This document shows, one piece after another, positions 1-64,000 of a stretch of 64,000 nt of DNA (the first letter of the stretch is position 1; each line of letters opens with the position of its first letter). Under the pieces are notes generated by a model that saw nothing but the letters and a program-made list of their open reading frames with translations, was not told the DNA's origin and made no database searches. This stretch comes from Parasedimentitalea maritima. Its GTDB lineage: Bacteria > Pseudomonadota > Alphaproteobacteria > Rhodobacterales > Rhodobacteraceae. The DNA is taken from positions 310,001 to 374,000 of the forward strand of contig NZ_VAUA01000002.1 in the NCBI RefSeq assembly GCF_005771405.1, read 5' to 3'. Position numbers and translations under genes: made by a program.

Positions 1-1
1 G

Positions 2-772
2 GCGATCCCGGTGGATGACATCCTGGCCAATGTTGATGAGACTGATGCCAACAACGATGGCATCTCGGGCCGTGCAAATCTGGTTTGGTCAACTGAATAC
101 GAGCGAGTGATGCTTGGCCGGTTTGGTTTGAAAGCAGGCCAACCCACCGTGCATCAACAATCCGCTGCCGCCTTTGCAGGCGACATTGGTATTTCAACTC
201 CACTGTTCCCCGACCCTTGGGGAGACTGTACTATAGCACAAGCGGACTGCCGCAATGCCCGCCACGGTGATGGTGATACCCGCGTCACCGAAATCGACCA
301 GCCCAACATGGATCTTGTGACCTTTTACAGCCGCAACCTTGCGGTGCCTGCTCGCCGAAATCTAGGCGATCCACAAGTTTTGCGCGGCAAACAGGTTTTT
401 TATGACACTGGGTGTATTAGTTGCCACACTCCCAAATATGTCACCCATCGCCTGTCTGACCGCCCCGAGCAAAGCTTCCAGCTGATCTGGCCCTACAGCG
501 ACCTGTTGCTGCACGACATGGGTGAAGGACTGGCAGATCACCGTCCCGAAGCCCGTGCCACCGGCCGCGAATGGCGCACGCCACCATTGTGGGGGATTGG
601 CCTGACACAACAGGTCTCGGCACAAGCCGGATATTTGCATGATGGCCGTGCGCGCACCCTGCTCGAAGCCGTGTTATGGCATGGCGGCGAGGCCCAAGCA
701 GCGCGCGACACCGTTGTCGAACTGCCCCCCGCTGACCGCGCAGCCCTCATTCGTTTTCTGGAAAGTCTCTGA
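2..772 (+). CDS. di-heme oxidoreductase / putative peroxidase (DUF1111), 5'-truncated by the window edge
   Basis: This is the C-terminal part of a DUF1111 (DHOR) protein, a periplasmic di-heme c-type cytochrome predicted to act as a peroxidase or thiol oxidoreductase. The frame stays open to base 2, so the start and one heme site lie outside the window. One c-type heme motif, CISCH, is visible about 140 codons in. The family signature DGISGRANLVW and the late segment GYLHDGRARTLLEAVLWHGG are typical. The next gene is an imelysin, followed by DUF1513, a gene set usually iron-regulated in proteobacteria; that role is inferred from context. The stop lies two bases before the next start, so the genes are co-transcribed. 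Confidence 0.85.
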   Translation, partial: AIPVDDILANVDETDANNDGISGRANLVWSTEYERVMLGRFGLKAGQPTVHQQSAAAFAGDIGISTPLFPDPWGDCTIAQADCRNARHGDGDTRVTEIDQPNMDLVTFYSRNLAVPARRNLGDPQVLRGKQVFYDTGCISCHTPKYVTHRLSDRPEQSFQLIWPYSDLLLHDMGEGLADHRPEARATGREWRTPPLWGIGLTQQVSAQAGYLHDGRARTLLEAVLWHGGEAQAARDTVVELPPADRAALIRFLESL

Positions 773-773
773 C

Positions 774-1772
774 ATGCGTTCACTCACTCTCGCTTTTGTC
801 CTCTCGCTGTCTGCTTTTGCCGTGCAGGCCGATATGGTTGACGACGTATTGGATCAGCAAATCCTGCCATCGATGAGCGCACTTGCCGGCCACTCTCAAA
901 CTTTATCGCAAGCTGCGGCTCAGGATTGCAGGTCAAACTCAGCAGAGTTGCAGCAGGCCTACGCTGACGCTTTTGATGCATGGATCACAGTGAGCCACCT
1001 GCGATTTGGCCCCACAGAAACCGACAACCGCGCCTTTGCATTGGCGTTCTGGCCTGACAGCCGCGGTAAAATCCCCAAAGCCCTGTCTGCAATGATCCAA
1101 AACGAAGATCCTGCTGTTAAAACACCTTCGGATTTTGCGACATCATCAATTGCGGTACATGGCTTTTATGCACTCGAATTTCTACTGTATGATACCGAGC
1201 TAAGTACGCTCGGCGAAGAGGCTTATCGCTGCCAATTGGTGCGTGCCATAGCCGATGACATTTCCGACACCTCTCATCTCATTCTCAAAGATTGGCAACA
1301 GAACTATGTCGCCCAAATGCGCACGCCCGGTGATCGTTACCAAACCCGTTCTGAGGTCAAACAAGAGCTGTTCAAGGCCTTGAACACCGGCCTGCAAGTC
1401 ACTTCTGACATGCGCCTGGGTCGCCCATTAGGGACATTTGACCATCCCCGGCCAAACCGGGCTGAAGCGCGCCGTTCAGGCCGCAGTCTTCGCCATGTAG
1501 AGTTGTCGCTGCAATCACTTGAAAGCCTAGCAATCGCATTGGCTGGTGATAACCTGGCACTGGCCGCCGACTTGCAGGCAGGTTTTTCCAAAGCCCGTAT
1601 CAGTGCCGCCCGCTTGGCGGATCCTGTATTTGCCCGGGTCTCTGATCCAAGCAATCGTTTTCGTATCGAAGCACTGCAACAACAAATAAATGATATCCGT
1701 AGCATCGCGGACGTAGATCTGGGGCCCGCGCTGGGGGTTACTCCCGGGTTCAATTCGCTGGACGGTGACTAA
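774..1772 (+). CDS. imelysin-family periplasmic protein (peptidase M75 fold)
   Basis: The 332-residue protein has a signal peptide (residues 1-19, MRSLTLAFVLSLSAFAVQA) and an imelysin fold, so it should be periplasmic. Imelysin-like proteins are tied to iron uptake, and their proteolytic role is doubtful. The family motif GxHxxE reads GFYALE at residues 130-135, so the His is Tyr and metal binding at that site is questionable. I chose the ATG at 774 because it follows the upstream stop by two bases and gives a clean signal peptide; the frame opens earlier, but only inside the upstream gene. It lies between a DUF1111 peroxidase and a DUF1513 protein, a conserved trio. Confidence 0.85.
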   Translation: MRSLTLAFVLSLSAFAVQADMVDDVLDQQILPSMSALAGHSQTLSQAAAQDCRSNSAELQQAYADAFDAWITVSHLRFGPTETDNRAFALAFWPDSRGKIPKALSAMIQNEDPAVKTPSDFATSSIAVHGFYALEFLLYDTELSTLGEEAYRCQLVRAIADDISDTSHLILKDWQQNYVAQMRTPGDRYQTRSEVKQELFKALNTGLQVTSDMRLGRPLGTFDHPRPNRAEARRSGRSLRHVELSLQSLESLAIALAGDNLALAADLQAGFSKARISAARLADPVFARVSDPSNRFRIEALQQQINDIRSIADVDLGPALGVTPGFNSLDGD

Positions 1773-1773
1773 C

Positions 1774-2865
1774 ATGGCCTCTCGCCGCAGTTTCCTGGCC
1801 GGACTTCTGGCGACAGGACTGGCACCTCAGGCCAGCTGGGCTGACCTTGGATGCCCAAGCTTTCTGGCTGCGGGTCAGCAAAACGACGGCAGCTTTGTTC
1901 TGGCAGGACTGTCATCAAAAGGCGATATCCTGTTCCGTTGCCCGCTTCCTGATCGAGGCCACGCTGCCAGCGCCCATCCAAAACGTCCTGAAATTGTAGC
2001 CTTTGCCCGGCGTCCCGGCCGGTTCGCTCAGGTGATCAACTGTCGAAACGGAGCACCTCTCGCACGGCTTGATCCACCTGGTGGGCATCACTTCTACGGG
2101 CACGGGTGTTTCAGCTCAGACGGCACCCGCCTGTATACCACTGAAAATGACTACGTGAAATCCCGTGGCGTGGTAGGGATTTGGGATACAACTAGTGGCT
2201 ACCAACGTATAGGCAGTTTTTCCTCGGGTGGAATTGGCCCCCACGATATATTAATCCGCAAAGACGCGCCGGGATTGGTGATTGCCAATGGCGGCATTCA
2301 GACCCACCCCAGCAGCGGCCGCGCTAAATTGAACCTGAAGACGATGCGCCCCAACCTTAGCTACACTGACTTCAATGGTCGTGTGCAAGACCAAGTGGTT
2401 TTGCCGCCGGACCTTCATCAGAACTCAATTCGACATCTGGCAATTCATACTGACGGCACCTTAGCCTTTGCCATGCAATGGCAGGGCGAACCGGGTGCTG
2501 ATGTACCAATCACCGGGCTGCACTTGTCCGGCACCACACCACAACTGCTTGCCGAAGACGATCCAAGGGTCCGTAATCTACAGGGGTATGGCGGCTCCAT
2601 TGGTTTTAGTGCCGACGGCAAGCAAGCTGCTGTCACCTCTCCGCGTGGTGGGGTGGCGCAAGTCATGGACGCTGTTAGCGGTGAACTGCTGTACGAACAC
2701 CAGCTGCCGGATGTCTGTGGACTGGCCACAGGTCAGAGCGGCTTTGTTGTTACCACCGGGACAGGACAGGTTGCGGCCCTGAGCGGGCCTGACATCAGCC
2801 CACTTTCACAAAACGATATGCGATGGGATAATCATCTCATCCCCCTGACACGAGGTGAACTGTAA
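1774..2865 (+). CDS. DUF1513 family protein, Tat-like signal
   Basis: A 363-residue DUF1513 protein that is probably exported. The N-terminus carries a twin-arginine-like stretch (SRRSFLAGLLATGLAPQASWA) ending in an AxA-type cleavage site. The body looks like a beta-propeller, with repeated DG-rich strands such as FSSDGTRLYTTENDY and GFSADGKQAAVTSPRGG. DUF1513 has no proven biochemical role; it recurs next to imelysin and DUF1111 genes and is presumed to act in periplasmic iron or heme-linked chemistry. The ATG at 1774 follows the imelysin stop directly; a GTG at 1765 is possible but less likely. Confidence 0.8.
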   Translation: MASRRSFLAGLLATGLAPQASWADLGCPSFLAAGQQNDGSFVLAGLSSKGDILFRCPLPDRGHAASAHPKRPEIVAFARRPGRFAQVINCRNGAPLARLDPPGGHHFYGHGCFSSDGTRLYTTENDYVKSRGVVGIWDTTSGYQRIGSFSSGGIGPHDILIRKDAPGLVIANGGIQTHPSSGRAKLNLKTMRPNLSYTDFNGRVQDQVVLPPDLHQNSIRHLAIHTDGTLAFAMQWQGEPGADVPITGLHLSGTTPQLLAEDDPRVRNLQGYGGSIGFSADGKQAAVTSPRGGVAQVMDAVSGELLYEHQLPDVCGLATGQSGFVVTTGTGQVAALSGPDISPLSQNDMRWDNHLIPLTRGEL

Positions 2866-2902
2866 CAAGCAGTGCCTGCATCTGTAGACACACTCAACAA
2901 AT

Positions 2903-2965
2903 CGAAAGCATTACGAAATCAAATAGTGACAATACGAAGGTCATTCGCTAAAACCTCAGCGAAAG
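2903..2965. promoter_or_regulatory. cluster of CGAAA-type repeats upstream of glpR, candidate DeoR operator
   Basis: Four copies of CGAA(A/G)(G/T) occur at 2903, 2914, 2935 and 2960 in the 108-base gap before glpR. DeoR-family repressors often bind short direct or inverted repeats near their own promoter, so autoregulation by GlpR is plausible. No clear -35/-10 pair was identified. The last copy overlaps the ribosome binding site AAAGGA. This is a pattern observation, not a match to a proven site. Confidence 0.3.
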
Positions 2966-2973
2966 GACTTTCC

Positions 2974-3759
2974 ATGGATGCCTCCACTCGCCAAGCCACT
3001 ATTCTGAACCTGCTGAACACCCAAGACCGGGTCGAGGTTGAAGATCTTGCCAGCCGCTTTGAGGTTTCGCTGCAAACGGTCCGTGCTGACCTGCGTGATC
3101 TTAGCGACCGGGGCGCCCTGTCACGGGTACATGGTGGCGCCGTCCGCACGAGCTCCGCTGCCAATCGCGTTTATGCCGACAGACGCAAGCAGAATGCCCA
3201 GGGCAAACAGGCAATGGCGGCACTGGTTGCAGAATTGATCCCGGACAACTGCTCGCTGGCCTTGAACATCGGCACGTCTACCGAACAGGTCGCCCGCGCC
3301 TTATCAGAGCACAGAGGCCTCACCGTCCTCTCAAACAACATTAATATCATCAATATGATGATGGGGGTGAAAACCAAAAATCTGATCTTAGCTGGCGGCA
3401 CTGTCAGGCAAAGTGACGGAGCAATTGTCGGCGAAGACGCCGTGGAGTTCATTTCTCGGTATAAAGTGGATTTTGCTATCATCGGCGCATCGGCAATGGA
3501 CACCGATGGCGCCATTATGGATCATGATGCGCGCGAAGTTTCAGTTGCACGCGCCATTTTGAAGAACGCCCGCACTAAGGTTCTGGTTTGCGATAGCAGC
3601 AAATTCGAACGGTCTGCGCCTGTCCGTATCTGCGCAGTTGACGACCTTGATGTTGTGGTGACTGACCAACCCGTCCCCGAAGATTTTGCCAAAGCTGCCA
3701 AACTGGCAGGCACTCGCATTCTAACTGTGACACAAAACGAAAGCCGCGAAAATGACTGA
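2974..3759 (+). CDS. glpR: DeoR-family repressor, probable glycerol-3-phosphate regulon repressor
   Basis: The 261-residue protein has an N-terminal winged HTH_DeoR domain (about residues 5-60, with VEVEDLASRFEVSLQTVRAD) and a C-terminal DeoR sugar-phosphate sensor domain (LNIGTSTEQVARAL, LAGGTVRQSDGAIVG). It probably represses glpD and senses glycerol-3-phosphate. The specificity is inferred from its position: glpD starts within its last codons, an 8-base overlap. The ATG at 2974 is chosen over upstream in-frame starts because AAAGGA sits about six bases before it and the protein then has normal family length. Confidence 0.85.
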   Translation: MDASTRQATILNLLNTQDRVEVEDLASRFEVSLQTVRADLRDLSDRGALSRVHGGAVRTSSAANRVYADRRKQNAQGKQAMAALVAELIPDNCSLALNIGTSTEQVARALSEHRGLTVLSNNINIINMMMGVKTKNLILAGGTVRQSDGAIVGEDAVEFISRYKVDFAIIGASAMDTDGAIMDHDAREVSVARAILKNARTKVLVCDSSKFERSAPVRICAVDDLDVVVTDQPVPEDFAKAAKLAGTRILTVTQNESREND

Positions 3760-5329
3760 TCATCCGATCACCGACCTGTTCATCATCGGCGGTGGCATCA
3801 ACGGCTGTGGCATTGCCCGTGACGCAGCAGGCCGCGGCATGTCCGTCACATTGGCCGAGATGAATGACTTGGCTTCAGCAACGTCCTCGGCTGCAACCAA
3901 ACTGTTTCACGGCGGCCTACGCTATCTGGAGTACTTCGAATTTCGTCTGGTCCGCGAGGCGCTGATCGAACGCGAGGTCCTGCTCATGGCGATGCCGCAT
4001 ATCTCCTGGCCGATGCGCTTTGTGCTACCCTATCACGCAGACATGCGGTTTGAGAACGACACCCCGACCTCCAAGCTACTGTCCGGCATCATGCCCTGGA
4101 TGAAGGGCCGCCGCCCAGCCTGGCTGATCCGTCTAGGGCTGTTCATGTATGACACCCTTGGCAAACGCGGCATTCTGCCCGGCACCAGAAAGCTCGACCT
4201 GACCAAAGATGAAGCAGGAAAGCCGCTAAATTCCAAGTTCGAAACCGCTTTTGAATACTCCGATTGCTGGGTCGAGGACGCCCGTCTGGTCATGCTCAAC
4301 GCCCGCGATGCCCAAGATCGTGGTGCCACCATCCTGCCCCGCACCAAGGTTATCGGCACCAAACGCATGGCCGATCATTGGGAGATTACCCTTGAAGACC
4401 GCGACAGCGGAGAGGTCCACACCCGCTGTGCCAAGATGTTGGTCAACGCGGGCGGACCTTGGGTGGCGGACCTGCTGCAAAAGCAGCTGAACATCCAAAG
4501 CAACGAAACCGTACGGCTGGTCCGGGGCAGCCACATTGTGGTGCCCAAACTCTATGATCACGACCGCTGTTATTTCTTCCAAGGCACTGACGGACGGATC
4601 ATTTTCGCTATCCCGTATGAGGAAGACTATACACTGCTCGGCACGACTGATGCCGACCACACAGACGTAGACACGCCACCAGAATGCACCGAAGCCGAAC
4701 AGGACTATCTGGTAAAATTTGCATCTGAGTACTTCAACGCGCCTGTCACGCGCGATCAGATCGTCTGGACCTATTCTGGCGTGCGCCCGCTCTATGATGA
4801 CGGTGCCAGCTCTGCCACAGCAGCCACCCGCGAATATGTGTTGTCGCTCAATCAAGACGCAGCACCGCTGCTGAACGTTTTTGGCGGCAAAATCACCACC
4901 TACCGCAAACTGGCCGAGGCCGCGATGGTCAAGATCAGCTCAGCCCTGCCCAACTTGACATCCAACTGGACCGCAGGCGTGCCCTTGCCCGGTGGCGATT
5001 TCGCGGTCGAGGATGTAAAAACCCTTCAGGCCAAACTTGCCACCGACTACCCCTACCTCTCGCCCTATGCCACCCGCCGCCTGATCCGCGCCTATGGCAC
5101 CGAGGCATGGGAGGTACTGGGAGAGGCCAGCTCAGCCTCCGACCTGGGACAGGATTTTGGTGCCACCATCACCGCCCGCGAGCTGGATTGGGCGATTGCG
5201 CGGGAATGGGTCCGCACCGGCGAGGACTACCTGTGGCGCCGCACCAAACTGGGCCTGCGACTAAGCGAAGAAGAGCGTGCCACAGTGAATGGGTATATAA
5301 CGCAGCAAGCGGCCAAGTTGGCAGCATAA
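3752..5329 (+). CDS. glpD: aerobic glycerol-3-phosphate dehydrogenase
   Basis: GlpD oxidises sn-glycerol-3-phosphate to dihydroxyacetone phosphate with FAD and passes electrons to quinone at the inner membrane. The 525-residue protein has the N-terminal FAD Rossmann motif (LFIIGGGINGCGIARDAAGR), the GlpD segment ATSSAATKLFHGGLRYLEYF, and the C-terminal FAD-closing region NVFGGKITTYRKLAEAA. Length is normal for the family. It is translationally coupled to glpR by an 8-base overlap. No glycerol transporter or kinase gene follows here; after the stop a strong hairpin ends the unit. Confidence 0.95.
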   Translation: MTDHPITDLFIIGGGINGCGIARDAAGRGMSVTLAEMNDLASATSSAATKLFHGGLRYLEYFEFRLVREALIEREVLLMAMPHISWPMRFVLPYHADMRFENDTPTSKLLSGIMPWMKGRRPAWLIRLGLFMYDTLGKRGILPGTRKLDLTKDEAGKPLNSKFETAFEYSDCWVEDARLVMLNARDAQDRGATILPRTKVIGTKRMADHWEITLEDRDSGEVHTRCAKMLVNAGGPWVADLLQKQLNIQSNETVRLVRGSHIVVPKLYDHDRCYFFQGTDGRIIFAIPYEEDYTLLGTTDADHTDVDTPPECTEAEQDYLVKFASEYFNAPVTRDQIVWTYSGVRPLYDDGASSATAATREYVLSLNQDAAPLLNVFGGKITTYRKLAEAAMVKISSALPNLTSNWTAGVPLPGGDFAVEDVKTLQAKLATDYPYLSPYATRRLIRAYGTEAWEVLGEASSASDLGQDFGATITARELDWAIAREWVRTGEDYLWRRTKLGLRLSEEERATVNGYITQQAAKLAA

Positions 5330-5364
5330 CCCCTGCGCGGAACAGGGCCGCAGGCCGCCGCGCG

Positions 5365-5396
5365 ATCGCCTACCCGTCTCGGCGGGTAGGCGATTT
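5365..5396 (+). terminator. hairpin after glpD
   Basis: A 12-bp stem (ATCGCCTACCCG at 5365-5376 and CGGGTAGGCGAT at 5383-5394) with a 6-base loop follows glpD. Only two or three T bases follow, so it may be a weak terminator or a repeat-type palindrome. A close relative of its left arm recurs inverted at 5479-5494. Confidence 0.5.
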
Positions 5397-5462
5397 GGCT
5401 ATGCTTCGAATGTCAATTCAATCTCGTACGGAGTTTGCCGAGATAAACTGCCTCAAACCAGC

Positions 5463-5502
5463 GTGGGATCGCCCACCCACGGGTAGGCAATCGCGCGCCT
5501 AC
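5463..5502 (-). terminator. hairpins after cobO stop
   Basis: Two short inverted repeats lie just past the cobO stop, reading on the minus strand: GTAGGC/GCCTAC (5483-5488 with 5497-5502) and GTGGG/CCCAC (5463-5467 with 5472-5476). Together they probably end cobO transcription and separate it from the convergent glpD. No T-run is present. Confidence 0.4.
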
Positions 5503-5505
5503 GTT

Positions 5506-6141
5506 CTAAAACTCCACGCCCTTCTGCGCCTTGATCCCAGCGCGGAACGGATGCTTGATCTGCCCCATCTCTGTCACCAGATCGGCAATCTCGATCAGCT
5601 CTTCCTTGGCATTACGCCCGGTTAGCACCACATGGGTCATCGGCGGCTTTTCGGTCTCCAGAAACTCGACCACCTCAGCCAGATCCAGATACTCATAGCG
5701 CAGCGCGATGTTGATCTCGTCGAGCAACACCATGGTGTTGCGTTCATCCCGGATCATTTCCTTGGCCTTTTCCCAGCCCGCCTGCGCCGCCGCAATATCG
5801 CGTGCTTTATCCTGCGTCTCCCAGGTAAAGCCCTCGCCCATCGCATAGAACTGACACAGGTCAGCGAAGTTCTCTTCGATCAATGTCCGCTCACCCGTCT
5901 GCCAGCCCCCCTTGATAAACTGTACCACAGCCGACGGCATTTTGTGCGCGATACAGCGCATGATCATACCAAAGCCGGAACTAGATTTTCCCTTGCCCGG
6001 ACCGGTGTGAATGATGATCAGCCCCTTCTCACCATCCTTGGTCGCCATCATCCGATCACGGGCCGCCTTTTTCTTGGCCATCTTGGCCGCATGGCGAGCC
6101 TCATCATCGACGGGCGCTTCTTTTTTCGGGGTGTCACTCAC
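5506..6141 (-). CDS. cobO: cob(I)yrinic acid a,c-diamide adenosyltransferase
   Basis: CobO (BtuR/CobA type) transfers the 5'-deoxyadenosyl group from ATP to reduced corrinoid cobalt in the cytoplasm. The 211-residue protein has a P-loop GPGKGKSS at residues 47-54, the segment MVLLDEINIALRYEYLDL and the C-terminal family ending GIKAQKGVEF. The GTG at 6141 is chosen because AGGAG lies six bases upstream and the length fits; the open frame further upstream runs through the riboswitch region and is not coding. The gene is transcribed away from the main cob operon, so the riboswitch in the gap, which reads the other way, does not obviously control it. Confidence 0.93.
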   Translation of the reverse strand: MSDTPKKEAPVDDEARHAAKMAKKKAARDRMMATKDGEKGLIIIHTGPGKGKSSSGFGMIMRCIAHKMPSAVVQFIKGGWQTGERTLIEENFADLCQFYAMGEGFTWETQDKARDIAAAQAGWEKAKEMIRDERNTMVLLDEINIALRYEYLDLAEVVEFLETEKPPMTHVVLTGRNAKEELIEIADLVTEMGQIKHPFRAGIKAQKGVEF

Positions 6142-6208
6142 GGCGAGTCTCCTGCTGATTCCAGCTATGACTTGACAAGGACCGGGGGGATGACGCAAGG
6201 GGGTTTTG

Positions 6209-6386
6209 TTGGTTCCTGTTTTACGACAGGCGAAGAGGGAATGTGATGCGCGCAATTGCGCAAGCACAGCCGCCCCCGCGACCGTGACCGGAGAGGTCTC
6301 TGATGCCACTGGCCTAGGCCGGGAAGGCAAGAGCACCGCACAAAGGCCCTTGGCCTTTTGACTCCGCAAGCCGGGAGACCTGCCAA
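6209..6386 (+). ncRNA. cobalamin (AdoCbl) riboswitch 1
   Basis: The leader upstream of the first DUF1636 gene has the core of a cobalamin riboswitch: a 5' GGTTCCTG...CAGGCGAAGAGGGAAT arm, the CCCCCGCGACCGTGA segment, the B12-box region GCCACTGGCCTAGGCC with GGGAAGGC, and the closing AAGCCGGGAGACCTGCC. It reads on the + strand and should repress the DUF1636-cobW-cobN... operon when adenosylcobalamin is abundant. A TTGACA at 6172-6177 could be the -35 element of its promoter; no good -10 was found. Confidence 0.9.
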
Positions 6387-6496
6387 CATGACGATCAACG
6401 GGCGAACGGGGTGTTTCGCAACCGGTTGAGGGCTCCTGCACTATGGGTCCCCCTTCTGGCCTTACCCTTTTTGTCACCACAAGGAGATGGCCCCCT

Positions 6497-6871
6497 ATGG
6501 GTGATGTAACACTAACTGTTTGTACAACCTGCCGCCGCGCAGATGTTGATCCCGACGCCACACGTCCGGGATCCATCCTACTGGAGGCACTGAAAGAAAC
6601 CGGGGTGCCCGAAGGCGTGAACATTCGCGGCGTCGAATGTCTGTCCGCCTGCAAACGCGGCTGTTCCATGGTGCTGAGCGGCGGCGACAAACGCTGGACC
6701 TATGTCTACGGTGACCTTGATCCCAACGAACATGTTGACGACATCCTTGCCGGTGCTGCCGCCTATGCCGCAACCGAAGACGGTTTGGTCCCATGGCGCG
6801 AGCGCCCCGTCGTCTTCCGCAAACAATCCATCGCCCGCATCCCGCCGGTCGATGCCCCGTCTCAGGAGTAA
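6497..6871 (+). CDS. DUF1636 family metal-binding protein, first copy
   Basis: A 124-residue cytosolic protein of DUF1636, a thioredoxin-like ferredoxin fold found next to cobalamin and cobalt genes. Cysteines are arranged as CTTC near the N-terminus and CLSACKRGC mid-protein, suiting metal or 2Fe-2S binding; which one is not known. The ATG at 6497 is preceded by AAGGAG at 6481-6486. It is the first gene after riboswitch 1 and lies just upstream of cobW. A role in cobalt delivery or sensing is inferred from position only. A second, shorter paralogue closes the operon at 19686-20021. Confidence 0.85.
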   Translation: MGDVTLTVCTTCRRADVDPDATRPGSILLEALKETGVPEGVNIRGVECLSACKRGCSMVLSGGDKRWTYVYGDLDPNEHVDDILAGAAAYAATEDGLVPWRERPVVFRKQSIARIPPVDAPSQE

Positions 6872-6875
6872 ATAC

Positions 6876-7910
6876 ATGAGCGATCTCAACAAGATCCCCG
6901 TCACAGTCGTCACCGGATTTCTGGGCGCGGGCAAGACCACACTGATCCGCCACCTGATGCAGAACCCACAGGGCAAGCGTTTGGGCGTTCTGGTCAACGA
7001 ATTTGGCACCGCTGGCGTAGATGGCGACATTCTGAAATCCTGCGCCGATGAAAACTGCCCGGAAAACAACATTGTCGAGCTTGCCAATGGCTGCATCTGC
7101 TGCACCGTGGCCGATGATTTCATTCCGACAATCGAGGCGCTGATGGCCCTGCCCCAGCCGCCCGAGCATATCCTGATCGAAACATCAGGTCTGGCGCTGC
7201 CCAAGCCGCTGCTGAAGGCCTTTGAATGGCCTGCCATCCGCTCGCGCATCACCGTTGACGGCGTGATTGCCCTCGCCGATGCCGAAGCCGTCGCCAAAGG
7301 CCAGTTCGCCCCTGATCTGGACGCGGTTCAAGCCCAGCGCGATGCGGACGACAGCCTGGACCACGAAACACCGCTGTCCGAGGTGTTCGAAGATCAGATT
7401 TCCTGCGCCGACATCATTCTGCTGTCCAAGGCTGATCTGGCAGGCGAAGACGGTCTTGCTACTGCCCGCGCCGTGATCGAGAAGGAAAGCCCGCGCAAGC
7501 TGCCGATCCTACCAATGACCGAAGGTGTGATTGATCCCCGCGTTGTGTTGGGCCTGAACGCGGCGGCTGAGGATGATCTAGACGCCCGCCCCAGCCACCA
7601 CGATGGCCACCACGATCACGAGCATGACGATTTTGAGAGCATTGTGGTCGAAATGGGCGAAGTAACCGATCCACAGGCGCTGCAAGATGCCATCGTAAAA
7701 CTTGCCCGCGAGCGTAATATCCTGCGCGTCAAAGGCTATGTCGCGGTCGAAGGAAAACCAATGCGGATGCTGGTACAGGCTGTGGGCGAACGCCTGCGCG
7801 CGCAATATGACAGACCCTGGGGCAGCGACACCCGCCGCACCCAGCTGGTTGTGATTGCCGAGCACGACAACATCGACACTGCCGCCATCCACGCCTCACT
7901 GGGGGCCTAA
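6876..7910 (+). CDS. cobW: CobW GTPase, metallochaperone of the G3E family
   Basis: CobW is a cytoplasmic G3E P-loop GTPase thought to deliver Co(II) to the cobaltochelatase. The 344-residue protein shows the P-loop GFLGAGKTT (residues 14-22), the metal-binding motif CICC within ELANGCICCTVADD, a switch-like IETSGLALP, and the CobW C-terminal domain. A His/Asp-rich linker HHDGHHDHEHDD near residues 240-252 is a likely extra metal-binding tract. The ATG at 6876 has CAGGAG upstream and is four bases past the DUF1636 stop, so the two are coupled. Confidence 0.93.
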   Translation: MSDLNKIPVTVVTGFLGAGKTTLIRHLMQNPQGKRLGVLVNEFGTAGVDGDILKSCADENCPENNIVELANGCICCTVADDFIPTIEALMALPQPPEHILIETSGLALPKPLLKAFEWPAIRSRITVDGVIALADAEAVAKGQFAPDLDAVQAQRDADDSLDHETPLSEVFEDQISCADIILLSKADLAGEDGLATARAVIEKESPRKLPILPMTEGVIDPRVVLGLNAAAEDDLDARPSHHDGHHDHEHDDFESIVVEMGEVTDPQALQDAIVKLARERNILRVKGYVAVEGKPMRMLVQAVGERLRAQYDRPWGSDTRRTQLVVIAEHDNIDTAAIHASLGA

Positions 7911-7915
7911 ACTCT

Positions 7916-8013
7916 GGCCCGGCACCGCCGGGCCGCGCCTGACCTTCCCGTCAAACCGTAGGTTTGCCTACGACAAAACGGGAAGGCGCTTTGCACCTCC
8001 CCAAGGTCAGGCA
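7916..8013 (+). repeat. intergenic nested-palindrome repeat, copy A
   Basis: This repeat fills most of the cobW-cobN gap. It begins with GGCCCGG/CCGGGCC (7916-7934). An outer stem GCCTGACCTT (7937-7946) pairs with AAGGTCAGGC (8003-8012). Inside are CCTTCCCGT/ACGGGAAGG (7943-7951 with 7978-7986) and CGTAGG/CCTACG (7957-7962 with 7967-7972). Copies B (40820-40922) and C (44505-44585) match it on the opposite strand. The 3' section from 7982 to 8012 is almost identical in all three. It reads in the direction of the operon. Confidence 0.85.
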
Positions 8014-8067
8014 CTCCCCTTTGTGGCCCTTGTCACTCATAACAAATAATGGAAACACCTTAATCTC

Positions 8068-11000
8068 ATGCACGTCGTCTTCCGCGAAAGCCACGGTCTC
8101 GAAGAAAGTGAGACCCCACAGGATCTGGGCCAAACCTCGGCTGATCTGGTGGTGCTGTCCTTCTCCGACAGTGACCTTGGCGCCTTTGCGGCAGGCTGGC
8201 ACCGCGCTGACGGCACCCTGCCCTCGCTGCGCCTGGCCAATCTGGTGGCCCTGAAACACCCGCTATCGGTCGATGTCTATGCTGAGCAAACGCTAGAGGG
8301 CGTCAAGGGCATCCTCGTCCGCCTGATCGGCGGTGAAAGCTACTGGTCCTATGGCCTCGCCACCCTACAAGACCTCGCCCGCCGCAATGGCATTGCACTG
8401 GCCATCCTCCCAGCCGATGGCCGCGAAGACCCGCGTCTGGATGAGCTCTCAACCCTCCCAGTTTCAACCCTGCGCCGCCTGCAATCCCTGTGCGACGCTG
8501 GCGGAGCCGTCGCCGCCCAGGCCGCCCTCGCGCAACTCTCCCTAGCCGCCGGTCTCTATGCCAGCCCGGTCCTAGGTCTGAAATCAACGCCCGAGCATGG
8601 CTTCTATGACCCGGACCAAGGCGTGCTGTCATCGCTCCCCGAAGATAACAAACCTCTGTTTTTGGTCAGCTTCTACCGCTCTTACCTAACAGCTGCCGAC
8701 ACCGCCCCAGTCGACGCCCTGATTGCTGAACTGCGCAGCCGAGGTCATGCCGCCTACGGTCTCTTCGCCGCCAGCCTCAAGGCCCCAGCCACAGCCAAAT
8801 GGCTACGCGAAGCCCTGCCACGTCTGGCCCCATCCGCCATCATCAACGCCACAGCCTTCTCAGCAATCGGCAGCGACGGCAAGGCCTCTCCGCTCAACAC
8901 CACCGGCTGCCCGGTCTATCAGGTCGCCCTGTCCACCGCCCGCCGTAAGGACTGGGACAGCGCCACCCGCGGCCTCTCCCCGGCTGATCTGGCTATGCAT
9001 GTGGTCCTGCCCGAGGTTGATGGCCGCGTGTTTGGCGGCGTCGTCAGTTTCAAATCACCGGGCCGCAAAGATCCCGACCTGCAGTACTCCCGCTTTGCCC
9101 ACCAAGCTGACACCAAGCGCATCACGGCTGTGGTCAACCGGGTCATGGGCTGGCACCAGCTGTCGACCAAAGCAAACGCAGAAAAACAACTCGCGCTGAT
9201 CCTGTCCACCTACCCCGGCAAAGACTATCAACTGGCCCATGCGGTGGGGTTGGATGCCTTGGCCTCGGCCGAGAACATCCTGAGTTCTCTGTCAGAGACA
9301 GGCTATACCGTAGAACTCCCCGGCGATCTCGCCCCGCGCCTAATGTCCGAAACCCTGAGCTTCCCGCTCACCGACTATCAGTCCGCCGTCTCTCGCCTAC
9401 CGCAATCGCTACAAGATGACCTGGCCCAAGCCTGGGGCGACCCGCAGTCAGACCCCGATTTCGCCGACGAAGCCTTCCACTTCCGCGCTCTGCAATCGGG
9501 CAACGCCCTAATCGCCCTGCAACCCGAACGCGGCGATGTCGCCACCCGCATCGACGACTATCATGATGTCGAACGCACGCCCCGTCATGCCTATGTCGCC
9601 TTTTACCTCTGGCTACAGACACAGATGGACGCCGTCGTCCACATCGGTGCCCATGGCACACTGGAATGGCTCCCCGGCAAGTCCGTCGCGCTCTCCGCCG
9701 CCTGCTGGCCCGAAGCGCTGACCGGTACTCTGCCCGTCATCTATCCTTTCATTGTCAACGACCCCGGCGAGGCCGCCCAGGCCAAGCGTCGCATCGGGGC
9801 AGTCACCCTTGGCCACTTACCGCCGCCACTGGCCCAGACCTCCCTGCCACAAGGCATGGGACGACTAGAAAGCCTGCTCGACGAATACTCCACCGCCGAA
9901 GGTCTGGACCCCGCCCGCCGCGATCGCCTGATTGATGACATCCGGTCAGAGGCGCAGGCCACCGGAGTCGAGGCCGATCTGGGCCTAAACGACGACAGTT
10001 CAGCCGCCGAAGCGCTAACCCGCATCGACTCCTTTGTCTGCGACATCAAGGAAAGCCAGTACGGCGAGGGCCTGCATATCTTTGGCACTGGCGACTGTGG
10101 CGAGGCCGAAAAAACCGGTCTGCTGTCGGCTCTCAACGGCCAGCTTGTGGCCCCCGGCCCCTCCGGCTCTCCGTATCGTGGCCGCACCGACGTGCTGCCC
10201 ACCGGGCGCAACCTCTTTACCACCGACCCACGCGCGGTGCCCTCGCGGGCGGCGCAGGCCCAAGGGGTCAAGCTGGCGGAAGAGCTGCTGCGCCGCCACC
10301 TTCAGGACCACGGCGACTGGCCGCGCGGGCTGGTGATTGACCTCTGGGGCTCGGCCACCATGCGCACCGCAGGTGAGGAATTTTCCATGGCACTGCATCT
10401 CGCAGGCCTTGCCCCCAAATGGGACGACAACTCCGAGCGCGTTTCGGGGTTCGAAGTGATCCCGCTGGCCCTGCTTGGCCGCCCCCGCATTGATGTGACC
10501 CTGCGCGTTTCCGGCCTGTTCCGCGATGTCTTCCCCGGTCTGGCCCAGATGTTCGAATCCGCCGCCGCAACTCTTGCAACCCGTGAAGAAACCGCCAGCG
10601 ACAACCCCTACCTAGCCCAAACCCCCCGTGTGTTTGGCCCCAAACCGGGGCAGTATGGCCTCAACATGGGCGCACATCTGGAAACCTACACCGACACGGC
10701 CCGCGAGGCCGCAGGCGAGGCCTGGCTCAACGCCTCCTCCCACGCCATCGACGCCAAGGGTGATATCATCCCCGCCCGCGAAGCGCTGGAAACCCGCCTT
10801 CAAACCGCTGACAGCTTTGTCCATCTGCAGGATCTGCCCGAAACTGATCTGCTGATTGCCTCGGATTATGCCGCCCACGAAGCAGGCTTTGCCGCCGCCA
10901 TGGCCCGCGTCGGCCAACCCACGCCAGCGCTCTATCACATGGACGCCACCCGCCCTGACCAACCCAAGGCCCGCTCGCTGGGCGAAGAAATCGCCCGCGT

Positions 11001-11313
11001 CACCCGCGCCCGCGCGGCCAACCCTGACTGGGCCACATCGATGATGGAACACGGCTTTCGCGGTGGCGCCGAGATTGCCGCCACCCTCGACCACATGGCC
11101 GCCTTTGCCCATCTGGCCCAGGTGGTGCAACCGCATCTGTTCGATCTGTATTTTGAGGCCACCCTGGGCCGCGAGGATCTGGTCGATTTCATGGAAGCCG
11201 AAAACCCTCAGGCCTTGCAAGCCATGCGCGACCGCTTCCGCGCCCTGTCTGACGCAGGCCTCTGGATCACCCGCCGCAATTCTATCATGGCCGAGCTAGA
11301 GGGCGCGGCATGA
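8068..11313 (+). CDS. cobN: cobaltochelatase large subunit
   Basis: CobN is the large, corrin-binding subunit of the aerobic, ATP-dependent cobaltochelatase that inserts Co(II) into hydrogenobyrinic acid a,c-diamide; it works with the AAA+ pair CobS and CobT, which are not in this window. The 1081-residue protein starts with MHVVFRESHGLEE and has the CobN/Mg-chelatase H segments HIGAHGTLEWLPGKSV and GQYGLNMGAHLETYTD. It is shorter than the approximately 1250-residue Pseudomonas-type CobN; I recall such short versions as common in Rhodobacteraceae. The ATG at 8068 has only a weak ribosome binding site. Its last codon overlaps the cobG start. Confidence 0.95.
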   Translation: MHVVFRESHGLEESETPQDLGQTSADLVVLSFSDSDLGAFAAGWHRADGTLPSLRLANLVALKHPLSVDVYAEQTLEGVKGILVRLIGGESYWSYGLATLQDLARRNGIALAILPADGREDPRLDELSTLPVSTLRRLQSLCDAGGAVAAQAALAQLSLAAGLYASPVLGLKSTPEHGFYDPDQGVLSSLPEDNKPLFLVSFYRSYLTAADTAPVDALIAELRSRGHAAYGLFAASLKAPATAKWLREALPRLAPSAIINATAFSAIGSDGKASPLNTTGCPVYQVALSTARRKDWDSATRGLSPADLAMHVVLPEVDGRVFGGVVSFKSPGRKDPDLQYSRFAHQADTKRITAVVNRVMGWHQLSTKANAEKQLALILSTYPGKDYQLAHAVGLDALASAENILSSLSETGYTVELPGDLAPRLMSETLSFPLTDYQSAVSRLPQSLQDDLAQAWGDPQSDPDFADEAFHFRALQSGNALIALQPERGDVATRIDDYHDVERTPRHAYVAFYLWLQTQMDAVVHIGAHGTLEWLPGKSVALSAACWPEALTGTLPVIYPFIVNDPGEAAQAKRRIGAVTLGHLPPPLAQTSLPQGMGRLESLLDEYSTAEGLDPARRDRLIDDIRSEAQATGVEADLGLNDDSSAAEALTRIDSFVCDIKESQYGEGLHIFGTGDCGEAEKTGLLSALNGQLVAPGPSGSPYRGRTDVLPTGRNLFTTDPRAVPSRAAQAQGVKLAEELLRRHLQDHGDWPRGLVIDLWGSATMRTAGEEFSMALHLAGLAPKWDDNSERVSGFEVIPLALLGRPRIDVTLRVSGLFRDVFPGLAQMFESAAATLATREETASDNPYLAQTPRVFGPKPGQYGLNMGAHLETYTDTAREAAGEAWLNASSHAIDAKGDIIPAREALETRLQTADSFVHLQDLPETDLLIASDYAAHEAGFAAAMARVGQPTPALYHMDATRPDQPKARSLGEEIARVTRARAANPDWATSMMEHGFRGGAEIAATLDHMAAFAHLAQVVQPHLFDLYFEATLGREDLVDFMEAENPQALQAMRDRFRALSDAGLWITRRNSIMAELEGAA

Positions 11314-12470
11314 GTGAAGTTGCTCCCAAAGTCTATGGCTGGTGCCCCGGCGCCCTGCGTCCAATGATGTCCGGCGACGGGCTGGTGGTGCGCATCCGCG
11401 CGCCTCTCGGACGGCTCAGCTCGGATCAGGCACAGGCCGTTGCAGATCTATCCCAAAGCTATGGCAATGGTCTGCTCGATGTTTCCGCCCGCGCCAACCT
11501 GCAAATGCGCGGTGTCTCTGAGAGAGATCACCCCGCCCTGATCGCCGCCCTGCAAGACTTGGGGTTGGTTGACACAGATGCAGCAGCCGAGGTCCGCCGC
11601 AACGTACTGGTCACACCATTCTGGAGCCAAGGCGATAAAACCCACGCCCTCGCCCAACAACTCAGCGACGCCCTCGTCACTGCCACTGACCTCAACCTCC
11701 CCGGCAAATTCGGCTTTGCCGTGGACACCGGCCCCGCCCCAGTGCTGCGCAACACTGCCGCCGACATCCGCATCGAGCGCACCGCAGACAGCCTGGTCCT
11801 GCTCGCAGATGGGGCTAAGTCCGGCCTGCCCGTGACCACCGAGACCGCAGTCGAAGAGGCTCTAAACCTCGCCCGCTGGTTCCTCGACCAAGGCGGCGCG
11901 CCCGACGGGCGTGGCAGAATGAAACCGCTCATCGCGCGCCGCACGCCACCCTCCGCGCATGTGGCGAACCTTAGCTCCCCCGCAGAACGCCCAACTCTGG
12001 GCCAAACCGCCACTGGCCAACTCGTTGGGCTGGAATTCGGCCAGATCCCCGCCACCAGCTTTGCTGACCTGGCCACCCGCGGCGCACTCCGCCTCACCCC
12101 ATGGCGCGCACTGCTGGTCGAAGATGCGTCCAACCTCGCGCCCCTGCCCGGCCTGATCCTTGACGCAACAGATCCCCGCCTGCGGGTGAGTGTTTGCACC
12201 GGTGCGCCCGGCTGCAGGCAGGCGCTCTCGTCCACCCGGCAATTGGCCCGCGATCTTGCTCCTCATGTCCCAGCCCAGTCCACCCTGCACCTGTCCGGTT
12301 GCGCCAAAGGCTGCGCCCATCCAGCGTCCGCCCCGCTCACTTTGACCGCCACCGCCGCCGACACATTCAACCTGATCCGCAATGGCAAAGCCTCGGATCA
12401 TCCCGCCCAAACACATCTGAGTGCCGCTCAACTGCGCGCCTCACCCGATATTCTGACAAAAGGCAGCTAA
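11310..12470 (+). CDS. cobG: precorrin-3B synthase
   Basis: CobG is the iron-sulfur monooxygenase that converts precorrin-3A to precorrin-3B with O2, the oxygen-dependent step that sets up ring contraction. The 386-residue protein has two nitrite/sulfite reductase ferredoxin-like halves and the 4Fe-4S cysteines CTGAPGC (about residue 295) and CAKGC (about residue 331). Its presence marks the aerobic route. It overlaps cobN by four bases (ATGA), indicating translational coupling. Confidence 0.92.
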   Translation: MSEVAPKVYGWCPGALRPMMSGDGLVVRIRAPLGRLSSDQAQAVADLSQSYGNGLLDVSARANLQMRGVSERDHPALIAALQDLGLVDTDAAAEVRRNVLVTPFWSQGDKTHALAQQLSDALVTATDLNLPGKFGFAVDTGPAPVLRNTAADIRIERTADSLVLLADGAKSGLPVTTETAVEEALNLARWFLDQGGAPDGRGRMKPLIARRTPPSAHVANLSSPAERPTLGQTATGQLVGLEFGQIPATSFADLATRGALRLTPWRALLVEDASNLAPLPGLILDATDPRLRVSVCTGAPGCRQALSSTRQLARDLAPHVPAQSTLHLSGCAKGCAHPASAPLTLTATAADTFNLIRNGKASDHPAQTHLSAAQLRASPDILTKGS

Positions 12471-12471
12471 C

Positions 12472-13101
12472 ATGCTCCACACCTATGAAACCAACGGCGC
12501 CGCCATCTACGCCGAAAGCTTTGCCACCATCCGGGGTGAGGCCGACTTGTCCCGCTTCAGCAAAGATGAGGAAAGCGTCGCCGTCCGCATGATCCACGCC
12601 GCTGGCATGGTCGGGCTGGAACAGCAGATCCGTTTCTCCCCTGATATGGCTGAAACCGCCCGCGCCGCACTGGCCGCCGGTGCCCCAATCCTGTGCGACG
12701 CTTATATGGTCTCCGAGGGCATCACCCGTCCGCGCCTGCCCGCCGATAACGAGGTGATCTGTACCCTGCGCGACCCCCGGGTACCGGATATGGCCAAAGA
12801 AATGAGCAACACACGGTCTGCTGCCGCGCTGGAACTGTGGCGTCCCAAACTGGACGGCGCCGTTGTCGCCATCGGCAATGCCCCCACCGCGCTGTTTCAC
12901 TTGCTGAACATGCTGCAAGACCCATCCTGCCCCCGCCCCGCCGCCATCATCGGCTGCCCGGTTGGCTTTGTCGGCGCGATGGAATCCAAGGACGCGCTGA
13001 TGCAGGACTTGCCAGTGCCCTCGATGATCATAAAAGGTCGCCTGGGCGGATCTGCCATCACCGTCGCCGCCGTCAACGCGCTTGCCAGCTGGAAAGAGTG
13101 A
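12472..13101 (+). CDS. cobH: precorrin-8X methylmutase
   Basis: CobH moves a methyl group from C-11 to C-12 to give hydrogenobyrinic acid. The 209-residue protein is of normal length and shows the family segments RMIHAAGMVGLEQQIRFSP, ILCDAYMVSEGITRPRLP and the C-terminal PVGFVGAMESKDAL followed by KGRLGGSAITVAAVNAL. The catalytic His sits in MIHAAGM. It starts one base after the cobG stop and is followed three bases later by cobI. Confidence 0.95.
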   Translation: MLHTYETNGAAIYAESFATIRGEADLSRFSKDEESVAVRMIHAAGMVGLEQQIRFSPDMAETARAALAAGAPILCDAYMVSEGITRPRLPADNEVICTLRDPRVPDMAKEMSNTRSAAALELWRPKLDGAVVAIGNAPTALFHLLNMLQDPSCPRPAAIIGCPVGFVGAMESKDALMQDLPVPSMIIKGRLGGSAITVAAVNALASWKE

Positions 13102-13103
13102 CC

Positions 13104-13820
13104 ATGGGTAAAATCATCTGCGCAGGCCTCGGCCCCGGCGACCCCGACCTGATGAGCCTGCGCTCGTACCGCGCCATTCAGGGCGCGCGCCACATCGCCT
13201 ATTTCCGCAAGGCCGGATACGAGGGTCAAGCCCGTCGTCTGGTCGACGGCATGCTGCCCGAGGGCGCGGCGGAATATCCGATGGAATATCCGGTCACGAC
13301 CGAGATCCACTTCACGGACCCGGAATACAACCGCATCCTCGGCGCCTTTTATGACGAATGGGCCGGCACCCTGACCGAAATGGCCAAGACCGACGATGTG
13401 GTTGTGCTCTGCGAGGGCGACCCCTTCCTCTACGGCTCTTTCATGCATCTGCACATCCGCCTAGAAGGCCGCGCCGAGGTCGAGATCATTCCCGGCATCA
13501 CCGGCATGTCTGGTTGCTGGACCGCCACCGGTTTGCCCATCACCTGGGGTGACGACGTACTGACCGTCGCCATGGCCACCCTCTCCGAAGATGAACTGGC
13601 CAAGCGCGCCGCCGATACCGACGCTTTGGTGATCATGAAGATCGGCCGCAACCTGCCCAAGCTGCGCCGCGCATTGGAACGCGCTGGTCGCCTTGAGGAT
13701 GCCTGGCTGGTTGAAAGGGGAACCATGACAGATCAAACCGTGCAAAAACTTACTGATGTCACGGGCAAAGTGCCTTATTTCTCGATAGTCATCTTGCACG
13801 GCCAAGGACGCCGCCCATGA
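13104..13820 (+). CDS. cobI: precorrin-2 C20-methyltransferase
   Basis: CobI uses S-adenosylmethionine to methylate C-20 of precorrin-2, giving precorrin-3A. The 238-residue protein starts with the class III methyltransferase motif AGLGPGDPDL and carries CEGDPFLYGSFMHLH and IIPGITGMSG, the latter typical of CobI/CbiL. The ATG at 13104 is chosen because it lies three bases after cobH and precedes the conserved glycine-rich motif; the open frame upstream overlaps cobH and is not used. It overlaps cobJ by four bases. Confidence 0.95.
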   Translation: MGKIICAGLGPGDPDLMSLRSYRAIQGARHIAYFRKAGYEGQARRLVDGMLPEGAAEYPMEYPVTTEIHFTDPEYNRILGAFYDEWAGTLTEMAKTDDVVVLCEGDPFLYGSFMHLHIRLEGRAEVEIIPGITGMSGCWTATGLPITWGDDVLTVAMATLSEDELAKRAADTDALVIMKIGRNLPKLRRALERAGRLEDAWLVERGTMTDQTVQKLTDVTGKVPYFSIVILHGQGRRP

Positions 13821-14572
13821 CCCAGACAGACGCAGGTTGGGTCAAGATTGTTGGCCTTGGCCCCGGCAATGAAACCATGGTCACCGTGCAGGTGCAGGAC
13901 GTTCTGGCCGAGGCCACCGATGTTGTCGGCTATATCCCATACGTCAAACGCATTCCCGAACGCCCCGGCCTAACCCTGCACGCCACGGACAACCGGGTTG
14001 AAATCGAACGCGCCACCCATGCGCTGGAAATGGCCGCCGCAGGCCAGCGTGTCGCGGTGGTCTCCTCCGGTGATCCCGGCGTCTTTGCCATGGCCTCAGC
14101 TGTGTTTGAGGCTTTGGAGGTAGGCAAGCCCGACTGGCTGGATCTCGATATCCAAGTCCTACCCGGCATCACCGCCATGCTCGCCGCATCCGCCCGTATC
14201 GGCGCACCGATGGGCCACGACTTTGCCGCCATCAACCTCAGCGATAACCTCAAACCCTGGTCCCTGATCGAAAAGCGCCTGCGTCTCGCGGGTGAGGCCG
14301 GTTTTGCCATGGGCTTTTACAACCCGCGCTCCAAATCCCGCCCACATCAGTTTGGCCGCGCCCTTGAAATACTGCGCGAGGCCTGCGGCGGCGACACACT
14401 CATTTCCTTTGCCCGAGATGTCTCCAAACCGGGCGAGACGATCACCACAGTCACACTAAATGAAGCAACACCCGCGATGGCAGACATGCGCACGGTTGTT
14501 ATAGTGGGCAATGCTGACACCCGCCGCGTCGGCCGCCATGTCTACACACCGCGCTATGCAACCGAAGGCTAA
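13817..14572 (+). CDS. cobJ: precorrin-3B C17-methyltransferase
   Basis: CobJ methylates C-17 of precorrin-3B and contracts the ring to give precorrin-4. The 251-residue protein shows the SAM-binding start VGLGPGNETMVT, the segment VVSSGDPGVFAMASAV and the late motif GFYNPRSKSRPHQF. It is a single-domain CobJ with no fusion. Its stop codon overlaps the stop codon of cobK, which lies on the other strand. Confidence 0.95.
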   Translation: MTQTDAGWVKIVGLGPGNETMVTVQVQDVLAEATDVVGYIPYVKRIPERPGLTLHATDNRVEIERATHALEMAAAGQRVAVVSSGDPGVFAMASAVFEALEVGKPDWLDLDIQVLPGITAMLAASARIGAPMGHDFAAINLSDNLKPWSLIEKRLRLAGEAGFAMGFYNPRSKSRPHQFGRALEILREACGGDTLISFARDVSKPGETITTVTLNEATPAMADMRTVVIVGNADTRRVGRHVYTPRYATEG

Positions 14573-15303
14573 GAATGCTCCAGCCACGTCATAACCTCGC
14601 CAAGGCTGCGCAGGATCTTCCGATCCGGCACCTGCGGCCTGTCGATCATCACGATCGGCACGCCCAGTGCCCGCGCGGCATGCAGCTTGGCCTCGGCACC
14701 CACGCCTCCAGCATTTTTGGCGACCACATGGGTGATCCCATGCTCTGCCATCAGGGCCTGATCACCCGCAGCATCAAATGGCCCCCGCGCCACCACAACC
14801 GCGCAATCCGGCAGCGGCAGCGCTGCCTCGGGCGCATCCACCAACCGCAACAGGTAATGGTTGCCCGGCTTGGCAGCAAAGACATCCAGATTCTGCTTGC
14901 CAATCGCCAGAAACACCCGCGCGCCACTCTGGGGCAGCGCCTCCACAGCCCCCTGCATATCGGCGACACGACCCCAGCTATCCCCTTCTCCAGCCTCCCA
15001 CGGCTGCCGCTCCAGCGCACAGAGCGCAACGCCTGCCTCGCCACAACCTGCAACCGCATTGGCACTCATCTGCGCGGCAAAGGGATGGGTGGCATCCACC
15101 ACATGGGTGATGCCCTCACTGCGCAGGTACTCGACCAGCCCAGCCACACCGCCAAACCCGCCCAGCCGCATAGGCAACGGCTGCGACGCCGGGCGCGCGG
15201 TTCGGCCGGCGTAACTAAACACCGCGTCCCGCCCGGCCACCGCCAGCTGTTTCGCCAGCGCCGAGGCCTCGGTTGTGCCCCCCAGCAAAAGGATACGTGT
15301 CAT
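14569..15303 (-). CDS. cobK: precorrin-6A reductase, antisense within the cob operon
   Basis: CobK reduces precorrin-6A to dihydro-precorrin-6B with NADPH. The 244-residue protein starts MTRILLLGGTTEASALAKQL, with VVDATHPFAAQMSANAV and VVKNAGGVGAEAKLHAARAL, both typical of CobK/CbiJ. It lies on the minus strand between cobJ and cobL. Its stop overlaps the cobJ stop, and its ATG (15303-15301) shares the CATG with the cobL ATG (15302-15304). AGGGA lies about six bases upstream, inside cobL. A longer reading starting at 15399 would run deep into cobL and is unlikely. Confidence 0.93.
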   Translation of the reverse strand: MTRILLLGGTTEASALAKQLAVAGRDAVFSYAGRTARPASQPLPMRLGGFGGVAGLVEYLRSEGITHVVDATHPFAAQMSANAVAGCGEAGVALCALERQPWEAGEGDSWGRVADMQGAVEALPQSGARVFLAIGKQNLDVFAAKPGNHYLLRLVDAPEAALPLPDCAVVVARGPFDAAGDQALMAEHGITHVVAKNAGGVGAEAKLHAARALGVPIVMIDRPQVPDRKILRSLGEVMTWLEHS

Positions 15304-16489
15304 GTCTGATCCCTGGTTGTCGATCATCGGTCTGGGCGAAGATGGACTGAGCGGCCTATCAGATGCAAGTCGATCTGCGCTGGACAAGGCCGAGATCATC
15401 TTTGGCGGACCACGTCATTTGGAATTGGTTGATGCCGGGGATCGAGGCCAAGCATGGCAGGTGCCCTTCACCATTGATCCGGTAATGCAGTCCCGTGGCA
15501 AACAGGTCGCGGTTCTGGCATCAGGCGACCCATTTTGGCACGGCGCTGGCGGCTCTCTCGCCACACATCTCGCGCCGGGTGAATGGATCTCTTATCCGGT
15601 GCCCTCGACCTTCGCACTGGTGGCCAATCACATGGCCTGGCGGATCGAGGATACGCTCTGCCTTGGCCTCCATGCGGCCCCTTTTGAACGCCTGCTGCCC
15701 GTGCTGGCCCCCAACACGCAACTGATCTGCACCTTACGCGATGGCGCGGCACCGGTAGAACTGGCCGCATGGCTTACCCAACAAGGTTTCGGCGAAACTC
15801 AGATGGCGGTGATGGAACGCCTCGGCGGGCCAAACCAGCGGGTGCGCAGCGCCCGCGCCGATGCTTTTGACCTCGACGATATACAGGCTCCGGTTGCCGT
15901 GGCTCTGGCCGCCATGGGTAATCCCGGTCTGCCCCGCGCCTCGGGCCTGCCGGACGACCTGTTCCACCACGACGGCCAGATCACCAAACGCCCGATCCGC
16001 GCCCTGACGCTGTCAGCCCTCGCTCCGCGCCCCGGCCAGCTCTTGTGGGACATCGGCGGTGGCTCTGGCTCAATCTCAGTCGAGTGGTGCCTCGCGGCCC
16101 CCGGTGCCCGTGCGTTGATATTTGAACAGCGTACGCACAGGTCTGAAAATATTAACCGCAACGCGGCAAAGTTTGGCCTTACCCATCGCATGAGCCTGGT
16201 TATCGGACAGGCCCCGCAATCGCTAGAGACCCAGGAACTGCCAGACACCGTATTCATCGGCGGCGGCGCGTCACAGGCGTTGCTAGATCAGCTATGGCAA
16301 ATCCTGCCCGCTGGCACTCGCATCATTGCCAATGGCGTAACCTTGGAAACCGAAACCCTGTTAATGACTGCCCACGCCCAACATGGTGGCCATCTGATGA
16401 AGGCCGAGATTGCCGAATCAGGCCCCTTGGGCTCCATGCGCGGCTGGGAGCGCGCCCGCCCCGTCCTGCAATGGAGCGTCACTCGATGA
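15302..16489 (+). CDS. cobL: precorrin-6Y C5,15-methyltransferase (decarboxylating), CbiE-CbiT fusion
   Basis: CobL methylates C-5 and C-15 and decarboxylates the acetate side chain to give precorrin-8X. The 395-residue protein fuses a CbiE domain (residues 1 to about 200, IIGLGEDGLSGL, VLASGDPFWHGAG) to a CbiT domain (about 225-395, DIGGGSGSISVEWCLA). The ATG at 15302 has AAAGGA eight bases upstream, within cobK. A start at 15275 is open but would overlap cobK further. Its promoter, if any, must lie inside cobK. Confidence 0.93.
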   Translation: MSDPWLSIIGLGEDGLSGLSDASRSALDKAEIIFGGPRHLELVDAGDRGQAWQVPFTIDPVMQSRGKQVAVLASGDPFWHGAGGSLATHLAPGEWISYPVPSTFALVANHMAWRIEDTLCLGLHAAPFERLLPVLAPNTQLICTLRDGAAPVELAAWLTQQGFGETQMAVMERLGGPNQRVRSARADAFDLDDIQAPVAVALAAMGNPGLPRASGLPDDLFHHDGQITKRPIRALTLSALAPRPGQLLWDIGGGSGSISVEWCLAAPGARALIFEQRTHRSENINRNAAKFGLTHRMSLVIGQAPQSLETQELPDTVFIGGGASQALLDQLWQILPAGTRIIANGVTLETETLLMTAHAQHGGHLMKAEIAESGPLGSMRGWERARPVLQWSVTR

Positions 16490-16866
16490 AGGTAGCAGGT
16501 ATCGGATTTCGCCAATCGGCCAGCACCGCCGACCTGCGCGCCGCAATTGCGCTAACCGGCTGTGCCCAGCCCGACGCGCTGGCCTCAATCGCAGCCAAGG
16601 CCAGCGCCCCGCAGATGCAGCAACTGGCCACCGACATGGGCCTGCCAGTGATCGCGCTGGCCGAAGACGATATTCAAGGCATTGAAACGCCGACCCAATC
16701 CAGCCGGATCCAAGCCCGTTTTGGCACCGGATCCCTGGCCGAGGCCACAGCCCTCGCCGCCGCCAAACAAGGCCAGCCAGATGCAACCGTGCAACTGCTG
16801 GCCCTCCGCGTTATTACAGACAATGGCCTTGCCACTGCGGCAATTGCCCAAAGGACACCCACATGA
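16486..16866 (+). CDS. cobE: CobE / CbiG C-terminal domain protein
   Basis: A 126-residue stand-alone CbiG C-terminal domain, called CobE in aerobic producers. CobE has been implicated in the corrin pathway, but its exact reaction is not settled. Segments that identify it are the start [45 protein letters not shown] and the end [16 protein letters not shown]. The ATG at 16486 overlaps the cobL stop by four bases and the gene overlaps cobM by four bases, so it is coupled on both sides. Confidence 0.85.
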
Positions 16867-17648
16867 CCGTACATTTCATCGGCGCTGGCCCCGGCGCCGC
16901 CGACCTGATCACCCTGCGCGGCCGCGACCTGATCGCCTCTTGCCCCGTTTGCCTCTATGCAGGCTCCTTGGTGCCCGAGGCCCTGTTGCAGCACTGCCCG
17001 GACGGTGCCCGCATCATCAACACGGCATCCATGTCGCTGGATGAAATCATCGCTGAGATCAAAACGGCGCATGACGCCGGTCACGACATCGCCCGCCTGC
17101 ATTCCGGAGACCTCTCGGTCTGGTCAGCCATGGGCGAACAACTGCGCCGCTTGCGCGCTATGGATATCCCCTACGACGTCACCCCCGGCGTTCCCGCCTT
17201 TGCCGCCGCCTCGGCAGCACTTGGGGCAGAATTGACCCTACCCGGTGTCGCCCAGTCGCTGATTCTGACCCGCACTTCGGGCCGCGCGTCATCCATGCCC
17301 GACGGTGAAACACTTGAAAACTTTGCCAAAACCGGTGCCACCCTGGCCATTCACCTCTCGGTGCATGTGCTCGAGGAAGTCATCTCACGCCTGACGCCCC
17401 ATTACGGCGGCGACTGCCCCGTGGCCATCGTCTGGCGCGCCACCTGGCCTGACCAGCGCGTGATCAAGGCAACGCTTGAAACCTTGGAAGACGCCACCGG
17501 CGGCGAACGCGGCCGCACCGCGCTGATCCTGGTCGGCCGCGCCATCGGCGCCGAAGAATTTGACGAAAGCTGTCTGTACGCGGGCGACTACGACCGCCGC
17601 TATCGCCCCATCGGCACCGACCCGCGCTTTCCGGAAGGAACCGAGTAA
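16863..17648 (+). CDS. cobM: precorrin-4 C11-methyltransferase
   Basis: CobM methylates C-11 of precorrin-4 to give precorrin-5. The 261-residue class III methyltransferase starts [20 protein letters not shown] and contains [20 protein letters not shown], the family glycine and HSGD motifs, then [15 protein letters not shown] and [10 protein letters not shown]. Its stop codon shares one base with the cobB start (TAATG). Confidence 0.95.
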
Positions 17649-18970
17649 TGGCGCATGCACAAAATCCCCCCGGCCTGATGATCTCCGCCCCCTCCTCAGG
17701 CACTGGCAAAACCACCGTAATGCTAGGCCTGTTGCGCGCACTAGCCGAAGACGGCTTGTCTGTGCAGCCCTTCAAATCCGGGCCTGACTATATCGACCCG
17801 GCCTTCCACCTCGCCGCCGCCAAGCGCGCCTCGTTCAACCTCGACACATGGGCGATGGACGACACGCTTCTGGATGCCGTCGCCTCACAGGCCGAGGGCG
17901 CTGAAATCTGTATCGGCGAAGGCTCGATGGGCCTATACGACGGCGTTGCCACCCGGGGCCAAACCGCCTTTGGCACCAGCGCCGAAACCGCCAAACGCAT
18001 GGGTTGGCCGGTCATTCTGGTGGTTGATGTCGGCGGTCAGGCGCAGTCTGCCGCCGCCACCGCACTCGGCTTCAAGAACTACGACCCCGAAGTCCCCTTT
18101 GCCGGCGTCATCCTGAACCGCGTCGCCAGCCCGCGCCATGAGCGGCTCACTCGGCTGGGCATGGAAAAGGCGGGCATCAAGGTGCTTGGCTCACTACCCC
18201 GCCGTGGTGACTTGACCTTGCCCGAACGCCACCTTGGCTTGATCCAGGCGGTTGAACACCCCGATCTCGAAGAAGCCATTTCAGGTTACGCAACCTTCCT
18301 GCGCGACAACGTGGACCTTGACGCAATCAAAGCTGCCGCCCTGTCTGGCCCTGCCCCAACCGCCCAGCCGCTGCCAACCCCACCCGCACAGCGCATCGCG
18401 CTGGCCCGCGACGCGGCATTCTCGTTCACCTACCCGCACCTGCTGACTGGTTGGCGCAACGCCGGGGCCGAGATCCTGCCGTTCTCTCCATTGGCAGACG
18501 AAGCCCCCGCTGCGGACGCCGATCTGGTTTGGCTCCCCGGCGGCTATCCTGAACTGCACAGCGGCACCCTCGCAGCAGCAGAAACCTACCGCGCCGGCCT
18601 ACGCAAACATGCAGAGACCAAACCTGTCCACGGCGAATGTGGTGGCTACATGGCCCTGGGCGAAGCGCTGATCGACAAGCAAGGTAACCGCCACCAGATG
18701 GCCGGGCTACTGGGACTGGTGACCTCCTACGAAAAACGTAAGTTCCATCTGGGCTATCGTCGCGCTGTTTTGGGCGCAAATATGCCCGGTTTTAAGGCAG
18801 GTTGCGCATTACGTGGGCATGAATTCCATTATTCCACCATTCTGGACGAACCGGACGCCCCATTGGCAGATGTCTTTGACGCTGACGGCAACCCCGTGCC
18901 AGAAACCGGCTCAATCAAAGGTCATGTCACTGGCACCTTCTTTCATCTGATCACCGGAGAAACCACATGA
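17648..18970 (+). CDS. cobB: hydrogenobyrinic acid a,c-diamide synthase
   Basis: CobB amidates the a and c acetate side chains using glutamine and ATP. The 440-residue protein has an N-terminal ATP-binding domain (SAPSSGTGKTT, residues 13-23; GEGSMGLYDG) and a C-terminal class I glutamine amidotransferase-like domain with the nucleophile in GECGGYMALG (about residue 330) and a late His in VTGTFFHLITG. It is the last step before cobalt insertion in the aerobic path. It overlaps cobA by four bases. Confidence 0.95.
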   Translation: MAHAQNPPGLMISAPSSGTGKTTVMLGLLRALAEDGLSVQPFKSGPDYIDPAFHLAAAKRASFNLDTWAMDDTLLDAVASQAEGAEICIGEGSMGLYDGVATRGQTAFGTSAETAKRMGWPVILVVDVGGQAQSAAATALGFKNYDPEVPFAGVILNRVASPRHERLTRLGMEKAGIKVLGSLPRRGDLTLPERHLGLIQAVEHPDLEEAISGYATFLRDNVDLDAIKAAALSGPAPTAQPLPTPPAQRIALARDAAFSFTYPHLLTGWRNAGAEILPFSPLADEAPAADADLVWLPGGYPELHSGTLAAAETYRAGLRKHAETKPVHGECGGYMALGEALIDKQGNRHQMAGLLGLVTSYEKRKFHLGYRRAVLGANMPGFKAGCALRGHEFHYSTILDEPDAPLADVFDADGNPVPETGSIKGHVTGTFFHLITGETT

Positions 18971-19689
18971 GTGGATTTGTCAGCTTTGTCTCTTCAGGCC
19001 CGGGCGATCCTGAGTTGCTGACGGTCAAGGCTGTTAAACGTCTGAAGGCCGCGGATGCTGTGCTGTTCGATGATCTGTCGTCCGGGCCGATCCTGAGCCA
19101 TGCATGTGACGACGCTGATCTGGTTGGTGTCGGCAAACGGGCCGGTCGTCCCTCTCCTAAACAAGACCACGTCAGTAAACTGCTGGTGGACTACGCCCGG
19201 TCCGGCGCCAAGGTTGTGCGGCTAAAGTCCGGCGATTCCGGTGTCTTTGGTCGGCTGGAGGAAGAAATCACAGCCCTGCGCGAGGCAGGTATCAAATACG
19301 AGGTCATTCCCGGCGTTACCGCAGCCTCAGCAGCAGCTGCGGCGGCAGGTATCCCTCTGACCCGCCGCTTGACCGCAAGACGGTTGCAATATATCACCGG
19401 CCATGACGTGACCGGAGAGCTGCCCGAGGATCTGAATCTAACCGCGCTGGCCGATGCCAATGCGACCACTGTGGTCTATATGGGCAAACGCACCTTTGCT
19501 GCGCTGGCCGAGCTACTGGTAACCCATGGGTTACCCCCCGAGACCCCGGCCATGCTGGCGCTGGCCATTTCCACCCCGGATCAGGAACTGTCGCATCACA
19601 CCGTGGGTGAGCTGCCCACACTGCTACGGGAACTCAAAACTACCGCGCCGGTGCTGATCCTCTATGGGCCTTTGGCTGACCCGGAATGA
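18967..19689 (+). CDS. cobA: uroporphyrinogen-III C-methyltransferase
   Basis: CobA (SUMT) methylates uroporphyrinogen III at C-2 and C-7 to give precorrin-2, the branch point to cobalamin and siroheme. The 240-residue protein has FVSSGPGDPELLTVKAVK at the N-terminus, then RLKSGDSGVFGRLEEEI, VIPGVTAASAAAAAAGIPLT and YITGHDVTG. There is no CysG-type dehydrogenase domain. Low homology blocks at the start (SSGPGDPE instead of VGAGPGDPE) are a minor difference. It overlaps the second DUF1636 gene by four bases. Confidence 0.93.
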   Translation: MSGFVSFVSSGPGDPELLTVKAVKRLKAADAVLFDDLSSGPILSHACDDADLVGVGKRAGRPSPKQDHVSKLLVDYARSGAKVVRLKSGDSGVFGRLEEEITALREAGIKYEVIPGVTAASAAAAAAGIPLTRRLTARRLQYITGHDVTGELPEDLNLTALADANATTVVYMGKRTFAALAELLVTHGLPPETPAMLALAISTPDQELSHHTVGELPTLLRELKTTAPVLILYGPLADPE

Positions 19690-20021
19690 CCATCCCAACC
19701 CTGACCCTGTGCCGCACCTGCCGAGACGCTGATCCGACTCTGCCGGAACAATTGCGCGAGGCCATTACCGGAGCAGGGCTGGACGTCAAACTACAACAAG
19801 TTGACTGCATGTCCGGCTGCAAACGCCCACAAACCCTGTCGGTGCGCCAAGCCGGCAAGACCGCCTATTTGTTTGGCGAGGTTTTAACAGCGGATATTCC
19901 CGACATCCTGACCTTTCTGCGCCTGTTCGCCGAGACCAAGGACGGCAACCTTGCCGATGCTCGCCCAATCAGTGGGTTGCGGTTCAAGGCCATCGCCCGA
20001 ATCCCTGCGGACATCGACTAG
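19686..20021 (+). CDS. DUF1636 family metal-binding protein, second copy
   Basis: A 111-residue paralogue of the protein at 6497-6871, with the same cysteine plan: CRTC near the N-terminus and CMSGCKRP mid-protein, and a similar C-terminal ending FKAIARIP (compare FRKQSIARIP in the first copy). The third Cys of the CKRGC motif is replaced by Pro (CKRPQ), so the metal ligand set may differ. It is the last gene of the long operon, coupled to cobA by a four-base overlap. Confidence 0.82.
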   Translation: MTIPTLTLCRTCRDADPTLPEQLREAITGAGLDVKLQQVDCMSGCKRPQTLSVRQAGKTAYLFGEVLTADIPDILTFLRLFAETKDGNLADARPISGLRFKAIARIPADID

Positions 20022-20057
20022 CATCACTTCTTTGTCTGGGTCGCTTGCGGCCCGGAC

Positions 20058-20088
20058 ATGCGCCTGCCCGCCCCAAGGCGGGCGCATT
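20058..20088 (+). terminator. GC-rich hairpin after the cob operon
   Basis: GCCCGCC (20065-20071) pairs with GGCGGGC (20077-20083) across a short loop, extended by ATGC/GCAT with a bulge. It follows the second DUF1636 gene by about 37 bases. No T-run follows, so it is either a weak intrinsic or a Rho-assisted stop before riboswitch 2. Confidence 0.45.
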
Positions 20089-20204
20089 CTGCGCCCACCC
20101 GCGCAGTTGCACGTCCTATGTGACGAGTTGAGTTGCATTAAGTCGCAACAACCCTCCCAAACCGTCGGTTTCAAACTTGACCCCCCGATACCCAATAAGG
20201 CACA

Positions 20205-20402
20205 TTGGCATTATATGGTGTCCGCACAGCGCAAAGCGTTAGGACTGAAACGGGAATGAGGAACGGCGGACCCAATTGCGGCGTCGAGACCTCAACCGCC
20301 CCCGCGACTGTGAGTGGCGAGCGGCTTTCCAAACCACTGTCGGGCAACTGCCCGGTGGGAAGGGGAAAGTTGGCTGTGACCCACGAGTCAGGAGACCGGC
20401 CA
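20205..20402 (+). ncRNA. cobalamin (AdoCbl) riboswitch 2
   Basis: A second cobalamin riboswitch precedes cbtB. Recognisable parts are the 5' segment TGGTGTCC followed by ACTGAAACGGGAAT, CCGCCCCCGCGACTGTGA, the core CCACTG with GTGGGAAGG, and the closing block CACGAGTCAGGAGACCGGCC just before the cbtB leader. It reads on the + strand and should lower cobalt uptake when cobalamin is plentiful. The CbtB start lies about 50 bases downstream, preceded by AAGGAG. Confidence 0.9.
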
Positions 20403-20450
20403 TGTGGAACGCAATTGATGCCGTCGGGTGTGACGGTAAGGAGAGATGAT

Positions 20451-20621
20451 ATGACGACTAAAACACTGAACGCTTCCGCCGCTGGCCTTGGTTTTCTGCC
20501 AGCCGTATTCGCAATCGTTCTGGGCCTGGGTGTTGTTACCCTGACTGGCCACGTACAGGCAGCCGCCCTGCATGACGCCGCGCATGACGTGCGTCACGCA
20601 ACTGGCTTCCCCTGCCACTAA
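20451..20621 (+). CDS. cbtB: CbtB, small cobalt transport subunit
   Basis: A 56-residue single-span membrane protein. The hydrophobic segment (about residues 15-38) is followed by a His-rich end HDAAHDVRHATGFPCH, the diagnostic CbtB C-terminus thought to bind cobalt outside the membrane. CbtB acts with CbtA in cobalt uptake; the mechanism is not known. The ATG at 20451 is preceded by AAGGAG and is chosen over upstream frame positions that lie in the riboswitch. CbtA follows four bases later. Confidence 0.92.
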   Translation: MTTKTLNASAAGLGFLPAVFAIVLGLGVVTLTGHVQAAALHDAAHDVRHATGFPCH

Positions 20622-20625
20622 GCAG

Positions 20626-21318
20626 ATGTACACCCGAATTTTGACCAGCGCGTTGTTCGCTGGTGCTGCAGCAGGGCTGATTGCCGCCCTGCTGCAGTTG
20701 GTATTTGTGCAGCCTGTTCTGCTCCACGCCGAGCTTTATGAGTCCGGTGAACTGGTGCATTTCGGCGGCACACCTGTTTCTGCACATCCCGAACTGCCGG
20801 GTTTTGACCTGATGCGTGATAGTCTCAGCATCGTGTTCACCATGCTGACCTATACAGGTTACACGCTGGTGATGGTGGCGCTGATGTCCATGGCCGAAGG
20901 TCGTGGGGCCGCGATCAATGCGCGTACCGGCCTGATCTGGGGCATCGCAGGTTTCATCGCCTTTCACCTAGCACCGGGGTTCACCCTGGCACCCGAAGTT
21001 CCGGGTGTTGCTGCTGCTGATGTTGGCGACCGGCAAGTCTGGTGGACTGCAACAGTGGCAACTGCTGGTGCAGCCATGTGGTTGATTGCCTATGGTGGCA
21101 ACAAGATCAGCTACCTGATTGCTGTTGCGCTGCTTATGGCACCGCACCTGATCGGTGCACCCGAGCCTGACAGCTTCTCAGGTCCGGTACCAACCGAGAT
21201 CGGCGCTCTGTTTGCCGCCCGCGCCTTTGGCGTTGGTCTGGCCGCATGGGCCCTGGTGGGCACCTTTGCTGGATACTTCTGGCAGACCGAAGGTGAACGA
21301 GCCGAGGCCTCAGCCTAA
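20626..21318 (+). CDS. cbtA: CbtA cobalt transporter subunit
   Basis: A 230-residue inner-membrane protein with about five predicted transmembrane segments. The start MYTRILTSALFAGAAAGLIA and the loop LVHFGG are typical of CbtA, as is GFIAFHLAPGFTLAPEVPG with a membrane His. CbtA and CbtB are predicted to form a cobalt importer and are usually riboswitch-controlled, as here. The ATG at 20626 follows the cbtB stop by four bases. Confidence 0.92.
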   Translation: MYTRILTSALFAGAAAGLIAALLQLVFVQPVLLHAELYESGELVHFGGTPVSAHPELPGFDLMRDSLSIVFTMLTYTGYTLVMVALMSMAEGRGAAINARTGLIWGIAGFIAFHLAPGFTLAPEVPGVAAADVGDRQVWWTATVATAGAAMWLIAYGGNKISYLIAVALLMAPHLIGAPEPDSFSGPVPTEIGALFAARAFGVGLAAWALVGTFAGYFWQTEGERAEASA

Positions 21319-21326
21319 TCAAAGCT

Positions 21327-21362
21327 CCCTCCCCCTTCGCCATAACTGGCGGAGGGGTTTTC
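21327..21362 (+). terminator. hairpin with short T-run after cbtA
   Basis: A C-rich arm ending CGCCA pairs with TGGCG and a G-rich arm GAGGGG, followed by TTTT. The stem has an internal mismatch of two bases. It lies nine bases after the cbtA stop and before the His-rich gene, so it may partly separate the two. Confidence 0.5.
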
Positions 21363-21379
21363 ATTCATGAGGAAGAAGA

Positions 21380-21880
21380 ATGTCCCGCCCTCTCGCACTA
21401 TTTGCCATTGGCCTGATTTTTGGTGGCGCAGCTGGATTTGTCATAGCCGCCGGAAACGGTGTTACCTTTACTGGCCATGATCACAACGATCCTGCCCAAC
21501 ATGGTGGCGACGAAAGCCACGCGGAAATGTCCAGTCACGACCATGCCGCTGCGGTGAACCTGCCCGCAGGGGAAAATGCCCCCGGTCTGGAAGTCAAAGT
21601 CACCAAGGATCCGATGGCCGGTTGGAACCTGCACGTCATGCCGCAGAACTTCCGCTTTTCACCTGAAAACGCTTCGAAAGAGGATGTCGACGGTGAAGGC
21701 CATGCGCATGTCTACATCAATGGTACCAAACTCGGCCGCCTGTACGGTAACTGGCTGCACATCGGTGACCTGCCCAAGGGCAACGTCGAAGTGAAAGTCT
21801 CGCTGAACGCCAACAGCCACAGCGCATTGCTGGTTGATGGTGCACCGATCGAAGCCTCGGTTTCGCTGTTGGTCGAGTAA
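21380..21880 (+). CDS. His-rich membrane-anchored protein of unknown function
   Basis: I do not recognise this 166-residue protein by family name. It has an N-terminal hydrophobic anchor or signal (residues 5-24, ALFAIGLIFGGAAGFVIAAG), then a His/Asp-rich linker (GHDHNDPAQHGGDESH, SSHDHAA), and a C-terminal beta-rich domain with GHAHVYINGTKLGRLYG and LNANSHSALL. The His clusters suggest periplasmic metal binding. Its position between cbtA and cobF suggests cobalt storage or delivery, which is inference. The ATG at 21380 has AGGAAGAA upstream. Confidence 0.7.
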   Translation: MSRPLALFAIGLIFGGAAGFVIAAGNGVTFTGHDHNDPAQHGGDESHAEMSSHDHAAAVNLPAGENAPGLEVKVTKDPMAGWNLHVMPQNFRFSPENASKEDVDGEGHAHVYINGTKLGRLYGNWLHIGDLPKGNVEVKVSLNANSHSALLVDGAPIEASVSLLVE

Positions 21881-21900
21881 CGGCCAAGTTTAAAACACGT

Positions 21901-21922
21901 CACGGCCCTTTATCGGGCCGTG
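21901..21922 (+). terminator. 8-bp hairpin between the His-rich gene and cobF
   Basis: CACGGCCC (21901-21908) pairs with GGGCCGTG (21915-21922) across a six-base loop. No T-run follows, so it may be an attenuator or processing site rather than a full terminator, and cobF may share the upstream transcript. Confidence 0.45.
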
Positions 21923-21942
21923 TACTACTTCTGGAGCTTTCT

Positions 21943-22692
21943 ATGATCGACCTGACCCTGATTGGCATCGGCACCGGCAACCCACAGCACCTGACGTTGC
22001 AGGCCATTGAGGCCCTGAACGCTGTAGATCTGATCCTGATCCCCAACAAGGGCGCGGGCAAGGATGATCTGGCAGGCCTACGTCGCGAGATCTGCGATCA
22101 GGTGATCCGGAACCCGGATGTCAAAATCACTGAGTTCGACCTTCCCACGCGCGACCCCAAAACCACCGACTACCGTCAGCGCGTGGACGATTGGCACGAC
22201 GCCATTGCAAGGGTTTGGGCAGATAAGATCGCCACCCACCTGCCCCAAGGTGGCAAAGTTGGTTTCCTGGTCTGGGGTGACCCCTCGCTCTATGACAGCA
22301 CCATGCGTATTGCCGATCGTTTGCAGCGTCAGCAAAAGATCAATCTGTCTGTAGTTCCTGGTATCACCTCGATTCAGGCCCTGACGGCCAGCCACGCTAT
22401 CCCGGTGAATGAAATCGGCGCGCCGTTCACCATCACCACCGGCCGTCAGCTTCGCGATCATGGCTGGCCCGACAGCGCTGACACACTGGTGGTCATGCTG
22501 GACGGAGAATGCTCGTTCCAGAGCATTGAGGCCGCAGACACTCATATCTGGTGGTCGGCCTATGCTGGCATGCCCGAAGAGATCCTGATCTCTGGCTCAT
22601 TGAGTGATGTAAGCCAGCGCATTGTGGACACCCGCGCCGCAGCCCGAGCCGACCATGGCTGGATTATGGATATCTACCTGCTGCGCCGGTAG
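21943..22692 (+). CDS. cobF: precorrin-6A synthase (deacetylating)
   Basis: CobF removes the acetyl group and methylates C-1 of precorrin-5 to give precorrin-6A. The 249-residue class III methyltransferase starts MIDLTLIGIGTGNPQHLTLQ and has VGFLVWGDPSLYDSTMRIAD, VVPGITSIQAL and MLDGECSFQS, which identify CobF. It is split from the main cob operon and lies downstream of the cobalt transport genes, completing the aerobic set in this window. Confidence 0.95.
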   Translation: MIDLTLIGIGTGNPQHLTLQAIEALNAVDLILIPNKGAGKDDLAGLRREICDQVIRNPDVKITEFDLPTRDPKTTDYRQRVDDWHDAIARVWADKIATHLPQGGKVGFLVWGDPSLYDSTMRIADRLQRQQKINLSVVPGITSIQALTASHAIPVNEIGAPFTITTGRQLRDHGWPDSADTLVVMLDGECSFQSIEAADTHIWWSAYAGMPEEILISGSLSDVSQRIVDTRAAARADHGWIMDIYLLRR

Positions 22693-22812
22693 CGCTCTGC
22701 GATCCTTGCCCTAAGTCAACGCCTGCGCTTCCATCATCAGTCCGCAACTTGACAGAGCCGATATCTCCTTCAATCCTTATTGGGTAGTAATTCATCGACC
22801 AATAGGACAGCC

Positions 22813-23199
22813 ATGGCCAACCCAGATACAACGCCGGTAAAATGTACTCGACTTTATGCTGATCCGGCAGGAGAAAGCCATTTCGAAGAAATTGAGTTTA
22901 ACCTGAGTTCAGTCCAATACGCGCCCCCAGCCCCAGCACTGGATATTTCTGAACCTACAGCCGCGAGCAGTTTTTTCTGGCTAAGGTTTCCCAGAGACTG
23001 GACCGATGCCGCCCATCCCTCGCCGAGCAGACAGTTGTTCATAGTGATTGAGGGCAAAGTCGAAGGTTGGACCAGCGGTGGTGAAACGCGCGTGTTTGGG
23101 CCCGGTGATCGTTTACTGATGGAAGACACATCCGGCAAAGGTCATGGAGCAAGGCCGCTGCAAGGTGAAGCCCTGGCCATTGTGGTGGTGCTGCAATAG
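22813..23199 (+). CDS. small cupin-like protein
   Basis: A 128-residue protein with a single predicted cupin barrel: LFIVIEGKVEGWTSGGETR followed by FGPGDRLLMEDTSGKGHGA. The pattern (G-x-hydrophobic-D-then GKGHG) resembles small cupin proteins used in binding or sensing; no enzyme activity can be assigned. The start at 22813 follows ACAG, with a poor ribosome binding site. It is a lone gene 120 bases after cobF with no visible partner. Confidence 0.7.
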   Translation: MANPDTTPVKCTRLYADPAGESHFEEIEFNLSSVQYAPPAPALDISEPTAASSFFWLRFPRDWTDAAHPSPSRQLFIVIEGKVEGWTSGGETRVFGPGDRLLMEDTSGKGHGARPLQGEALAIVVVLQ

Positions 23200-23364
23200 C
23201 GGCCCCTGAACTGCACCGAATACAGGCCGACATCTCTTCTTTTCGTCCTGAATGTTCGGAACACCTTTCGTTCACGGAAGTGGATTCAACTGGGGCTAAC
23301 GGCTTGCGGCGTACTTGTGTTCACGTTATGTTCACGTCAAAATGGCACCTTGAAAGGATATCAC

Positions 23365-23769
23365 GTGATCAACGGAAGCTGCCTTTGCGGCACTGTAAAA
23401 TTTCAAATCTCGGGCGAGCCGTCGTCATTGAGCTACTGCCACTGCTCCCGGTGCCGCAAATCGGCAGGCGTGTTTTCTGCGGTGTTAATCGGCAAGGCTG
23501 ACGACCTGTCGATCACGCAAGGAGAGGATGCGATTGCCCGGTTCATGCCAGAAACGGACGCCAAGTTTGAACGCTGCTTTTGCAAGACATGCGGCACCTC
23601 ACTCGGCGACATGGCGTCCGGGGATTACTATGTGGTTGCGGCCTCTGCTCTGGATGATGATCCCAAGATACGGCCAACCGTTCACATCCACACCGCGTCA
23701 AAACCTGACTGGTATGAAATCGTTGATGACCTGAAGAAGTTTGACGGCGATTATATCCCTGAGGCTTGA
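23365..23769 (+). CDS. GFA-family protein (glutathione-dependent formaldehyde-activating domain)
   Basis: A 134-residue protein of the GFA/CENP-V family. Zinc ligands are seen as CLC near the start, CHCSRCRKSAG, and CFCKTCGTSLG. Most GFA proteins are of unknown function; formaldehyde adduct formation is proven for few. I chose the GTG at 23365 because AAAGGA lies seven bases upstream and the conserved sequence starts at INGSCLCGTVKF; upstream in-frame ATG residues precede it with no ribosome site. Confidence 0.85.
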   Translation: MINGSCLCGTVKFQISGEPSSLSYCHCSRCRKSAGVFSAVLIGKADDLSITQGEDAIARFMPETDAKFERCFCKTCGTSLGDMASGDYYVVAASALDDDPKIRPTVHIHTASKPDWYEIVDDLKKFDGDYIPEA

Positions 23770-23796
23770 GCCGCAGCGATAGTCGCAAACCCCGAT

Positions 23797-23835
23797 GGCA
23801 GCTTGTAAAACCAACCGGTGGTTTTACAAGCTGCC
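23797..23835. terminator. perfect 17-bp hairpin between convergent genes
   Basis: GGCAGCTTGTAAAACCA (23797-23813) pairs perfectly with TGGTTTTACAAGCTGCC (23819-23835) across a five-base loop. It lies between convergent genes (GFA and MBL) and could terminate transcription in both directions. It lacks a long T-run on either side. Confidence 0.7.
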
Positions 23836-23843
23836 AAATAGCT

Positions 23844-24623
23844 TTAGACTATACCTTTCCCCTTGCCGTACCAGTCCCCTTGTTCAACTCGAATTGCGCT
23901 GTCTAGCAGGCCGGCAAAGGCAATAGGGTCCTGGCTCCCACCGTCTTTGCCGCGATAATGATAAGGGATGACCACGGATGGCTTAAACTCGTTCACCGCA
24001 CTGGCAGCGGCCTTGATATCCATCGTAAACGGCAGGTTCATGCACAACAGCGCAACGTCAATATCTTTCAACGCCCTCATTTCGGGTACATCTTCCGTAT
24101 CGGCAGACAGATACAGGCGCATACCTCCAATCGTCAGGACATATCCGTTGTCGCGCCCTTTGGGGTGAAACTTCAATCGACCTTCGGTGGTGTTGTAGGC
24201 TGCAACTGCTTCAATCCCTATTGGGCCAAATCTGGTGGTATCCGCGTTGCCAATGACCTCTGCTCGATCCGCCAATTCACCCGTCATTTTGTCGTACGCG
24301 CCCTTATTTGAGATCAGTGTTGTCCCTTCGCGCATTACTGCAGCCAGTGTTTCATTGTTCAGGTGATCACCGTGATGGTGCGTGATCAGCACGAGATCGG
24401 CAGGCGGCAAGTCCGCATACTGTGCTGGATCCTCTACTGGATCTGCGTAGATCACACCCATCGGGGTTTCGATAACAAGGGAGGCATGCGAAACGGGTGT
24501 CAAACGAACAGCGCCATCAGCAAACTGCAAATCATGTCCACTTGCATTTGCGAGACAGGGCAACACAGAAATTGTCCCAGCTGCGGCTACTGTGGACTGC
24601 AAAAACATACGTCGGGAAAACAT
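23844..24623 (-). CDS. MBL-fold metal-dependent hydrolase, Tat-exported
   Basis: A 259-residue metallo-beta-lactamase-fold protein. The N-terminus has a twin-arginine motif (SRRMFLQS) with a hydrophobic stretch to about residue 25, so export as a folded metalloprotein is likely. The metal motif HHHGDH appears in VLITHHHGDHLNNETL, followed by the UlaG-like LSADTEDVPE and late VVIPYHY. Substrate is not known; UlaG-type lactonase or phosphodiesterase chemistry is possible. The ATG at 24623 has GGAGG upstream. Confidence 0.8.
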   Translation of the reverse strand: MFSRRMFLQSTVAAAGTISVLPCLANASGHDLQFADGAVRLTPVSHASLVIETPMGVIYADPVEDPAQYADLPPADLVLITHHHGDHLNNETLAAVMREGTTLISNKGAYDKMTGELADRAEVIGNADTTRFGPIGIEAVAAYNTTEGRLKFHPKGRDNGYVLTIGGMRLYLSADTEDVPEMRALKDIDVALLCMNLPFTMDIKAAASAVNEFKPSVVIPYHYRGKDGGSQDPIAFAGLLDSAIRVEQGDWYGKGKGIV

Positions 24624-24870
24624 ATCTACCTCCGGTTTGGGGTCAGGAAATTCAGCCTTGGACGAGGTGGTAAGTCACGAACTCAGCTGAGTTGCGACTG
24701 GTTTAATGTCATGTCTAATCAAGCGGGCTTGTGCCTGGAGAAAAATGGGCACGAACCAATGTTGGGCCATCATACTACAAATCTGGGTCTTTCGATAGCT
24801 AGACCATGGTAACGAATGAGACAGGCCACAAACATCATTTCCTTTCAATACCCGGCCTTCGTCATATTTG

Positions 24871-25800
24871 TCAGCGCTCTTTGACAATCCGGTTGGCCAG
24901 AACACCGATCCCCTCAATCTCGAGCTCAAACTGATCTGCGGGGTTCAGACGTCTGCCTGTTTCCATCCCACAACCTGTCCCCACAGCCCCAGAGCCGATA
25001 AGCTCACCTGGGTAAATCGTTTCCGACGCAGAAATATGGGCAAGGATGGCACCAAAATCATGCTGCATATCCCGGCTGTTGCCTCCGCCCCAATGCTCTC
25101 CGTTCACGCGCACTTGCATTTCCAATGCGGCTGGATGCAGCACCTCGTCCGCAGTTAGAATATAGGGACCGATGATGTTACCTGTATCAAAATCCTTGCC
25201 CTTGGCCGGCCCCAGCTGACCCGCCATTTCCGCCATCTGCGCATCGCGCGCTGAGATGTCATTCAGGATTGTATAACCAAAAATATGGTCAGGTGCTTGC
25301 TCCTGCGTGATGTCTTTACCCTGCTTGCCGATAACAATCGCCAGCTCCAGTTCAAGATCCAGATGTTCTGCGTAGTGCGGCCAGATCACGTCAGCCCCAT
25401 GCCCGACAAAAGACATCCGATTGCCCTTGTAGTAAATCGGCTGCCGATACCAGACCTTTGGAATGGAGAACCCCCGACCGGTCAGCCGTTCAGCAGCCGC
25501 AAAGCTATTTTCCAAGTGTTTTTTGAAGGCCAGACAATCGCGATACTGCACCGGTAAGATTGGTGGCAGAAACGAAACCTCTTCAACATGCAGACAGGCG
25601 GCTCCGGGTGCAAGATCAAGCAAGGCAGTGGCCTGTGCAAGCCCTTGCTCACCGCTGTGGATCAGAGAAAGCATATCAGCAAAGGCAGTAGGATCCTGTT
25701 CCAGAAACGTGGCTGACTGCGCCAAGTCCAGTAACGTTCCACGCTCCATCACGGCAACAACGCGGGGTTTGCCATCATACATCACTGTTGCTAGTCGCAA
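24871..25800 (-). CDS. fumarylacetoacetate hydrolase family protein
   Basis: A 309-residue FAH-family enzyme, a Mg2+-dependent hydrolase or decarboxylase acting on 1,3-diketo acids or acylpyruvates. The metal site is seen in LDLELELAIVIGKQGKDI, with FGYTILNDISARDAQ and KGKDFDTGNIIGPYI. The TTG at 25800 is used because AAGGAGGAG lies six bases upstream; no better start is nearby. It lies 90 bases after the EamA gene on the same strand, so it may be the end of the phosphonate-linked unit. No phosphonate role is known for it. Confidence 0.82.
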   Translation of the reverse strand: MRLATVMYDGKPRVVAVMERGTLLDLAQSATFLEQDPTAFADMLSLIHSGEQGLAQATALLDLAPGAACLHVEEVSFLPPILPVQYRDCLAFKKHLENSFAAAERLTGRGFSIPKVWYRQPIYYKGNRMSFVGHGADVIWPHYAEHLDLELELAIVIGKQGKDITQEQAPDHIFGYTILNDISARDAQMAEMAGQLGPAKGKDFDTGNIIGPYILTADEVLHPAALEMQVRVNGEHWGGGNSRDMQHDFGAILAHISASETIYPGELIGSGAVGTGCGMETGRRLNPADQFELEIEGIGVLANRIVKER

Positions 25801-25889
25801 GGCGCTCCTCCTTGTTCAACCGGCTTGTTCGTTCCGGTGTCCCATTGAAACTACAACGGAATCCAAGAGGCGCCACTCTTTTTGCTAAG

Positions 25890-26729
25890 CTATTTGGTCA
25901 ACCCGATACAGATGATACCCAAGGACACAATGACACCCGCGAGCAAACGTCGACGTTTGGGACCTTCGCCAAACCACATCACGCCTATCATCGCGGCAAA
26001 AATAACCGAAGTTTCGCGTACGGCCGACACAACACCCAGCGGCGCCATTGTGTTGGCGTATAACACTAACCCATAAGCGGTGCCTGATAGCACCCCACCT
26101 AGATAGCCCAGGACCAGGGTTTTTGCCTTGGTTTGCCGCAGCCGTTGCCACCGGGTGCCAAAAACAAAAATCGCGACTGCCAGTTCAGAGACATAAAGCC
26201 AACCAATGTAACCCATTGCGTTGTCTGCTTGGCGGACACCTACGCCATCGACCAGTGAATAAGACGCCACAATGACGGCGGCCCCCACTGCCGCCAAAAC
26301 GCCACCAAGCGGTATGCCGCCACGCACAATGCCCTTGGTCAGGATCAGCACACCACCGGAGATGGTGAACACACCAACCCAGGCCAACCAGGGCAGTGTC
26401 TCGCCCACCCAGAACTGCGCACCCAATGCAATCAGCACCGGAGACAGCCCTCGGGTTATTGGGTAGATCATGCTTAGATCGCCCAACCGATAGGCAACGT
26501 TCAGCAAGAAATAGTAGCCCCAGTGGATCACAGTTGACGCAATGACATAGGGAACAGCCCCCCAGCCGGGGGATGGATACATCATGACAAGTATCACACC
26601 CGGCACCACATGCCCGAGCGCGATCATCCCCAACATAATCGTCTTGTCGCCCGCTCCTTTAACAACGGCGTTCCAAAAAGCGTGCAGGAACGCCGCACCA
26701 AGGACGATTAGAAAGGTGGTCGAACTCAC
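25890..26729 (-). CDS. EamA/DMT-superfamily transporter
   Basis: A 279-residue inner-membrane protein with about ten predicted helices in two EamA repeats, starting SSTTFLIVLGAAFLHAFWNA. Typical half-repeat features are PITRGLSPVLIALGAQFWVG and AVRETSVIFAAMIGVMWFGE. The substrate is unknown; the gene overlaps pbfA (GTGA), so it may move an aminophosphonate or a product of its breakdown. The GTG start at 26729 lies in the pbfA stop region and is the only reasonable start. Confidence 0.82.
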   Translation of the reverse strand: MSSTTFLIVLGAAFLHAFWNAVVKGAGDKTIMLGMIALGHVVPGVILVMMYPSPGWGAVPYVIASTVIHWGYYFLLNVAYRLGDLSMIYPITRGLSPVLIALGAQFWVGETLPWLAWVGVFTISGGVLILTKGIVRGGIPLGGVLAAVGAAVIVASYSLVDGVGVRQADNAMGYIGWLYVSELAVAIFVFGTRWQRLRQTKAKTLVLGYLGGVLSGTAYGLVLYANTMAPLGVVSAVRETSVIFAAMIGVMWFGEGPKRRRLLAGVIVSLGIICIGLTK

Positions 26730-28084
26730 ACGGTTTCATCCTTGATTGCAGCGATGACGATATCCAGTGCGACGTCCAAATCTTCGCGGGATATGGTCAG
26801 TGGTGGCGACAGTGTCAGCACTGACCCCTGTGAGATCTTGTAGCTGAGCCCTGCCTCCAGACAGGCGTAATAGATCTTTTCAGCACGGCCGACATCGGGG
26901 GTTTTGTCGGTGTTGTTATTGACGATCTCCACCCCAAACATCAGTCCACGACCTCGGATATCCGCGACAATTGAAAGATCATCCAATTGGTTGTGTAACT
27001 TAGCCAGCGCATAATCTCCAAGTTCGGCGGCGCGTTCGACAAGCCCGTCTTCTTGGATAATCTGAATTGTGGTCAGGGCCGCACGGGCCGTAACCGGGTT
27101 TTTTTCATGGGTGTAATGCCCGATGGCAAAGTCACCACAGACATCCAGTTCAGGACGCACGATACAGGCGGCTATTGGCAAGATCCCACCGCCAAGGGCC
27201 TTGCCCACAGTCAGAATATCCGGAACAATCTCATCATGTTCACAGCAAAACATCTTGCCGGTTTTGCCCAGTCCCGTTGGAATTTCATCCAAGATCAACA
27301 GCGCGCCATGTTTATCACAGATCGCGCGGATCGCCTTCCAGAAACCGGGCGGTGGCACGATCGGCACTGCGCGCATGGCCTCGGCGATGACAGCTGAGAC
27401 ATCCCCTTCACGTTCCAACACATAATCGAGCATATTGGCGCAGGCCGTGGCACTGGCTTCGAGCGTTTTGTGACCATAGGGGCAACGAGTTGGGTGGAAC
27501 GGTGCGATGTGTTCAGTGCCCGGCAGTAGCGGCCCGGCAATATGGCTGCGAAACGTTGCTTCGCCACCAACCGACGAAGCACCAAGGCCCGCGCCGTGAA
27601 AGGCATCCCAAAAGGAGACTGTTTTGAATCGGCCAGTGGCTGCACGCGCAATCTTCAGAGCCACTTCATTAGCGTCAGATCCGCCGGTGGTGAACAGGAT
27701 CTTGCTCAAATCGCCGGGAGCTATTTCAGTCAGCTTTTCGGCCAGTTCCACAGCCGGATCATTGGTGAAACGACGTGGGGCAAAGGGCAGATCATCCAGC
27801 TGGGCCTTAATAGCTGCAATCAGTTTGGGGTGGCCATAACCGATATGGTGGACCGAGTTGCCATGGAAATCCATGAACCGGTGACCATCTTTGTCCTCAA
27901 TCCAGATGCCATCCGCCTTGGCGATGGTGCTGACACAAGGGCTGGACAGGCTTTGATGTAGAAACGCTTCGGAATCGCGCGCCAGCAGGGGTTTGGATTT
28001 TGGGCCGATGGACTTTTTCAGCCAGGCTTTGCGGGCGTCCGAGGTATTGGACTCCCCTTCGGTGTGTACGATCTGGGGTGTCAT
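26726..28084 (-). CDS. pbfA: PbfA-like class III aminotransferase-fold enzyme, probable (R)-1-hydroxy-2-aminoethylphosphonate ammonia-lyase
   Basis: A 452-residue fold-type I PLP enzyme of the class III aminotransferase family. The PLP lysine is in LTVGKALGGGILP, with LILDEIPTGLGKTGKMF and the substrate-side segment GYGHPKLIAAIKAQLD. PbfA proteins of this family convert (R)-1-hydroxy-2-aminoethylphosphonate to phosphonoacetaldehyde and ammonia, and usually sit beside phnW. The neighbouring phnW-phnA-phnY supports that reading; homology alone would also allow another omega-aminotransferase. A terminator lies between phnY and this gene. Confidence 0.65.
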   Translation of the reverse strand: MTPQIVHTEGESNTSDARKAWLKKSIGPKSKPLLARDSEAFLHQSLSSPCVSTIAKADGIWIEDKDGHRFMDFHGNSVHHIGYGHPKLIAAIKAQLDDLPFAPRRFTNDPAVELAEKLTEIAPGDLSKILFTTGGSDANEVALKIARAATGRFKTVSFWDAFHGAGLGASSVGGEATFRSHIAGPLLPGTEHIAPFHPTRCPYGHKTLEASATACANMLDYVLEREGDVSAVIAEAMRAVPIVPPPGFWKAIRAICDKHGALLILDEIPTGLGKTGKMFCCEHDEIVPDILTVGKALGGGILPIAACIVRPELDVCGDFAIGHYTHEKNPVTARAALTTIQIIQEDGLVERAAELGDYALAKLHNQLDDLSIVADIRGRGLMFGVEIVNNNTDKTPDVGRAEKIYYACLEAGLSYKISQGSVLTLSPPLTISREDLDVALDIVIAAIKDETV

Positions 28085-28106
28085 GATGCCTCGACCAGTA
28101 GTGTGG

Positions 28107-28135
28107 AAAAAAGCGGGGCCCAGTTGGGGCCCCGC
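28107..28135 (-). terminator. Rho-independent terminator between phnY and pbfA
   Basis: On the minus strand GCGGGGCC (28135-28128) pairs with GGCCCCGC (28120-28113) across a seven-base loop and is followed by six T bases. This is a strong intrinsic terminator after phnY. pbfA downstream would need readthrough or its own promoter. Confidence 0.85.
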
Positions 28136-28154
28136 AGTCGGGGAGAGTTCCGGG

Positions 28155-29606
28155 TTAGTTGGGCCAGGGCAGCGAGTAAGTCTTGACGTTGGTGAAGAAC
28201 TTCATCGCCTCAGTCACGCCTTCTTTGACGCCATTACCGCTGTCCTTGATGCCGCCAAAGGGCGAGGTTTCAATGCGGTATCCGGGTTGCTCCCAGATGT
28301 TGCATGTGCCCACGTCCAGCCCATTGATGTAAGAAATCGCCCGGTTCAGGTCATTGGTGCAAACACCGGACGACAGGCCAAAATCGGTTGAGTTCGAGAT
28401 TGCCATAACCTCTTCATCATTGTCTGGCACCCGCACGATTGGCACGATGGGTCCAAAAGTTTCTTCCATCACCAGCTCGCTGTCATGAGGTACGTGGTCA
28501 ACCACGATGGGAGGCAGCAATGCGCCCTGACGGCCGGGATGATAGAGGATTTTTGCCCCTTCTTTCTCGGCCTGATAGACGCGGTTTTCAAAAATCTCAG
28601 CCGCCTGGGAATGGATCACACAGCCCAGTTGCGTTTCAGGATCCTGTGGATCACCGAACTTGATCGCCTTGGCTTTTTCCAGAACCAGCGGCACAAATTT
28701 GTCGGCTACACTTTCCTGCACCAGGATACGCTTGATCGCTGTGCAACGCTGGCCCGAGTTTCCAGTCGCACCGGCCACAGCAATTGTTGCGGCCTTTTCC
28801 AGGTCTTCATCACTCAGATCGTTGCAGATGATCAGCGGGTCATTTCCGCCCAATTCCAGCGCTTGGCGCTTGTAACCGGCTTTGTCCGCAATGATTTTCC
28901 CCACAGGCACACCACCGGTAAAGGTGATGATGTCGATGTTATCATTGGTGATCATTTCATCACCGATGTCCTGCGGCAGGCCAGTAACGATCTGGAACAT
29001 TTCTGGCGGCAAACCGGCATCATACAGAATATCCGCCAACGCAATTGCCGTCAGCGGTGTCAGTTCAGTTGGTTTGCAGACCATGCAGTTGTTGGTAGCA
29101 ATCGACGGTGCGATCTTGTGGCTGACCATGTTCAACGGGTGGTTAAACGGTGTGATCGCTGAGATCGTACGCACAGGTTCCCGCTTGGTATAGATCTTGC
29201 GGTCCTTACCGTTGTGGGTCAAATCACAGGAAAAAATCTCACCGTCATCATTCAGCGCCTGATGCGAGGCAAACTGGTAGACGTCCTGCGCGCGTTTGGT
29301 CTCGTAAATGGCGTGCTGGTGGCAGATGCCCAGTTCCAGTGTCAGCCATTTGGCCAGATCCTCGCGCCGCTCGCCAATCAGCTCACCAGCGCGTTGCAGG
29401 ATCTGGCTGCGCTCATAGCGGGTGAGTTTGGACTTATAGTTGGCAGCAATTTCAAAGGCCTGCCGGGCGTGCTCGGCGGTGCCCGCAGGCACCGTTCCGA
29501 TCACTTCATCCGTGTAAGGATACTTCACCTCGATCACGTTATCGGTAAAGACTGTCTTGCCCCCGATACGCATACCTTCGTGGCGAACTTCGATCTTGTC
29601 TGCCAT
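28155..29606 (-). CDS. phnY: phosphonoacetaldehyde dehydrogenase
   Basis: PhnY oxidises phosphonoacetaldehyde to phosphonoacetate with NAD+. The 483-residue aldehyde dehydrogenase has the general base Glu in LELGGNDPL and the catalytic Cys in GNSGQRCTA, with the coenzyme loop [12 protein letters not shown]. The start at 29606 is chosen because AAGGA lies about nine bases upstream and the length matches known PhnY; the ATG at 29624 is six codons earlier without a ribosome site. It lies 19 bases after phnA, the usual order phnW-phnA-phnY. Confidence 0.92.
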
Positions 29607-29625
29607 TGTCTGGTTATCCTTCATA

Positions 29626-30870
29626 TCAAAGCGCCGCCGCGGTGGTGGCGTAGAAAAACGCATCAAAATTGCGCAGATCCGGTTTGCTGCCCAGATCGAT
29701 CACACGGTTGACGATGAAGGGGACAACCTGCTCGGTCAATCCGCCATGGCTGCGCAGTGGTTCATTCAGGGCGGCCAGATCGTGACGGTGCTCAGAGGTG
29801 CCGATGCAGATATTTTCGCCTGAGACCATGACGATATCGCCAATACGGTCGGCAGGCAGTTCAAAATCTTCGACAGCACGTTCTCGGGTCAGAACATGGG
29901 TCATACCCGGGATGGCCTGCAAGCGAGCGACCACGTCGTTCCGATCAGCGCCATCAGGCAGATAGGCGGTGGCAAAAGATCCCAGCGCGCCGTGGTGTAC
30001 CACATAAGGGTCAGTGATTGGCAGGATCACCCGCGCTGCGGCCTCACCCAGCCATTCGTCCAACACGTCCTGCACATAGATCACCGCAGGCGAACCATCG
30101 GCCAGATGCTTGGGTTTCATGCCGTGGTCGGCAGTGACAACAATCGCTGCGCCCATTTCGTCCAGCTGTGCCAGATACTTGTCGAACATTTCATAGAACG
30201 ACTTCGCATCGGCCTGATCGGGTGCATATTTGTGCTGCACATAGTCGGTGGTGGTCAGGTACATCACGTCCGGCTGCCACTCGGCCAGAAGTTTGACGCC
30301 CGCAGCAAAGACGAATTCGGACAGATCAGCCGAATAGACTTCGGGCTGAACCATGCCCAGCCATTTGCTGGCCTCGTCCTGACCGTGCTCCGCAGCCGTC
30401 GAAGTATCGGATTTCTCGGCCGAGAAACACTTGGCGCGGTCATCGTCAAATGACAGGCCAGCACCCAGCAATGCGCGCAGCTTGTCTTTGGCAGTGACAA
30501 TCGCCACCTTAGCACCGGCCTCGTAGAACTTAGAGAACACTGTGGGCGCGCGCAGGAAACGCACGTCGTTCATCATAACTTCCTCACCGGTTTCCGGCTC
30601 GTAGAGGAAGTTACCACAGATACCATGCACGATTGGCGGACGACCGGTGGCGATGGACAGGTTGTTGGGGTTGGTGAACGATGGGATCACCGAGTGGGCT
30701 AGCCGGTCAGTGCCAGTTTCACGCATACGTTTCAGCGTTGGCATCAGACCATCAGCGATGGCCTTATCCAGGTACTCAGGCTCGCAGCCGTCCAGACAGA
30801 TCGCAATCGCGCAGACCTTGGGGGTGGGATAAATGCGGCCATTGGCTTCGACAGGGGATATAGTAGTCAT
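29626..30870 (-). CDS. phnA: phosphonoacetate hydrolase
   Basis: PhnA cleaves the C-P bond of phosphonoacetate to acetate and phosphate. The 414-residue alkaline phosphatase-superfamily enzyme shows a metal Asp in [13 protein letters not shown], the nucleophile Thr in [16 protein letters not shown], metal residues in [16 protein letters not shown] and [13 protein letters not shown], and a late His in VVHHGALGS. All two-zinc site positions seem present. It is preceded by phnW with an 18-base gap containing GGAAG. Confidence 0.92.
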
Positions 30871-30888
30871 GGGTCTTCCTTTACGTAT

Positions 30889-32076
30889 TCAGGCCGCCAA
30901 TTTGGCGCGTTCTTCTAGTGCTCGGGCGGGAGGTGTCGCGGTTTTCACGCCCATCTCTGCCAGAGTATCCTTTGCTGCGGCAATCACCTGCCGCATTACA
31001 TGTTCATCCATCTGGCCAATGCAGCCTATGCGGAAACTTTCAACCACAGTGAGCTTGCCGGGATAGATGATAAAGCCCTTTGCCTTCATCAGATCGTAAA
31101 ATTCGCTAAAGACGAATTTCGGATCTGCCGGGCAGAAAAAGGTAACGATGATGGGCGACAGCCAGCGATCTTTGAGCAGGGTTTCAAAACCCAACTCGCG
31201 CAGACCAGCCACCATCACATCGCGGTTGCGGGTGTAGCGTGCGCCGCGGCCCTCGACCCCGCCTTCAGCCTCATGGGCGCGCAGGGCTTCAAGAAAGGCA
31301 GCAACCACATGAGTAGGTGGCGTGAACCGCCACTGGCCGGTTTTGTTCATAGTGGCCCATTGGGCATGCACGTCCAGACTGATCGAGGTGCTGTTGCCTT
31401 TGGCGGCTTCCAGCTCGGACTTGCGGGCAATGATAAAGCCAAATCCGGGTACGCCTTCGATACACTTGTTGGCCGAAGACACCAGCGCCTCATAGCGCAC
31501 CTGTGCCACTTCCAGCGGTATCGCACCAAAGGCTGACATGCTGTCGACCAGCAACTTGCGCCCCGCAGCGTAGGTCACCTGCGAAATTTCCTCCACCGGG
31601 TTCAAGATACCAGAACTGGTTTCACAGTGGATCGCCACCACATGAGTAATGGCCGGATCATCCGCCAGGATCTGCGCCACTTCGTCGCCGCGCGGCGGCA
31701 GGTAATCACCTTTGTCCAAGATCACATGATCGCGGCCCAGATATGCAAGGGTCTGAGCCGTGCGCTGGCCATAAGCTCCATTGGCCAACACCAGAACCTT
31801 GCCGTCACGCGGCACAAAGCTACCCAACATTGCCTCAACCGAAAATGTGCCACTGCCCTGCATTGGAACGCAGTCAAAGTCATCTGCGCCCTGCCCCAGC
31901 ATCGCCAGCAGCCGTCTGCGCATTTCAGCAGTCATGGCGCGGAAGTCATCATCCCAACTGCCCCAGTCGCGCAACATGGCTTCTTTTACAGCATATGAGG
32001 TGGTTAGCGGCCCAGGCGTCAGCAGGTAAGGTTCGCCCAGACGGGGGGATTCTATCGCGTTATCTCGGCTGGTCAT
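30889..32076 (-). CDS. phnW: 2-aminoethylphosphonate-pyruvate transaminase
   Basis: PhnW moves the amino group of 2-aminoethylphosphonate to pyruvate, giving phosphonoacetaldehyde and alanine. The 395-residue class V aminotransferase starts with [18 protein letters not shown], has the PLP lysine in [14 protein letters not shown], and ends with [20 protein letters not shown]. The ATG at 32076 has GGAG upstream. It is the first gene of the phnW-phnA-phnY operon and diverges from the LysR gene, whose operator candidate lies in the gap. Confidence 0.95.
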
Positions 32077-32154
32077 GGTGGTCTCCGAACACTCTTTTCA
32101 AGGTAAGCATTGCGGCATGTCTGCCCATATGTAAAATTGTAAAAAACGATTAAT

Positions 32155-32173
32155 CTATAGGTTCCCCCTATAG
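32155..32173. promoter_or_regulatory. perfect 19-bp palindrome, candidate LysR operator in the phnW-phnR gap
   Basis: CTATAGG (32155-32161) and CCTATAG (32167-32173) form a perfect inverted repeat around TTCCC. It fits the T-N11-A pattern of LysR sites and lies 16 bases before the regulator start and about 80 bases before phnW. Binding is inferred. Confidence 0.55.
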
Positions 32174-32189
32174 CACAAGGAAGCTGTTC

Positions 32190-33080
32190 ATGCGCCATAG
32201 CCAATTGAAGGCATTTCATCATGTCGCCCTATTGGGAGGCTTCTCTCGTGCGGCTGAATCACTGCACCTGACACAACCGGCAATTTCAGAACAGGTTCGC
32301 AAATTGGAACAAGAACATGACGTTTTATTGTTCAGCCGGGATCGTAAACGGGTTCGGCTGACAGATGCTGGCGAACGCTTGTTTCTGATGACCAAACAGT
32401 ATTTTGAGATCGAACAGCATATCCACGACTATATGTCCGAAACCAGCGCTGCGATTGATGGCACCCTGCGTATCATCGCAGATTCAGCGCATCACGTTAC
32501 GGACATTTTGCGAACTTTTCGGACCAGGTATCCCAATGTCACTGTCAGTTTGCGCGTGGGTAACACTGGCGAAATCCTGGAAGAACTGCGTGCCTATAAC
32601 GCCGAGATAGGCGTCGCTGGCAGCCCATCACCGGGAAAAGACATGGAAGTGTTGGATCTGGGAGCCACTGAAATTATTGGATTTGCCAGCAAAGGGTTAC
32701 TACCGGCGGGAAAAACAACTGTAACCCTGAAGGAACTGTCAAAAATGCCACTGGTTTTCCGAGAAGTTGGCTCAAAAACTCGGGAGAAGCTGGTTCAGGA
32801 GGCGGCAAAACAACGTATTGCCCTCACCCCAGCAATTGAAGCGGAAGGACGCGAGGCTGTACGCGAAGTGGTGGCTTCGGGAGCTGGAATTGGGTTTGTT
32901 TCATTGGCAGAGTTTGGTCACGATGAACGACTGGTGCCAATTCAGGTCGTCGGTACCAATATTGCCATGAGTGAATCGTTGGTTCATCTCGGCCAGCGGC
33001 GGGACGTCAAAGTGATCCGGGCCTTTATGGATTGTGCCCGCGGCATACAGACAAAAAAAGTACCCCCTGCCAAAGTTTGA
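32190..33080 (+). CDS. phnR: LysR-family regulator of aminophosphonate catabolism
   Basis: A 296-residue LTTR with an N-terminal winged HTH (about residues 1-60, GFSRAAESLHLTQPAISEQV) and a C-terminal effector-binding domain (RIIADSAHHVTDILRTFR). It is divergent from phnW with a 113-base gap, the classic arrangement for a LysR activator of the adjacent operon. The effector is probably 2-aminoethylphosphonate or an intermediate, which is inferred. The ATG at 32190 has AAGGAAG upstream. Confidence 0.82.
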   Translation: MRHSQLKAFHHVALLGGFSRAAESLHLTQPAISEQVRKLEQEHDVLLFSRDRKRVRLTDAGERLFLMTKQYFEIEQHIHDYMSETSAAIDGTLRIIADSAHHVTDILRTFRTRYPNVTVSLRVGNTGEILEELRAYNAEIGVAGSPSPGKDMEVLDLGATEIIGFASKGLLPAGKTTVTLKELSKMPLVFREVGSKTREKLVQEAAKQRIALTPAIEAEGREAVREVVASGAGIGFVSLAEFGHDERLVPIQVVGTNIAMSESLVHLGQRRDVKVIRAFMDCARGIQTKKVPPAKV

Positions 33081-33094
33081 CCTTAGACAGGGGG
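33050..33094 (-). terminator. terminator of the phosphonate ABC transporter operon, inside the end of phnR
   Basis: On the minus strand CCCCCTG (33094-33088) pairs with CAGGGGG (33069-33063) across an 18-base loop, followed after TAC by seven T bases. It ends the transporter operon that converges on phnR, so its T-run lies within the last codons of phnR. Confidence 0.75.
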
Positions 33095-33120
33095 AATACT
33101 CGTTAACAACGCAGTGGTAT

Positions 33121-35142
33121 TTAGCGCGCGCGCCAGGCCTGTGTCCGCCGCAGAATGCCCTTGGAGGCAATCAGGTGCAAAATGCGGGCCGCAGCATTGG
33201 TGTAGAAGATCATCATGCCCATCGCCGCTGCAGGCGCGATATCCCCTGCATCATCCATGTTGAGGACCGCGATTGATGCCAGGGAGGTTTTTGGTGAGTA
33301 CAAAAACACCACCGCTGACACCGTGGTCATTGCGTTGACGAACAGGTAGATCGAAATATCAAGCACCGCTGGCATACAAACGGGCACCGTGACCCGGCTG
33401 AACAGTTTCAGGGTTGGCTGTTTTAGAGACGCCGACACCGATTCAAATTCACGATCCATCTGCTTCAATGCCGTCACCGCCGTCAGGTGCGACACAGTGT
33501 AGAAGTGTGTGACAGCGGAAATAACCAGAATGGCCATGGTTCCATAGATCACATTCAGCGGATTGGATGGGTTGTTGAAGAAGAAGATGTAGGCAAGGCC
33601 CAGAACCATTCCCGGAATAGCCATCGGCAACATCGCGATCATCTGGAATAGGGATCGCCCAACCCGAAAGCCTTTGGATTTTTCAACCAGATAGGCCCCA
33701 AAGAAGATAACTGCGGTCCCTACAACTGCTGTGATCAGACCAAGCTTGATCGAGTTGTAGTAAGACCCCCAACCGCCGCCATCCATTTTGTCGAACTGGT
33801 AGTTGTTCAGAGACAGGCTTAGATCATAGGGCCAAAACTTGATCAGCGCAGCAAATTGGCAAACCGCAAGGATTCCGACAATGAAGAGACCAACCAGGCT
33901 GGAATAGACCAAGAAGATCCGATCCATCTTTGGATTGGGATTGGGTTGATAGGGAACTGATCGCGCCGAAAGCGCAGCAACCTGTTTGCTTTGCACATAC
34001 CGATCCAGTGCGAAGGCAAAGATGGCCGGAATGATCAGAACAACGGAAACCACCGCGCCCATCTCAAAGTTTTGCTGACCAATCACCTGCTTGTAGATAT
34101 CGACTGCCAGTACGTTGAACTGACCTCCGATCACTTTGGGCAAACCAAAATCGGTGATGACAAGATTGAACACCACAAAGCTGGCGGAAATCAGGCCATA
34201 GCGCGCACCGGGAATGGTAACAGTCCAAAAGGTGCGCCATGGCGTGGCCCGTAACGACGACGCTGCCTCGTATAGCCGCGCATCAGAAATCGCCAGCGCG
34301 GTTGAGATGATCAGAAAAGCATGGGGAAAGGTGAAGAACACTGAACCGATGACAATGCCAATTGGGCCATAGATGCTAGCTCCAAAGAGCAGTTCCTTGA
34401 GCATGCCCTGATTGCCGAACAGATAGACCAGTGCAATCCCCGGCAGCAGCGAAGGTACCAGGATTGGAGCCATTGCAATCAGCCGGAACACTCCTTTGAA
34501 CCGCATGCAGCTTCGGTTCAGAGCATAGGCAAACCAAAAGGCCAGCGTTACAGTAACCACGGTGCTGAGAACTGCGATAAACAAAGAGTTCTTGATCGAG
34601 TTGAACAAGGCCGGGGTGGAGAAGTAATTGACAAAGTTATCGAAGCCCGTGGATTTCACAGGGCGCAGCTGAACGCGGCGAAAGCTGTTACTGTCTAAGG
34701 TGGTCCATTCGGCATCATCATGCAGGGTGGAGCCCACCAGAAAGCGCCCGCCTGGCTGAGCGTTGCGGATCTGGTACATCACCGGACTGCGGAAACTGAA
34801 ATCAGGAAACAGCTGGGTGACTGGCAGGCGGCTATCTGAGCCGGCGCTCAAATCAGCATCGGAATAGGCACCCGTTGCGACATTCAAATCGACAGGGTTC
34901 AAGATCGCCCCATCAAACACGCCGTCCTGATCAGAAACCTGCATTTCATACTGTGACAGCTCAAACCGATAGGTCGAAAAAGACTTCGACAGCATTGCGT
35001 AGAGCGGAAAGGCCAGCGTCACCACCAGATACAAGGCGATCACAATCATACCGCTGCGCATGATGATATCATCACGGCTCAACTTACTTTTGATCACTGG
35101 GCCCGGTGGCATCGACGAGATATTGGTTGACGGGCTGGTCAT
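33121..35142 (-). CDS. phnU2: aminophosphonate ABC transporter, fused permease
   Basis: A 673-residue inner-membrane protein made of two fused BPD permease modules with about twelve helices. EAA-type loops are EAASSLRATPWRTF in the first half and ESVSASLKQPTLKLF in the second. A predicted loop of more than 100 residues follows the first helix (after LYLVVTLAFPLYAMLSKSFS) and is likely periplasmic. Fused permeases of this kind are known from iron(III)-type and PhnU2 families. It overlaps the ATPase gene by ATGA. The symbol follows the family name, not experiment. Confidence 0.8.
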   Translation of the reverse strand: MTSPSTNISSMPPGPVIKSKLSRDDIIMRSGMIVIALYLVVTLAFPLYAMLSKSFSTYRFELSQYEMQVSDQDGVFDGAILNPVDLNVATGAYSDADLSAGSDSRLPVTQLFPDFSFRSPVMYQIRNAQPGGRFLVGSTLHDDAEWTTLDSNSFRRVQLRPVKSTGFDNFVNYFSTPALFNSIKNSLFIAVLSTVVTVTLAFWFAYALNRSCMRFKGVFRLIAMAPILVPSLLPGIALVYLFGNQGMLKELLFGASIYGPIGIVIGSVFFTFPHAFLIISTALAISDARLYEAASSLRATPWRTFWTVTIPGARYGLISASFVVFNLVITDFGLPKVIGGQFNVLAVDIYKQVIGQQNFEMGAVVSVVLIIPAIFAFALDRYVQSKQVAALSARSVPYQPNPNPKMDRIFLVYSSLVGLFIVGILAVCQFAALIKFWPYDLSLSLNNYQFDKMDGGGWGSYYNSIKLGLITAVVGTAVIFFGAYLVEKSKGFRVGRSLFQMIAMLPMAIPGMVLGLAYIFFFNNPSNPLNVIYGTMAILVISAVTHFYTVSHLTAVTALKQMDREFESVSASLKQPTLKLFSRVTVPVCMPAVLDISIYLFVNAMTTVSAVVFLYSPKTSLASIAVLNMDDAGDIAPAAAMGMMIFYTNAAARILHLIASKGILRRTQAWRAR

Positions 35143-36278
35143 CAGTTTGCCTCCACACGCGGGAAGGCCATCAGACGGTCCTGCGGCAGTTCAACCACCA
35201 TGTCCTTGCCCTCTTCCAGCTCAAACCGGCGCACGGCATTGATGGAGAAATCAGCAATAAGCTCGGATGCGCCAAAGTACTCATTTTGCAAGCGACAACG
35301 CCAGAACGATCCTAGAAACTCCATCTCTGCCAGCTTGACCGTGAATACGTTTTCCGGATCTCCGATAACGTCTGTTTCGTCGGGCGCACTTGTGCCGTTG
35401 CCGTGGGGGATCACGTCTTCGGGCCGGATGGCCGCTACAATAGTTTCACCGTCGGAGAAGTGGTGGGTCTGGCTTTTTACAATATCACTGTCTGCGCCAA
35501 TCGAAATACCTGCCTTACCCCTAGCGGTTGCCGGAAGCTGGTTCATTTCGCCAATGAAATCAGCCACAAACAAGTTGGCCGGTTCGCGATATATCTCGGT
35601 TGGAGAGCCGACCTGTTCGATCACCCCCTGGTTCATCACAACAATCTTGTCCGCCATGGTCAGCGCTTCTTCCTGGTCGTGTGTCACCATGACTGTGGTC
35701 ACACCCAGTTTACGCTGCAGCTCCTTGATTTCATGACGCAGGTGAACCCGCACCTTGGCATCCAGCGCCGACAGCGGTTCATCCAGCAAAAGCAAGCCTG
35801 GGTTGGTGGCGATGGCGCGCGCCAATGCGATGCGTTGTTGTTGTCCACCTGACAGTTGTGCAGGGTACTTTGTGCCCTGTTCTGGCAGACCTACAAGCTC
35901 CAGAAGCTCATGAACGCGCACGGCAATTTCTGATTTATCGCGTCCGGTATTTTCCAGGCCAAAGGCGATGTTCTTCTCAATCGTCAGATTGGGAAACAGG
36001 GCGTAAGACTGGAAAACGATACCGAAATCGCGTTCCGAAGGCGGCAGGTTCGACACATCCTTGCCATCCTGCATAACAGAGCCTTTGGTCTGCAGATCCA
36101 ACCCGGCGATCGCCCGCAGCAAGGTGGTTTTTCCGCAGCCCGAAGGCCCGAGGAAACAAATAAATTCACCCTCGTGTATGTCCAGGGATATGTCTTTCAG
36201 AGCCAGGAATTCGCCAAAGGCTTTCCAGAGGTTCGAGATACTCAGGTAGAGTTCGCCTGATGCTGTTGCTTGCGTCAC
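35142..36278 (-). CDS. phnT2: aminophosphonate ABC transporter, ATPase
   Basis: A 378-residue ATPase for import of aminoethylphosphonate-type substrates. It has Walker A GPSGCGKT, Q-loop VFQSYALFPN, signature LSGGQQQR, Walker B LLLLDEPLSALD and H-loop MVTHDQEEA, plus a C-terminal TOBE-like domain with VAAIRPEDV. The GTG at 36278 is preceded by AGGAT; the open frame upstream does not align with ABC sequences. The stop overlaps the permease start. Confidence 0.85.
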   Translation of the reverse strand: MTQATASGELYLSISNLWKAFGEFLALKDISLDIHEGEFICFLGPSGCGKTTLLRAIAGLDLQTKGSVMQDGKDVSNLPPSERDFGIVFQSYALFPNLTIEKNIAFGLENTGRDKSEIAVRVHELLELVGLPEQGTKYPAQLSGGQQQRIALARAIATNPGLLLLDEPLSALDAKVRVHLRHEIKELQRKLGVTTVMVTHDQEEALTMADKIVVMNQGVIEQVGSPTEIYREPANLFVADFIGEMNQLPATARGKAGISIGADSDIVKSQTHHFSDGETIVAAIRPEDVIPHGNGTSAPDETDVIGDPENVFTVKLAEMEFLGSFWRCRLQNEYFGASELIADFSINAVRRFELEEGKDMVVELPQDRLMAFPRVEAN

Positions 36279-36374
36279 GGAATTGATCCTTCGGTCTGCG
36301 CTTTGCGCACGGGCCGACACGTCGCGGCCAAGGCCACCATACACTGTCGGAATAATTTAGGGGATTTAGGGCGA

Positions 36375-36396
36375 CGAGGGGCAAACCTGCCCCTCG
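36375..36396 (-). terminator. hairpin between the binding-protein and ATPase genes
   Basis: CGAGGGGCA and TGCCCCTCG form a perfect 9-bp stem with a four-base loop in the 129-base gap between the binding-protein and ATPase genes. Such hairpins commonly let the binding protein be made in excess by protecting or partly ending its transcript. No strong T-run follows on the minus strand. Confidence 0.65.
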
Positions 36397-36407
36397 CTTT
36401 GTGGTGC

Positions 36408-37427
36408 TTACTTGGGGTCCGACTTACCGTCGTAACGCGACTGCCACTCTTTCAGGATCGCGGCCCGGTTATTGGCGGCGAACTCAAAATCGTTGTCGAT
36501 CATCTTATCCAAAAGACCTTCGGGGAAATGCTCAACGGGCTTGGCAACACCAGGATAGGCAACAACTGCGTAACCAGTATTGTACATCTCGTTGGCGCCT
36601 AGGGTGACGGTGAAATCAACCAGCTTTTGTGCGGCTTCTAGGTTGGCAGTGCCCGCAACGATAGCAGTGGCTTCCATATCCCAGCCAACGCCTTCGCTTG
36701 GTACGATGATTTCCAGAGGAGCGCCTGCGGCCTTAGATTTGGCACCGCGGAAGGCAAAGGAAATACCGATTGGGATTTCACCAGCTGCCGCCAGTTTACA
36801 AGGCTTGGAGCCGGAGTGAGTGTAGCGTGCGATGTTGTTGTGCAGCGCGTCCATATATTCCCAGCCGCCTTCTTCACCAAAGATCTGCAACCAGCTGGAC
36901 ACATCAAGGAAACCAGTACCGGAGGAGTTCGGGTTGGGCATAATCAAATGACCTGCGTACTGCGGGTCGGTTAGATCTTGCCATGAAGTTGGTGGTGTCA
37001 GGCCAGCTTTTTCTGCCTCAACAGTGTTGTAGCAAACCGAGGCCACCCAGGCGTCCATGCCAACCCATGCTGGTGGATTGTCACCATCGACAAATTTGGC
37101 GTCGAGCTTTTCAACACCCATAGGCGAATAGCCCTCGAGCATGCCTTCAGATTTCAACAGAAGCAACGATGTCGCCGCTAGACCCCAAACGACGTCAGCC
37201 TGCGGGTTATCGCGTTCGGCCAACAGTTTGGCAGTGATGATACCAGTAGAATCGCGAACCCAATTGATTTTGATATCAGGGTTCGTTTCGTTGAAGGTCG
37301 CTGCATAACGAGCCAGATCTTCAGCTTCGACAGCAGTGTATACCGTCAGCTCTGTTTCAGCCGCAACTGACGTGGCAAAAACAACGCCTGCCAAAAGTGA
37401 CGTGATTTTAGATACATTGAGTTTCAT
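36408..37427 (-). CDS. phnS2: aminophosphonate ABC transporter, substrate-binding protein
   Basis: A 339-residue periplasmic binding protein with a signal peptide (residues 1 to about 23, ending VAAE). It belongs to the iron(III)/polyamine-like type II fold used by aminoethylphosphonate binding proteins (PhnS2 or AepX type): TELTVYTAVEAEDLARYA, NPDIKINWVRDSTGIIT, MPNPNSSGTGFLDVSS. It probably binds 2-aminoethylphosphonate, inferred from family and location. The ATG at 37427 has GAGGAG upstream. It begins the transporter operon. Confidence 0.85.
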   Translation of the reverse strand: MKLNVSKITSLLAGVVFATSVAAETELTVYTAVEAEDLARYAATFNETNPDIKINWVRDSTGIITAKLLAERDNPQADVVWGLAATSLLLLKSEGMLEGYSPMGVEKLDAKFVDGDNPPAWVGMDAWVASVCYNTVEAEKAGLTPPTSWQDLTDPQYAGHLIMPNPNSSGTGFLDVSSWLQIFGEEGGWEYMDALHNNIARYTHSGSKPCKLAAAGEIPIGISFAFRGAKSKAAGAPLEIIVPSEGVGWDMEATAIVAGTANLEAAQKLVDFTVTLGANEMYNTGYAVVAYPGVAKPVEHFPEGLLDKMIDNDFEFAANNRAAILKEWQSRYDGKSDPK

Positions 37428-37886
37428 ATTAATCTCCTCTGTTAGTCTTCAAGAACTTCATGCGGGGTTGTTGGTCACCCCTTTGGTAAGATCCCAGTGA
37501 AGCCGCGGTCAGTCTGGCAGGTTTTTGCCACAAAAAAAATCGATTAAACCTACAACTTCATAAGTCAAACCTATGATTACGATTCTGTCCGTCTTTTGAC
37601 CCCCCATACTCTGACGGTGCTTCCGACTGACTCACATCAAACCCACCAAGCCAAAGTACGTCAATTCTCATCACCGTGAGATATCAGCGTTACATGTCCG
37701 GGTTACTCGAGTTGCGAGCAGTCCATAGCAACACCGTAGCAACAGATTTTGTGTATTTCTATGTTTTCTTGCATTTTTGTGTTTTTTTGCCTAATGCTTG
37801 GGCAACCAGACACCTGATGCACTTCAATCAAGCGGCCTAAACACCAGCACCCAGCCAGCCTGAATTGCTAATTTTTGGAAACCATA
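37428..37886. promoter_or_regulatory. 459-base divergent control region between phnS2 and the IMPase-like gene
   Basis: No gene is seen here. The part near phnS2 holds two direct repeats of GTAGGTTT/ATAGGTTT on the minus strand (37547-37554 and 37568-37576), resembling the ATAGGTT half of the phnR-gap palindrome. The part near 37740-37800 is T-rich. It must hold promoters for two divergent units. No consensus Pho box was recognised. Confidence 0.45.
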
Positions 37887-38690
37887 ATGACCAACAATCG
37901 TGACATCCCCGACAGCACTGTGGAATTTGCTAAATCCCTCGTTGATCAGGCCCGTAAAGTTTCACTGGACGGTTTCAGGAAAAACGTTGAAATAATTCAG
38001 AAAAATGACCTTAGCCCAGTTACGAAAATCGACCGTAACGTTGAATCATATGTCCGCGACATGGTTGCAAAAACCTATCCCTCGCATGGGTTCTTGGGGG
38101 AGGAATTTGGGTCGTTGAACCTCGATGCTGAGGAGTTGTGGGTGGTTGATCCTATTGATGGCACCCGCAGTTTCATCACAGGTTGGCCTATTTGGGGCAC
38201 CCTATTGGCGAAGTTGTATAACGGGTTCCCCGAGATTGGCTTGATCGACATGCCCGCGATTCGCGAACGGTGGGTGGGTATTTGTGGAAAAAGTTGCACA
38301 TTTGAGGACAACACTGGCACCCTGCACCAATGTCAGGTCTCAGACTGCGAGACACTGGCACAGGCACGTTTCTATACCACCAATATCCTGTATTTTGGCA
38401 CTAGAGACCGCCCCAAAATCGAATCTCTTTTGCAACAAACTGCTGTGCCGCGGTTCGGCGGTGATTGTTATTCCTACGGTCTTCTGGCCTCGGGACATGT
38501 GGATCTGGTGGTTGAAGCGATGCTAGAGCCTTACGACTATTTCGCCCTAATTCCGGTGGTCGAAGGCGCCGGAGGGATCATCACCGACTGGAGCGGAAAC
38601 CGGTTGCAACACGGATCAGACGGACGAGTCGTCGCAGCAGCCACGCCGCAATTGCACCGCGCAGCGCTGGACCTGTTGCAAGATATCTGA
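37887..38690 (+). CDS. inositol monophosphatase-family phosphatase (HisN-like)
   Basis: A 267-residue Mg2+-dependent phosphatase of the IMPase fold. Metal residues appear in GFLGEEFGSL, VVDPIDGTRSFITGWPIWGT and GGDCYSYGLLASGHVDLVVE; this last segment resembles HisN-type histidinol-phosphatases. Candidates include histidinol-phosphate, sugar phosphates or inositol phosphates; it cannot be settled from sequence. The ATG at 37887 is used; a TTG at 37875 is also in frame. It is followed 13 bases later by a DeoR regulator, so the two form an operon. Confidence 0.8.
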   Translation: MTNNRDIPDSTVEFAKSLVDQARKVSLDGFRKNVEIIQKNDLSPVTKIDRNVESYVRDMVAKTYPSHGFLGEEFGSLNLDAEELWVVDPIDGTRSFITGWPIWGTLLAKLYNGFPEIGLIDMPAIRERWVGICGKSCTFEDNTGTLHQCQVSDCETLAQARFYTTNILYFGTRDRPKIESLLQQTAVPRFGGDCYSYGLLASGHVDLVVEAMLEPYDYFALIPVVEGAGGIITDWSGNRLQHGSDGRVVAAATPQLHRAALDLLQDI

Positions 38691-38703
38691 CACGAGCAGC
38701 AGC

Positions 38704-39486
38704 ATGTGGAAAAATCAGCGACATCAAAGAATTTTCAGACTGCTCGATGAATGGCAGAGCCTGACCACCGACTATCTGGTCGAAGATTTGTCCGTCTCGC
38801 GCGAGACGGTGCGCCGGGATTTGCTGGATATGGAGGCGCTCGGATTGCTGCGGCGAGTCCATGGCGGGGCCGTGTCTGCAAATGCACGGGCAGAACCACC
38901 GCTGGATGTGCGTGCGAAACTGCAGGTCAAAGAAAAGCAGGCCATCGCCCGCGCCGCCTGTGATCTGATTACCGATCATAAGGTGATCTATTTTGACACT
39001 GGGAGCACAACCATATTCCTGGCCCGCCAGCTGGCCACAATCCATGGGCTGCATGTCATCACAAATTCACTGGAAGCTGCCAGCCAACTGCAAAAAGACT
39101 ATCAAGCCAACCGCAGCTCAAGCCGGGTGTCCCTGCTGGGTGGTAATCTAACCGTGTTTGATTTTGCCACCTGTGGGCAGCAGACAGTGCGCGAAATATC
39201 CCGTGTTCAAGCTGATATTGCTTTTGTGTCCCCAACGGCCATTGATCCCCTCCATGGCGCTTTAAACGCTGTTCAGGAAGAGGCCGAAGTTGCCACAGCA
39301 ATGTTGGACAACAGTCGTGAGAACGCTGTTTTGGCGGACGCCAGTAAGTTCACCACCAGTGGCAATTACCGATCCTGCCGGTTTGATCAGATGGGCACAT
39401 TGGTCACAGATGCCCAAATCCGAAAGCAGCCTGAATTTTCAAACCAAATTAAAGGTTTGGTCAAAAATCTGATTATTGCCGAATAG
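38704..39486 (+). CDS. DeoR/GlpR-family transcriptional regulator
   Basis: A 260-residue DeoR regulator. The N-terminal HTH_DeoR (residues 5-58, LTTDYLVEDLSVSRETVRRD, followed by GLLRRVHGGAV) is joined to a DeoR sensor domain (DTGSTTIFLARQLA, LLGGNLTVFDFATCGQQTV). The effector is likely a phosphorylated sugar or sugar alcohol linked to the upstream phosphatase. It shares only family features with glpR at 2974, so it is a separate regulator. The gene converges on the codA-like gene, with six bases between stops. Confidence 0.85.
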   Translation: MWKNQRHQRIFRLLDEWQSLTTDYLVEDLSVSRETVRRDLLDMEALGLLRRVHGGAVSANARAEPPLDVRAKLQVKEKQAIARAACDLITDHKVIYFDTGSTTIFLARQLATIHGLHVITNSLEAASQLQKDYQANRSSSRVSLLGGNLTVFDFATCGQQTVREISRVQADIAFVSPTAIDPLHGALNAVQEEAEVATAMLDNSRENAVLADASKFTTSGNYRSCRFDQMGTLVTDAQIRKQPEFSNQIKGLVKNLIIAE

Positions 39487-39492
39487 CCCGTT

Positions 39493-40785
39493 CTAACCTG
39501 ATGCTTGCGGACTGTAGTCCGCAGGATTCACAGTTTCAGGTCTGCCTGGAAGGGAAATTTCGCTGATTTGCGGAGCAGTTCGTGCAATAACCTCTCCCTT
39601 TCGGATCACAGCCAACCGAGTGGCACGCAGGCGAATAGCCTCGATTGTATCGTGGGCCTGCAACAACACCATGTTGGCAGCACAGCCCTTGTCCACCCCG
39701 TAGCCCTGCAGCCCCATGATCTTGGCCGAATTGCTGGTCACAGCCTCAAAACACCAGGCCATATCGGCGCGGCTGGATAATTGCCCTACATGCAGCCCCA
39801 TAGAGGCCACATCCAGCATGTCAGCGCGCCCCAACGAATACCATGGGTCCATCACACAGTCCGAGCCAAAGCCAACTGTGATTCCGGCCTCGCGCAATTG
39901 CGGCACCCGGGTTTGCCCGCGACGTTTGGGATAGCTGTCGTGGCGTCCCTGCAACATAATGTTGATCAGCGGATTGGGGATGGCGTGCACCTGCGCTTCA
40001 GCAATCAGAGGGATCAGCTTGGAGACATAGTAGTTGTCCATCGAATGCATTGAGGTCAGGTGCGAACCAGCCACCCTTCCCTGCATCCCCAGACGCTGGG
40101 TTTCATTGGCGAGAGATTCAACATGGCGGCTGTGCGGGTCGTCGCTCTCGTCACAGTGCATATCGACCATCAACCCGCGTTTCTCGGCGATCTCACAAAG
40201 CTGACGAACAGATTCCGCCCCGTCTGCCATGGTGCGCTCGAAATGAGGGATGCCGCCAACCACATCGACGCCCATGTCCAGTGCGCGGATCAAGTTCTCC
40301 ATCGCGGTCGGGTCGCGCAGAACTCCGTCTTGTGGAAAGGCCACCAGTTGCAGATCCAGATAAGGCGCCACCTGTTTGCGGACCTCTAGCAACGCTTGAA
40401 CACCGGTCAACGCATCATCGCAGACATCCACATGGCTACGGATTGCGCCGATGCCCATGGAAACCGCCAGATCGCAATAACGCAGGGCGCGGGTAACGAT
40501 GTCATCAACGCTTTGGATTGGCTTAAGCTCACCCCACAGCGCGATGCCTTCGAGCAGCGTGCCAGAGGTGTTCATTCGCGGTGTGCCCAGTGAAAGGGTT
40601 GCATCCATGTGAAAATGTGGGTCCACAAACGGCGGCGAGACGAGATAGCCGGTGGCGTCGATCACCTCTTGCGCCTCGGCGGTGATATTCGGTTCGACTG
40701 CGGCGATGGTGCCATTTTGGCAAGCGATGTCGATGCCGGTACGGCCATCCGGCAGAGTGGCGTTTTTGAGGATCAGATCGAACAT
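39493..40785 (-). CDS. codA: cytosine deaminase-like amidohydrolase
   Basis: A 430-residue metal-dependent amidohydrolase of the cytosine deaminase/isocytosine branch. The metal site is seen as DPHFHMDATLSLG, then MHCDESDDPHSR, HLTSMHSMD and FGSDCVMDPWYSLG. It would deaminate cytosine or a related nucleobase, feeding uracil or hypoxanthine pools. The ATG at 40785 is chosen because GAGGC lies nearby and the amidohydrolase start FDLILKNATL follows; upstream codons lie in repeat B. It is the last gene of the bmp transport operon, but the substrate remains uncertain. Confidence 0.8.
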   Translation of the reverse strand: MFDLILKNATLPDGRTGIDIACQNGTIAAVEPNITAEAQEVIDATGYLVSPPFVDPHFHMDATLSLGTPRMNTSGTLLEGIALWGELKPIQSVDDIVTRALRYCDLAVSMGIGAIRSHVDVCDDALTGVQALLEVRKQVAPYLDLQLVAFPQDGVLRDPTAMENLIRALDMGVDVVGGIPHFERTMADGAESVRQLCEIAEKRGLMVDMHCDESDDPHSRHVESLANETQRLGMQGRVAGSHLTSMHSMDNYYVSKLIPLIAEAQVHAIPNPLINIMLQGRHDSYPKRRGQTRVPQLREAGITVGFGSDCVMDPWYSLGRADMLDVASMGLHVGQLSSRADMAWCFEAVTSNSAKIMGLQGYGVDKGCAANMVLLQAHDTIEAIRLRATRLAVIRKGEVIARTAPQISEISLPGRPETVNPADYSPQASG

Positions 40786-40819
40786 GTGGGTGCCTCGTGT
40801 TGGTCTTTGTATTTTTTGT

Positions 40820-40922
40820 GGGGCGCCTGACCTTGGGGAGGTACAAAGCGCCTTCGCATTTTGCCGAAGGTGAACCTTCGGTTTGACGGGACGGTCAGGC
40901 GCGCCCGACCTATCGGCCGGGC
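40820..40922 (-). repeat. intergenic nested-palindrome repeat, copy B
   Basis: Copy B matches copy A when read on the minus strand. Conserved parts are the GGCCCG-like flank, the outer GCGCCTGACC/GGTCAGGCGC stem, and the block ending CTCCCCAAGGTCAGGC. The inner stem is CCGAAGG/CCTTCGG (40864-40870 with 40875-40881), which differs from copy A at a paired position in a compensatory way. It fills the gap between the second permease and the codA-like gene and reads with the operon. Confidence 0.85.
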
Positions 40923-40932
40923 AAACCAATCT

Positions 40933-41877
40933 CTATCTCTGCCCCTTGAACCAAGGAGTTAGCAAGGCCCGGGGATATTCCGCCTTACGCGCGGCCACCA
41001 CCAAGGCGAAGATCGACAGCACATAGGGCGCCATCAGGAACACCTGCCCAGGCACCATGGCGCCAACCTCGGTTTGCAAACGCACTTGCAGCGCATCAAA
41101 GGCGCCAAACAGCAGTGCCCCCAGCAGCGCCTTGCCGGGTTTCCAGCTGGCAAAGATCACCAGCGCGATGCAGATCCAACCCCGCCCATTGACCATACCG
41201 AAAAAGAACGCGTCAAAGGCCGACATGGTCAGAAACGCTCCGCCAAGCGCCATCAGCGCAGATCCAACCATGACCGCACCGATGCGCAGCCCGTAGACGG
41301 ACAGGCCTTGGGCATCGACACTGTCGGGATTGTCGCCAACCGCCTTTAAGGCCACACCCAGCGCGGTGCGGTTCAGGACGTACCAGACCAGCCCCACCAC
41401 CAGCAGCGCCAACATGGTCATTGCGGTTTGCTGGAACAGCACCGGCCCCAGAAACGGGATATCCGACAGCAGCGGGATATCCAGCGCACGGAACGGTTCA
41501 ATCCGCGGTGGAGACGACACATTGGGTAACGCGGTGCGGTAGGTGAAATAGCTCAGCGAGGTGGCAAACAGCGTTACACCCAACCCCGAAACGTGCTGTG
41601 ACAGGCCGAGCGGCACCGTCAGAATCCCATGGATCAGGCCAAAGAACGCGCCAGCAAGCGCGGCAATCAGCACTCCGCCCCACAGGCCAGCACCCAGCCA
41701 GACCGCCATCCAGCCACACATGGCACCGGCGGCAAAAATGCCCTCAATCCCGAGATTCAGCACGCCCGATTTTTCACACAGCAGTGCGCCCATCACGCCA
41801 AAGATCAACGGCGTGGCAATACGGAGCGAGGCGGCCCAGAAGCTCTCGGACAGTAGAATTTGCAAGATATCCATCAT
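40933..41877 (-). CDS. nucleoside/nucleobase ABC transporter permease 2
   Basis: A 314-residue inner-membrane permease (BPD transport 2 type) with about eight to ten helices, starting MMDILQILLSESFWAASLRI, and with GALLCEKSGVLNLGIEGIF typical of permeases paired with BMP-family binding proteins. It imports nucleosides or purine-like compounds with its partner. The ATG at 41877 lies within the end of the upstream permease (ATGA-type overlap); a second ATG at 41874 is adjacent. Confidence 0.88.
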   Translation of the reverse strand: MMDILQILLSESFWAASLRIATPLIFGVMGALLCEKSGVLNLGIEGIFAAGAMCGWMAVWLGAGLWGGVLIAALAGAFFGLIHGILTVPLGLSQHVSGLGVTLFATSLSYFTYRTALPNVSSPPRIEPFRALDIPLLSDIPFLGPVLFQQTAMTMLALLVVGLVWYVLNRTALGVALKAVGDNPDSVDAQGLSVYGLRIGAVMVGSALMALGGAFLTMSAFDAFFFGMVNGRGWICIALVIFASWKPGKALLGALLFGAFDALQVRLQTEVGAMVPGQVFLMAPYVLSIFALVVAARKAEYPRALLTPWFKGQR

Positions 41878-42947
41878 GCGACGCCCTCTGCCGTTTTGGT
41901 GCGGGTGATGCGGTAGCGGGCGACAAAGCCGCCAATCAACACGCAAAGCAACGACATCGACACCACCAGATCCGCCAGATAAGACGACACGCCTATGGCG
42001 CGGCTCATGCTGTCGGCACCTACAAAGACGGACGCGATGAACAGGGCCGAGATCACCACGCCCACCGGCGACAACCCGGCCAGCATAGCAACGACGATGC
42101 CGGTATAACCAAAGCCCGGCGACAGATCGGCAGTCAGATAGCCCTTGAGCCCTGCAACCTCGCTGACGCCAGCCAACCCGGCCAGCCCGCCGGACAAGAT
42201 TGCAACGCCAAACAGCGAACGATTGACGCCGATGCCTGCATGACGCGCGGCGGCGGCGTTTTCACCAACGGCGCGCAGGCGAAAGCCCCAGACGGATCGC
42301 GCCAGCATGAACTGCGCGATGCCTGCAAGCACCAGCGCGAGTATCAACCCCGAGTGCACCCGCATCCGAGGCATCAGTTGCGGCAACATGCCCTGATCCA
42401 GCACCGGAGCAGACTGCGGCCAACCCAAGCTCATGGGATCTTTCAACGCGCCCTCCAGCATCATCTGCACAAAGATCAGGATGATGAAGTTGAGCAGTAG
42501 GGTTGTCACCACCTCATCCGCGCCAAAACGGGTTTTCAGCAGCGCAGGAACAGCCATTCCAGCGGCACCAGCGGCGGCGCCAAGGATAACAATCAGCGGC
42601 ACCAGAAAAATACCGGGAATATCTACCGCCCCAGCGCCAATGGCGACGGCAGCCATGGCGCCCAGATATAACTGACCCTCTGCTCCGATGTTCCACAGCT
42701 TGGCCCGAAACGCGAGCGCGGCGGCAAGGCCGGTGAACATCAGCGGAGTGGCGCGGGTCAGCATCTCGGAAAACGCAAAGACCGAACCAAACACACCTTT
42801 GACCATCTCACCGTAGGCCACGGTGATGTCAGCCCCGGCCAAGGCCAGCGGGATCGCGGCCAAGGCCAGCGCGATTACGGCCGACAACACCGGCACGCCC
42901 AGCGTCATCCACCGGCCCGGCGCGGTGCGGGGCTCGATACGGATCAT
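41874..42947 (-). CDS. nucleoside/nucleobase ABC transporter permease 1
   Basis: A 357-residue permease of the same family, longer at the N-terminus. It shows LTRATPLMFTGLAAALAFRA and LWNIGAEGQLYLGAMAAVAI, the signature GAEGQ segment of BMP-linked permeases, and FRLRAVGENAAAARHAGIGV. It pairs with permease 2 to form the channel. It overlaps the ATPase gene by four bases. Confidence 0.88.
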   Translation of the reverse strand: MIRIEPRTAPGRWMTLGVPVLSAVIALALAAIPLALAGADITVAYGEMVKGVFGSVFAFSEMLTRATPLMFTGLAAALAFRAKLWNIGAEGQLYLGAMAAVAIGAGAVDIPGIFLVPLIVILGAAAGAAGMAVPALLKTRFGADEVVTTLLLNFIILIFVQMMLEGALKDPMSLGWPQSAPVLDQGMLPQLMPRMRVHSGLILALVLAGIAQFMLARSVWGFRLRAVGENAAAARHAGIGVNRSLFGVAILSGGLAGLAGVSEVAGLKGYLTADLSPGFGYTGIVVAMLAGLSPVGVVISALFIASVFVGADSMSRAIGVSSYLADLVVSMSLLCVLIGGFVARYRITRTKTAEGVA

Positions 42948-44461
42948 GTGTGCTCTCCTGCCATTTTCAGACCAATATCTTCGCGGTTTCGACTGGTGAC
43001 TTCCGTCAGCTGGCCGTCGTGGATCACCATGATGCGATCCGCCAACCCTAGAATTTCATCCAGATCTTCAGAAATCAGCAGTACCCCTGCCCCCCCAGCG
43101 CGCGCCTCTAGCAGGCGGCGGCTGACCTCGGCGGCAGCCCCCATGTCGAGCCCTCGGATGGGTTGGTTGGCAAGGATCAGCCGGGCGCCCTGTTCAAACA
43201 CCCGCGCCAGAATCAGTTTCTGGATATTGCCGCCAGACAAAAGCCGGGCACGGGCGTTGATACCGGGGCCGCGCACGTCATAGGCCTGGCTGAGCCTATC
43301 TGCGTTGGCGGCCATTGCGCTGCGGTTCAGCAACCCATTGGTTTGCACCTCGGGGTCGTCCAGCCGTTCGATGATCATGTTCTCGGCCACCGACATGGCG
43401 CCAACAATCCCGTCGTGATGGCGGTCCTCGGGAATGCGGCCAACGCCTGCCTTGATCATGGTCTTGGGATCAGGGTGCAGGATTTCATCGCCATCGACCT
43501 GAATGCTGCCACTATCCGGCCGTCGCAGACCAGAGATGACAGAGGCCAGCGCCGATTGACCATTGCCAGACACCCCCGCAATGCCAAGGATTTCATGGGC
43601 CTGCACGGTCAGGTTTACATCCGTAAGACTATCGCGTGCCGACGGGTTGCGCACGCTGATACCCGACAACGTCAGCACCGGTGCACCGGGTGTCATTGCG
43701 TCACGCTGTGTTACGGGTGTGTCCTCGCCCACCATCATCCGGGCAATCACCCGTTCATCCGCATCCGAGGTGGCGATCTCGCCCACCTTGGTGCCATGGC
43801 GCAGCACCGCGATACGATGAGAAAAGGCCAGCACCTCGCGCAGTTTGTGCGAGATAAAGATAACCGCCAGCCCATCACCGGTCATGGCGCCGATGTTTTC
43901 AAACAGGGTGTCGGCCTCTTGCGGGGTCAACACGGCGGTGGGCTCGTCCAGCACCAAGATACGGGCATCGCGGTACAGTGCCTTGAGGATCTCGACCCGC
44001 TGGCGCTCTCCCACCGACAATTTGCCAACTGGTGTGTCGAGCGGAGCCACCAGACCTGTGCGATCCATGACCCCCTGCACTTTGGCGCGCGCACCGGCGC
44101 GGTCGCGGCGCAAGGCGAACAAAGGTTCTGAACCTAGGGTGATATTGTTCAGCGCTGACAGGTTTTCCGCCAGGGTAAAGTGCTGGTGCACCATGCCGAT
44201 ACCCGCAGACAAGGCCGCCTGCGGGTGGCCGAGGGTCAGCGGTTGCATCTCACCTTTAGGCGACGCCACATCAATACTGCCACCGTCGGGCATGTAGTGA
44301 CCAAACAGCATATTCATCAGCGTGGTTTTACCCGCACCGTTTTCACCCAACAGGGCCAGAACTTCGCCGCGGTGCAGGTCAAGACTGACGGCATCATTTG
44401 CCACAACGGAGCCAAACCGTTTGGACAGTGCGTTCAGCGATAGAACTTTGGACTCTGTCAT
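42944..44461 (-). CDS. nucleoside ABC transporter ATPase (two ABC domains)
   Basis: A 505-residue ATPase with two ABC domains in one chain. Domain 1 has Walker A GENGAGKT, signature LSVGERQR and Walker B ILVLDEPTAVL. Domain 2 has a degenerate Walker A (GVSGNGQSA) and the signature LSGGNIQKL, a pattern also seen in sugar and BMP-type importers. The ATG at 44461 is chosen over an upstream frame that runs into repeat C. Four-base overlap with permease 1. Confidence 0.88.
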   Translation of the reverse strand: MTESKVLSLNALSKRFGSVVANDAVSLDLHRGEVLALLGENGAGKTTLMNMLFGHYMPDGGSIDVASPKGEMQPLTLGHPQAALSAGIGMVHQHFTLAENLSALNNITLGSEPLFALRRDRAGARAKVQGVMDRTGLVAPLDTPVGKLSVGERQRVEILKALYRDARILVLDEPTAVLTPQEADTLFENIGAMTGDGLAVIFISHKLREVLAFSHRIAVLRHGTKVGEIATSDADERVIARMMVGEDTPVTQRDAMTPGAPVLTLSGISVRNPSARDSLTDVNLTVQAHEILGIAGVSGNGQSALASVISGLRRPDSGSIQVDGDEILHPDPKTMIKAGVGRIPEDRHHDGIVGAMSVAENMIIERLDDPEVQTNGLLNRSAMAANADRLSQAYDVRGPGINARARLLSGGNIQKLILARVFEQGARLILANQPIRGLDMGAAAEVSRRLLEARAGGAGVLLISEDLDEILGLADRIMVIHDGQLTEVTSRNREDIGLKMAGEHT

Positions 44462-44504
44462 AAGTCTCTCAGGGGTCAGATCATAATGATTGTTTCCCGG
44501 CAAA

Positions 44505-44585
44505 GGGCCGCGCCTGACCTTGGGGAGGTGCAAAGCGCCTTCCCGGGGGGAAGGTCAGGCGCGGCCCGACCTATCGGCCGGGCCC
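44505..44585 (-). repeat. intergenic nested-palindrome repeat, copy C
   Basis: Copy C, read on the minus strand, keeps the GGCCCG flank, the GCGCCTGACC outer stem and the conserved block ending CTCCCCAAGGTCAGGC, but has lost the inner hairpin (CTTCCC...GGGAAG now closes over a few bases). It occupies the gap between the BMP gene and the ATPase gene and reads with the operon. Confidence 0.85.
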
Positions 44586-44607
44586 AACCTCTTATTCTAA
44601 GTTCAGA

Positions 44608-45600
44608 TTACTTATCCGAAACCGGGCGTTCGTCGTTCACGTTGACACGGAACATGCCCTCCATGATCGACTTTTCGGTTTCTTCAACCTTGGTCAACAC
44701 CTCAGCCGGGACCAGCGTCTTGTCGACCACCAGTGACCCCCCGCCATAGCCCATAAAGCTATACTGACCATAGTCTGCCGCCTCAAACGTGCCGCCAGCT
44801 ACGGCTGCAATCGCACGGTCAATGGTGGGCTCCATGTGCCACAGGGCCGAGGTCAGGATGGTGTTGGGATAATCGCCAGAGGTGTCGATCACATTGCCAA
44901 CCGCCTTAACGCCGCGCTCAACCGCAGCATCGGCGACACCGAACCGTTCGGCGAACATGATGTCAGCCCCTGCATCCATCATTGCAAAGGCGCTTTCCTT
45001 GGCTTTGGGTGGATCGTACCAGCTGTCGATAAAGTTCACGAGGAATTTGACATCCGGATTGACCGCCCGCGCACCTTCCATAAAGGCGTTCATCAGCCGG
45101 TTCACCTCGGGGATGGCATAGCCACCAACCATTCCGATCACGTTGCTTTCAGTTGCAGCACCAGCCACCATGCCGGACAGATAGCTTGGCTCGTGGATCC
45201 AGTTGTCAAACACCGAGAAGTTGGGCGCGACTGCGCCAAAGGACGACCCCATCAGGAAAGCGGTTTCGGGATAGTCCGCCGCCACCTTGCGCGCGGCACG
45301 TTCCAAACCGAACACCTCTCCTACCACCAGCTGCACACCCTGCTCGGCGTATTCGCGCATTACGCGTTCATAGTCGGTGTTGGCGACGTTCTCTGAGAAC
45401 ACGTAATCAATTTCACCGCGATCCTTGGCGGCATTCAGCGCCAGATGGATACGACTGATCCATTGCTGCTCAACGGGCAGGGTGTATATGGCGGCGACCT
45501 TAACGTTCCCGGCCAAGGCCATTCCCGCTGGTAGCACAAGCGCCAGTGCTGCTGTTCCAGTCAGCACCGCCCGTCGTGTGATAGAAAATTTGCTATTCAT
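44608..45600 (-). CDS. BMP-family (BmpA/PnrA-like) substrate-binding protein
   Basis: A 330-residue exported binding protein. The N-terminus has a Tat-like TRRAVLTG followed by a hydrophobic stretch with an AxA-type cleavage site (MALAG). The BMP lipoprotein-family body includes VAAIYTLPVEQQWISR, IGMVGGYAIPEVNRLMNAF and DSWYDPPKAKESA. Such proteins bind nucleosides or related compounds. The ATG at 45600 follows GGGGA. It is the first gene of the operon; a RutR-like palindrome lies 44 bases upstream. Confidence 0.85.
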   Translation of the reverse strand: MNSKFSITRRAVLTGTAALALVLPAGMALAGNVKVAAIYTLPVEQQWISRIHLALNAAKDRGEIDYVFSENVANTDYERVMREYAEQGVQLVVGEVFGLERAARKVAADYPETAFLMGSSFGAVAPNFSVFDNWIHEPSYLSGMVAGAATESNVIGMVGGYAIPEVNRLMNAFMEGARAVNPDVKFLVNFIDSWYDPPKAKESAFAMMDAGADIMFAERFGVADAAVERGVKAVGNVIDTSGDYPNTILTSALWHMEPTIDRAIAAVAGGTFEAADYGQYSFMGYGGGSLVVDKTLVPAEVLTKVEETEKSIMEGMFRVNVNDERPVSDK

Positions 45601-45643
45601 CTGCCAATCCCCGGTTGAATCAATTGCCCAATGAGGCACTTAT

Positions 45644-45659
45644 TTAACCAATCGGTCAA
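45644..45659 (-). promoter_or_regulatory. RutR-operator-like 16-bp palindrome upstream of the BMP gene
   Basis: The minus strand reads TTGACCGATTGGTTAA. It matches the E. coli RutR consensus TTGACCANNTGGTCAA at all but two defined positions. It lies 44 bases upstream of the binding-protein gene in an operon ending in a cytosine deaminase-like enzyme, so control by a pyrimidine-responsive TetR-family regulator is plausible. The binding protein itself is not in the window. Confidence 0.5.
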
Positions 45660-45692
45660 TAAAATTCGCAACTATGCGCCATTCCGTGTTCA

Positions 45693-45708
45693 AACCTTCG
45701 ACAAGGTT
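45693..45708. terminator. small inverted repeat after nuoG
   Basis: AACCTT (45693-45698) and AAGGTT (45703-45708) form a 6-bp stem with loop CGAC about 100 bases past the nuoG stop. It may end the nuo operon on the minus strand but has no clear T-run, so the evidence is weak. Confidence 0.3.
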
Positions 45709-45799
45709 CAACGACCGACAGCATGCCTAAATACTACTTTGAATGGGTTTTACGTCTCTTGGCGCTAAGCTTCTCACCCAGACAAGCCAGCCGCTTTGA

Positions 45800-48247
45800 T
45801 CACACTTGCGAAGCTCGCTCCTCGGGTCCGGATATCACAACATCAACCAGCTTTGGATATTCCCCGTCAAAATGGATCGTTTTGCCATCTTCGGTCAAAA
45901 ACCGTTCCGCAACAAAAACAGTCTGCTTGTCAAAACTTCGGTTGATTTTCAGAGGCGCGGTGAAACTGTTCCCACTGGATAAGAGCGTAACCATCATTCC
46001 TTCAAACGCATGATCCGGCCCTGGACCTGGGTTCAGCTCAACATACGGAGTTGCATCCAGGGAGGACAAAACGCCAGAGTGGGCAGTATACTGACCCGAC
46101 TGAAACAGATTATCACCAGTGATCAAGTACCGACGACAATCTTTCACATCTATATTTTCGGGCAGAATAACTGGGGCTTCCTTAGCCCCTTCACTGATTG
46201 GCCAACCACTATTCCTGGCCGCCATCCTCATATCAGCAGTATCGCCAAAGGAACCAAACCCTGGGAAGTCTGCAGCAATTGGCACGTGCAACTGATCAGA
46301 TCCAATCGGTCCTGCACCTTGCCCCAATGCTTGTGCGATCAGATTAAGTACCTGCCGTGTCGAAGGTTTGCTTTGTACCGCGTCCCGAACTGGTCGCAGA
46401 ACTTGCACTCGTCCTTCGTTATTGGTGTAGGTTCCGCTTTCCTCACCATAAGGGGTGGCTGGCAGCAACACATCCGCCTGTTCGGCGGACTTGTTGTAAT
46501 GAGACGTGTGAACGACAAGGCAGGTGCTGTGCTGTTGAGGCAACGTAGCAGGATCATCTCGGGCCCTATTCCGCAGAGGGTCACTGCCAAGAATGTAGGT
46601 CAGGTCAGGTGGATTTTTCGTAGTCTTTGGTGAGGATGGACTGCGTTGCCAACCCGGCGCAACCCCATCAAGGCAGCCCATATCCCACAGCCCCAGCTGA
46701 TTTGGACGGTCGAACAGAAACTGCAGATATACGGTTTTACCGTGCGCTTTGAAATAGTCCACCACTTGCGCAATCTTGCGAAGGCACTGTGCTGCCAGCG
46801 AGGAGCGCAGGAATTCGGTTCCGATCAAAAAGGCAATACTGTCAGCCGTTGCAACAGTCGGCTGAATTACCGAGACAAATTCTTCGATCGCGCTGTCTGC
46901 CATCTTTGGCTCGCCCTGCATGAGCAAGCCCAACAATTGCGCCTCATTTCCTGGCAGCAATCGCATCGAGGCAGCGGCCAGATCATCGAGGCCACAAGGG
47001 CGGGAGCTGGCGATAAACAGGCTCTTGTTCCCGTCCCTTACCGCTGAACGAAGCAGATAACCGGAAACTGGGTTTTCCTGAGTTATATTTGACCCCAGCA
47101 AAAAAATGCACTCAGCCTGCAAAACAGATTTAAGCGGTTTTCGATCCAGATAGCCGGTGACAACATGGCCCAGTGCTTCAATCGCACCCGCTTTTTGTAG
47201 TCCGCTAAATCGGGTGGAGGCACGAATATCCTGTGAGCCAAACACCCGCCGCATCAGGTTTTGAAACATATATGCGGTTTCGTTGCTCTCACGCGGCGAA
47301 ATATGGCCCTGAATACGGCCACCGCTTTCCATAACTACCCGTGCCTTGGTGGCAATAAACCTGATTGCTTCGTTCCAACTGACCGGGACATGGGCACCAT
47401 TTACGCGCATCATCGGCTCTCGAATACGATCGCCGCCGTCAATTGCGTCAAAGCCAAACCGCCCTTTGGCGCAGAGCAGCTCGCCGTTGATCCCAGTGTC
47501 TAAACTGCTTTTGACCCGTTTAAACTCACCGTCTCGGACCTGAGCCGTCAAACTGCATCCGGTGCCACACATGTTGCATATCGTTTCGGTTTCCACCAAA
47601 TCCCAGGGGCGTGCCTTATAGCGATACGGTACACTCATCAGGGCGCCAACCGGGCAGACTTCGATGCAATTGCCGCAATGGCTGCAGTCTTTCAGACTAT
47701 TGCCCACACCAGTAATTTCGCTATCCAGCCCGCGTTCAGCGGTCCCAAGCGCCACGTCGCCGACAACTTCCTCACATATGCGTACGCAACGCTGGCATTG
47801 GATGCAGCGATTGGCGTTGAATACGATGACTTTGTTCAGCTCAATGTCTCGCTGGCGAAACACTCGTTTGGAATCGCGCAGCCGCGAACTGCCTTTGCCG
47901 TATTCAAAAACAGTGTCCTGCAATTCACATTCACCACCTTTGTCGCAGATCGGGCAATCCAGCGGATGATTGGCCAGCAGCATTTCCAACATGTCCTCAC
48001 GGGTGGCAACAACCTTTTCCGAATGACTGTGGATCACCATGTCCGGCGCGACCGCAGTGGCGCAGGCGGGTTCTAGTTTATTGCGGCCCTCAACTTCGAC
48101 CAGGCACATTCTGCAAGAAGCCGAAATCGACAGTCGCTCCTGATAGCAAAAGGTAGGGATATTGATTGCGTGCGAGCGGGCGGCGGTCAGGATTGTGGTG
48201 CCGGGCTCAACTTCGATCTGCTGCCCATCCAGTGTGATTGTCACCAT
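45800..48247 (-). CDS. nuoG: NADH-quinone oxidoreductase subunit G
   Basis: NuoG of complex I, on the peripheral arm, carries electrons from NuoF along an Fe-S chain. The 815-residue protein has N-terminal 2Fe-2S cysteines (CRMCLVEVEG), the HxxxC cluster in HPLDCPICDKGGEC, two 4Fe-4S sites (CIQCQRCVRICEE and CSHCGNCIEVCP), and a molybdopterin-oxidoreductase-like domain with the N7-type cluster (CNMCGTGC and later LLCAKG). The ATG at 48247 is used rather than the TTG just upstream. It is the last gene of the operon and would end the peripheral arm set. Confidence 0.93.
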   Translation of the reverse strand: MVTITLDGQQIEVEPGTTILTAARSHAINIPTFCYQERLSISASCRMCLVEVEGRNKLEPACATAVAPDMVIHSHSEKVVATREDMLEMLLANHPLDCPICDKGGECELQDTVFEYGKGSSRLRDSKRVFRQRDIELNKVIVFNANRCIQCQRCVRICEEVVGDVALGTAERGLDSEITGVGNSLKDCSHCGNCIEVCPVGALMSVPYRYKARPWDLVETETICNMCGTGCSLTAQVRDGEFKRVKSSLDTGINGELLCAKGRFGFDAIDGGDRIREPMMRVNGAHVPVSWNEAIRFIATKARVVMESGGRIQGHISPRESNETAYMFQNLMRRVFGSQDIRASTRFSGLQKAGAIEALGHVVTGYLDRKPLKSVLQAECIFLLGSNITQENPVSGYLLRSAVRDGNKSLFIASSRPCGLDDLAAASMRLLPGNEAQLLGLLMQGEPKMADSAIEEFVSVIQPTVATADSIAFLIGTEFLRSSLAAQCLRKIAQVVDYFKAHGKTVYLQFLFDRPNQLGLWDMGCLDGVAPGWQRSPSSPKTTKNPPDLTYILGSDPLRNRARDDPATLPQQHSTCLVVHTSHYNKSAEQADVLLPATPYGEESGTYTNNEGRVQVLRPVRDAVQSKPSTRQVLNLIAQALGQGAGPIGSDQLHVPIAADFPGFGSFGDTADMRMAARNSGWPISEGAKEAPVILPENIDVKDCRRYLITGDNLFQSGQYTAHSGVLSSLDATPYVELNPGPGPDHAFEGMMVTLLSSGNSFTAPLKINRSFDKQTVFVAERFLTEDGKTIHFDGEYPKLVDVVISGPEERASQV

Positions 48248-48262
48248 CAATCTGCCCTTTCG

Positions 48263-49522
48263 TCAGCTCACCATCGTTTGCGGCGCGATCAACGCATCGA
48301 ATTCATGCCTAAAATGTTTGATCGTTGCGCCCAGCGCCCAGGCCGCACCATCACCGAGTGCGCAGAAGGACTTACCAAAAATGCCACCGCAGAGCATTTC
48401 AAGCTGTTCAACATCCCCAACCTGCCCCTGACCGGCCTCTATCCGGCGCAGGATCTTGGCGGCCCAGGTTAGCCCTTCACGGCAGGGGGTGCATTTGCCA
48501 CAGCTTTCATGATTGAAAAATTCGGTGATACGCCGCGCAACCACCGGGATCGACGCCGTTTCATCCAACCCAATCACCGCTGCCGACCCCAACATGCTGC
48601 CTGCTGCGGCCAGCGATCCGAAGTCCATTTTTACGTCAAACAAATCACTTGGGAACATGGGGGCCGAGACCCCACCAGGGATGGCTGCCTTAAATGCCCC
48701 GTTCAAGGCTCCCCCACCGTATTCCTCGAGCATCTCGCCCAAGGGCATCCCCATCGGCAACTCATACAGCCCGGGTTTTCGAACATGGCCGCTAAGGCCG
48801 AATAGCTTTGGACCCGGAGCATCTTTGGGTCCAATTGAGGAGAACCAGTCTTCTCCACGACGAAACAGATGTGGTAGGCACGCCAGTGTTTCGACGTTAT
48901 TGACGACTGTCGGGCATTCATACAGCCCAGCAACTGCTGGAAAGGGCGGTTTTAACTTTGGTTGGCCGCGTTTGCCTTCGATAGATTCCAGCAGTGCCGT
49001 TTCTTCACCACAGATGTATGCGCCCGCACCTTTGTGGATATGGATGTCCAAAGAATGACCACTATTCAGAATGTTCTGCCCCAAATACCCCAGCGCATGG
49101 GCTTCATCGATGGCCTGTTGGCAATGCTCAATCGACACATCGTATTCGCCACGAATATATAGGTATGCCGTCTTGCACCCGATGGCGTAGGCCGCAATCA
49201 CCATGCCTTCGATCAGCTGATGTGGATCGCGCTCCATCAGGATCCGATCCTTGAATGTGCCCGGCTCTCCTTCATCGGCATTGCAACACAAATAGCGTGG
49301 CAAGGGGTTATCCTTAGGGACAAAGCTCCATTTCAAACCGGTTGGAAACCCGGCCCCGCCGCGGCCGCGCAGGTTTGAAGATTTCACAGTTTCGATCACC
49401 TGATCCGGATCGTAGTCGCGTAACACTGTACGCAGCCCTTGATAGCCGCCGGATTTTTCGTAGGTCTCAATTCTGGACGCGTCTGGATTGTCGATGTTTT
49501 TCAGCAGCATAAGTTCACTCAT
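48263..49522 (-). CDS. nuoF: NADH-quinone oxidoreductase subunit F
   Basis: NuoF binds FMN and NADH and holds the first Fe-S cluster. The 419-residue protein shows the FMN/NADH motif GRGGAGFPTGLKW, the segment NADEGEPGTFKDR, and the cluster motif ESCGKCTPCREG. Length is normal. It overlaps nuoE by four bases. Confidence 0.95.
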   Translation of the reverse strand: MSELMLLKNIDNPDASRIETYEKSGGYQGLRTVLRDYDPDQVIETVKSSNLRGRGGAGFPTGLKWSFVPKDNPLPRYLCCNADEGEPGTFKDRILMERDPHQLIEGMVIAAYAIGCKTAYLYIRGEYDVSIEHCQQAIDEAHALGYLGQNILNSGHSLDIHIHKGAGAYICGEETALLESIEGKRGQPKLKPPFPAVAGLYECPTVVNNVETLACLPHLFRRGEDWFSSIGPKDAPGPKLFGLSGHVRKPGLYELPMGMPLGEMLEEYGGGALNGAFKAAIPGGVSAPMFPSDLFDVKMDFGSLAAAGSMLGSAAVIGLDETASIPVVARRITEFFNHESCGKCTPCREGLTWAAKILRRIEAGQGQVGDVEQLEMLCGGIFGKSFCALGDGAAWALGATIKHFRHEFDALIAPQTMVS

Positions 49523-50031
49523 GTTGCCTCCTTGGCGGGCCGACCTGCAAGGGAGGCAAGAAGGCCATCCAGTTTGTCCGTGGTCAGATCGCCGTGATAG
49601 CGGGCGTCGACCATAAGAGCTGGCGCCATTTCACAAGCTCCGAGGCATTCAACGGCGGTAAGCGTAAAGGATCCATCCGACGTTGTCTCACCAGATTTAA
49701 TGGCTAGCCGGTCTTGCAGGTGCTGCATCAGCGCATCCGAACCACGCAACATGCAGGACAGGTTTGTACAAAGGCGCAAGTGGTGGAGACCAGTCTGCGC
49801 CCGGTCAAAAAGGCTATAGAAACTGGCAACCTCAAACACCCAGATTTCAGGCACGTCCAGCAGTTCAGACACGGCCTGATACGTAAGGCCCTCTAGCTGC
49901 CCATATTTCTGCTGTGCCAGCTCAAGGGCGGGCATTATGGCGCTGCGGCTTGTTGGATAACGCGTCCTCATCTGCCGCACCCCAGTTGCGAGGTCGCGCT
50001 TGATATCGGTCAGGCTGCGGGCATCGCTCAT
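49519..50031 (-). CDS. nuoE: NADH-quinone oxidoreductase subunit E
   Basis: NuoE, the 24-kDa subunit with a 2Fe-2S cluster. The 170-residue protein has the ligand pairs CTNLSC and VECLGACEMAP, typical of NuoE. It is a stand-alone form with no C-terminal extension. It overlaps both neighbours by four bases (ATGA). Confidence 0.95.
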   Translation of the reverse strand: MSDARSLTDIKRDLATGVRQMRTRYPTSRSAIMPALELAQQKYGQLEGLTYQAVSELLDVPEIWVFEVASFYSLFDRAQTGLHHLRLCTNLSCMLRGSDALMQHLQDRLAIKSGETTSDGSFTLTAVECLGACEMAPALMVDARYHGDLTTDKLDGLLASLAGRPAKEAT

Positions 50032-51245
50032 TTGTCGACCTCCCCCATCACCGGATCCAGACTACCCAGCATGGCAATTACATCTGCCAAGTATTTAATA
50101 TTGGTGGTGCGCTCTGTCAGGGCCTGAAGATTAACAAAAGACGGTGCCCGCACCTTAAGCCTGAACGGCTTTTCGCTACCGTCTGAAATCAAGTAATATC
50201 CCAACTCTCCCTTAGGGGCCTCGATCGCTGTATAGACTTCGCCTTTTGGCACCTTGAACCCATAGGCGGCCAATTCAAAGTGATGGATATGGGTCTCCAT
50301 CGAATGCGCGAGCAAATCCTTATCTACCGGAAAGGCGATTTTGGGGTCATCAATCAGTATGTCACCTTCAGGCATTTGGCGCACACATTGGCGGATCATT
50401 CGCAGGCTTTCGCGCATCTCATCGACGCGGCATTTCCAGCGGTCATAGCAATCGCCATCGTCTCGGGTGATGACCTCAAACTCCAGCTGATCGTAAATCT
50501 CGTATGGTTCATCACGGCGGATGTCCCAGTCCACCCCAGACGCGCGCAGGTTTGGACCGCTAAGGCCCAGCGCGATGGCATCTTCGCCAGTGATGTTTCC
50601 AATGTTTTCAACCCGGGCCAGAAAGATGCGATTGTTGTCCAGCAGGGTTTCGTAGTCTGATATTCGCGCTGCAAAGATATCGCAGAACTCCAGTATGCGT
50701 GCGGCGCAACCTTCGGGCAGATCCTCACGTACGCCACCAACCCGACAGAACGAGGTATGCATCCGCACGCCACTGATCATCTCCATCAGATCCATCACCA
50801 TTTCACGGTCGCGCATAGTGTAGAGCAGCGAAGTCATTGCCCCTACATCCATCGGCAGCGCACCGGTGATCAGCAAATGGCCAGAGATCCGCGACAACTC
50901 GGCCATGATCACTCTGATATATTGTGCCCGCTCAGGTGCTTTGATGCCCAGCAAGGCTTCAACCGCTAAGGCATAGCCCAGATTGTTGGAGGGCGGACAA
51001 AGGTAGTCAAGCCGGTCCGTCAGCGGGAAAATCTGCGTGTAGGTAAAGCTTTCGAACAGTTTTTCAGTACCGCGGTGCAGCAAACCAATATGCGGTTCCA
51101 CCCGCTCGATGATTTCGCCATCCATCTGCAGCAGCAAACGCAATACGCCATGGGTACTTGGATGCTGAGGACCAAGGTTCATCAATACCTCACGCGACAG
51201 GCCGGTGTCGGTTGTGACCTCATTGATGACAGTAACGTCGGTCAT
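50028..51245 (-). CDS. nuoD: NADH-quinone oxidoreductase subunit D
   Basis: NuoD, the 49-kDa subunit, forms the quinone pocket with NuoB. The 405-residue protein shows MNLGPQHPSTHGVLRLLLQM, PHIGLLHRGTEKLFE and the LFELAAYG-like late segment FELAAYGFKVPKGEVYTA. NuoC and NuoD are separate genes, not fused. It overlaps nuoC by four bases. Confidence 0.95.
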   Translation of the reverse strand: MTDVTVINEVTTDTGLSREVLMNLGPQHPSTHGVLRLLLQMDGEIIERVEPHIGLLHRGTEKLFESFTYTQIFPLTDRLDYLCPPSNNLGYALAVEALLGIKAPERAQYIRVIMAELSRISGHLLITGALPMDVGAMTSLLYTMRDREMVMDLMEMISGVRMHTSFCRVGGVREDLPEGCAARILEFCDIFAARISDYETLLDNNRIFLARVENIGNITGEDAIALGLSGPNLRASGVDWDIRRDEPYEIYDQLEFEVITRDDGDCYDRWKCRVDEMRESLRMIRQCVRQMPEGDILIDDPKIAFPVDKDLLAHSMETHIHHFELAAYGFKVPKGEVYTAIEAPKGELGYYLISDGSEKPFRLKVRAPSFVNLQALTERTTNIKYLADVIAMLGSLDPVMGEVDK

Positions 51246-51754
51246 CCGCTGCCCCAGTCAACAGGTTGGTCTACGCCCATGGGGTTATAGTCATCTTTGT
51301 ATCCACGCAGCGGAAAATCGCGACGCATTGGATAGCCGTCAAACCCATCCCACATGTAAATTCGGCGTAAATCAGGGTGACCATCGAACTTGATACCATA
51401 CATGTCAAAGGCTTCACGCTCGTGCCAGTTGGCGGTGGTCCAAACCGGCGTGACAGTGGGCGCAACTGCAGGATCGCCCAAGTAGCACTTTAGCCGAAGG
51501 CGCCACTTATGCCGGATCGAAAATAAGTGGTAGACCAATAAGAAACGCGGTGCCTCGGGGTGAAAATCCACCGCGCAGATATCTGAGAGAAAATCAAAAT
51601 TTAGCAAGGGGTCGTCGCGCAAGTGACGACACAGCTCAACCAGGTCATCAGGGGGCACCTTCAGGCAGGACATGTCCGCCGCCGTATTGTCGATGCCAAC
51701 CCGTTGCTCATAGAGCTGCAAAACCGGGGCAAGAGAGAGCTCGGTTGGGGCCAT
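51242..51754 (-). CDS. nuoC: NADH-quinone oxidoreductase subunit C
   Basis: NuoC, the 30-kDa subunit of the quinone-side connecting part. The 170-residue protein has DPLLNFDFLSDICAVDF and the C-terminal signature REAFDMYGIKFDGHPDLRRI followed by the PMRRDFPLRGYKDD segment. It starts within the nuoB stop (ATGA). Confidence 0.93.
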   Translation of the reverse strand: MAPTELSLAPVLQLYEQRVGIDNTAADMSCLKVPPDDLVELCRHLRDDPLLNFDFLSDICAVDFHPEAPRFLLVYHLFSIRHKWRLRLKCYLGDPAVAPTVTPVWTTANWHEREAFDMYGIKFDGHPDLRRIYMWDGFDGYPMRRDFPLRGYKDDYNPMGVDQPVDWGSG

Positions 51755-52263
51755 CAGGACAGTCCCAGCACGGCATCGGCAGGGTCTTGACGACGCAGCA
51801 CCTTGGTACCTGTGATCTGTTCCTGCAATTGCACAAACCCATGTAACAACGCCTCTGGGCGCGGTGGGCAGCCGGCAACGTGGATATCAACCGGTATAAT
51901 ATGGTCTACCCCCTGCACCACGGCATAGGTATTATAGACCCCGCCGGAAATAGCACATGTTCCCATGGCAATGACATATCGCGGCTCAGCCATTTGATCA
52001 TACAGGCGGCGCACAATTGGTGCCATCTTTCGGGTCACTGTTCCGGCGACGATCATCACATCCGACTGGCGCGGCGACGGCCGGAACACCACACCGAACC
52101 TGTCCAGATCGTAGCGCGCACACCCAGCCGAAATCATCTCAATCGCGCAGCAGGCAATACCAAAAGTCTGAGGCCAAAGTGAAGATTTACGACTCCAGTT
52201 AATGATCGCATCTGACGAGGTGAAAAAGACGTTGTCCTGAAAACGGTTTGTCAGGAGACCCAT
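51754..52263 (-). CDS. nuoB: NADH-quinone oxidoreductase subunit B
   Basis: NuoB carries the N2 4Fe-4S cluster next to the quinone site. The 169-residue protein shows [29 protein letters not shown], and the ligands in [13 protein letters not shown] and [13 protein letters not shown] use the ATG at 52263 because GGAG lies seven bases upstream. It overlaps nuoA by 13 bases. Confidence 0.95.
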
Positions 52264-52613
52264 TCCAACGCTCCTTTGATCCAAGCATAGGCAAAGCCAA
52301 CCAACAGAAGAACGATGAATACAAACATCTCGACATAGCCAAACAGTCCCATGTCCTTCAGCACCACCGCCCAGGGGAACAGGAACATGGTCTCGACATC
52401 AAAGACTACAAACAGGATGGCGATGACAAAATACTGCACTTTGAACATTCCGGCAGAGGCCTCACCCACATGGTCAACACCGCATTCGTAGGGGCGGTTC
52501 TTCTCGGGATAAGGATTGTGGGGCCGGATCAAGCGGGACAGTGTCAGAATAAATACCGATAGCACGATGACCACAGCCACCATCAGGAATACTGGCAGAA
52601 AATCAATTGGCAT
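52251..52613 (-). CDS. nuoA: NADH-quinone oxidoreductase subunit A
   Basis: NuoA is a three-helix membrane subunit next to NuoH. The 120-residue protein has the typical loop [17 protein letters not shown] and helices with [17 protein letters not shown]. The ATG at 52613 has AAGGAAGG upstream. It is the first gene after a 107-base break following nuoN, where the peripheral arm part of the cluster begins. Confidence 0.93.
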
Positions 52614-52720
52614 ATCACCTTCCTTGTTGGCAGAGTTCCGGTTTGTCCTCGACGATCCGTAACAAGCAGTTGGTCCACTGCGGGGCCCCCATAGATCAAG
52701 GTAATCCAAAACCAGCGTTT

Positions 52721-54172
52721 TCAACCTAGTCCAGCAGTTGCCGCAGCTTTTGACACCCCCAGAAACCAGGCAGGCAAGACCCCGGTTAAGACTGTACCGA
52801 TGAATGTGACAATCAGTGCCCATCCAATTGCAGGGGAGACCTGAAATACAGCCGGTTGATCATTTTTTTCCATGTACATCAGCATGATGACACGAAGGTA
52901 GAACCACGCAGCTATCGCGCTGAACAGCACCGCAAGTACTGCCAGCAATACAAAACCCGCATCAACCAATGCCACCAACACATAAAACTTGGCGAAGAAG
53001 CCCCCAGTCGGCGGTATGCCTGCGAGTGACAAGAGGAACACCAAAGCCATTAAGGCCACCCCTGGGTGGCTTTTGGCCAGGCCAGAGAAGTCTTGAATTT
53101 TCTCACCCTGACCTGCGCCTCGGTTTATAAGGACGATCACAGCAAATAGTCCCAAATTGGTCACTGTAAAAATCAGCAGATACAGCATCACACTGGCAAG
53201 GCCCTCGCTTCCTCCGGCCAAGAGGCCCAGCAACAAGAACCCGCCATGAGCAATTGAAGAATAGGCCAACATCCGCTTGATATTGGTTTGCACAAGCGCA
53301 GCAAAGCTGCCCACGGCGAGCGACAGTACCGCCATGACTTCAACGCTACTGCGCCAGATTGGGTCAAGCATTGCCAGGTCTTGCACCAGCAGACGCAGGA
53401 TCACCGCAACGGCGGCAACCTTGCCCACTGTCGACATGAAACCGGTGACAGGTGATGGCGCACCCTCGTAGATATCGGGGACCCACATATGAAACGGGAC
53501 TGCACCAACTTTGAACAATAGCCCTACAATCAAAAACAATGTGGACAGCGCCAGTAGTGGCGAACTGGTGTCCACCTTATCCAACGCCTCTCCCATAACA
53601 TCCAATTGGGTGGTACCGGTCAGCCCATAAAACAGCGACAGGCCAAAGAGAAACAGCCCCGAAGAGAACGCCCCGAGGATGACATACTTTAATGCGGCCT
53701 CATTCGAACGCGTGTTTGTCGTCAGAAATCCAACCAGTACATAAATCGACAACGCCTGCAGTTCTAACCCGACATAGATGATCAGCAGGTCTGTGCCCGA
53801 CACCATGATCATCGCACCTGACAGGGCAAATAACAGCAGCACATAGTACTCACCTTTGGCGGCATCTTCCGTGCCCAGGTATCGGTCAGAAATGAGAATT
53901 GTCAGCGCAGTTCCCAGATAGAGCAACATTTTGAAAAAGGTTGAAAAACCATCGTTCACAAACATTCCGCCATAAGCCGATTGTGGATTTTGCGCCAATG
54001 TCAGGCTCATCGCGGCGGCGAGGCCAATCATCACCAGGCTAAGCCCCGCCAGCAATGCACCCTGCCCCGGTCTTGGCACCAGCGACAACATCAATGCCAC
54101 ACAAGCGCCCAGAATGATGATGATTTCCGGGCCTGAGGCCAGGACCGAAGAGGTGATCTGCGTCAGATCCAT
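52721..54172 (-). CDS. nuoN: NADH-quinone oxidoreductase subunit N
   Basis: NuoN is an antiporter-like, proton-translocating membrane subunit closest to the quinone end. The 483-residue protein has about fourteen helices with the key residues YVGLELQALSIYVLVGF (helix 5 Glu) and LLFKVGAVPFHMWVPDIYEG (helix 7 Lys). The ATG at 54172 has GGAGG upstream. It lies 10 bases after nuoM. Confidence 0.93.
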   Translation of the reverse strand: MDLTQITSSVLASGPEIIIILGACVALMLSLVPRPGQGALLAGLSLVMIGLAAAMSLTLAQNPQSAYGGMFVNDGFSTFFKMLLYLGTALTILISDRYLGTEDAAKGEYYVLLLFALSGAMIMVSGTDLLIIYVGLELQALSIYVLVGFLTTNTRSNEAALKYVILGAFSSGLFLFGLSLFYGLTGTTQLDVMGEALDKVDTSSPLLALSTLFLIVGLLFKVGAVPFHMWVPDIYEGAPSPVTGFMSTVGKVAAVAVILRLLVQDLAMLDPIWRSSVEVMAVLSLAVGSFAALVQTNIKRMLAYSSIAHGGFLLLGLLAGGSEGLASVMLYLLIFTVTNLGLFAVIVLINRGAGQGEKIQDFSGLAKSHPGVALMALVFLLSLAGIPPTGGFFAKFYVLVALVDAGFVLLAVLAVLFSAIAAWFYLRVIMLMYMEKNDQPAVFQVSPAIGWALIVTFIGTVLTGVLPAWFLGVSKAAATAGLG

Positions 54173-54182
54173 TGCGGCCTCC

Positions 54183-55661
54183 TCATGGGAGCACCGCCGT
54201 CGGATTAAGCTGTGACATCAGATGGTCCAGCGAGGGTTGCAGGATTGTCAAAAATGGCTTGGGATACAGGCCAAACCACACAACAAACAAAAGCAAAGGT
54301 GCTGCACAGGCCAGTTCGCGGCGGCCCAGATCCCAGATAAACACGTCCCCCGGCGTCTTCACCTCACCCAGCAACATCTGGCGATACACCCCCAAAAGGT
54401 AGGCTGCACCAACCAAGGCGCCCAGCACCCCGGCAGCCCCGGCCCAACCGCTGACCCCAAAAGCCGCAGCCAACACCAGTAGCTCACCAATAAATCCGTT
54501 CAGTCCGGGTAGTGCCATCGAGGCCAGCAAAAAGGCCGCAAACAGGATACCAAACAACGGCACCACCTTAATCAATCCACCGTAAGCTGCGATGTCTCGT
54601 GAATGTGTGCGCTCGTAGATTATACCAACGAACAAGAACAGCGCCCCGGTGGTGATACCGTGGTTGAACATCTGGATCACTGCACCTGACATGCCGTTGG
54701 CATCAAATGTAAATAGACCCAGGGTGATGAACCCCATGTGACTGACACTGGAATAGGCGATCAGTTTCTTAATGTCGCTCTGCGCCAAGGCAAGAAAGCC
54801 GCCATAGACAATAGCTACGGCGGACAGGGCAATCATCATCGGGGCGAAATACTGCGAGGCGTCCGGCAGCATTGGCAGTGAAAAACGCAGAAAGCCATAG
54901 GCGCCCATCTTGAGCAGCACACCGGCAAGAATGATACTGCCCGCAGTGGGGGCCTGCACATGGGCATCCGGCAACCAAGTATGCACCGGCACCATCGGAA
55001 TCTTGACGGCAAAGGCGACAAGGAAGGCAAGGAACACCCAAATTTGTAGGGGGAACGGGTATTGTACCTCCATCAGGGCCAGCACATCAAAGGTTTGCCC
55101 GCCACCGAAGTAAAGCAGCAGGATACCAATCAGGAACAGCAGGCTTCCTGCTAACGTGTAGAGGAAGAACTTGAACGCGGCGTAGACACGCTTGGCTCCG
55201 CCCCAGATACCGATGATCAGATACATCGGCACCAGCATGGCCTCCCACAGAATGTAGAACAGGATCATGTCTAGCGCGCAGAACACACCGATCATCAGGC
55301 TTTGCATCGCCAGTAAGCAGGTCATGAACTCTTTCACCCGGGTGGAAATCGACCACCAAGACGCCAAAACGCAAATCCATCCCAGCAGACTGGTCAGCAC
55401 CACAAACCAAACGCTGATACCATCAATCCCCAATCGATAGCTGATACCCAAAGACGGCACCCAAACCCTGTGTTCACCAAACTGCATCGCAGCCGTGTTG
55501 GGATCAAAATTGAGCAAAACCCAAAGCGCTAACAAGAAGTCAGCAAACAGCACCAGCAAAGAAAACCAGCGTACAATCGGGTCTTTGCGCAGAAAGGGTG
55601 TTAGCACTGCCCCAACAGCCGGTAGCAAAATCAGAATGCTGAGAACCGGCAAGTCTGTCAT
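54183..55661 (-). CDS. nuoM: NADH-quinone oxidoreductase subunit M
   Basis: NuoM, a proton-translocating antiporter-like subunit. The 492-residue protein shows the helix 5 Glu in YILWEAMLVPMYLIIG, the helix 7 Lys in AFAVKIPMVPVHTWLPDAH and LLKMGAYGFLRF. The start at 55661 overlaps the preceding subunit by ATGA. This one is a canonical NuoM. Confidence 0.93.
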   Translation of the reverse strand: MTDLPVLSILILLPAVGAVLTPFLRKDPIVRWFSLLVLFADFLLALWVLLNFDPNTAAMQFGEHRVWVPSLGISYRLGIDGISVWFVVLTSLLGWICVLASWWSISTRVKEFMTCLLAMQSLMIGVFCALDMILFYILWEAMLVPMYLIIGIWGGAKRVYAAFKFFLYTLAGSLLFLIGILLLYFGGGQTFDVLALMEVQYPFPLQIWVFLAFLVAFAVKIPMVPVHTWLPDAHVQAPTAGSIILAGVLLKMGAYGFLRFSLPMLPDASQYFAPMMIALSAVAIVYGGFLALAQSDIKKLIAYSSVSHMGFITLGLFTFDANGMSGAVIQMFNHGITTGALFLFVGIIYERTHSRDIAAYGGLIKVVPLFGILFAAFLLASMALPGLNGFIGELLVLAAAFGVSGWAGAAGVLGALVGAAYLLGVYRQMLLGEVKTPGDVFIWDLGRRELACAAPLLLFVVWFGLYPKPFLTILQPSLDHLMSQLNPTAVLP

Positions 55662-57430
55662 GGCGCTGCCAGTGCTGCGATCAGCGGGAACACCAGCATC
55701 ACAATCAGCCCAACTATCATCACCAGCGCATAATGCGACACGACCCCGGTTTGAAACTGGCGCAACAGCAGGCCGCAACGCCAGGCCATTCTGGCAACCC
55801 CATTGACCGCAGCATCAACTAAGTGGGTGTCAACTTTTTGGCTCGCCCGTGACAACCTGTGCAACATGCGAAGACCTGCACCGTCACCCAGAGTAACCAC
55901 CATTTTCTCCCAGAGTAAAACCGGATGGTGGGCAAACCACATGAAGAGCGTTGCGCCACGCCGATACAGCCAATCGGTGTCCAAACTGATGGTTTTCTCG
56001 GGGTCCAGATACCTCAGACACAGAACAAAGGCTAACAGTGTGAACATCAGCAATCCCAGGCTCTGGGTTATGTGCGCGCCGCTGTAAGGGTGGTAATCCA
56101 CCGGATAAGGCAGCAGATCGTACAACAGCTGCGGAAACACGCCAATGCCAATGCAGAACAGCGCCGCCAGCCCCATTGCCAATAACATATTCACGGGCGG
56201 TTCAGACGGGCGCAAGCCGCAGTCTTTGCCAAAGAACATGTAATACGGCAGCTTTAGGCCAGTGTGCAAAAAGGTACCGGAGGACGCGACGGTCAATAAT
56301 AGGGTCACTGCCGCACGGTGATCCCCTGCGGCCGCCGATATGATCATGCTTTTGCTGACAAAGCCGCTGAACAGTGGAAAGGCCGAGATTGCCAACGCGC
56401 CAATCATATACAGCACCACCGTCATTGGCATAGTTCGGTACAAACCTCCCAGCTCGGTAAGCTTGCGCCGCCCCGTCGTCAGGATCACCGCCCCCACCCC
56501 CATGAACAACAATCCCTTGTAGAGGATATGGGCAAAGGCATGGGAGGCCGCGCCATTCAGCGCCATCTCGGTTCCCATGCCAACGGCAGCAACCATGTAA
56601 CCAACCTGACTGATAATGTGATAACCCAAAAGCCTGCGGCAGTCGTTTTCCAGCACCGCAAATACAACCCCGTATAGCGCCATGGCCACACCAAACCCGA
56701 TCAGCACCTCGGCACCTGGGTAATTGCGGATCAGCACGTATACGGCCGTTTTAGTGGTAAAGGCGCTAAGGAATACCGCTCCGGTCACCGTCGCTTCGGG
56801 ATATGCATCGGTGAGCCAGGCGCTTAATGGTGGCACAGCTGCATTCAACATGAAGGAAATCAGGATCAGGTTATAGGCCAGCCCGCCCTGTCCATGATCC
56901 AGCGGCCCCACCAGATAAGAGCCGGTCTGGACGCCGTGCAACACAATGCCACCGAACAACAGGACTCCTCCGGCGACATGCACCATGAGATAGCGGAAAC
57001 CGGCTGCGACAGCCTTGCGGTTGGCGGATGCAAAAATCAGATAGGCCGAGGCAAAGGCCATGACCTCCCATGCGACAAGTAGGGTGAACCAATCGCCAGC
57101 AAACACGACGCCAAAAGCACTGCCAATATACAAAAACGCCGAGACCCGTTGGCCAGTGTCATTGATATGCCAAGCGTAAATGTTGCCAATCACCGCCATG
57201 ATTGAAAACACCCAAGCGAACACCAGTGATAGCTTGTCAGCCTGAAACAGAACCAACTCTACGCCAATAAATTGGACCTGACCCTGGCTGCCGACGTCCA
57301 TTTGCAACATCCGTAGCAAAACCAGAAAAGGAACCAAAACCGACACGGTCTTTTGTCCTGTGTCGTGCAGCATCGGCAGCAAGGCTGCACCGAACACCAT
57401 GATCAATGCGGGGTGCAGCCACTCAGTCAT
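55658..57430 (-). CDS. MrpD-type antiporter-like subunit with NuoL-like C-terminus
   Basis: A 590-residue proton-antiporter membrane subunit. The core resembles MrpD/HyfB-type proteins (DAYPEATVTGAVFLSAFTTK, ASHAFAHILYKGLLFMGVGA, AISAFPLFSGFVSKSMI). The C-terminal part, DTHLVDAAVNGVARMAWRCG then QTGVVSHYALVMIVGLIVML, resembles the lateral helix and last membrane segment of NuoL. It may take the NuoL place. The helix-7 lysine is Asn here (LNAAVPPLSAWL). No separate classic nuoL was found in the operon. The start at 57430 overlaps the 84-residue gene. Confidence 0.8.
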   Translation of the reverse strand: MTEWLHPALIMVFGAALLPMLHDTGQKTVSVLVPFLVLLRMLQMDVGSQGQVQFIGVELVLFQADKLSLVFAWVFSIMAVIGNIYAWHINDTGQRVSAFLYIGSAFGVVFAGDWFTLLVAWEVMAFASAYLIFASANRKAVAAGFRYLMVHVAGGVLLFGGIVLHGVQTGSYLVGPLDHGQGGLAYNLILISFMLNAAVPPLSAWLTDAYPEATVTGAVFLSAFTTKTAVYVLIRNYPGAEVLIGFGVAMALYGVVFAVLENDCRRLLGYHIISQVGYMVAAVGMGTEMALNGAASHAFAHILYKGLLFMGVGAVILTTGRRKLTELGGLYRTMPMTVVLYMIGALAISAFPLFSGFVSKSMIISAAAGDHRAAVTLLLTVASSGTFLHTGLKLPYYMFFGKDCGLRPSEPPVNMLLAMGLAALFCIGIGVFPQLLYDLLPYPVDYHPYSGAHITQSLGLLMFTLLAFVLCLRYLDPEKTISLDTDWLYRRGATLFMWFAHHPVLLWEKMVVTLGDGAGLRMLHRLSRASQKVDTHLVDAAVNGVARMAWRCGLLLRQFQTGVVSHYALVMIVGLIVMLVFPLIAALAAP

Positions 57431-57677
57431 AGTAGTCCTCATCGCGCATGATGCCGCAACTGTGGCCGATGAACTTGCTGATAAAAATGATCGCAACGCA
57501 GCTGATAAATCCAAACGCGGCGCTCCACCCGGGGATGGCATCCCAGACATGTTCCACATGTGGTCTTGGCACTAAGACGTCGGCCAGCACTATGAGGAAC
57601 AGCACCAGCAGCAATAACCGCCACCGCAAACGCTTGTATCGATCATCGCCAAAGAAATTCACCAATCGTGCAATCAT
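57423..57677 (-). CDS. small conserved membrane protein of the nuo operon
   Basis: An 84-residue protein with two predicted membrane segments (about residues 17-36 and 51-70) and a charged C-terminus MRDEDYYD. The middle RPHVEHVWDAIPGWSAAFGF lies outside the membrane. It overlaps both antiporter-like neighbours. I recall similar small proteins in other expanded complex I or Mrp clusters, but no function is known. It is a candidate accessory or assembly subunit. Confidence 0.75.
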   Translation of the reverse strand: MIARLVNFFGDDRYKRLRWRLLLLVLFLIVLADVLVPRPHVEHVWDAIPGWSAAFGFISCVAIIFISKFIGHSCGIMRDEDYYD

Positions 57678-59170
57678 CCTAACCCCGCTCCGCGCATGAC
57701 CAACTGCGCCAACTCCACGAAAAATCCAGGGTTCAGACCCAGCGCCAATGATAAAATCGCAGTTATCAGCAAAGGCACCGCCACCATTGGAACTTCACGG
57801 ACGTCCTGCATTGCGACCAGCGTTTGGTCCTGTGGTGGCTTGGATTTCTCAAAAAATGCGGTGTAGGTCACCGGTAAGAAATAGGCCGCATTCAGCACCG
57901 CGCTGGCCAGAAGAACAGTCAGAAAAACCAATTCTCCAGCTTCAACCGAGCCCAGAACCAGATACCATTTACTAATGAACCCTCCACTGGGGGGGAGGCC
58001 GATCATACCAAGTGAGCCAATGAAAAACGCGCCCATCGTCCAGGGCAATTGCCGCCCGATGCCGGCCAGATCGCTGATGTTACGACGATGTGAGGCGCAG
58101 TAGATCGACCCGGCACAGAAAAACAGTGTGATCTTGGAAAATGCGTGTGCCGCGATATGGGTCACACCGCCCACGGCCGCCATCGGTGTCAACAAGACCG
58201 CGCCCAGTATGATGTACGATAGCTGACTGACCGTCGAATAAGCCAGCCGAGCCTTCAGGTCATCGCGGGTCAACGCATAGATCGAAGCCATCACAATGGT
58301 AAAAGACACCAGATATGCAGTGGCTATTGCCAACCCGAGGCTGCTCATCAAATCGACGCCCATGACGTAGAAAATCACCCGCAGCAGGCAGAATACCCCC
58401 ATTTTGACCACCGCCACTGCATGGAGCAGAGCACTAACAGGGGTTGGCGCAACCATCGCCGCTGGCAGCCAGGCGTGAAATGGCATAATTGCAGCCTTGG
58501 CAAAACCAAACAGGTAGCACAGGTACACCACTGACAGCAGCGCCCCTGAGGCATCAGTTCCGCCAAACACTCCCTGAGGCATAAAATCAAGTGTTCCGGC
58601 CAGATGATAGGTCAGCGCCAGTGCCGCCAGAAGCAGGGATTTGGACGCTCCTATCAAATAGACCACATAGCGACGACTGCCCGCCCAACTGGCACTGTCT
58701 TCTTTGTGGTAAACCAGCGGATAGGTGATCAGGCTAAGCAGCTCGTAAAAAATGACCAAAGTGAACAGATTAGCGGCAAAGGCACCGCCAACTGCCGCCG
58801 AAAGCGACACCGCAAAGGCGGCAAAAAAGCGGGTCTGCGCGTATTCGTTCTGGCTGCGCATATAACCAATTGAGTAAAGCGCCGCGAGGATCCACAGCAG
58901 GCTGGAAACGGTCGCAAACACCATCCCCAATGCATCGACCCGAAAGGCAAAATCGACCCCCGGCAGCACCTCGAACAATGTTAAATCATGGGTACCACCG
59001 TCCAAAACCAGTGGCGCCAGAGAGATCACGATCAGGAATTTCACTACAGCCGCGGCAACCGAAACTGCATCACGCAGGTTAGCCCGGTTGCGCAGACAAA
59101 GGATCAAAACAGCGGCCGTCAGGCTTACGGCAATGGCAAGGACAGGTCTGATGGACAGTAGAAATTCCAA
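57674..59170 (-). CDS. fourth antiporter-like (MrpD/HyfB-type) subunit of complex I
   Basis: A 498-residue proton-antiporter membrane subunit with about fourteen helices. Key charged residues are present: helix 5 Glu in IFYELLSLITYPLVYH, helix 7 Lys in FGFAKAAIMPFHAWLP and a further Lys in AVVKMGVFCLLR. It is an extra pumping-type subunit in addition to N, M and the 590-residue protein. It begins at TTG (59170) three bases after the nuoK stop; no ATG or GTG lies near. It overlaps the 84-residue gene. Confidence 0.85.
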   Translation of the reverse strand: MEFLLSIRPVLAIAVSLTAAVLILCLRNRANLRDAVSVAAAVVKFLIVISLAPLVLDGGTHDLTLFEVLPGVDFAFRVDALGMVFATVSSLLWILAALYSIGYMRSQNEYAQTRFFAAFAVSLSAAVGGAFAANLFTLVIFYELLSLITYPLVYHKEDSASWAGSRRYVVYLIGASKSLLLAALALTYHLAGTLDFMPQGVFGGTDASGALLSVVYLCYLFGFAKAAIMPFHAWLPAAMVAPTPVSALLHAVAVVKMGVFCLLRVIFYVMGVDLMSSLGLAIATAYLVSFTIVMASIYALTRDDLKARLAYSTVSQLSYIILGAVLLTPMAAVGGVTHIAAHAFSKITLFFCAGSIYCASHRRNISDLAGIGRQLPWTMGAFFIGSLGMIGLPPSGGFISKWYLVLGSVEAGELVFLTVLLASAVLNAAYFLPVTYTAFFEKSKPPQDQTLVAMQDVREVPMVAVPLLITAILSLALGLNPGFFVELAQLVMRGAGLG

Positions 59171-59173
59171 AAC

Positions 59174-59476
59174 TCAACCTTTCAAGACGGTTAACTCATC
59201 CACTTCCAACGTGTTCTTGTTGCGCAGCAGTGCAACCAAAATGCCCAGGGCCACAGCAACCTCGGCAGCGGTGATTGCGATCACAAAAATGGCGATTATC
59301 TGGCCGCGCAAATCTTGCAGAACATGGCCAAAAGCCAGAAGGTTTATGGTGACACTGTTCAGCATGAGTTCCAGTGACATCAGTACAATCAGTACATTGC
59401 GCCGCAGCAAAACCCCGGCTCCGCCAATAACAAACAGCGTGGCGGCAAGTATCAGATACCAGGCTGTTGGGATCAT
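59174..59476 (-). CDS. nuoK: NADH-quinone oxidoreductase subunit K
   Basis: NuoK is a three-helix membrane subunit with conserved glutamates in the proton channel. The 100-residue protein shows [17 protein letters not shown] and [16 protein letters not shown], the two essential Glu regions. It overlaps nuoJ by four bases. Confidence 0.95.
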
Positions 59477-60024
59477 CTGCGAACCTCGCCGTGATTTTTT
59501 CGAGATCGAACAGGTGTTACGTCAGCCTCCGACCTGGCCAACACCACCGCACCGATCAAGGCCACCAGAAGGATTACCGAGGCAACTTCAAACGGCAGCA
59601 GGAAATCCTGAAACAGTAAAAGACTAAGCTCCTCCACTGATGGCTGAGTGGTAATCGTCTGCCCCGGCCCCATTGCGGCATGCAATTTGGTGCTCTGGGT
59701 CAGTAAGACAATCAGTTCGCCCGAGAGGATAACAAGAACGACGACACCGGGCAGAAGCGCGTGTTTCAAGTACCTCCTTTTGGATTCCTTTCGGACATCC
59801 AGCATCATAATGACGAATAAAAACAGCACCATCACGGCGCCGACATATACAAAGATTTGGATCACGGCCAGGAAGGGCGCACCCAAAAGGACGTAAAGGG
59901 CAGCGATTTGAACCAGGCAGGCGACAAGTGCCAAGGCGCTATGTACCGGATTGCGTGCGACAATCACCAGCAGCGCCGATGCAGTTGCAACTCCCGACAA
60001 CAGCAAAAAAAACTCTCGCTCCAT
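59473..60024 (-). CDS. nuoJ: NADH-quinone oxidoreductase subunit J
   Basis: NuoJ is a five-helix membrane subunit. The 183-residue protein shows [20 protein letters not shown] and [20 protein letters not shown], the NuoJ signature with the flexible helix 3. The start at 60024 has AGAGG upstream. A 61-base gap separates it from the CBS gene. Confidence 0.93.
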
Positions 60025-60085
60025 CTTTGACCTCTTATTCCTAACTCCCGTTTCTCCAACCACAAACAGGCTGATCATCTCTGCA

Positions 60086-60529
60086 TCAAACGCTGTAGCC
60101 AGTGCCGTCGATGTACTTCAGCAGCTCTTCTTCTTCGCGCATGATTTCATCCAGCCGATGTTTGACCACATCGCCAATACTGATCACCCCACACAGCCCG
60201 TCGTCATCACAAACCAGCATGTGGCGATTCCGCTTTTCGGTCATTAAAGCCATGATCCGGATCAGGTTGTCGTCTGGTGAACAGGTGCCCACGTTGGGTG
60301 TCATCACCTCGCGGATCGCGGCTTGGCGCCCTCCACCATCCGGGATCGCCATTGCTTTGCAGATCTCGCGCTCTGAAACGCCTCCCAACGCTTTTCCGGC
60401 AGGATCCAGTACCACCGCAAAACCAATCTTCTTGGCGTCAAACAACTGAAGGGCCGTCAAGACGCTGTCGTCTGGCGCGACCGAAAAGGTCTCGGATCCT
60501 TTGTGGCGTAATACTGTGCTGACATACAT
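60086..60529 (-). CDS. CBS-domain pair protein within the nuo operon
   Basis: A 147-residue cytosolic protein made of two CBS domains: ETFSVAPDDSVLTALQLF, KIGFAVVLDPAGKALGGVSE, then VGTCSPDDNLIRIMALMTEK and RHMLVCDDDGLCGVISIGDV. CBS pairs bind adenylates (AMP, ATP) or NAD(H) and act as energy sensors. It lies between nuoI and nuoJ, which is unusual; a link between nucleotide state and complex I is inferred. The ATG at 60529 is used; a more distant start at 60559 is possible. Confidence 0.8.
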   Translation of the reverse strand: MYVSTVLRHKGSETFSVAPDDSVLTALQLFDAKKIGFAVVLDPAGKALGGVSEREICKAMAIPDGGGRQAAIREVMTPNVGTCSPDDNLIRIMALMTEKRNRHMLVCDDDGLCGVISIGDVVKHRLDEIMREEEELLKYIDGTGYSV

Positions 60530-60589
60530 TTTTTTCGCCCTTTCTTGGTTTGATCCCACTGCGGTAGTGGCGCCGCCTTCATATATTGG

Positions 60590-61168
60590 TTACCGCTCTC
60601 TTCGGATACGCGACCACCAATCCAGCCCGGCATCCTTGGGGCCAGTTTGAGTGACTGACCTCAGACCACTGTTGCGATCCAGTTTCGCGGGGCGCACCAC
60701 GCCCCCATTCCCAGCTTTTCCAGGTGCCTTGACCAGATCTTCGAGATGGACCACCAGGGTTCCTCGATGGTGGGTCGCAACTTCGTATTCCTGACCTAAC
60801 TTGATCGCATCCGCAGGACAGGCATCCTCACACAACCCGCAATACAGACAGCGTGCCAAATTGATGTCGAACACTTTGGGGCGGCGGTCGCCCTTTTCAT
60901 TCTCAAAGGGAATAACAGTGATGCAATCGCAGGGGCAGATTTGCGAGCACAATTCACAGGCGACACAATTCACCTCACCCTCATCATTTGTCTTGATGAA
61001 ATGATGGCCGCGATGGCGTTGATATGGCACCCACTTTTCATAATCTGGGTAGTGGTGGGTCACAGTTTTTGAAACCATATACCCCAGCGTCAAACGTAAC
61101 CCGGCCAGTAGATCAACCAGAAGGACCCTGCCGATCCAGTTGCTCCGTTTTACCCCTGTCCTTGCCAT
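60590..61168 (-). CDS. nuoI: NADH-quinone oxidoreductase subunit I
   Basis: NuoI carries two 4Fe-4S clusters linking NuoG to NuoB. The 192-residue protein has CVACELCSQICPCDC and CLYCGLCEDACPADA. The N-terminus forms the usual amphipathic region, and the C-terminal tail of about 40 residues is longer than in minimal NuoI. It lies 17 bases after nuoH. Confidence 0.95.
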   Translation of the reverse strand: MARTGVKRSNWIGRVLLVDLLAGLRLTLGYMVSKTVTHHYPDYEKWVPYQRHRGHHFIKTNDEGEVNCVACELCSQICPCDCITVIPFENEKGDRRPKVFDINLARCLYCGLCEDACPADAIKLGQEYEVATHHRGTLVVHLEDLVKAPGKAGNGGVVRPAKLDRNSGLRSVTQTGPKDAGLDWWSRIRRER

Positions 61169-61185
61169 GACGACTCACTCGCTAT

Positions 61186-62172
61186 TCACAACATCACATA
61201 TCCGCTCACCAGAATATTCAGCAATGAGAGCGGTAGTAGTAACTTCCAGCCGATGGTCATCAGCTGATCATAACGGTAGCGCGGAAACGTGAAACGCAAC
61301 CACATAAACACCCAGATGAAGAATCCGACCTTCAAAAGCAGCCAGAACGTGGCGGGCAAAAATGCCGGACCACCCAGCCAACCGCCAAAAAACAGCAGCA
61401 CGTTCAGAAAAGCCAGAACCACCACAACAAGGTACTCTGCAAGCATAAAGAGCGAAAATCGAATGCCACTGTATTCCGTGTGGTAGCCTGCGCCGAGATC
61501 ACCCTCGGCTTCGGGCAGATCAAACGGAATACGTTGTGCCTCGGCCAGACCTGAAACAAAAAAAACAAAAAAACCAATTGGCTGCACCACAACATTCCAC
61601 AAACCTTGCTGCGAGGACACAATTTGGGACAGCTGCATCGATCCCGCGAGCATCACCACGCCTATGACGGAAAAACCCATAGGGATCTCGTAGGAAATCA
61701 TCTGAGCAATAGAACGCAAACTGCCAAGAACTGCGTATTTACTGTTCGAGGCCCAACCCGCCAAAATTGTGCCAAACACTCCTATTCCCGACACTGCCAG
61801 AATAAACAGCAATCCAACGTTCAGATCTGATATCGACAACGCAATTTCGGTGCCAAACATCTGAATGGGGTCGCCAATAGGGATTGCAACAAAGACCAGA
61901 AAGGGCGGCACCAGTGCCACCACCGGGGCGATCGAAAACAGCATCCGGTCAGCCTCGGCTGGGATATGATCTTCTTTGGTCAGCAGTTTGATGGCATCGG
62001 CCAGCGGTTGCAGTAACCCGTGCCACCCCACGCGCATCGGACCTGGTCGCTGCTGGATATGTGCAGCTATTTTACGCTCCAGCCAAGTCAAAGGGAGTGG
62101 CAGCAATAAAAGAACGCCTACGACAATAGCCATTTTAATTAACACAGGCACTAGGCTAAGGACGTTTTCCAT
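61186..62172 (-). CDS. nuoH: NADH-quinone oxidoreductase subunit H
   Basis: NuoH is the eight-helix quinone-pocket membrane subunit. The 328-residue protein shows ERKIAAHIQQRPGPMRVG, LLQPLADAIKLLTKEDHIP and PFDLPEAEGDLGAGYHTEYS, the conserved charged loop. It is the first gene of the operon as seen here. The promoter must lie in the 207 bases between it and the histidine kinase gene; none was clear. Confidence 0.95.
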   Translation of the reverse strand: MENVLSLVPVLIKMAIVVGVLLLLPLPLTWLERKIAAHIQQRPGPMRVGWHGLLQPLADAIKLLTKEDHIPAEADRMLFSIAPVVALVPPFLVFVAIPIGDPIQMFGTEIALSISDLNVGLLFILAVSGIGVFGTILAGWASNSKYAVLGSLRSIAQMISYEIPMGFSVIGVVMLAGSMQLSQIVSSQQGLWNVVVQPIGFFVFFVSGLAEAQRIPFDLPEAEGDLGAGYHTEYSGIRFSLFMLAEYLVVVVLAFLNVLLFFGGWLGGPAFLPATFWLLLKVGFFIWVFMWLRFTFPRYRYDQLMTIGWKLLLPLSLLNILVSGYVML

Positions 62173-62379
62173 GTTGGCGAGCCTCCACAGTAGCCGTTGT
62201 TTATGGCTGCCGGGTTGCTCGGTTTTTACATACGCCTGCAGCTTAACTTAATCAGATGGCGCAACCGGAAGAAATTGCCGCAAAAAAACACCGCCAACGG
62301 AGATTTTCTGTAAACGCAGGCTCAGTTTTTCAACCTTTTTTAACAGGATACCGGATCGACGCTTCGTCACATTGGACGG

Positions 62380-64000
62380 CTAAGCCCTTTGCTTTTCCTC
62401 TAGGCGCTCGGCTTGCAGGGCTGCAAGCGTCCGAAGCAAGTGCGCTTTCTTGATGGGTTTGGACAAGAAACAATCCATCCCAGCCGCCAAACAGGCATCC
62501 CGGTCGCTTTCAAACGCATTGGCGGTCAATGCAACGATTGTAGGCTGCACAATGTCCAGCGCCCGGATCTCCCGCGTTGCAGAGATGCCATCCAATTCGG
62601 GCATCGACATATCCATAAGCACAATGTCTGGCACGCGTGTCTGACACAAAGTAACGGCTTCGCGGCCGTTTATTGCCTCGATCAACTCCAGCGGCTGATC
62701 ACCCAGGTATTTGTTGATCAGCAACCTGTTAACTTTGTTATCCTCAGCCAGCAAAACCAGACTATCCGCCAGAATAGCAGCTGGCACGTCAACTCGGGGT
62801 ACTTCTTTGACGAGTGGTCCCTGTGCCGGCGCCAGTTGTACGGAAAGACTGAAACAACACCCTTTGCCCAGTTCGGAACGTAAAGTGATTTCTCCACCCA
62901 TTCGTTCGGCAAGAACGCTAGAGATTGTCAGGCCAAGACCGGTGCCCCCAAAAGCCCGCGTCGTCGCGGTGTCAGCTTGCGAGAAGCGGTCGAAAATATG
63001 CGTGGCCTGTTCGGTTGAGATGCCGATTCCGGTATCATCAATCTCGACCAGCAACCGGTAAGGATCATTCTTGGCGCAACCAACATTCACAGTTACGCCT
63101 CCCTGAGATGTAAATTTCACCGCATTGCCGACCAAATTGACCAAAATCTGACGCAACCGTCCATCATCGCCATGCATCAATTCAGGTAACCCGGCAGCAT
63201 AGTTGACCGAAAGCGAAATCTCTTTGTCGCGAGCCTTGGGACGTAACAAGTCAATTGCGCCTTCCACACAGTGACGCAATTTGAAATCTGTTGGAGAGAT
63301 TTCCAGCTTGCCTGCTTCCAACCGCGACAGATCTAGAATGTCGTTAATTATTTTCAGCAGTGCGACCGAGGAGTCTTGGATTGTATCAACAAATTGGCGT
63401 TCATTGTCCGGTAGGTCGGCTTCGGACAGCAGCCCTGCCATGCCAATAATTCCATTCATCGGAGTGCGAATTTCATGACTCATATTCGCTAAAAATTCGG
63501 ATTTTGCACGGTCCGCGTGCTCTGCCGCCAGCTTGGCTTCAGCCAGTTCCCGTTCTCGATTTTTGGCCCCAGTGATGTCGCGTTCGATCCCGATGATCAG
63601 TTCAACATCACCTTCCTCATTCAAGATTGGCACTAAGTTTGTATCAATCCAGATCTCAGCACCCGATTTTGTGTAGTTTAGAACTTCTGTATGGAACCGC
63701 TGCCCCATGGATAAATGGTCGTTGATATCATCAATCACCGCCGCGTCAGTTTTTGGTCCATTTAGCAAACTACCCGTAGATGCTCCAATTGCCTCTTCAG
63801 CTGAATAGCCCGTCACCCGTGTAAAAGCCTCATTGACCCAGACAATCCGGGCTTCTGCATCTGTCAGAATAATGCTATCCGACGCGTGCTTTGCCACCAA
63901 CGATAATCGATGCAACTCTGCTTGTTTTGTCTGTAGTTCTGTATGAGCCTGCTCAAGCGCGATTTGCCCGTCGTACAACTCAACATTACGCTCCTGGAGA
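62380..64000 (-). CDS. hybrid PAS histidine kinase with receiver domain, truncated by the window edge
   Basis: At least 539 residues of a hybrid sensor kinase; the frame is open to the window end, so the N-terminus is missing. In order it shows a coiled coil (LQERNVELYDGQIALEQAH), a PAS domain (SIILTDAEARIVWVNEAFTR), an H-box (FLANMSHEIRTPMNGI), N and G boxes (LVNLVGNAVKFTSQG, DDTGIGIS, GGTGLGLTIS) and a C-terminal receiver (LLAEDNKVNRLL, phospho-Asp in VLMDMSMPELDG). It should phosphorylate an internal receiver and perhaps a phosphorelay partner not in view. Signal unknown. Confidence 0.9.
   Translation of the reverse strand, partial: LQERNVELYDGQIALEQAHTELQTKQAELHRLSLVAKHASDSIILTDAEARIVWVNEAFTRVTGYSAEEAIGASTGSLLNGPKTDAAVIDDINDHLSMGQRFHTEVLNYTKSGAEIWIDTNLVPILNEEGDVELIIGIERDITGAKNRERELAEAKLAAEHADRAKSEFLANMSHEIRTPMNGIIGMAGLLSEADLPDNERQFVDTIQDSSVALLKIINDILDLSRLEAGKLEISPTDFKLRHCVEGAIDLLRPKARDKEISLSVNYAAGLPELMHGDDGRLRQILVNLVGNAVKFTSQGGVTVNVGCAKNDPYRLLVEIDDTGIGISTEQATHIFDRFSQADTATTRAFGGTGLGLTISSVLAERMGGEITLRSELGKGCCFSLSVQLAPAQGPLVKEVPRVDVPAAILADSLVLLAEDNKVNRLLINKYLGDQPLELIEAINGREAVTLCQTRVPDIVLMDMSMPELDGISATREIRALDIVQPTIVALTANAFESDRDACLAAGMDCFLSKPIKKAHLLRTLAALQAERLEEKQRA

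Follow-up and report, generated by a model that had tools for sequence, protein, structure and literature searches.

A possible switched proton-input site in the probable terminal antiporter of a green-type complex I

Introduction

In models of complex I, a pair formed by a helix-5 glutamate and a helix-7 lysine acts as a switch in every antiporter subunit, and in some of these models all protons exit via the terminal antiporter subunit. The window, a stretch of 64,000 nucleotides from Parasedimentitalea maritima, carries within a nuo operon the gene of an antiporter-like protein (P590) with asparagine at the helix-7 lysine position. This raises the question of whether P590 is the subunit that closes the membrane arm, and what becomes of proton uptake in a subunit of this kind.

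An operon in which two antiporter-like subunits replace NuoL

The minus strand holds P590 as an uninterrupted frame, while frame 1 of the plus strand has stops throughout the same interval; the first-pass annotation gave this interval without a strand. In profile searches P590 matches its NCBIfam family at full length (residues 1-581) with 739.6 bits, above the curated cut-off of 564, and aligns to the NuoL profile TIGR01974 over residues 61-581 with 130.2 bits, below the cut-off of 407.5. Structure comparison matches its fold to an MrpD chain (Z 43.1) and a NuoL chain (Z 42.5), and the nearest named locus, from Zongyanglinia huanghaiensis, is 96% identical.

The operon comprises 17 nuo-operon genes (Table 1), in which NuoL is replaced between nuoK and nuoM by D498, sp84 and P590, in the order K-D498-sp84-P590-M-N. 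Canonical NuoL is absent from the operon, and the remaining subunits A-K, M and N are all present. Proteins of the D498 class carry the helix-7 Lys in 59/59 cases. The sp84 gene overlaps both the stop of the D498 gene and the start of P590, and accompanies P590 in 62 of 66 relatives' loci; its two helices are predicted at residues 11-34 and 50-72 (model without Met1), and searches of Pfam, NCBIfam and the PDB gave no consistent relative. The first-pass annotation made no mention of D498, sp84 or the helix-6 histidine described below. Canonical NuoL is also missing from 8 of the 25 genomes that carry a P590-type operon, and two of these eight, Moritella sp. JT01 (G291) and G300, contain exactly four PF00361 proteins, all from the P590-type operon, which therefore likely encodes a working complex I there.

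Table 1. Features of the nuo operon and of P590 (positions are those of the window)
Feature	Position	Strand	Basis
P590 (590 aa; NCBIfam NF009310/PRK12668), putative terminal antiporter-like subunit equivalent to NuoL	55658..57430	minus	uninterrupted frame, profile score, fold matches
His151 codon CAT, helix 6	56978..56980	minus	sequence; column comparison
Asn196 codon AAT, helix-7 Lys position	56843..56845	minus	sequence; column comparison
Region of the lateral helix, 82 residues (486-567, DWLY motif to Tyr before last helix)	55730..55975	minus	AlphaFold2; length comparison
sp84, 84 aa, two predicted membrane helices	57423..57677	minus	found beside P590 in relatives
D498, 498-aa antiporter-like subunit with helix-7 Lys (NF006236)	57674..59170	minus	767 bits, cut-off 663
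nuoK	59174..59476	minus	profile search
nuoJ	59473..60078	minus	profile search
CBS-domain protein, 157 aa, within operon	60086..60559	minus	PF00571
nuoI	60590..61168	minus	ORF; syntenic homologs
nuoH	61186..62172	minus	ORF; syntenic homologs
nuoM	54183..55661	minus	TIGR01972, 618 bits
nuoN	52721..54172	minus	TIGR01770, 473 bits
nuoA, nuoB, nuoC, nuoD, nuoE, nuoF, nuoG (redox and quinone modules)	45800..52613	minus	ORFs; syntenic homologs; names from matching rhizobial operon

Core and lateral helix

The NuoL-like tail recognized by the first-pass annotation is upheld by the TIGR01974 alignment despite its score, by motif alignment, and by the lateral and end helices of the AlphaFold2 model, which span residues 486-560 and 564-587 with block pLDDT values of 51-68. 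The core, which the same annotation called MrpD-like, does bear that label in the database through NF009310, but phylogeny places it nearer to NuoL and MrpA. In trees of the core only (residues 1-445, tail removed), it groups with NuoL and MrpA with an ultrafast bootstrap of 100 under LG+F+G4 and with a support of 84/72 under a mixture model; a chimera of an MrpD core and a NuoL tail was rejected on these grounds. The core represents a clade of its own with NuoL and MrpA as its probable nearest neighbours, a placement that the trees favour without being decisive.

The lateral helix of P590 exceeds that of most NuoLs by about 25 residues, measuring 81-83 residues in 80/83 relatives as compared to 53-58 in 18/22 NuoL proteins and 82-83 in the other four. 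Helix length was considered as a count of antiporter subunits and discarded as a rule, because three of the four long-helix NuoLs lie in operons with a single L, M and N (the fourth is truncated by the end of its contig), and because longer tails occur without a matching number of genes. Tails of 114-134 residues are found in Nitrospirota operons of Mrp type that have three antiporter-like genes, and tails of 108-110 residues in three relatives (L084, L100 and L223); the operons seen, those of L084 and L100, contain no fifth gene. The L100 genome has a lone extra D498-like gene (L163) and the L084 genome has none. As evidence of a fourth subunit, helix length is weak.

Asparagine at the helix-7 lysine position

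The helix-7 column was fixed by an ungapped count from the Trp that closes helix 7 (W205). The Lys to Asn replacement noted in the first-pass annotation is borne out by alignments to four PDB chains (7d3u_A, 6u8y_X, 6cfw_H and 7qru_D), in each of which N196 faces the helix-7 Lys, and by the occurrence of Lys in 265/267 antiporter-like proteins of other classes, the two exceptions being NuoM-type proteins with Leu. A displaced Lys, the misalignment that the annotation had allowed for, was not found in the 23-residue segment up to and including W205: K, R and H are absent from it in 55/65 complex-I-type relatives, and the remaining ten have a single His at the second position before W205. An origin of Asn196 from sequencing error, pseudogene decay or misalignment is practically inconceivable, given that the frame is open, that Asn recurs in the 96%-identical and in distant relatives, and that the four PDB alignments concur; nothing in its support was found.

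Whether Asn is normal in this subfamily had been left as a question, and the answer is yes. Asn occupies the column in 65/65 complex-I-type relatives, and in a wider set of 83 relatives in complex I context it is found in 80, next to two Cys and one Thr. One further relative (L222) has Ser, so that Asn, Cys, Thr or Ser account for 84/84; it was at first labelled 'mrp', which merely meant that no NuoM lay within a flank of ~1.5 kb, and its complex I operon was seen once more flanking sequence was taken (L244). The counts leave out fragments shorter than 500 aa (one set), near-identical or contained sequences (wider set), and L104 and L105. Asn at helix 7 is a family trait of the complex-I-embedded relatives of P590, fixed or nearly so. 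The related idea that Asn might be invariant in a known active subfamily stands as regards its near fixation, while a literature search found no activity assay of a P590-type subunit.

A helix-6 histidine and the remaining key residues

Residue 151 in helix 6 is His in 83/83 complex-I-context relatives and in 108/108 Asn-type relatives, and in 0/267 antiporter-like proteins of other classes. The column is mixed in 48 Lys-type relatives (Gln 39, His 7, Lys 2), which indicates that His151 is constrained without the helix-7 Lys and free with it. Column 155, four residues further on, is Asp in 22/22 NuoL proteins, and in NuoL Lys229 and Asp178 form an ion pair (PMC13144422). Columns 201, 253 and 254, which appeared as further co-varying sites in the first set, were dropped because the linkage broke down in the larger one (Pro201 in 96, Tyr253 in 95 and Gly254 in 93 of 108 Asn-types), and these columns therefore track lineage.

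As the first-pass annotation had observed, the helix-5 Glu and other lysines are retained: P590 has E122, K227, K305 and K360, which are conserved in 82, 82, 81 and 83 of the 83 complex-I-context relatives, respectively; the lysines of helix 8 and helix 12 are thus preserved along with the helix-5 Glu. One complex I member (L226) shows the further losses E122Q, K227N and K305M, a pattern that looks more like decay.

Wide genomic context was assigned for 74 loci. The 46 Lys-types among them comprise 35 Mrp operons, 11 unclear cases and no complex I, and the nine complex I loci include no Lys-type. In a mixture-model tree from which the trait columns had been removed, the difference between Lys and polar residues resolves as one change, with a Lys clade (26 rows, support 100/99) inside the Asn-types; the coupling of His and Asn is thus without an independent replicate. 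Repeated independent Lys-to-Asn change, hinted at by a FastTree analysis that included the trait columns, was rejected on the basis of this tree. Seven Lys-types combine the helix-7 Lys with His151.

What P590 may do

On balance, these data slightly favour P590 as the terminal NuoL-equivalent of a green-type complex I, with a proton input that is altered and has possibly moved to His151, while its exit half is intact. The terminal role would follow from the lateral helix and the core trees, which make the arm-end position proposed by the first-pass annotation likely; D498, with its complete residue set, would be the added full antiporter and P590 would close the arm. With the helix-7 Lys, the partner of the helix-5 Glu, gone, the cytoplasmic input side of P590 appears to be rebuilt. 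By alignment, titratable His151 lies one helical turn from the equivalent of Asp178, the Lys contact in NuoL, and may stand in for the Lys, whereas the residues of the lateral and exit side, K227, K305 and K360, look standard. P590 would thus probably still conduct protons, although the charge and pKa of its input switch would differ. The earlier suggestion that the proton path may differ agrees with the loss of the Lys while the other key residues are kept. The full proposal, namely a green complex I terminal antiporter whose input site is switched, with a helix-6 His and a helix-7 Asn for the Lys, and the 84-residue protein as a subunit at the D498-P590 junction, is tentative and somewhat doubtful.

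The K229A mutation of E. coli NuoL is reported to cut complex I activity severely (Nakamaru-Ogiso 2010, cited in PMC4938563), so that the site might equally be inactive where Asn occurs naturally. P590 would then be a terminal cap whose lateral helix straps the arm without proton uptake, and pumping by D498, M, N and the E-channel alone would yield four protons per NADH, not five. That the whole complex I group lacks the charged member of the Glu-Lys pair points this way, as do the further losses in L226 and a study that finds this pair essential in Nqo13/ND4 and describes the transverse helix as purely structural (PMC9802314); yet E122, K227, K305 and K360 are kept in 81-83 and His151 in all 83 of 83 relatives, where more drift would be expected of an idle cap, which makes the cap an unlikely alternative. 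It is distinctly unlikely that P590 pumps normally, with Asn and water replacing the Lys and a structural or unrelated His151, because the helix-7 Lys of ND4 is essential (PMC9802314) and the fixed His151 would be left unexplained, even though water networks have been argued to be able to replace the helix-8 Lys and linking His residues (PMC9802314) and NuoL K229A was nearly without effect when complementation of B. subtilis mrpA was tested (PMC4938563). A place of P590 in a cation/proton exchange module for Na+ or K+, with the Asn/His set as part of the cation site, would accord with the family name of NF009310, Na(+)/H(+) antiporter subunit D, and with relatives in Mrp-type operons that have MrpB, C and E/F-like genes; it is very improbable, as the 52 Mrp-type loci comprise 35 Lys and 15 Asn, so that Asn is no mark of ion exchange.

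If the switched input of P590 is true, the complex would combine three standard modules with one of different charge logic, and a fifth proton need not follow. This is relevant to the expectation, stated in the literature, of one more proton for each antiporter subunit that is added. With a probable terminal subunit that is without the helix-7 Lys but keeps the exit-side residues, this naturally occurring and widespread form of complex I offers a test that separates pump models.

Comparison with known complexes

The window operon has the layout published as the rhizobial green complex I, in which two antiporter-like subunits likewise take the place of NuoL (PMC9040806; PMC7415380). The complex type is already known. 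Neither the residue pattern nor the 84-residue protein is described in the literature searched, a scope that excludes the founding 2016 and 2018 papers; no paper on the loss of the helix-7 Lys was found within it, and the word 'lysine' is absent from the main text of PMC9040806, the most relevant paper. In Ensifer canadensis pT173d the order J-K-D-hypothetical-D-M-N-A-B-C-D-E-F-G is identical to the J-to-G block of the window, and its P590 also has the Asn (LNAAVPPL) and the His (RYLMVH). The H, I and CBS genes stand ahead of J in the window and share its strand; in pT173d they lie on the other strand. The host also differs, being a Rhodobacteraceae-like bacterium rather than rhizobia, in which expression of green complex I is raised in symbiosis (PMC7415380).

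In Complex_I_3 of Candidatus Manganitrophaceae, MrpD1 and MrpD2 replace NuoL and MrpD2 has a C-terminal amphipathic helix, as in the window; it differs in that its antiporter-like subunits number five and its MrpD2 carries an additional helix insertion of 26 residues (PMC9040806). The Nitrospira 2M complex I shares the fourth antiporter-like subunit and a longer lateral helix, but it retains NuoL and has gained a second NuoM as the additional subunit (Chadwick 2018, cited in PMC9040806).

With NuoL/ND5 and MrpA, P590 has in common the probable terminal position, the lateral helix, the core clade, E122, K305 and K360. Unlike them, it is without the helix-7 Lys, and the helix-8 His is found in 0/65 of its class as opposed to 21/21 and 9/9. 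The NuoL residue set is replaced in the P590 class, with the helix-7 Lys, helix-8 His and helix-6 Arg175/Asp178 becoming Asn, Leu/Met and Val/Gly, respectively; P590 itself has Gly at the Asp178 position and a helix-8 Lys like that of NuoM.

Operon context and the sp84 partner

P590, the 590-residue antiporter-like protein, is encoded by an uninterrupted minus-strand frame (the plus strand at the same coordinates is full of stops) and is the eighth gene of a nuo cluster running, all on the minus strand, as nuoH, nuoI, a CBS protein gene, nuoJ, nuoK, D498 (a 498-residue antiporter-like subunit), sp84 (an 84-residue membrane protein), P590, nuoM, nuoN and nuoA, B, C, D, E, F and G. No canonical nuoL was found within the nuo cluster of the window; an Mrp pair and another L/M/N set, this one canonical, are encoded elsewhere in the genome, and matches to NF009310 number nine in total. 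A CBS gene lies nearby in 23 of 66 relatives' loci and also in the rhizobial operon, and nucleotide sensing of the complex is a possible role for its product.

Features of the P590 region (window positions)
Feature	Position	Strand
CBS-domain protein inside the nuo operon	60086-60559	-
D498/sp84 frame overlap	57674-57677	-
sp84, conserved two-helix protein at the D498/P590 junction	57423-57677	-
sp84/P590 frame overlap	57423-57430	-
P590	55658-57430	-
P590/nuoM frame overlap	55658-55661	-

Across 38 homologs of sp84, Gly55, Lys67, Glu79 and Tyr82 are invariant (numbered without Met1), and an AlphaFold2 model (pLDDT 81) consists of two long helices. With E values up to 1 allowed, each Pfam or NCBIfam family matched at most 5 of the 38 homologs, always weakly (one match, confined to a single member, reached 0.0003), and a PDB search returned no chain at E up to 10. 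The literature searched contained no description of sp84, which appears undescribed within that scope. Since sp84 also accompanies D498 and P590 in Mrp-type operons, the three travel as a unit. Some Mrp-type operons (L107 and similar loci) read E/F, F, B, B, C, D1, D498, sp84, P590, with no MrpA gene in view, and in some of these a CoxG-like gene follows.

Family placement

The profile NF009310 (PRK12668, 'Na(+)/H(+) antiporter subunit D'; cut-off 564) gives P590 740 bits, whereas the NuoL profile gives it 130, below the cut-off of 407.5. Among proteins of solved structure, those ranking first by sequence are MrpA, MBS, MBH and MrpD subunits. By predicted fold, NuoL 8e9g_L (Z 42.5 over 510 residues at 3.2 A) and MrpD 7qru_D (Z 43.1 over 437 residues at 2.2 A) tie as the closest matches. 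The first-pass annotation had described an MrpD core with a NuoL tail, a reading that the core-only tree of 98 proteins speaks against, since it groups P590 with NuoL and MrpA (bootstrap 100 under LG+F+G4, FastTree 0.80). A mixture-model tree of 61 proteins gives the same grouping at 84/72 and the P590 clade itself at 100/100. On these trees P590 is a class of its own, probably of the NuoL/MrpA type.

The lateral helix, counted between the DWLY-type motif and the Tyr that precedes the final helix, spans 81-83 residues in 80 of 83 complex-I-type P590 proteins and 108-110 in three (L084, L100 and L223), whereas in NuoL it spans 53-58 in 18/22 and 82-83 in 4/22. A repeated VDGxVNG-type segment is visible in L084 and L100, and one additional D498-like gene (L163) stands alone in the genome of L100. 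Section 10 of PMC9040806 connects insertions of 26 residues with additional antiporter subunits, while noting that canonical clusters have them too; likewise, L141, L143, L144 and L145 are canonical NuoL with helices of 82-83 residues, three in operons with single L, M and N and the fourth cut by a contig end. Because long helices also occur in canonical clusters, helix length alone is no proof of a fourth arm subunit, for which the genes present in the operon are better evidence.

The helix-7 position and His151

Among 370 antiporter-like proteins compared at the helix-7 column, Lys occupies it in 22/22 NuoL, 9/9 MrpA, 79/79 D498, 59/59 NuoN, 20/20 MrpD-type and 76/78 NuoM proteins, and Asn in 65/65 complex-I-type P590; the Asn that the first-pass annotation had read in the window's protein is confirmed. 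Its question whether Asn is normal in the subfamily is answered in the affirmative: in a wider set of 162 relatives, the 83 with adjoining NuoM have 80 Asn, 2 Cys and 1 Thr, while retaining E122 (82/83), K227 (82/83), K305 (81/83) and K360 (83/83). L222, with Ser here, also belongs to the complex-I group. Mrp-type P590 has 25 Lys, 10 Asn, 1 Arg and 1 Ser, with one unplaced Asn besides, and of 46 Lys-types in wider sequence (74 loci), 35 lie in Mrp operons, 11 are unclear and none is in complex I.

Two further departures were seen. P590 of one locus (L226/L243), in complex-I context, has E122Q, Thr196, K227N and K305M, and is possibly a decaying terminal subunit. Two NuoM-type proteins of one genome (L142 and L146, Desulfoferrobacter record) have Leu, another natural loss of the helix-7 Lys.

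Residue 151, in helix 6, is His in 108/108 Asn-types and 5/6 of the others; the 48 Lys-types have Gln (39), His (7) or Lys (2). None of 267 proteins of other classes has His in this column, the register being less sure in the D498 rows, which have an indel nearby. In the alignment His151 precedes by four residues a column that is Asp in 22/22 NuoL; as this Asp178 pairs with Lys229 according to passages of PMC13144422, His151 is placed putatively near helix 7. On a tree of 80 rows with the trait columns excluded, complex I context changes 4 times and the Lys-types form one clade (100/99) nested inside the Asn-types. Asn/His therefore looks ancestral in the family, with Lys regained once, and for the same reason the pattern is strongly conserved but makes a weak case for independent co-variation.

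In Paracoccus ND4, passages of PMC9802314 report the helix-5 Glu/helix-7 Lys pair as essential and the helix-8 Lys as less so, and parts of PMC11496545 assign the broken helix 7 to the cytoplasmic input side. P590 is without the helix-7 Lys and retains the Glu and the helix-8, -10 and -12 lysines, a pattern which may mean that the input is altered and the exit intact; the likeliest substitute for the missing base would be His151. The main rival is that P590 might be an inactive cap. That this class of probable terminal subunits is without the helix-7 Lys throughout and has a helix-6 His in its place appears undescribed in the literature searched.

Distribution and relation to known complexes

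A genome_contigs scan gave 67 loci, whose record titles name alpha-, beta-, gamma- and deltaproteobacteria as well as Nitrospirota, Acidobacteria, Planctomycetota and Nitrospinae. NuoM accompanies P590 in 63, sp84 in 62 and D498 in 61 of 66 loci, many cut by contig ends. In samples of whole genomes, a match above the family cut-off occurs in 63/289 (class), 20/349 (phylum), 14/149 (phylum of the genome G305) and 25/148 (phylum of G307). P590 is also borne by 99 plasmids of Sinorhizobium, Rhizobium, Ensifer and relatives, and a search with sp84 likewise gave 99 records, the two sets agreeing when compared by genus counts. The one rhizobial plasmid inspected has the layout of the published rhizobial green complex I, in which two antiporter-like subunits stand in place of NuoL, with sp84 annotated there as 'hypothetical protein'. 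The locus in the window adds one more member to a complex type that is already known.
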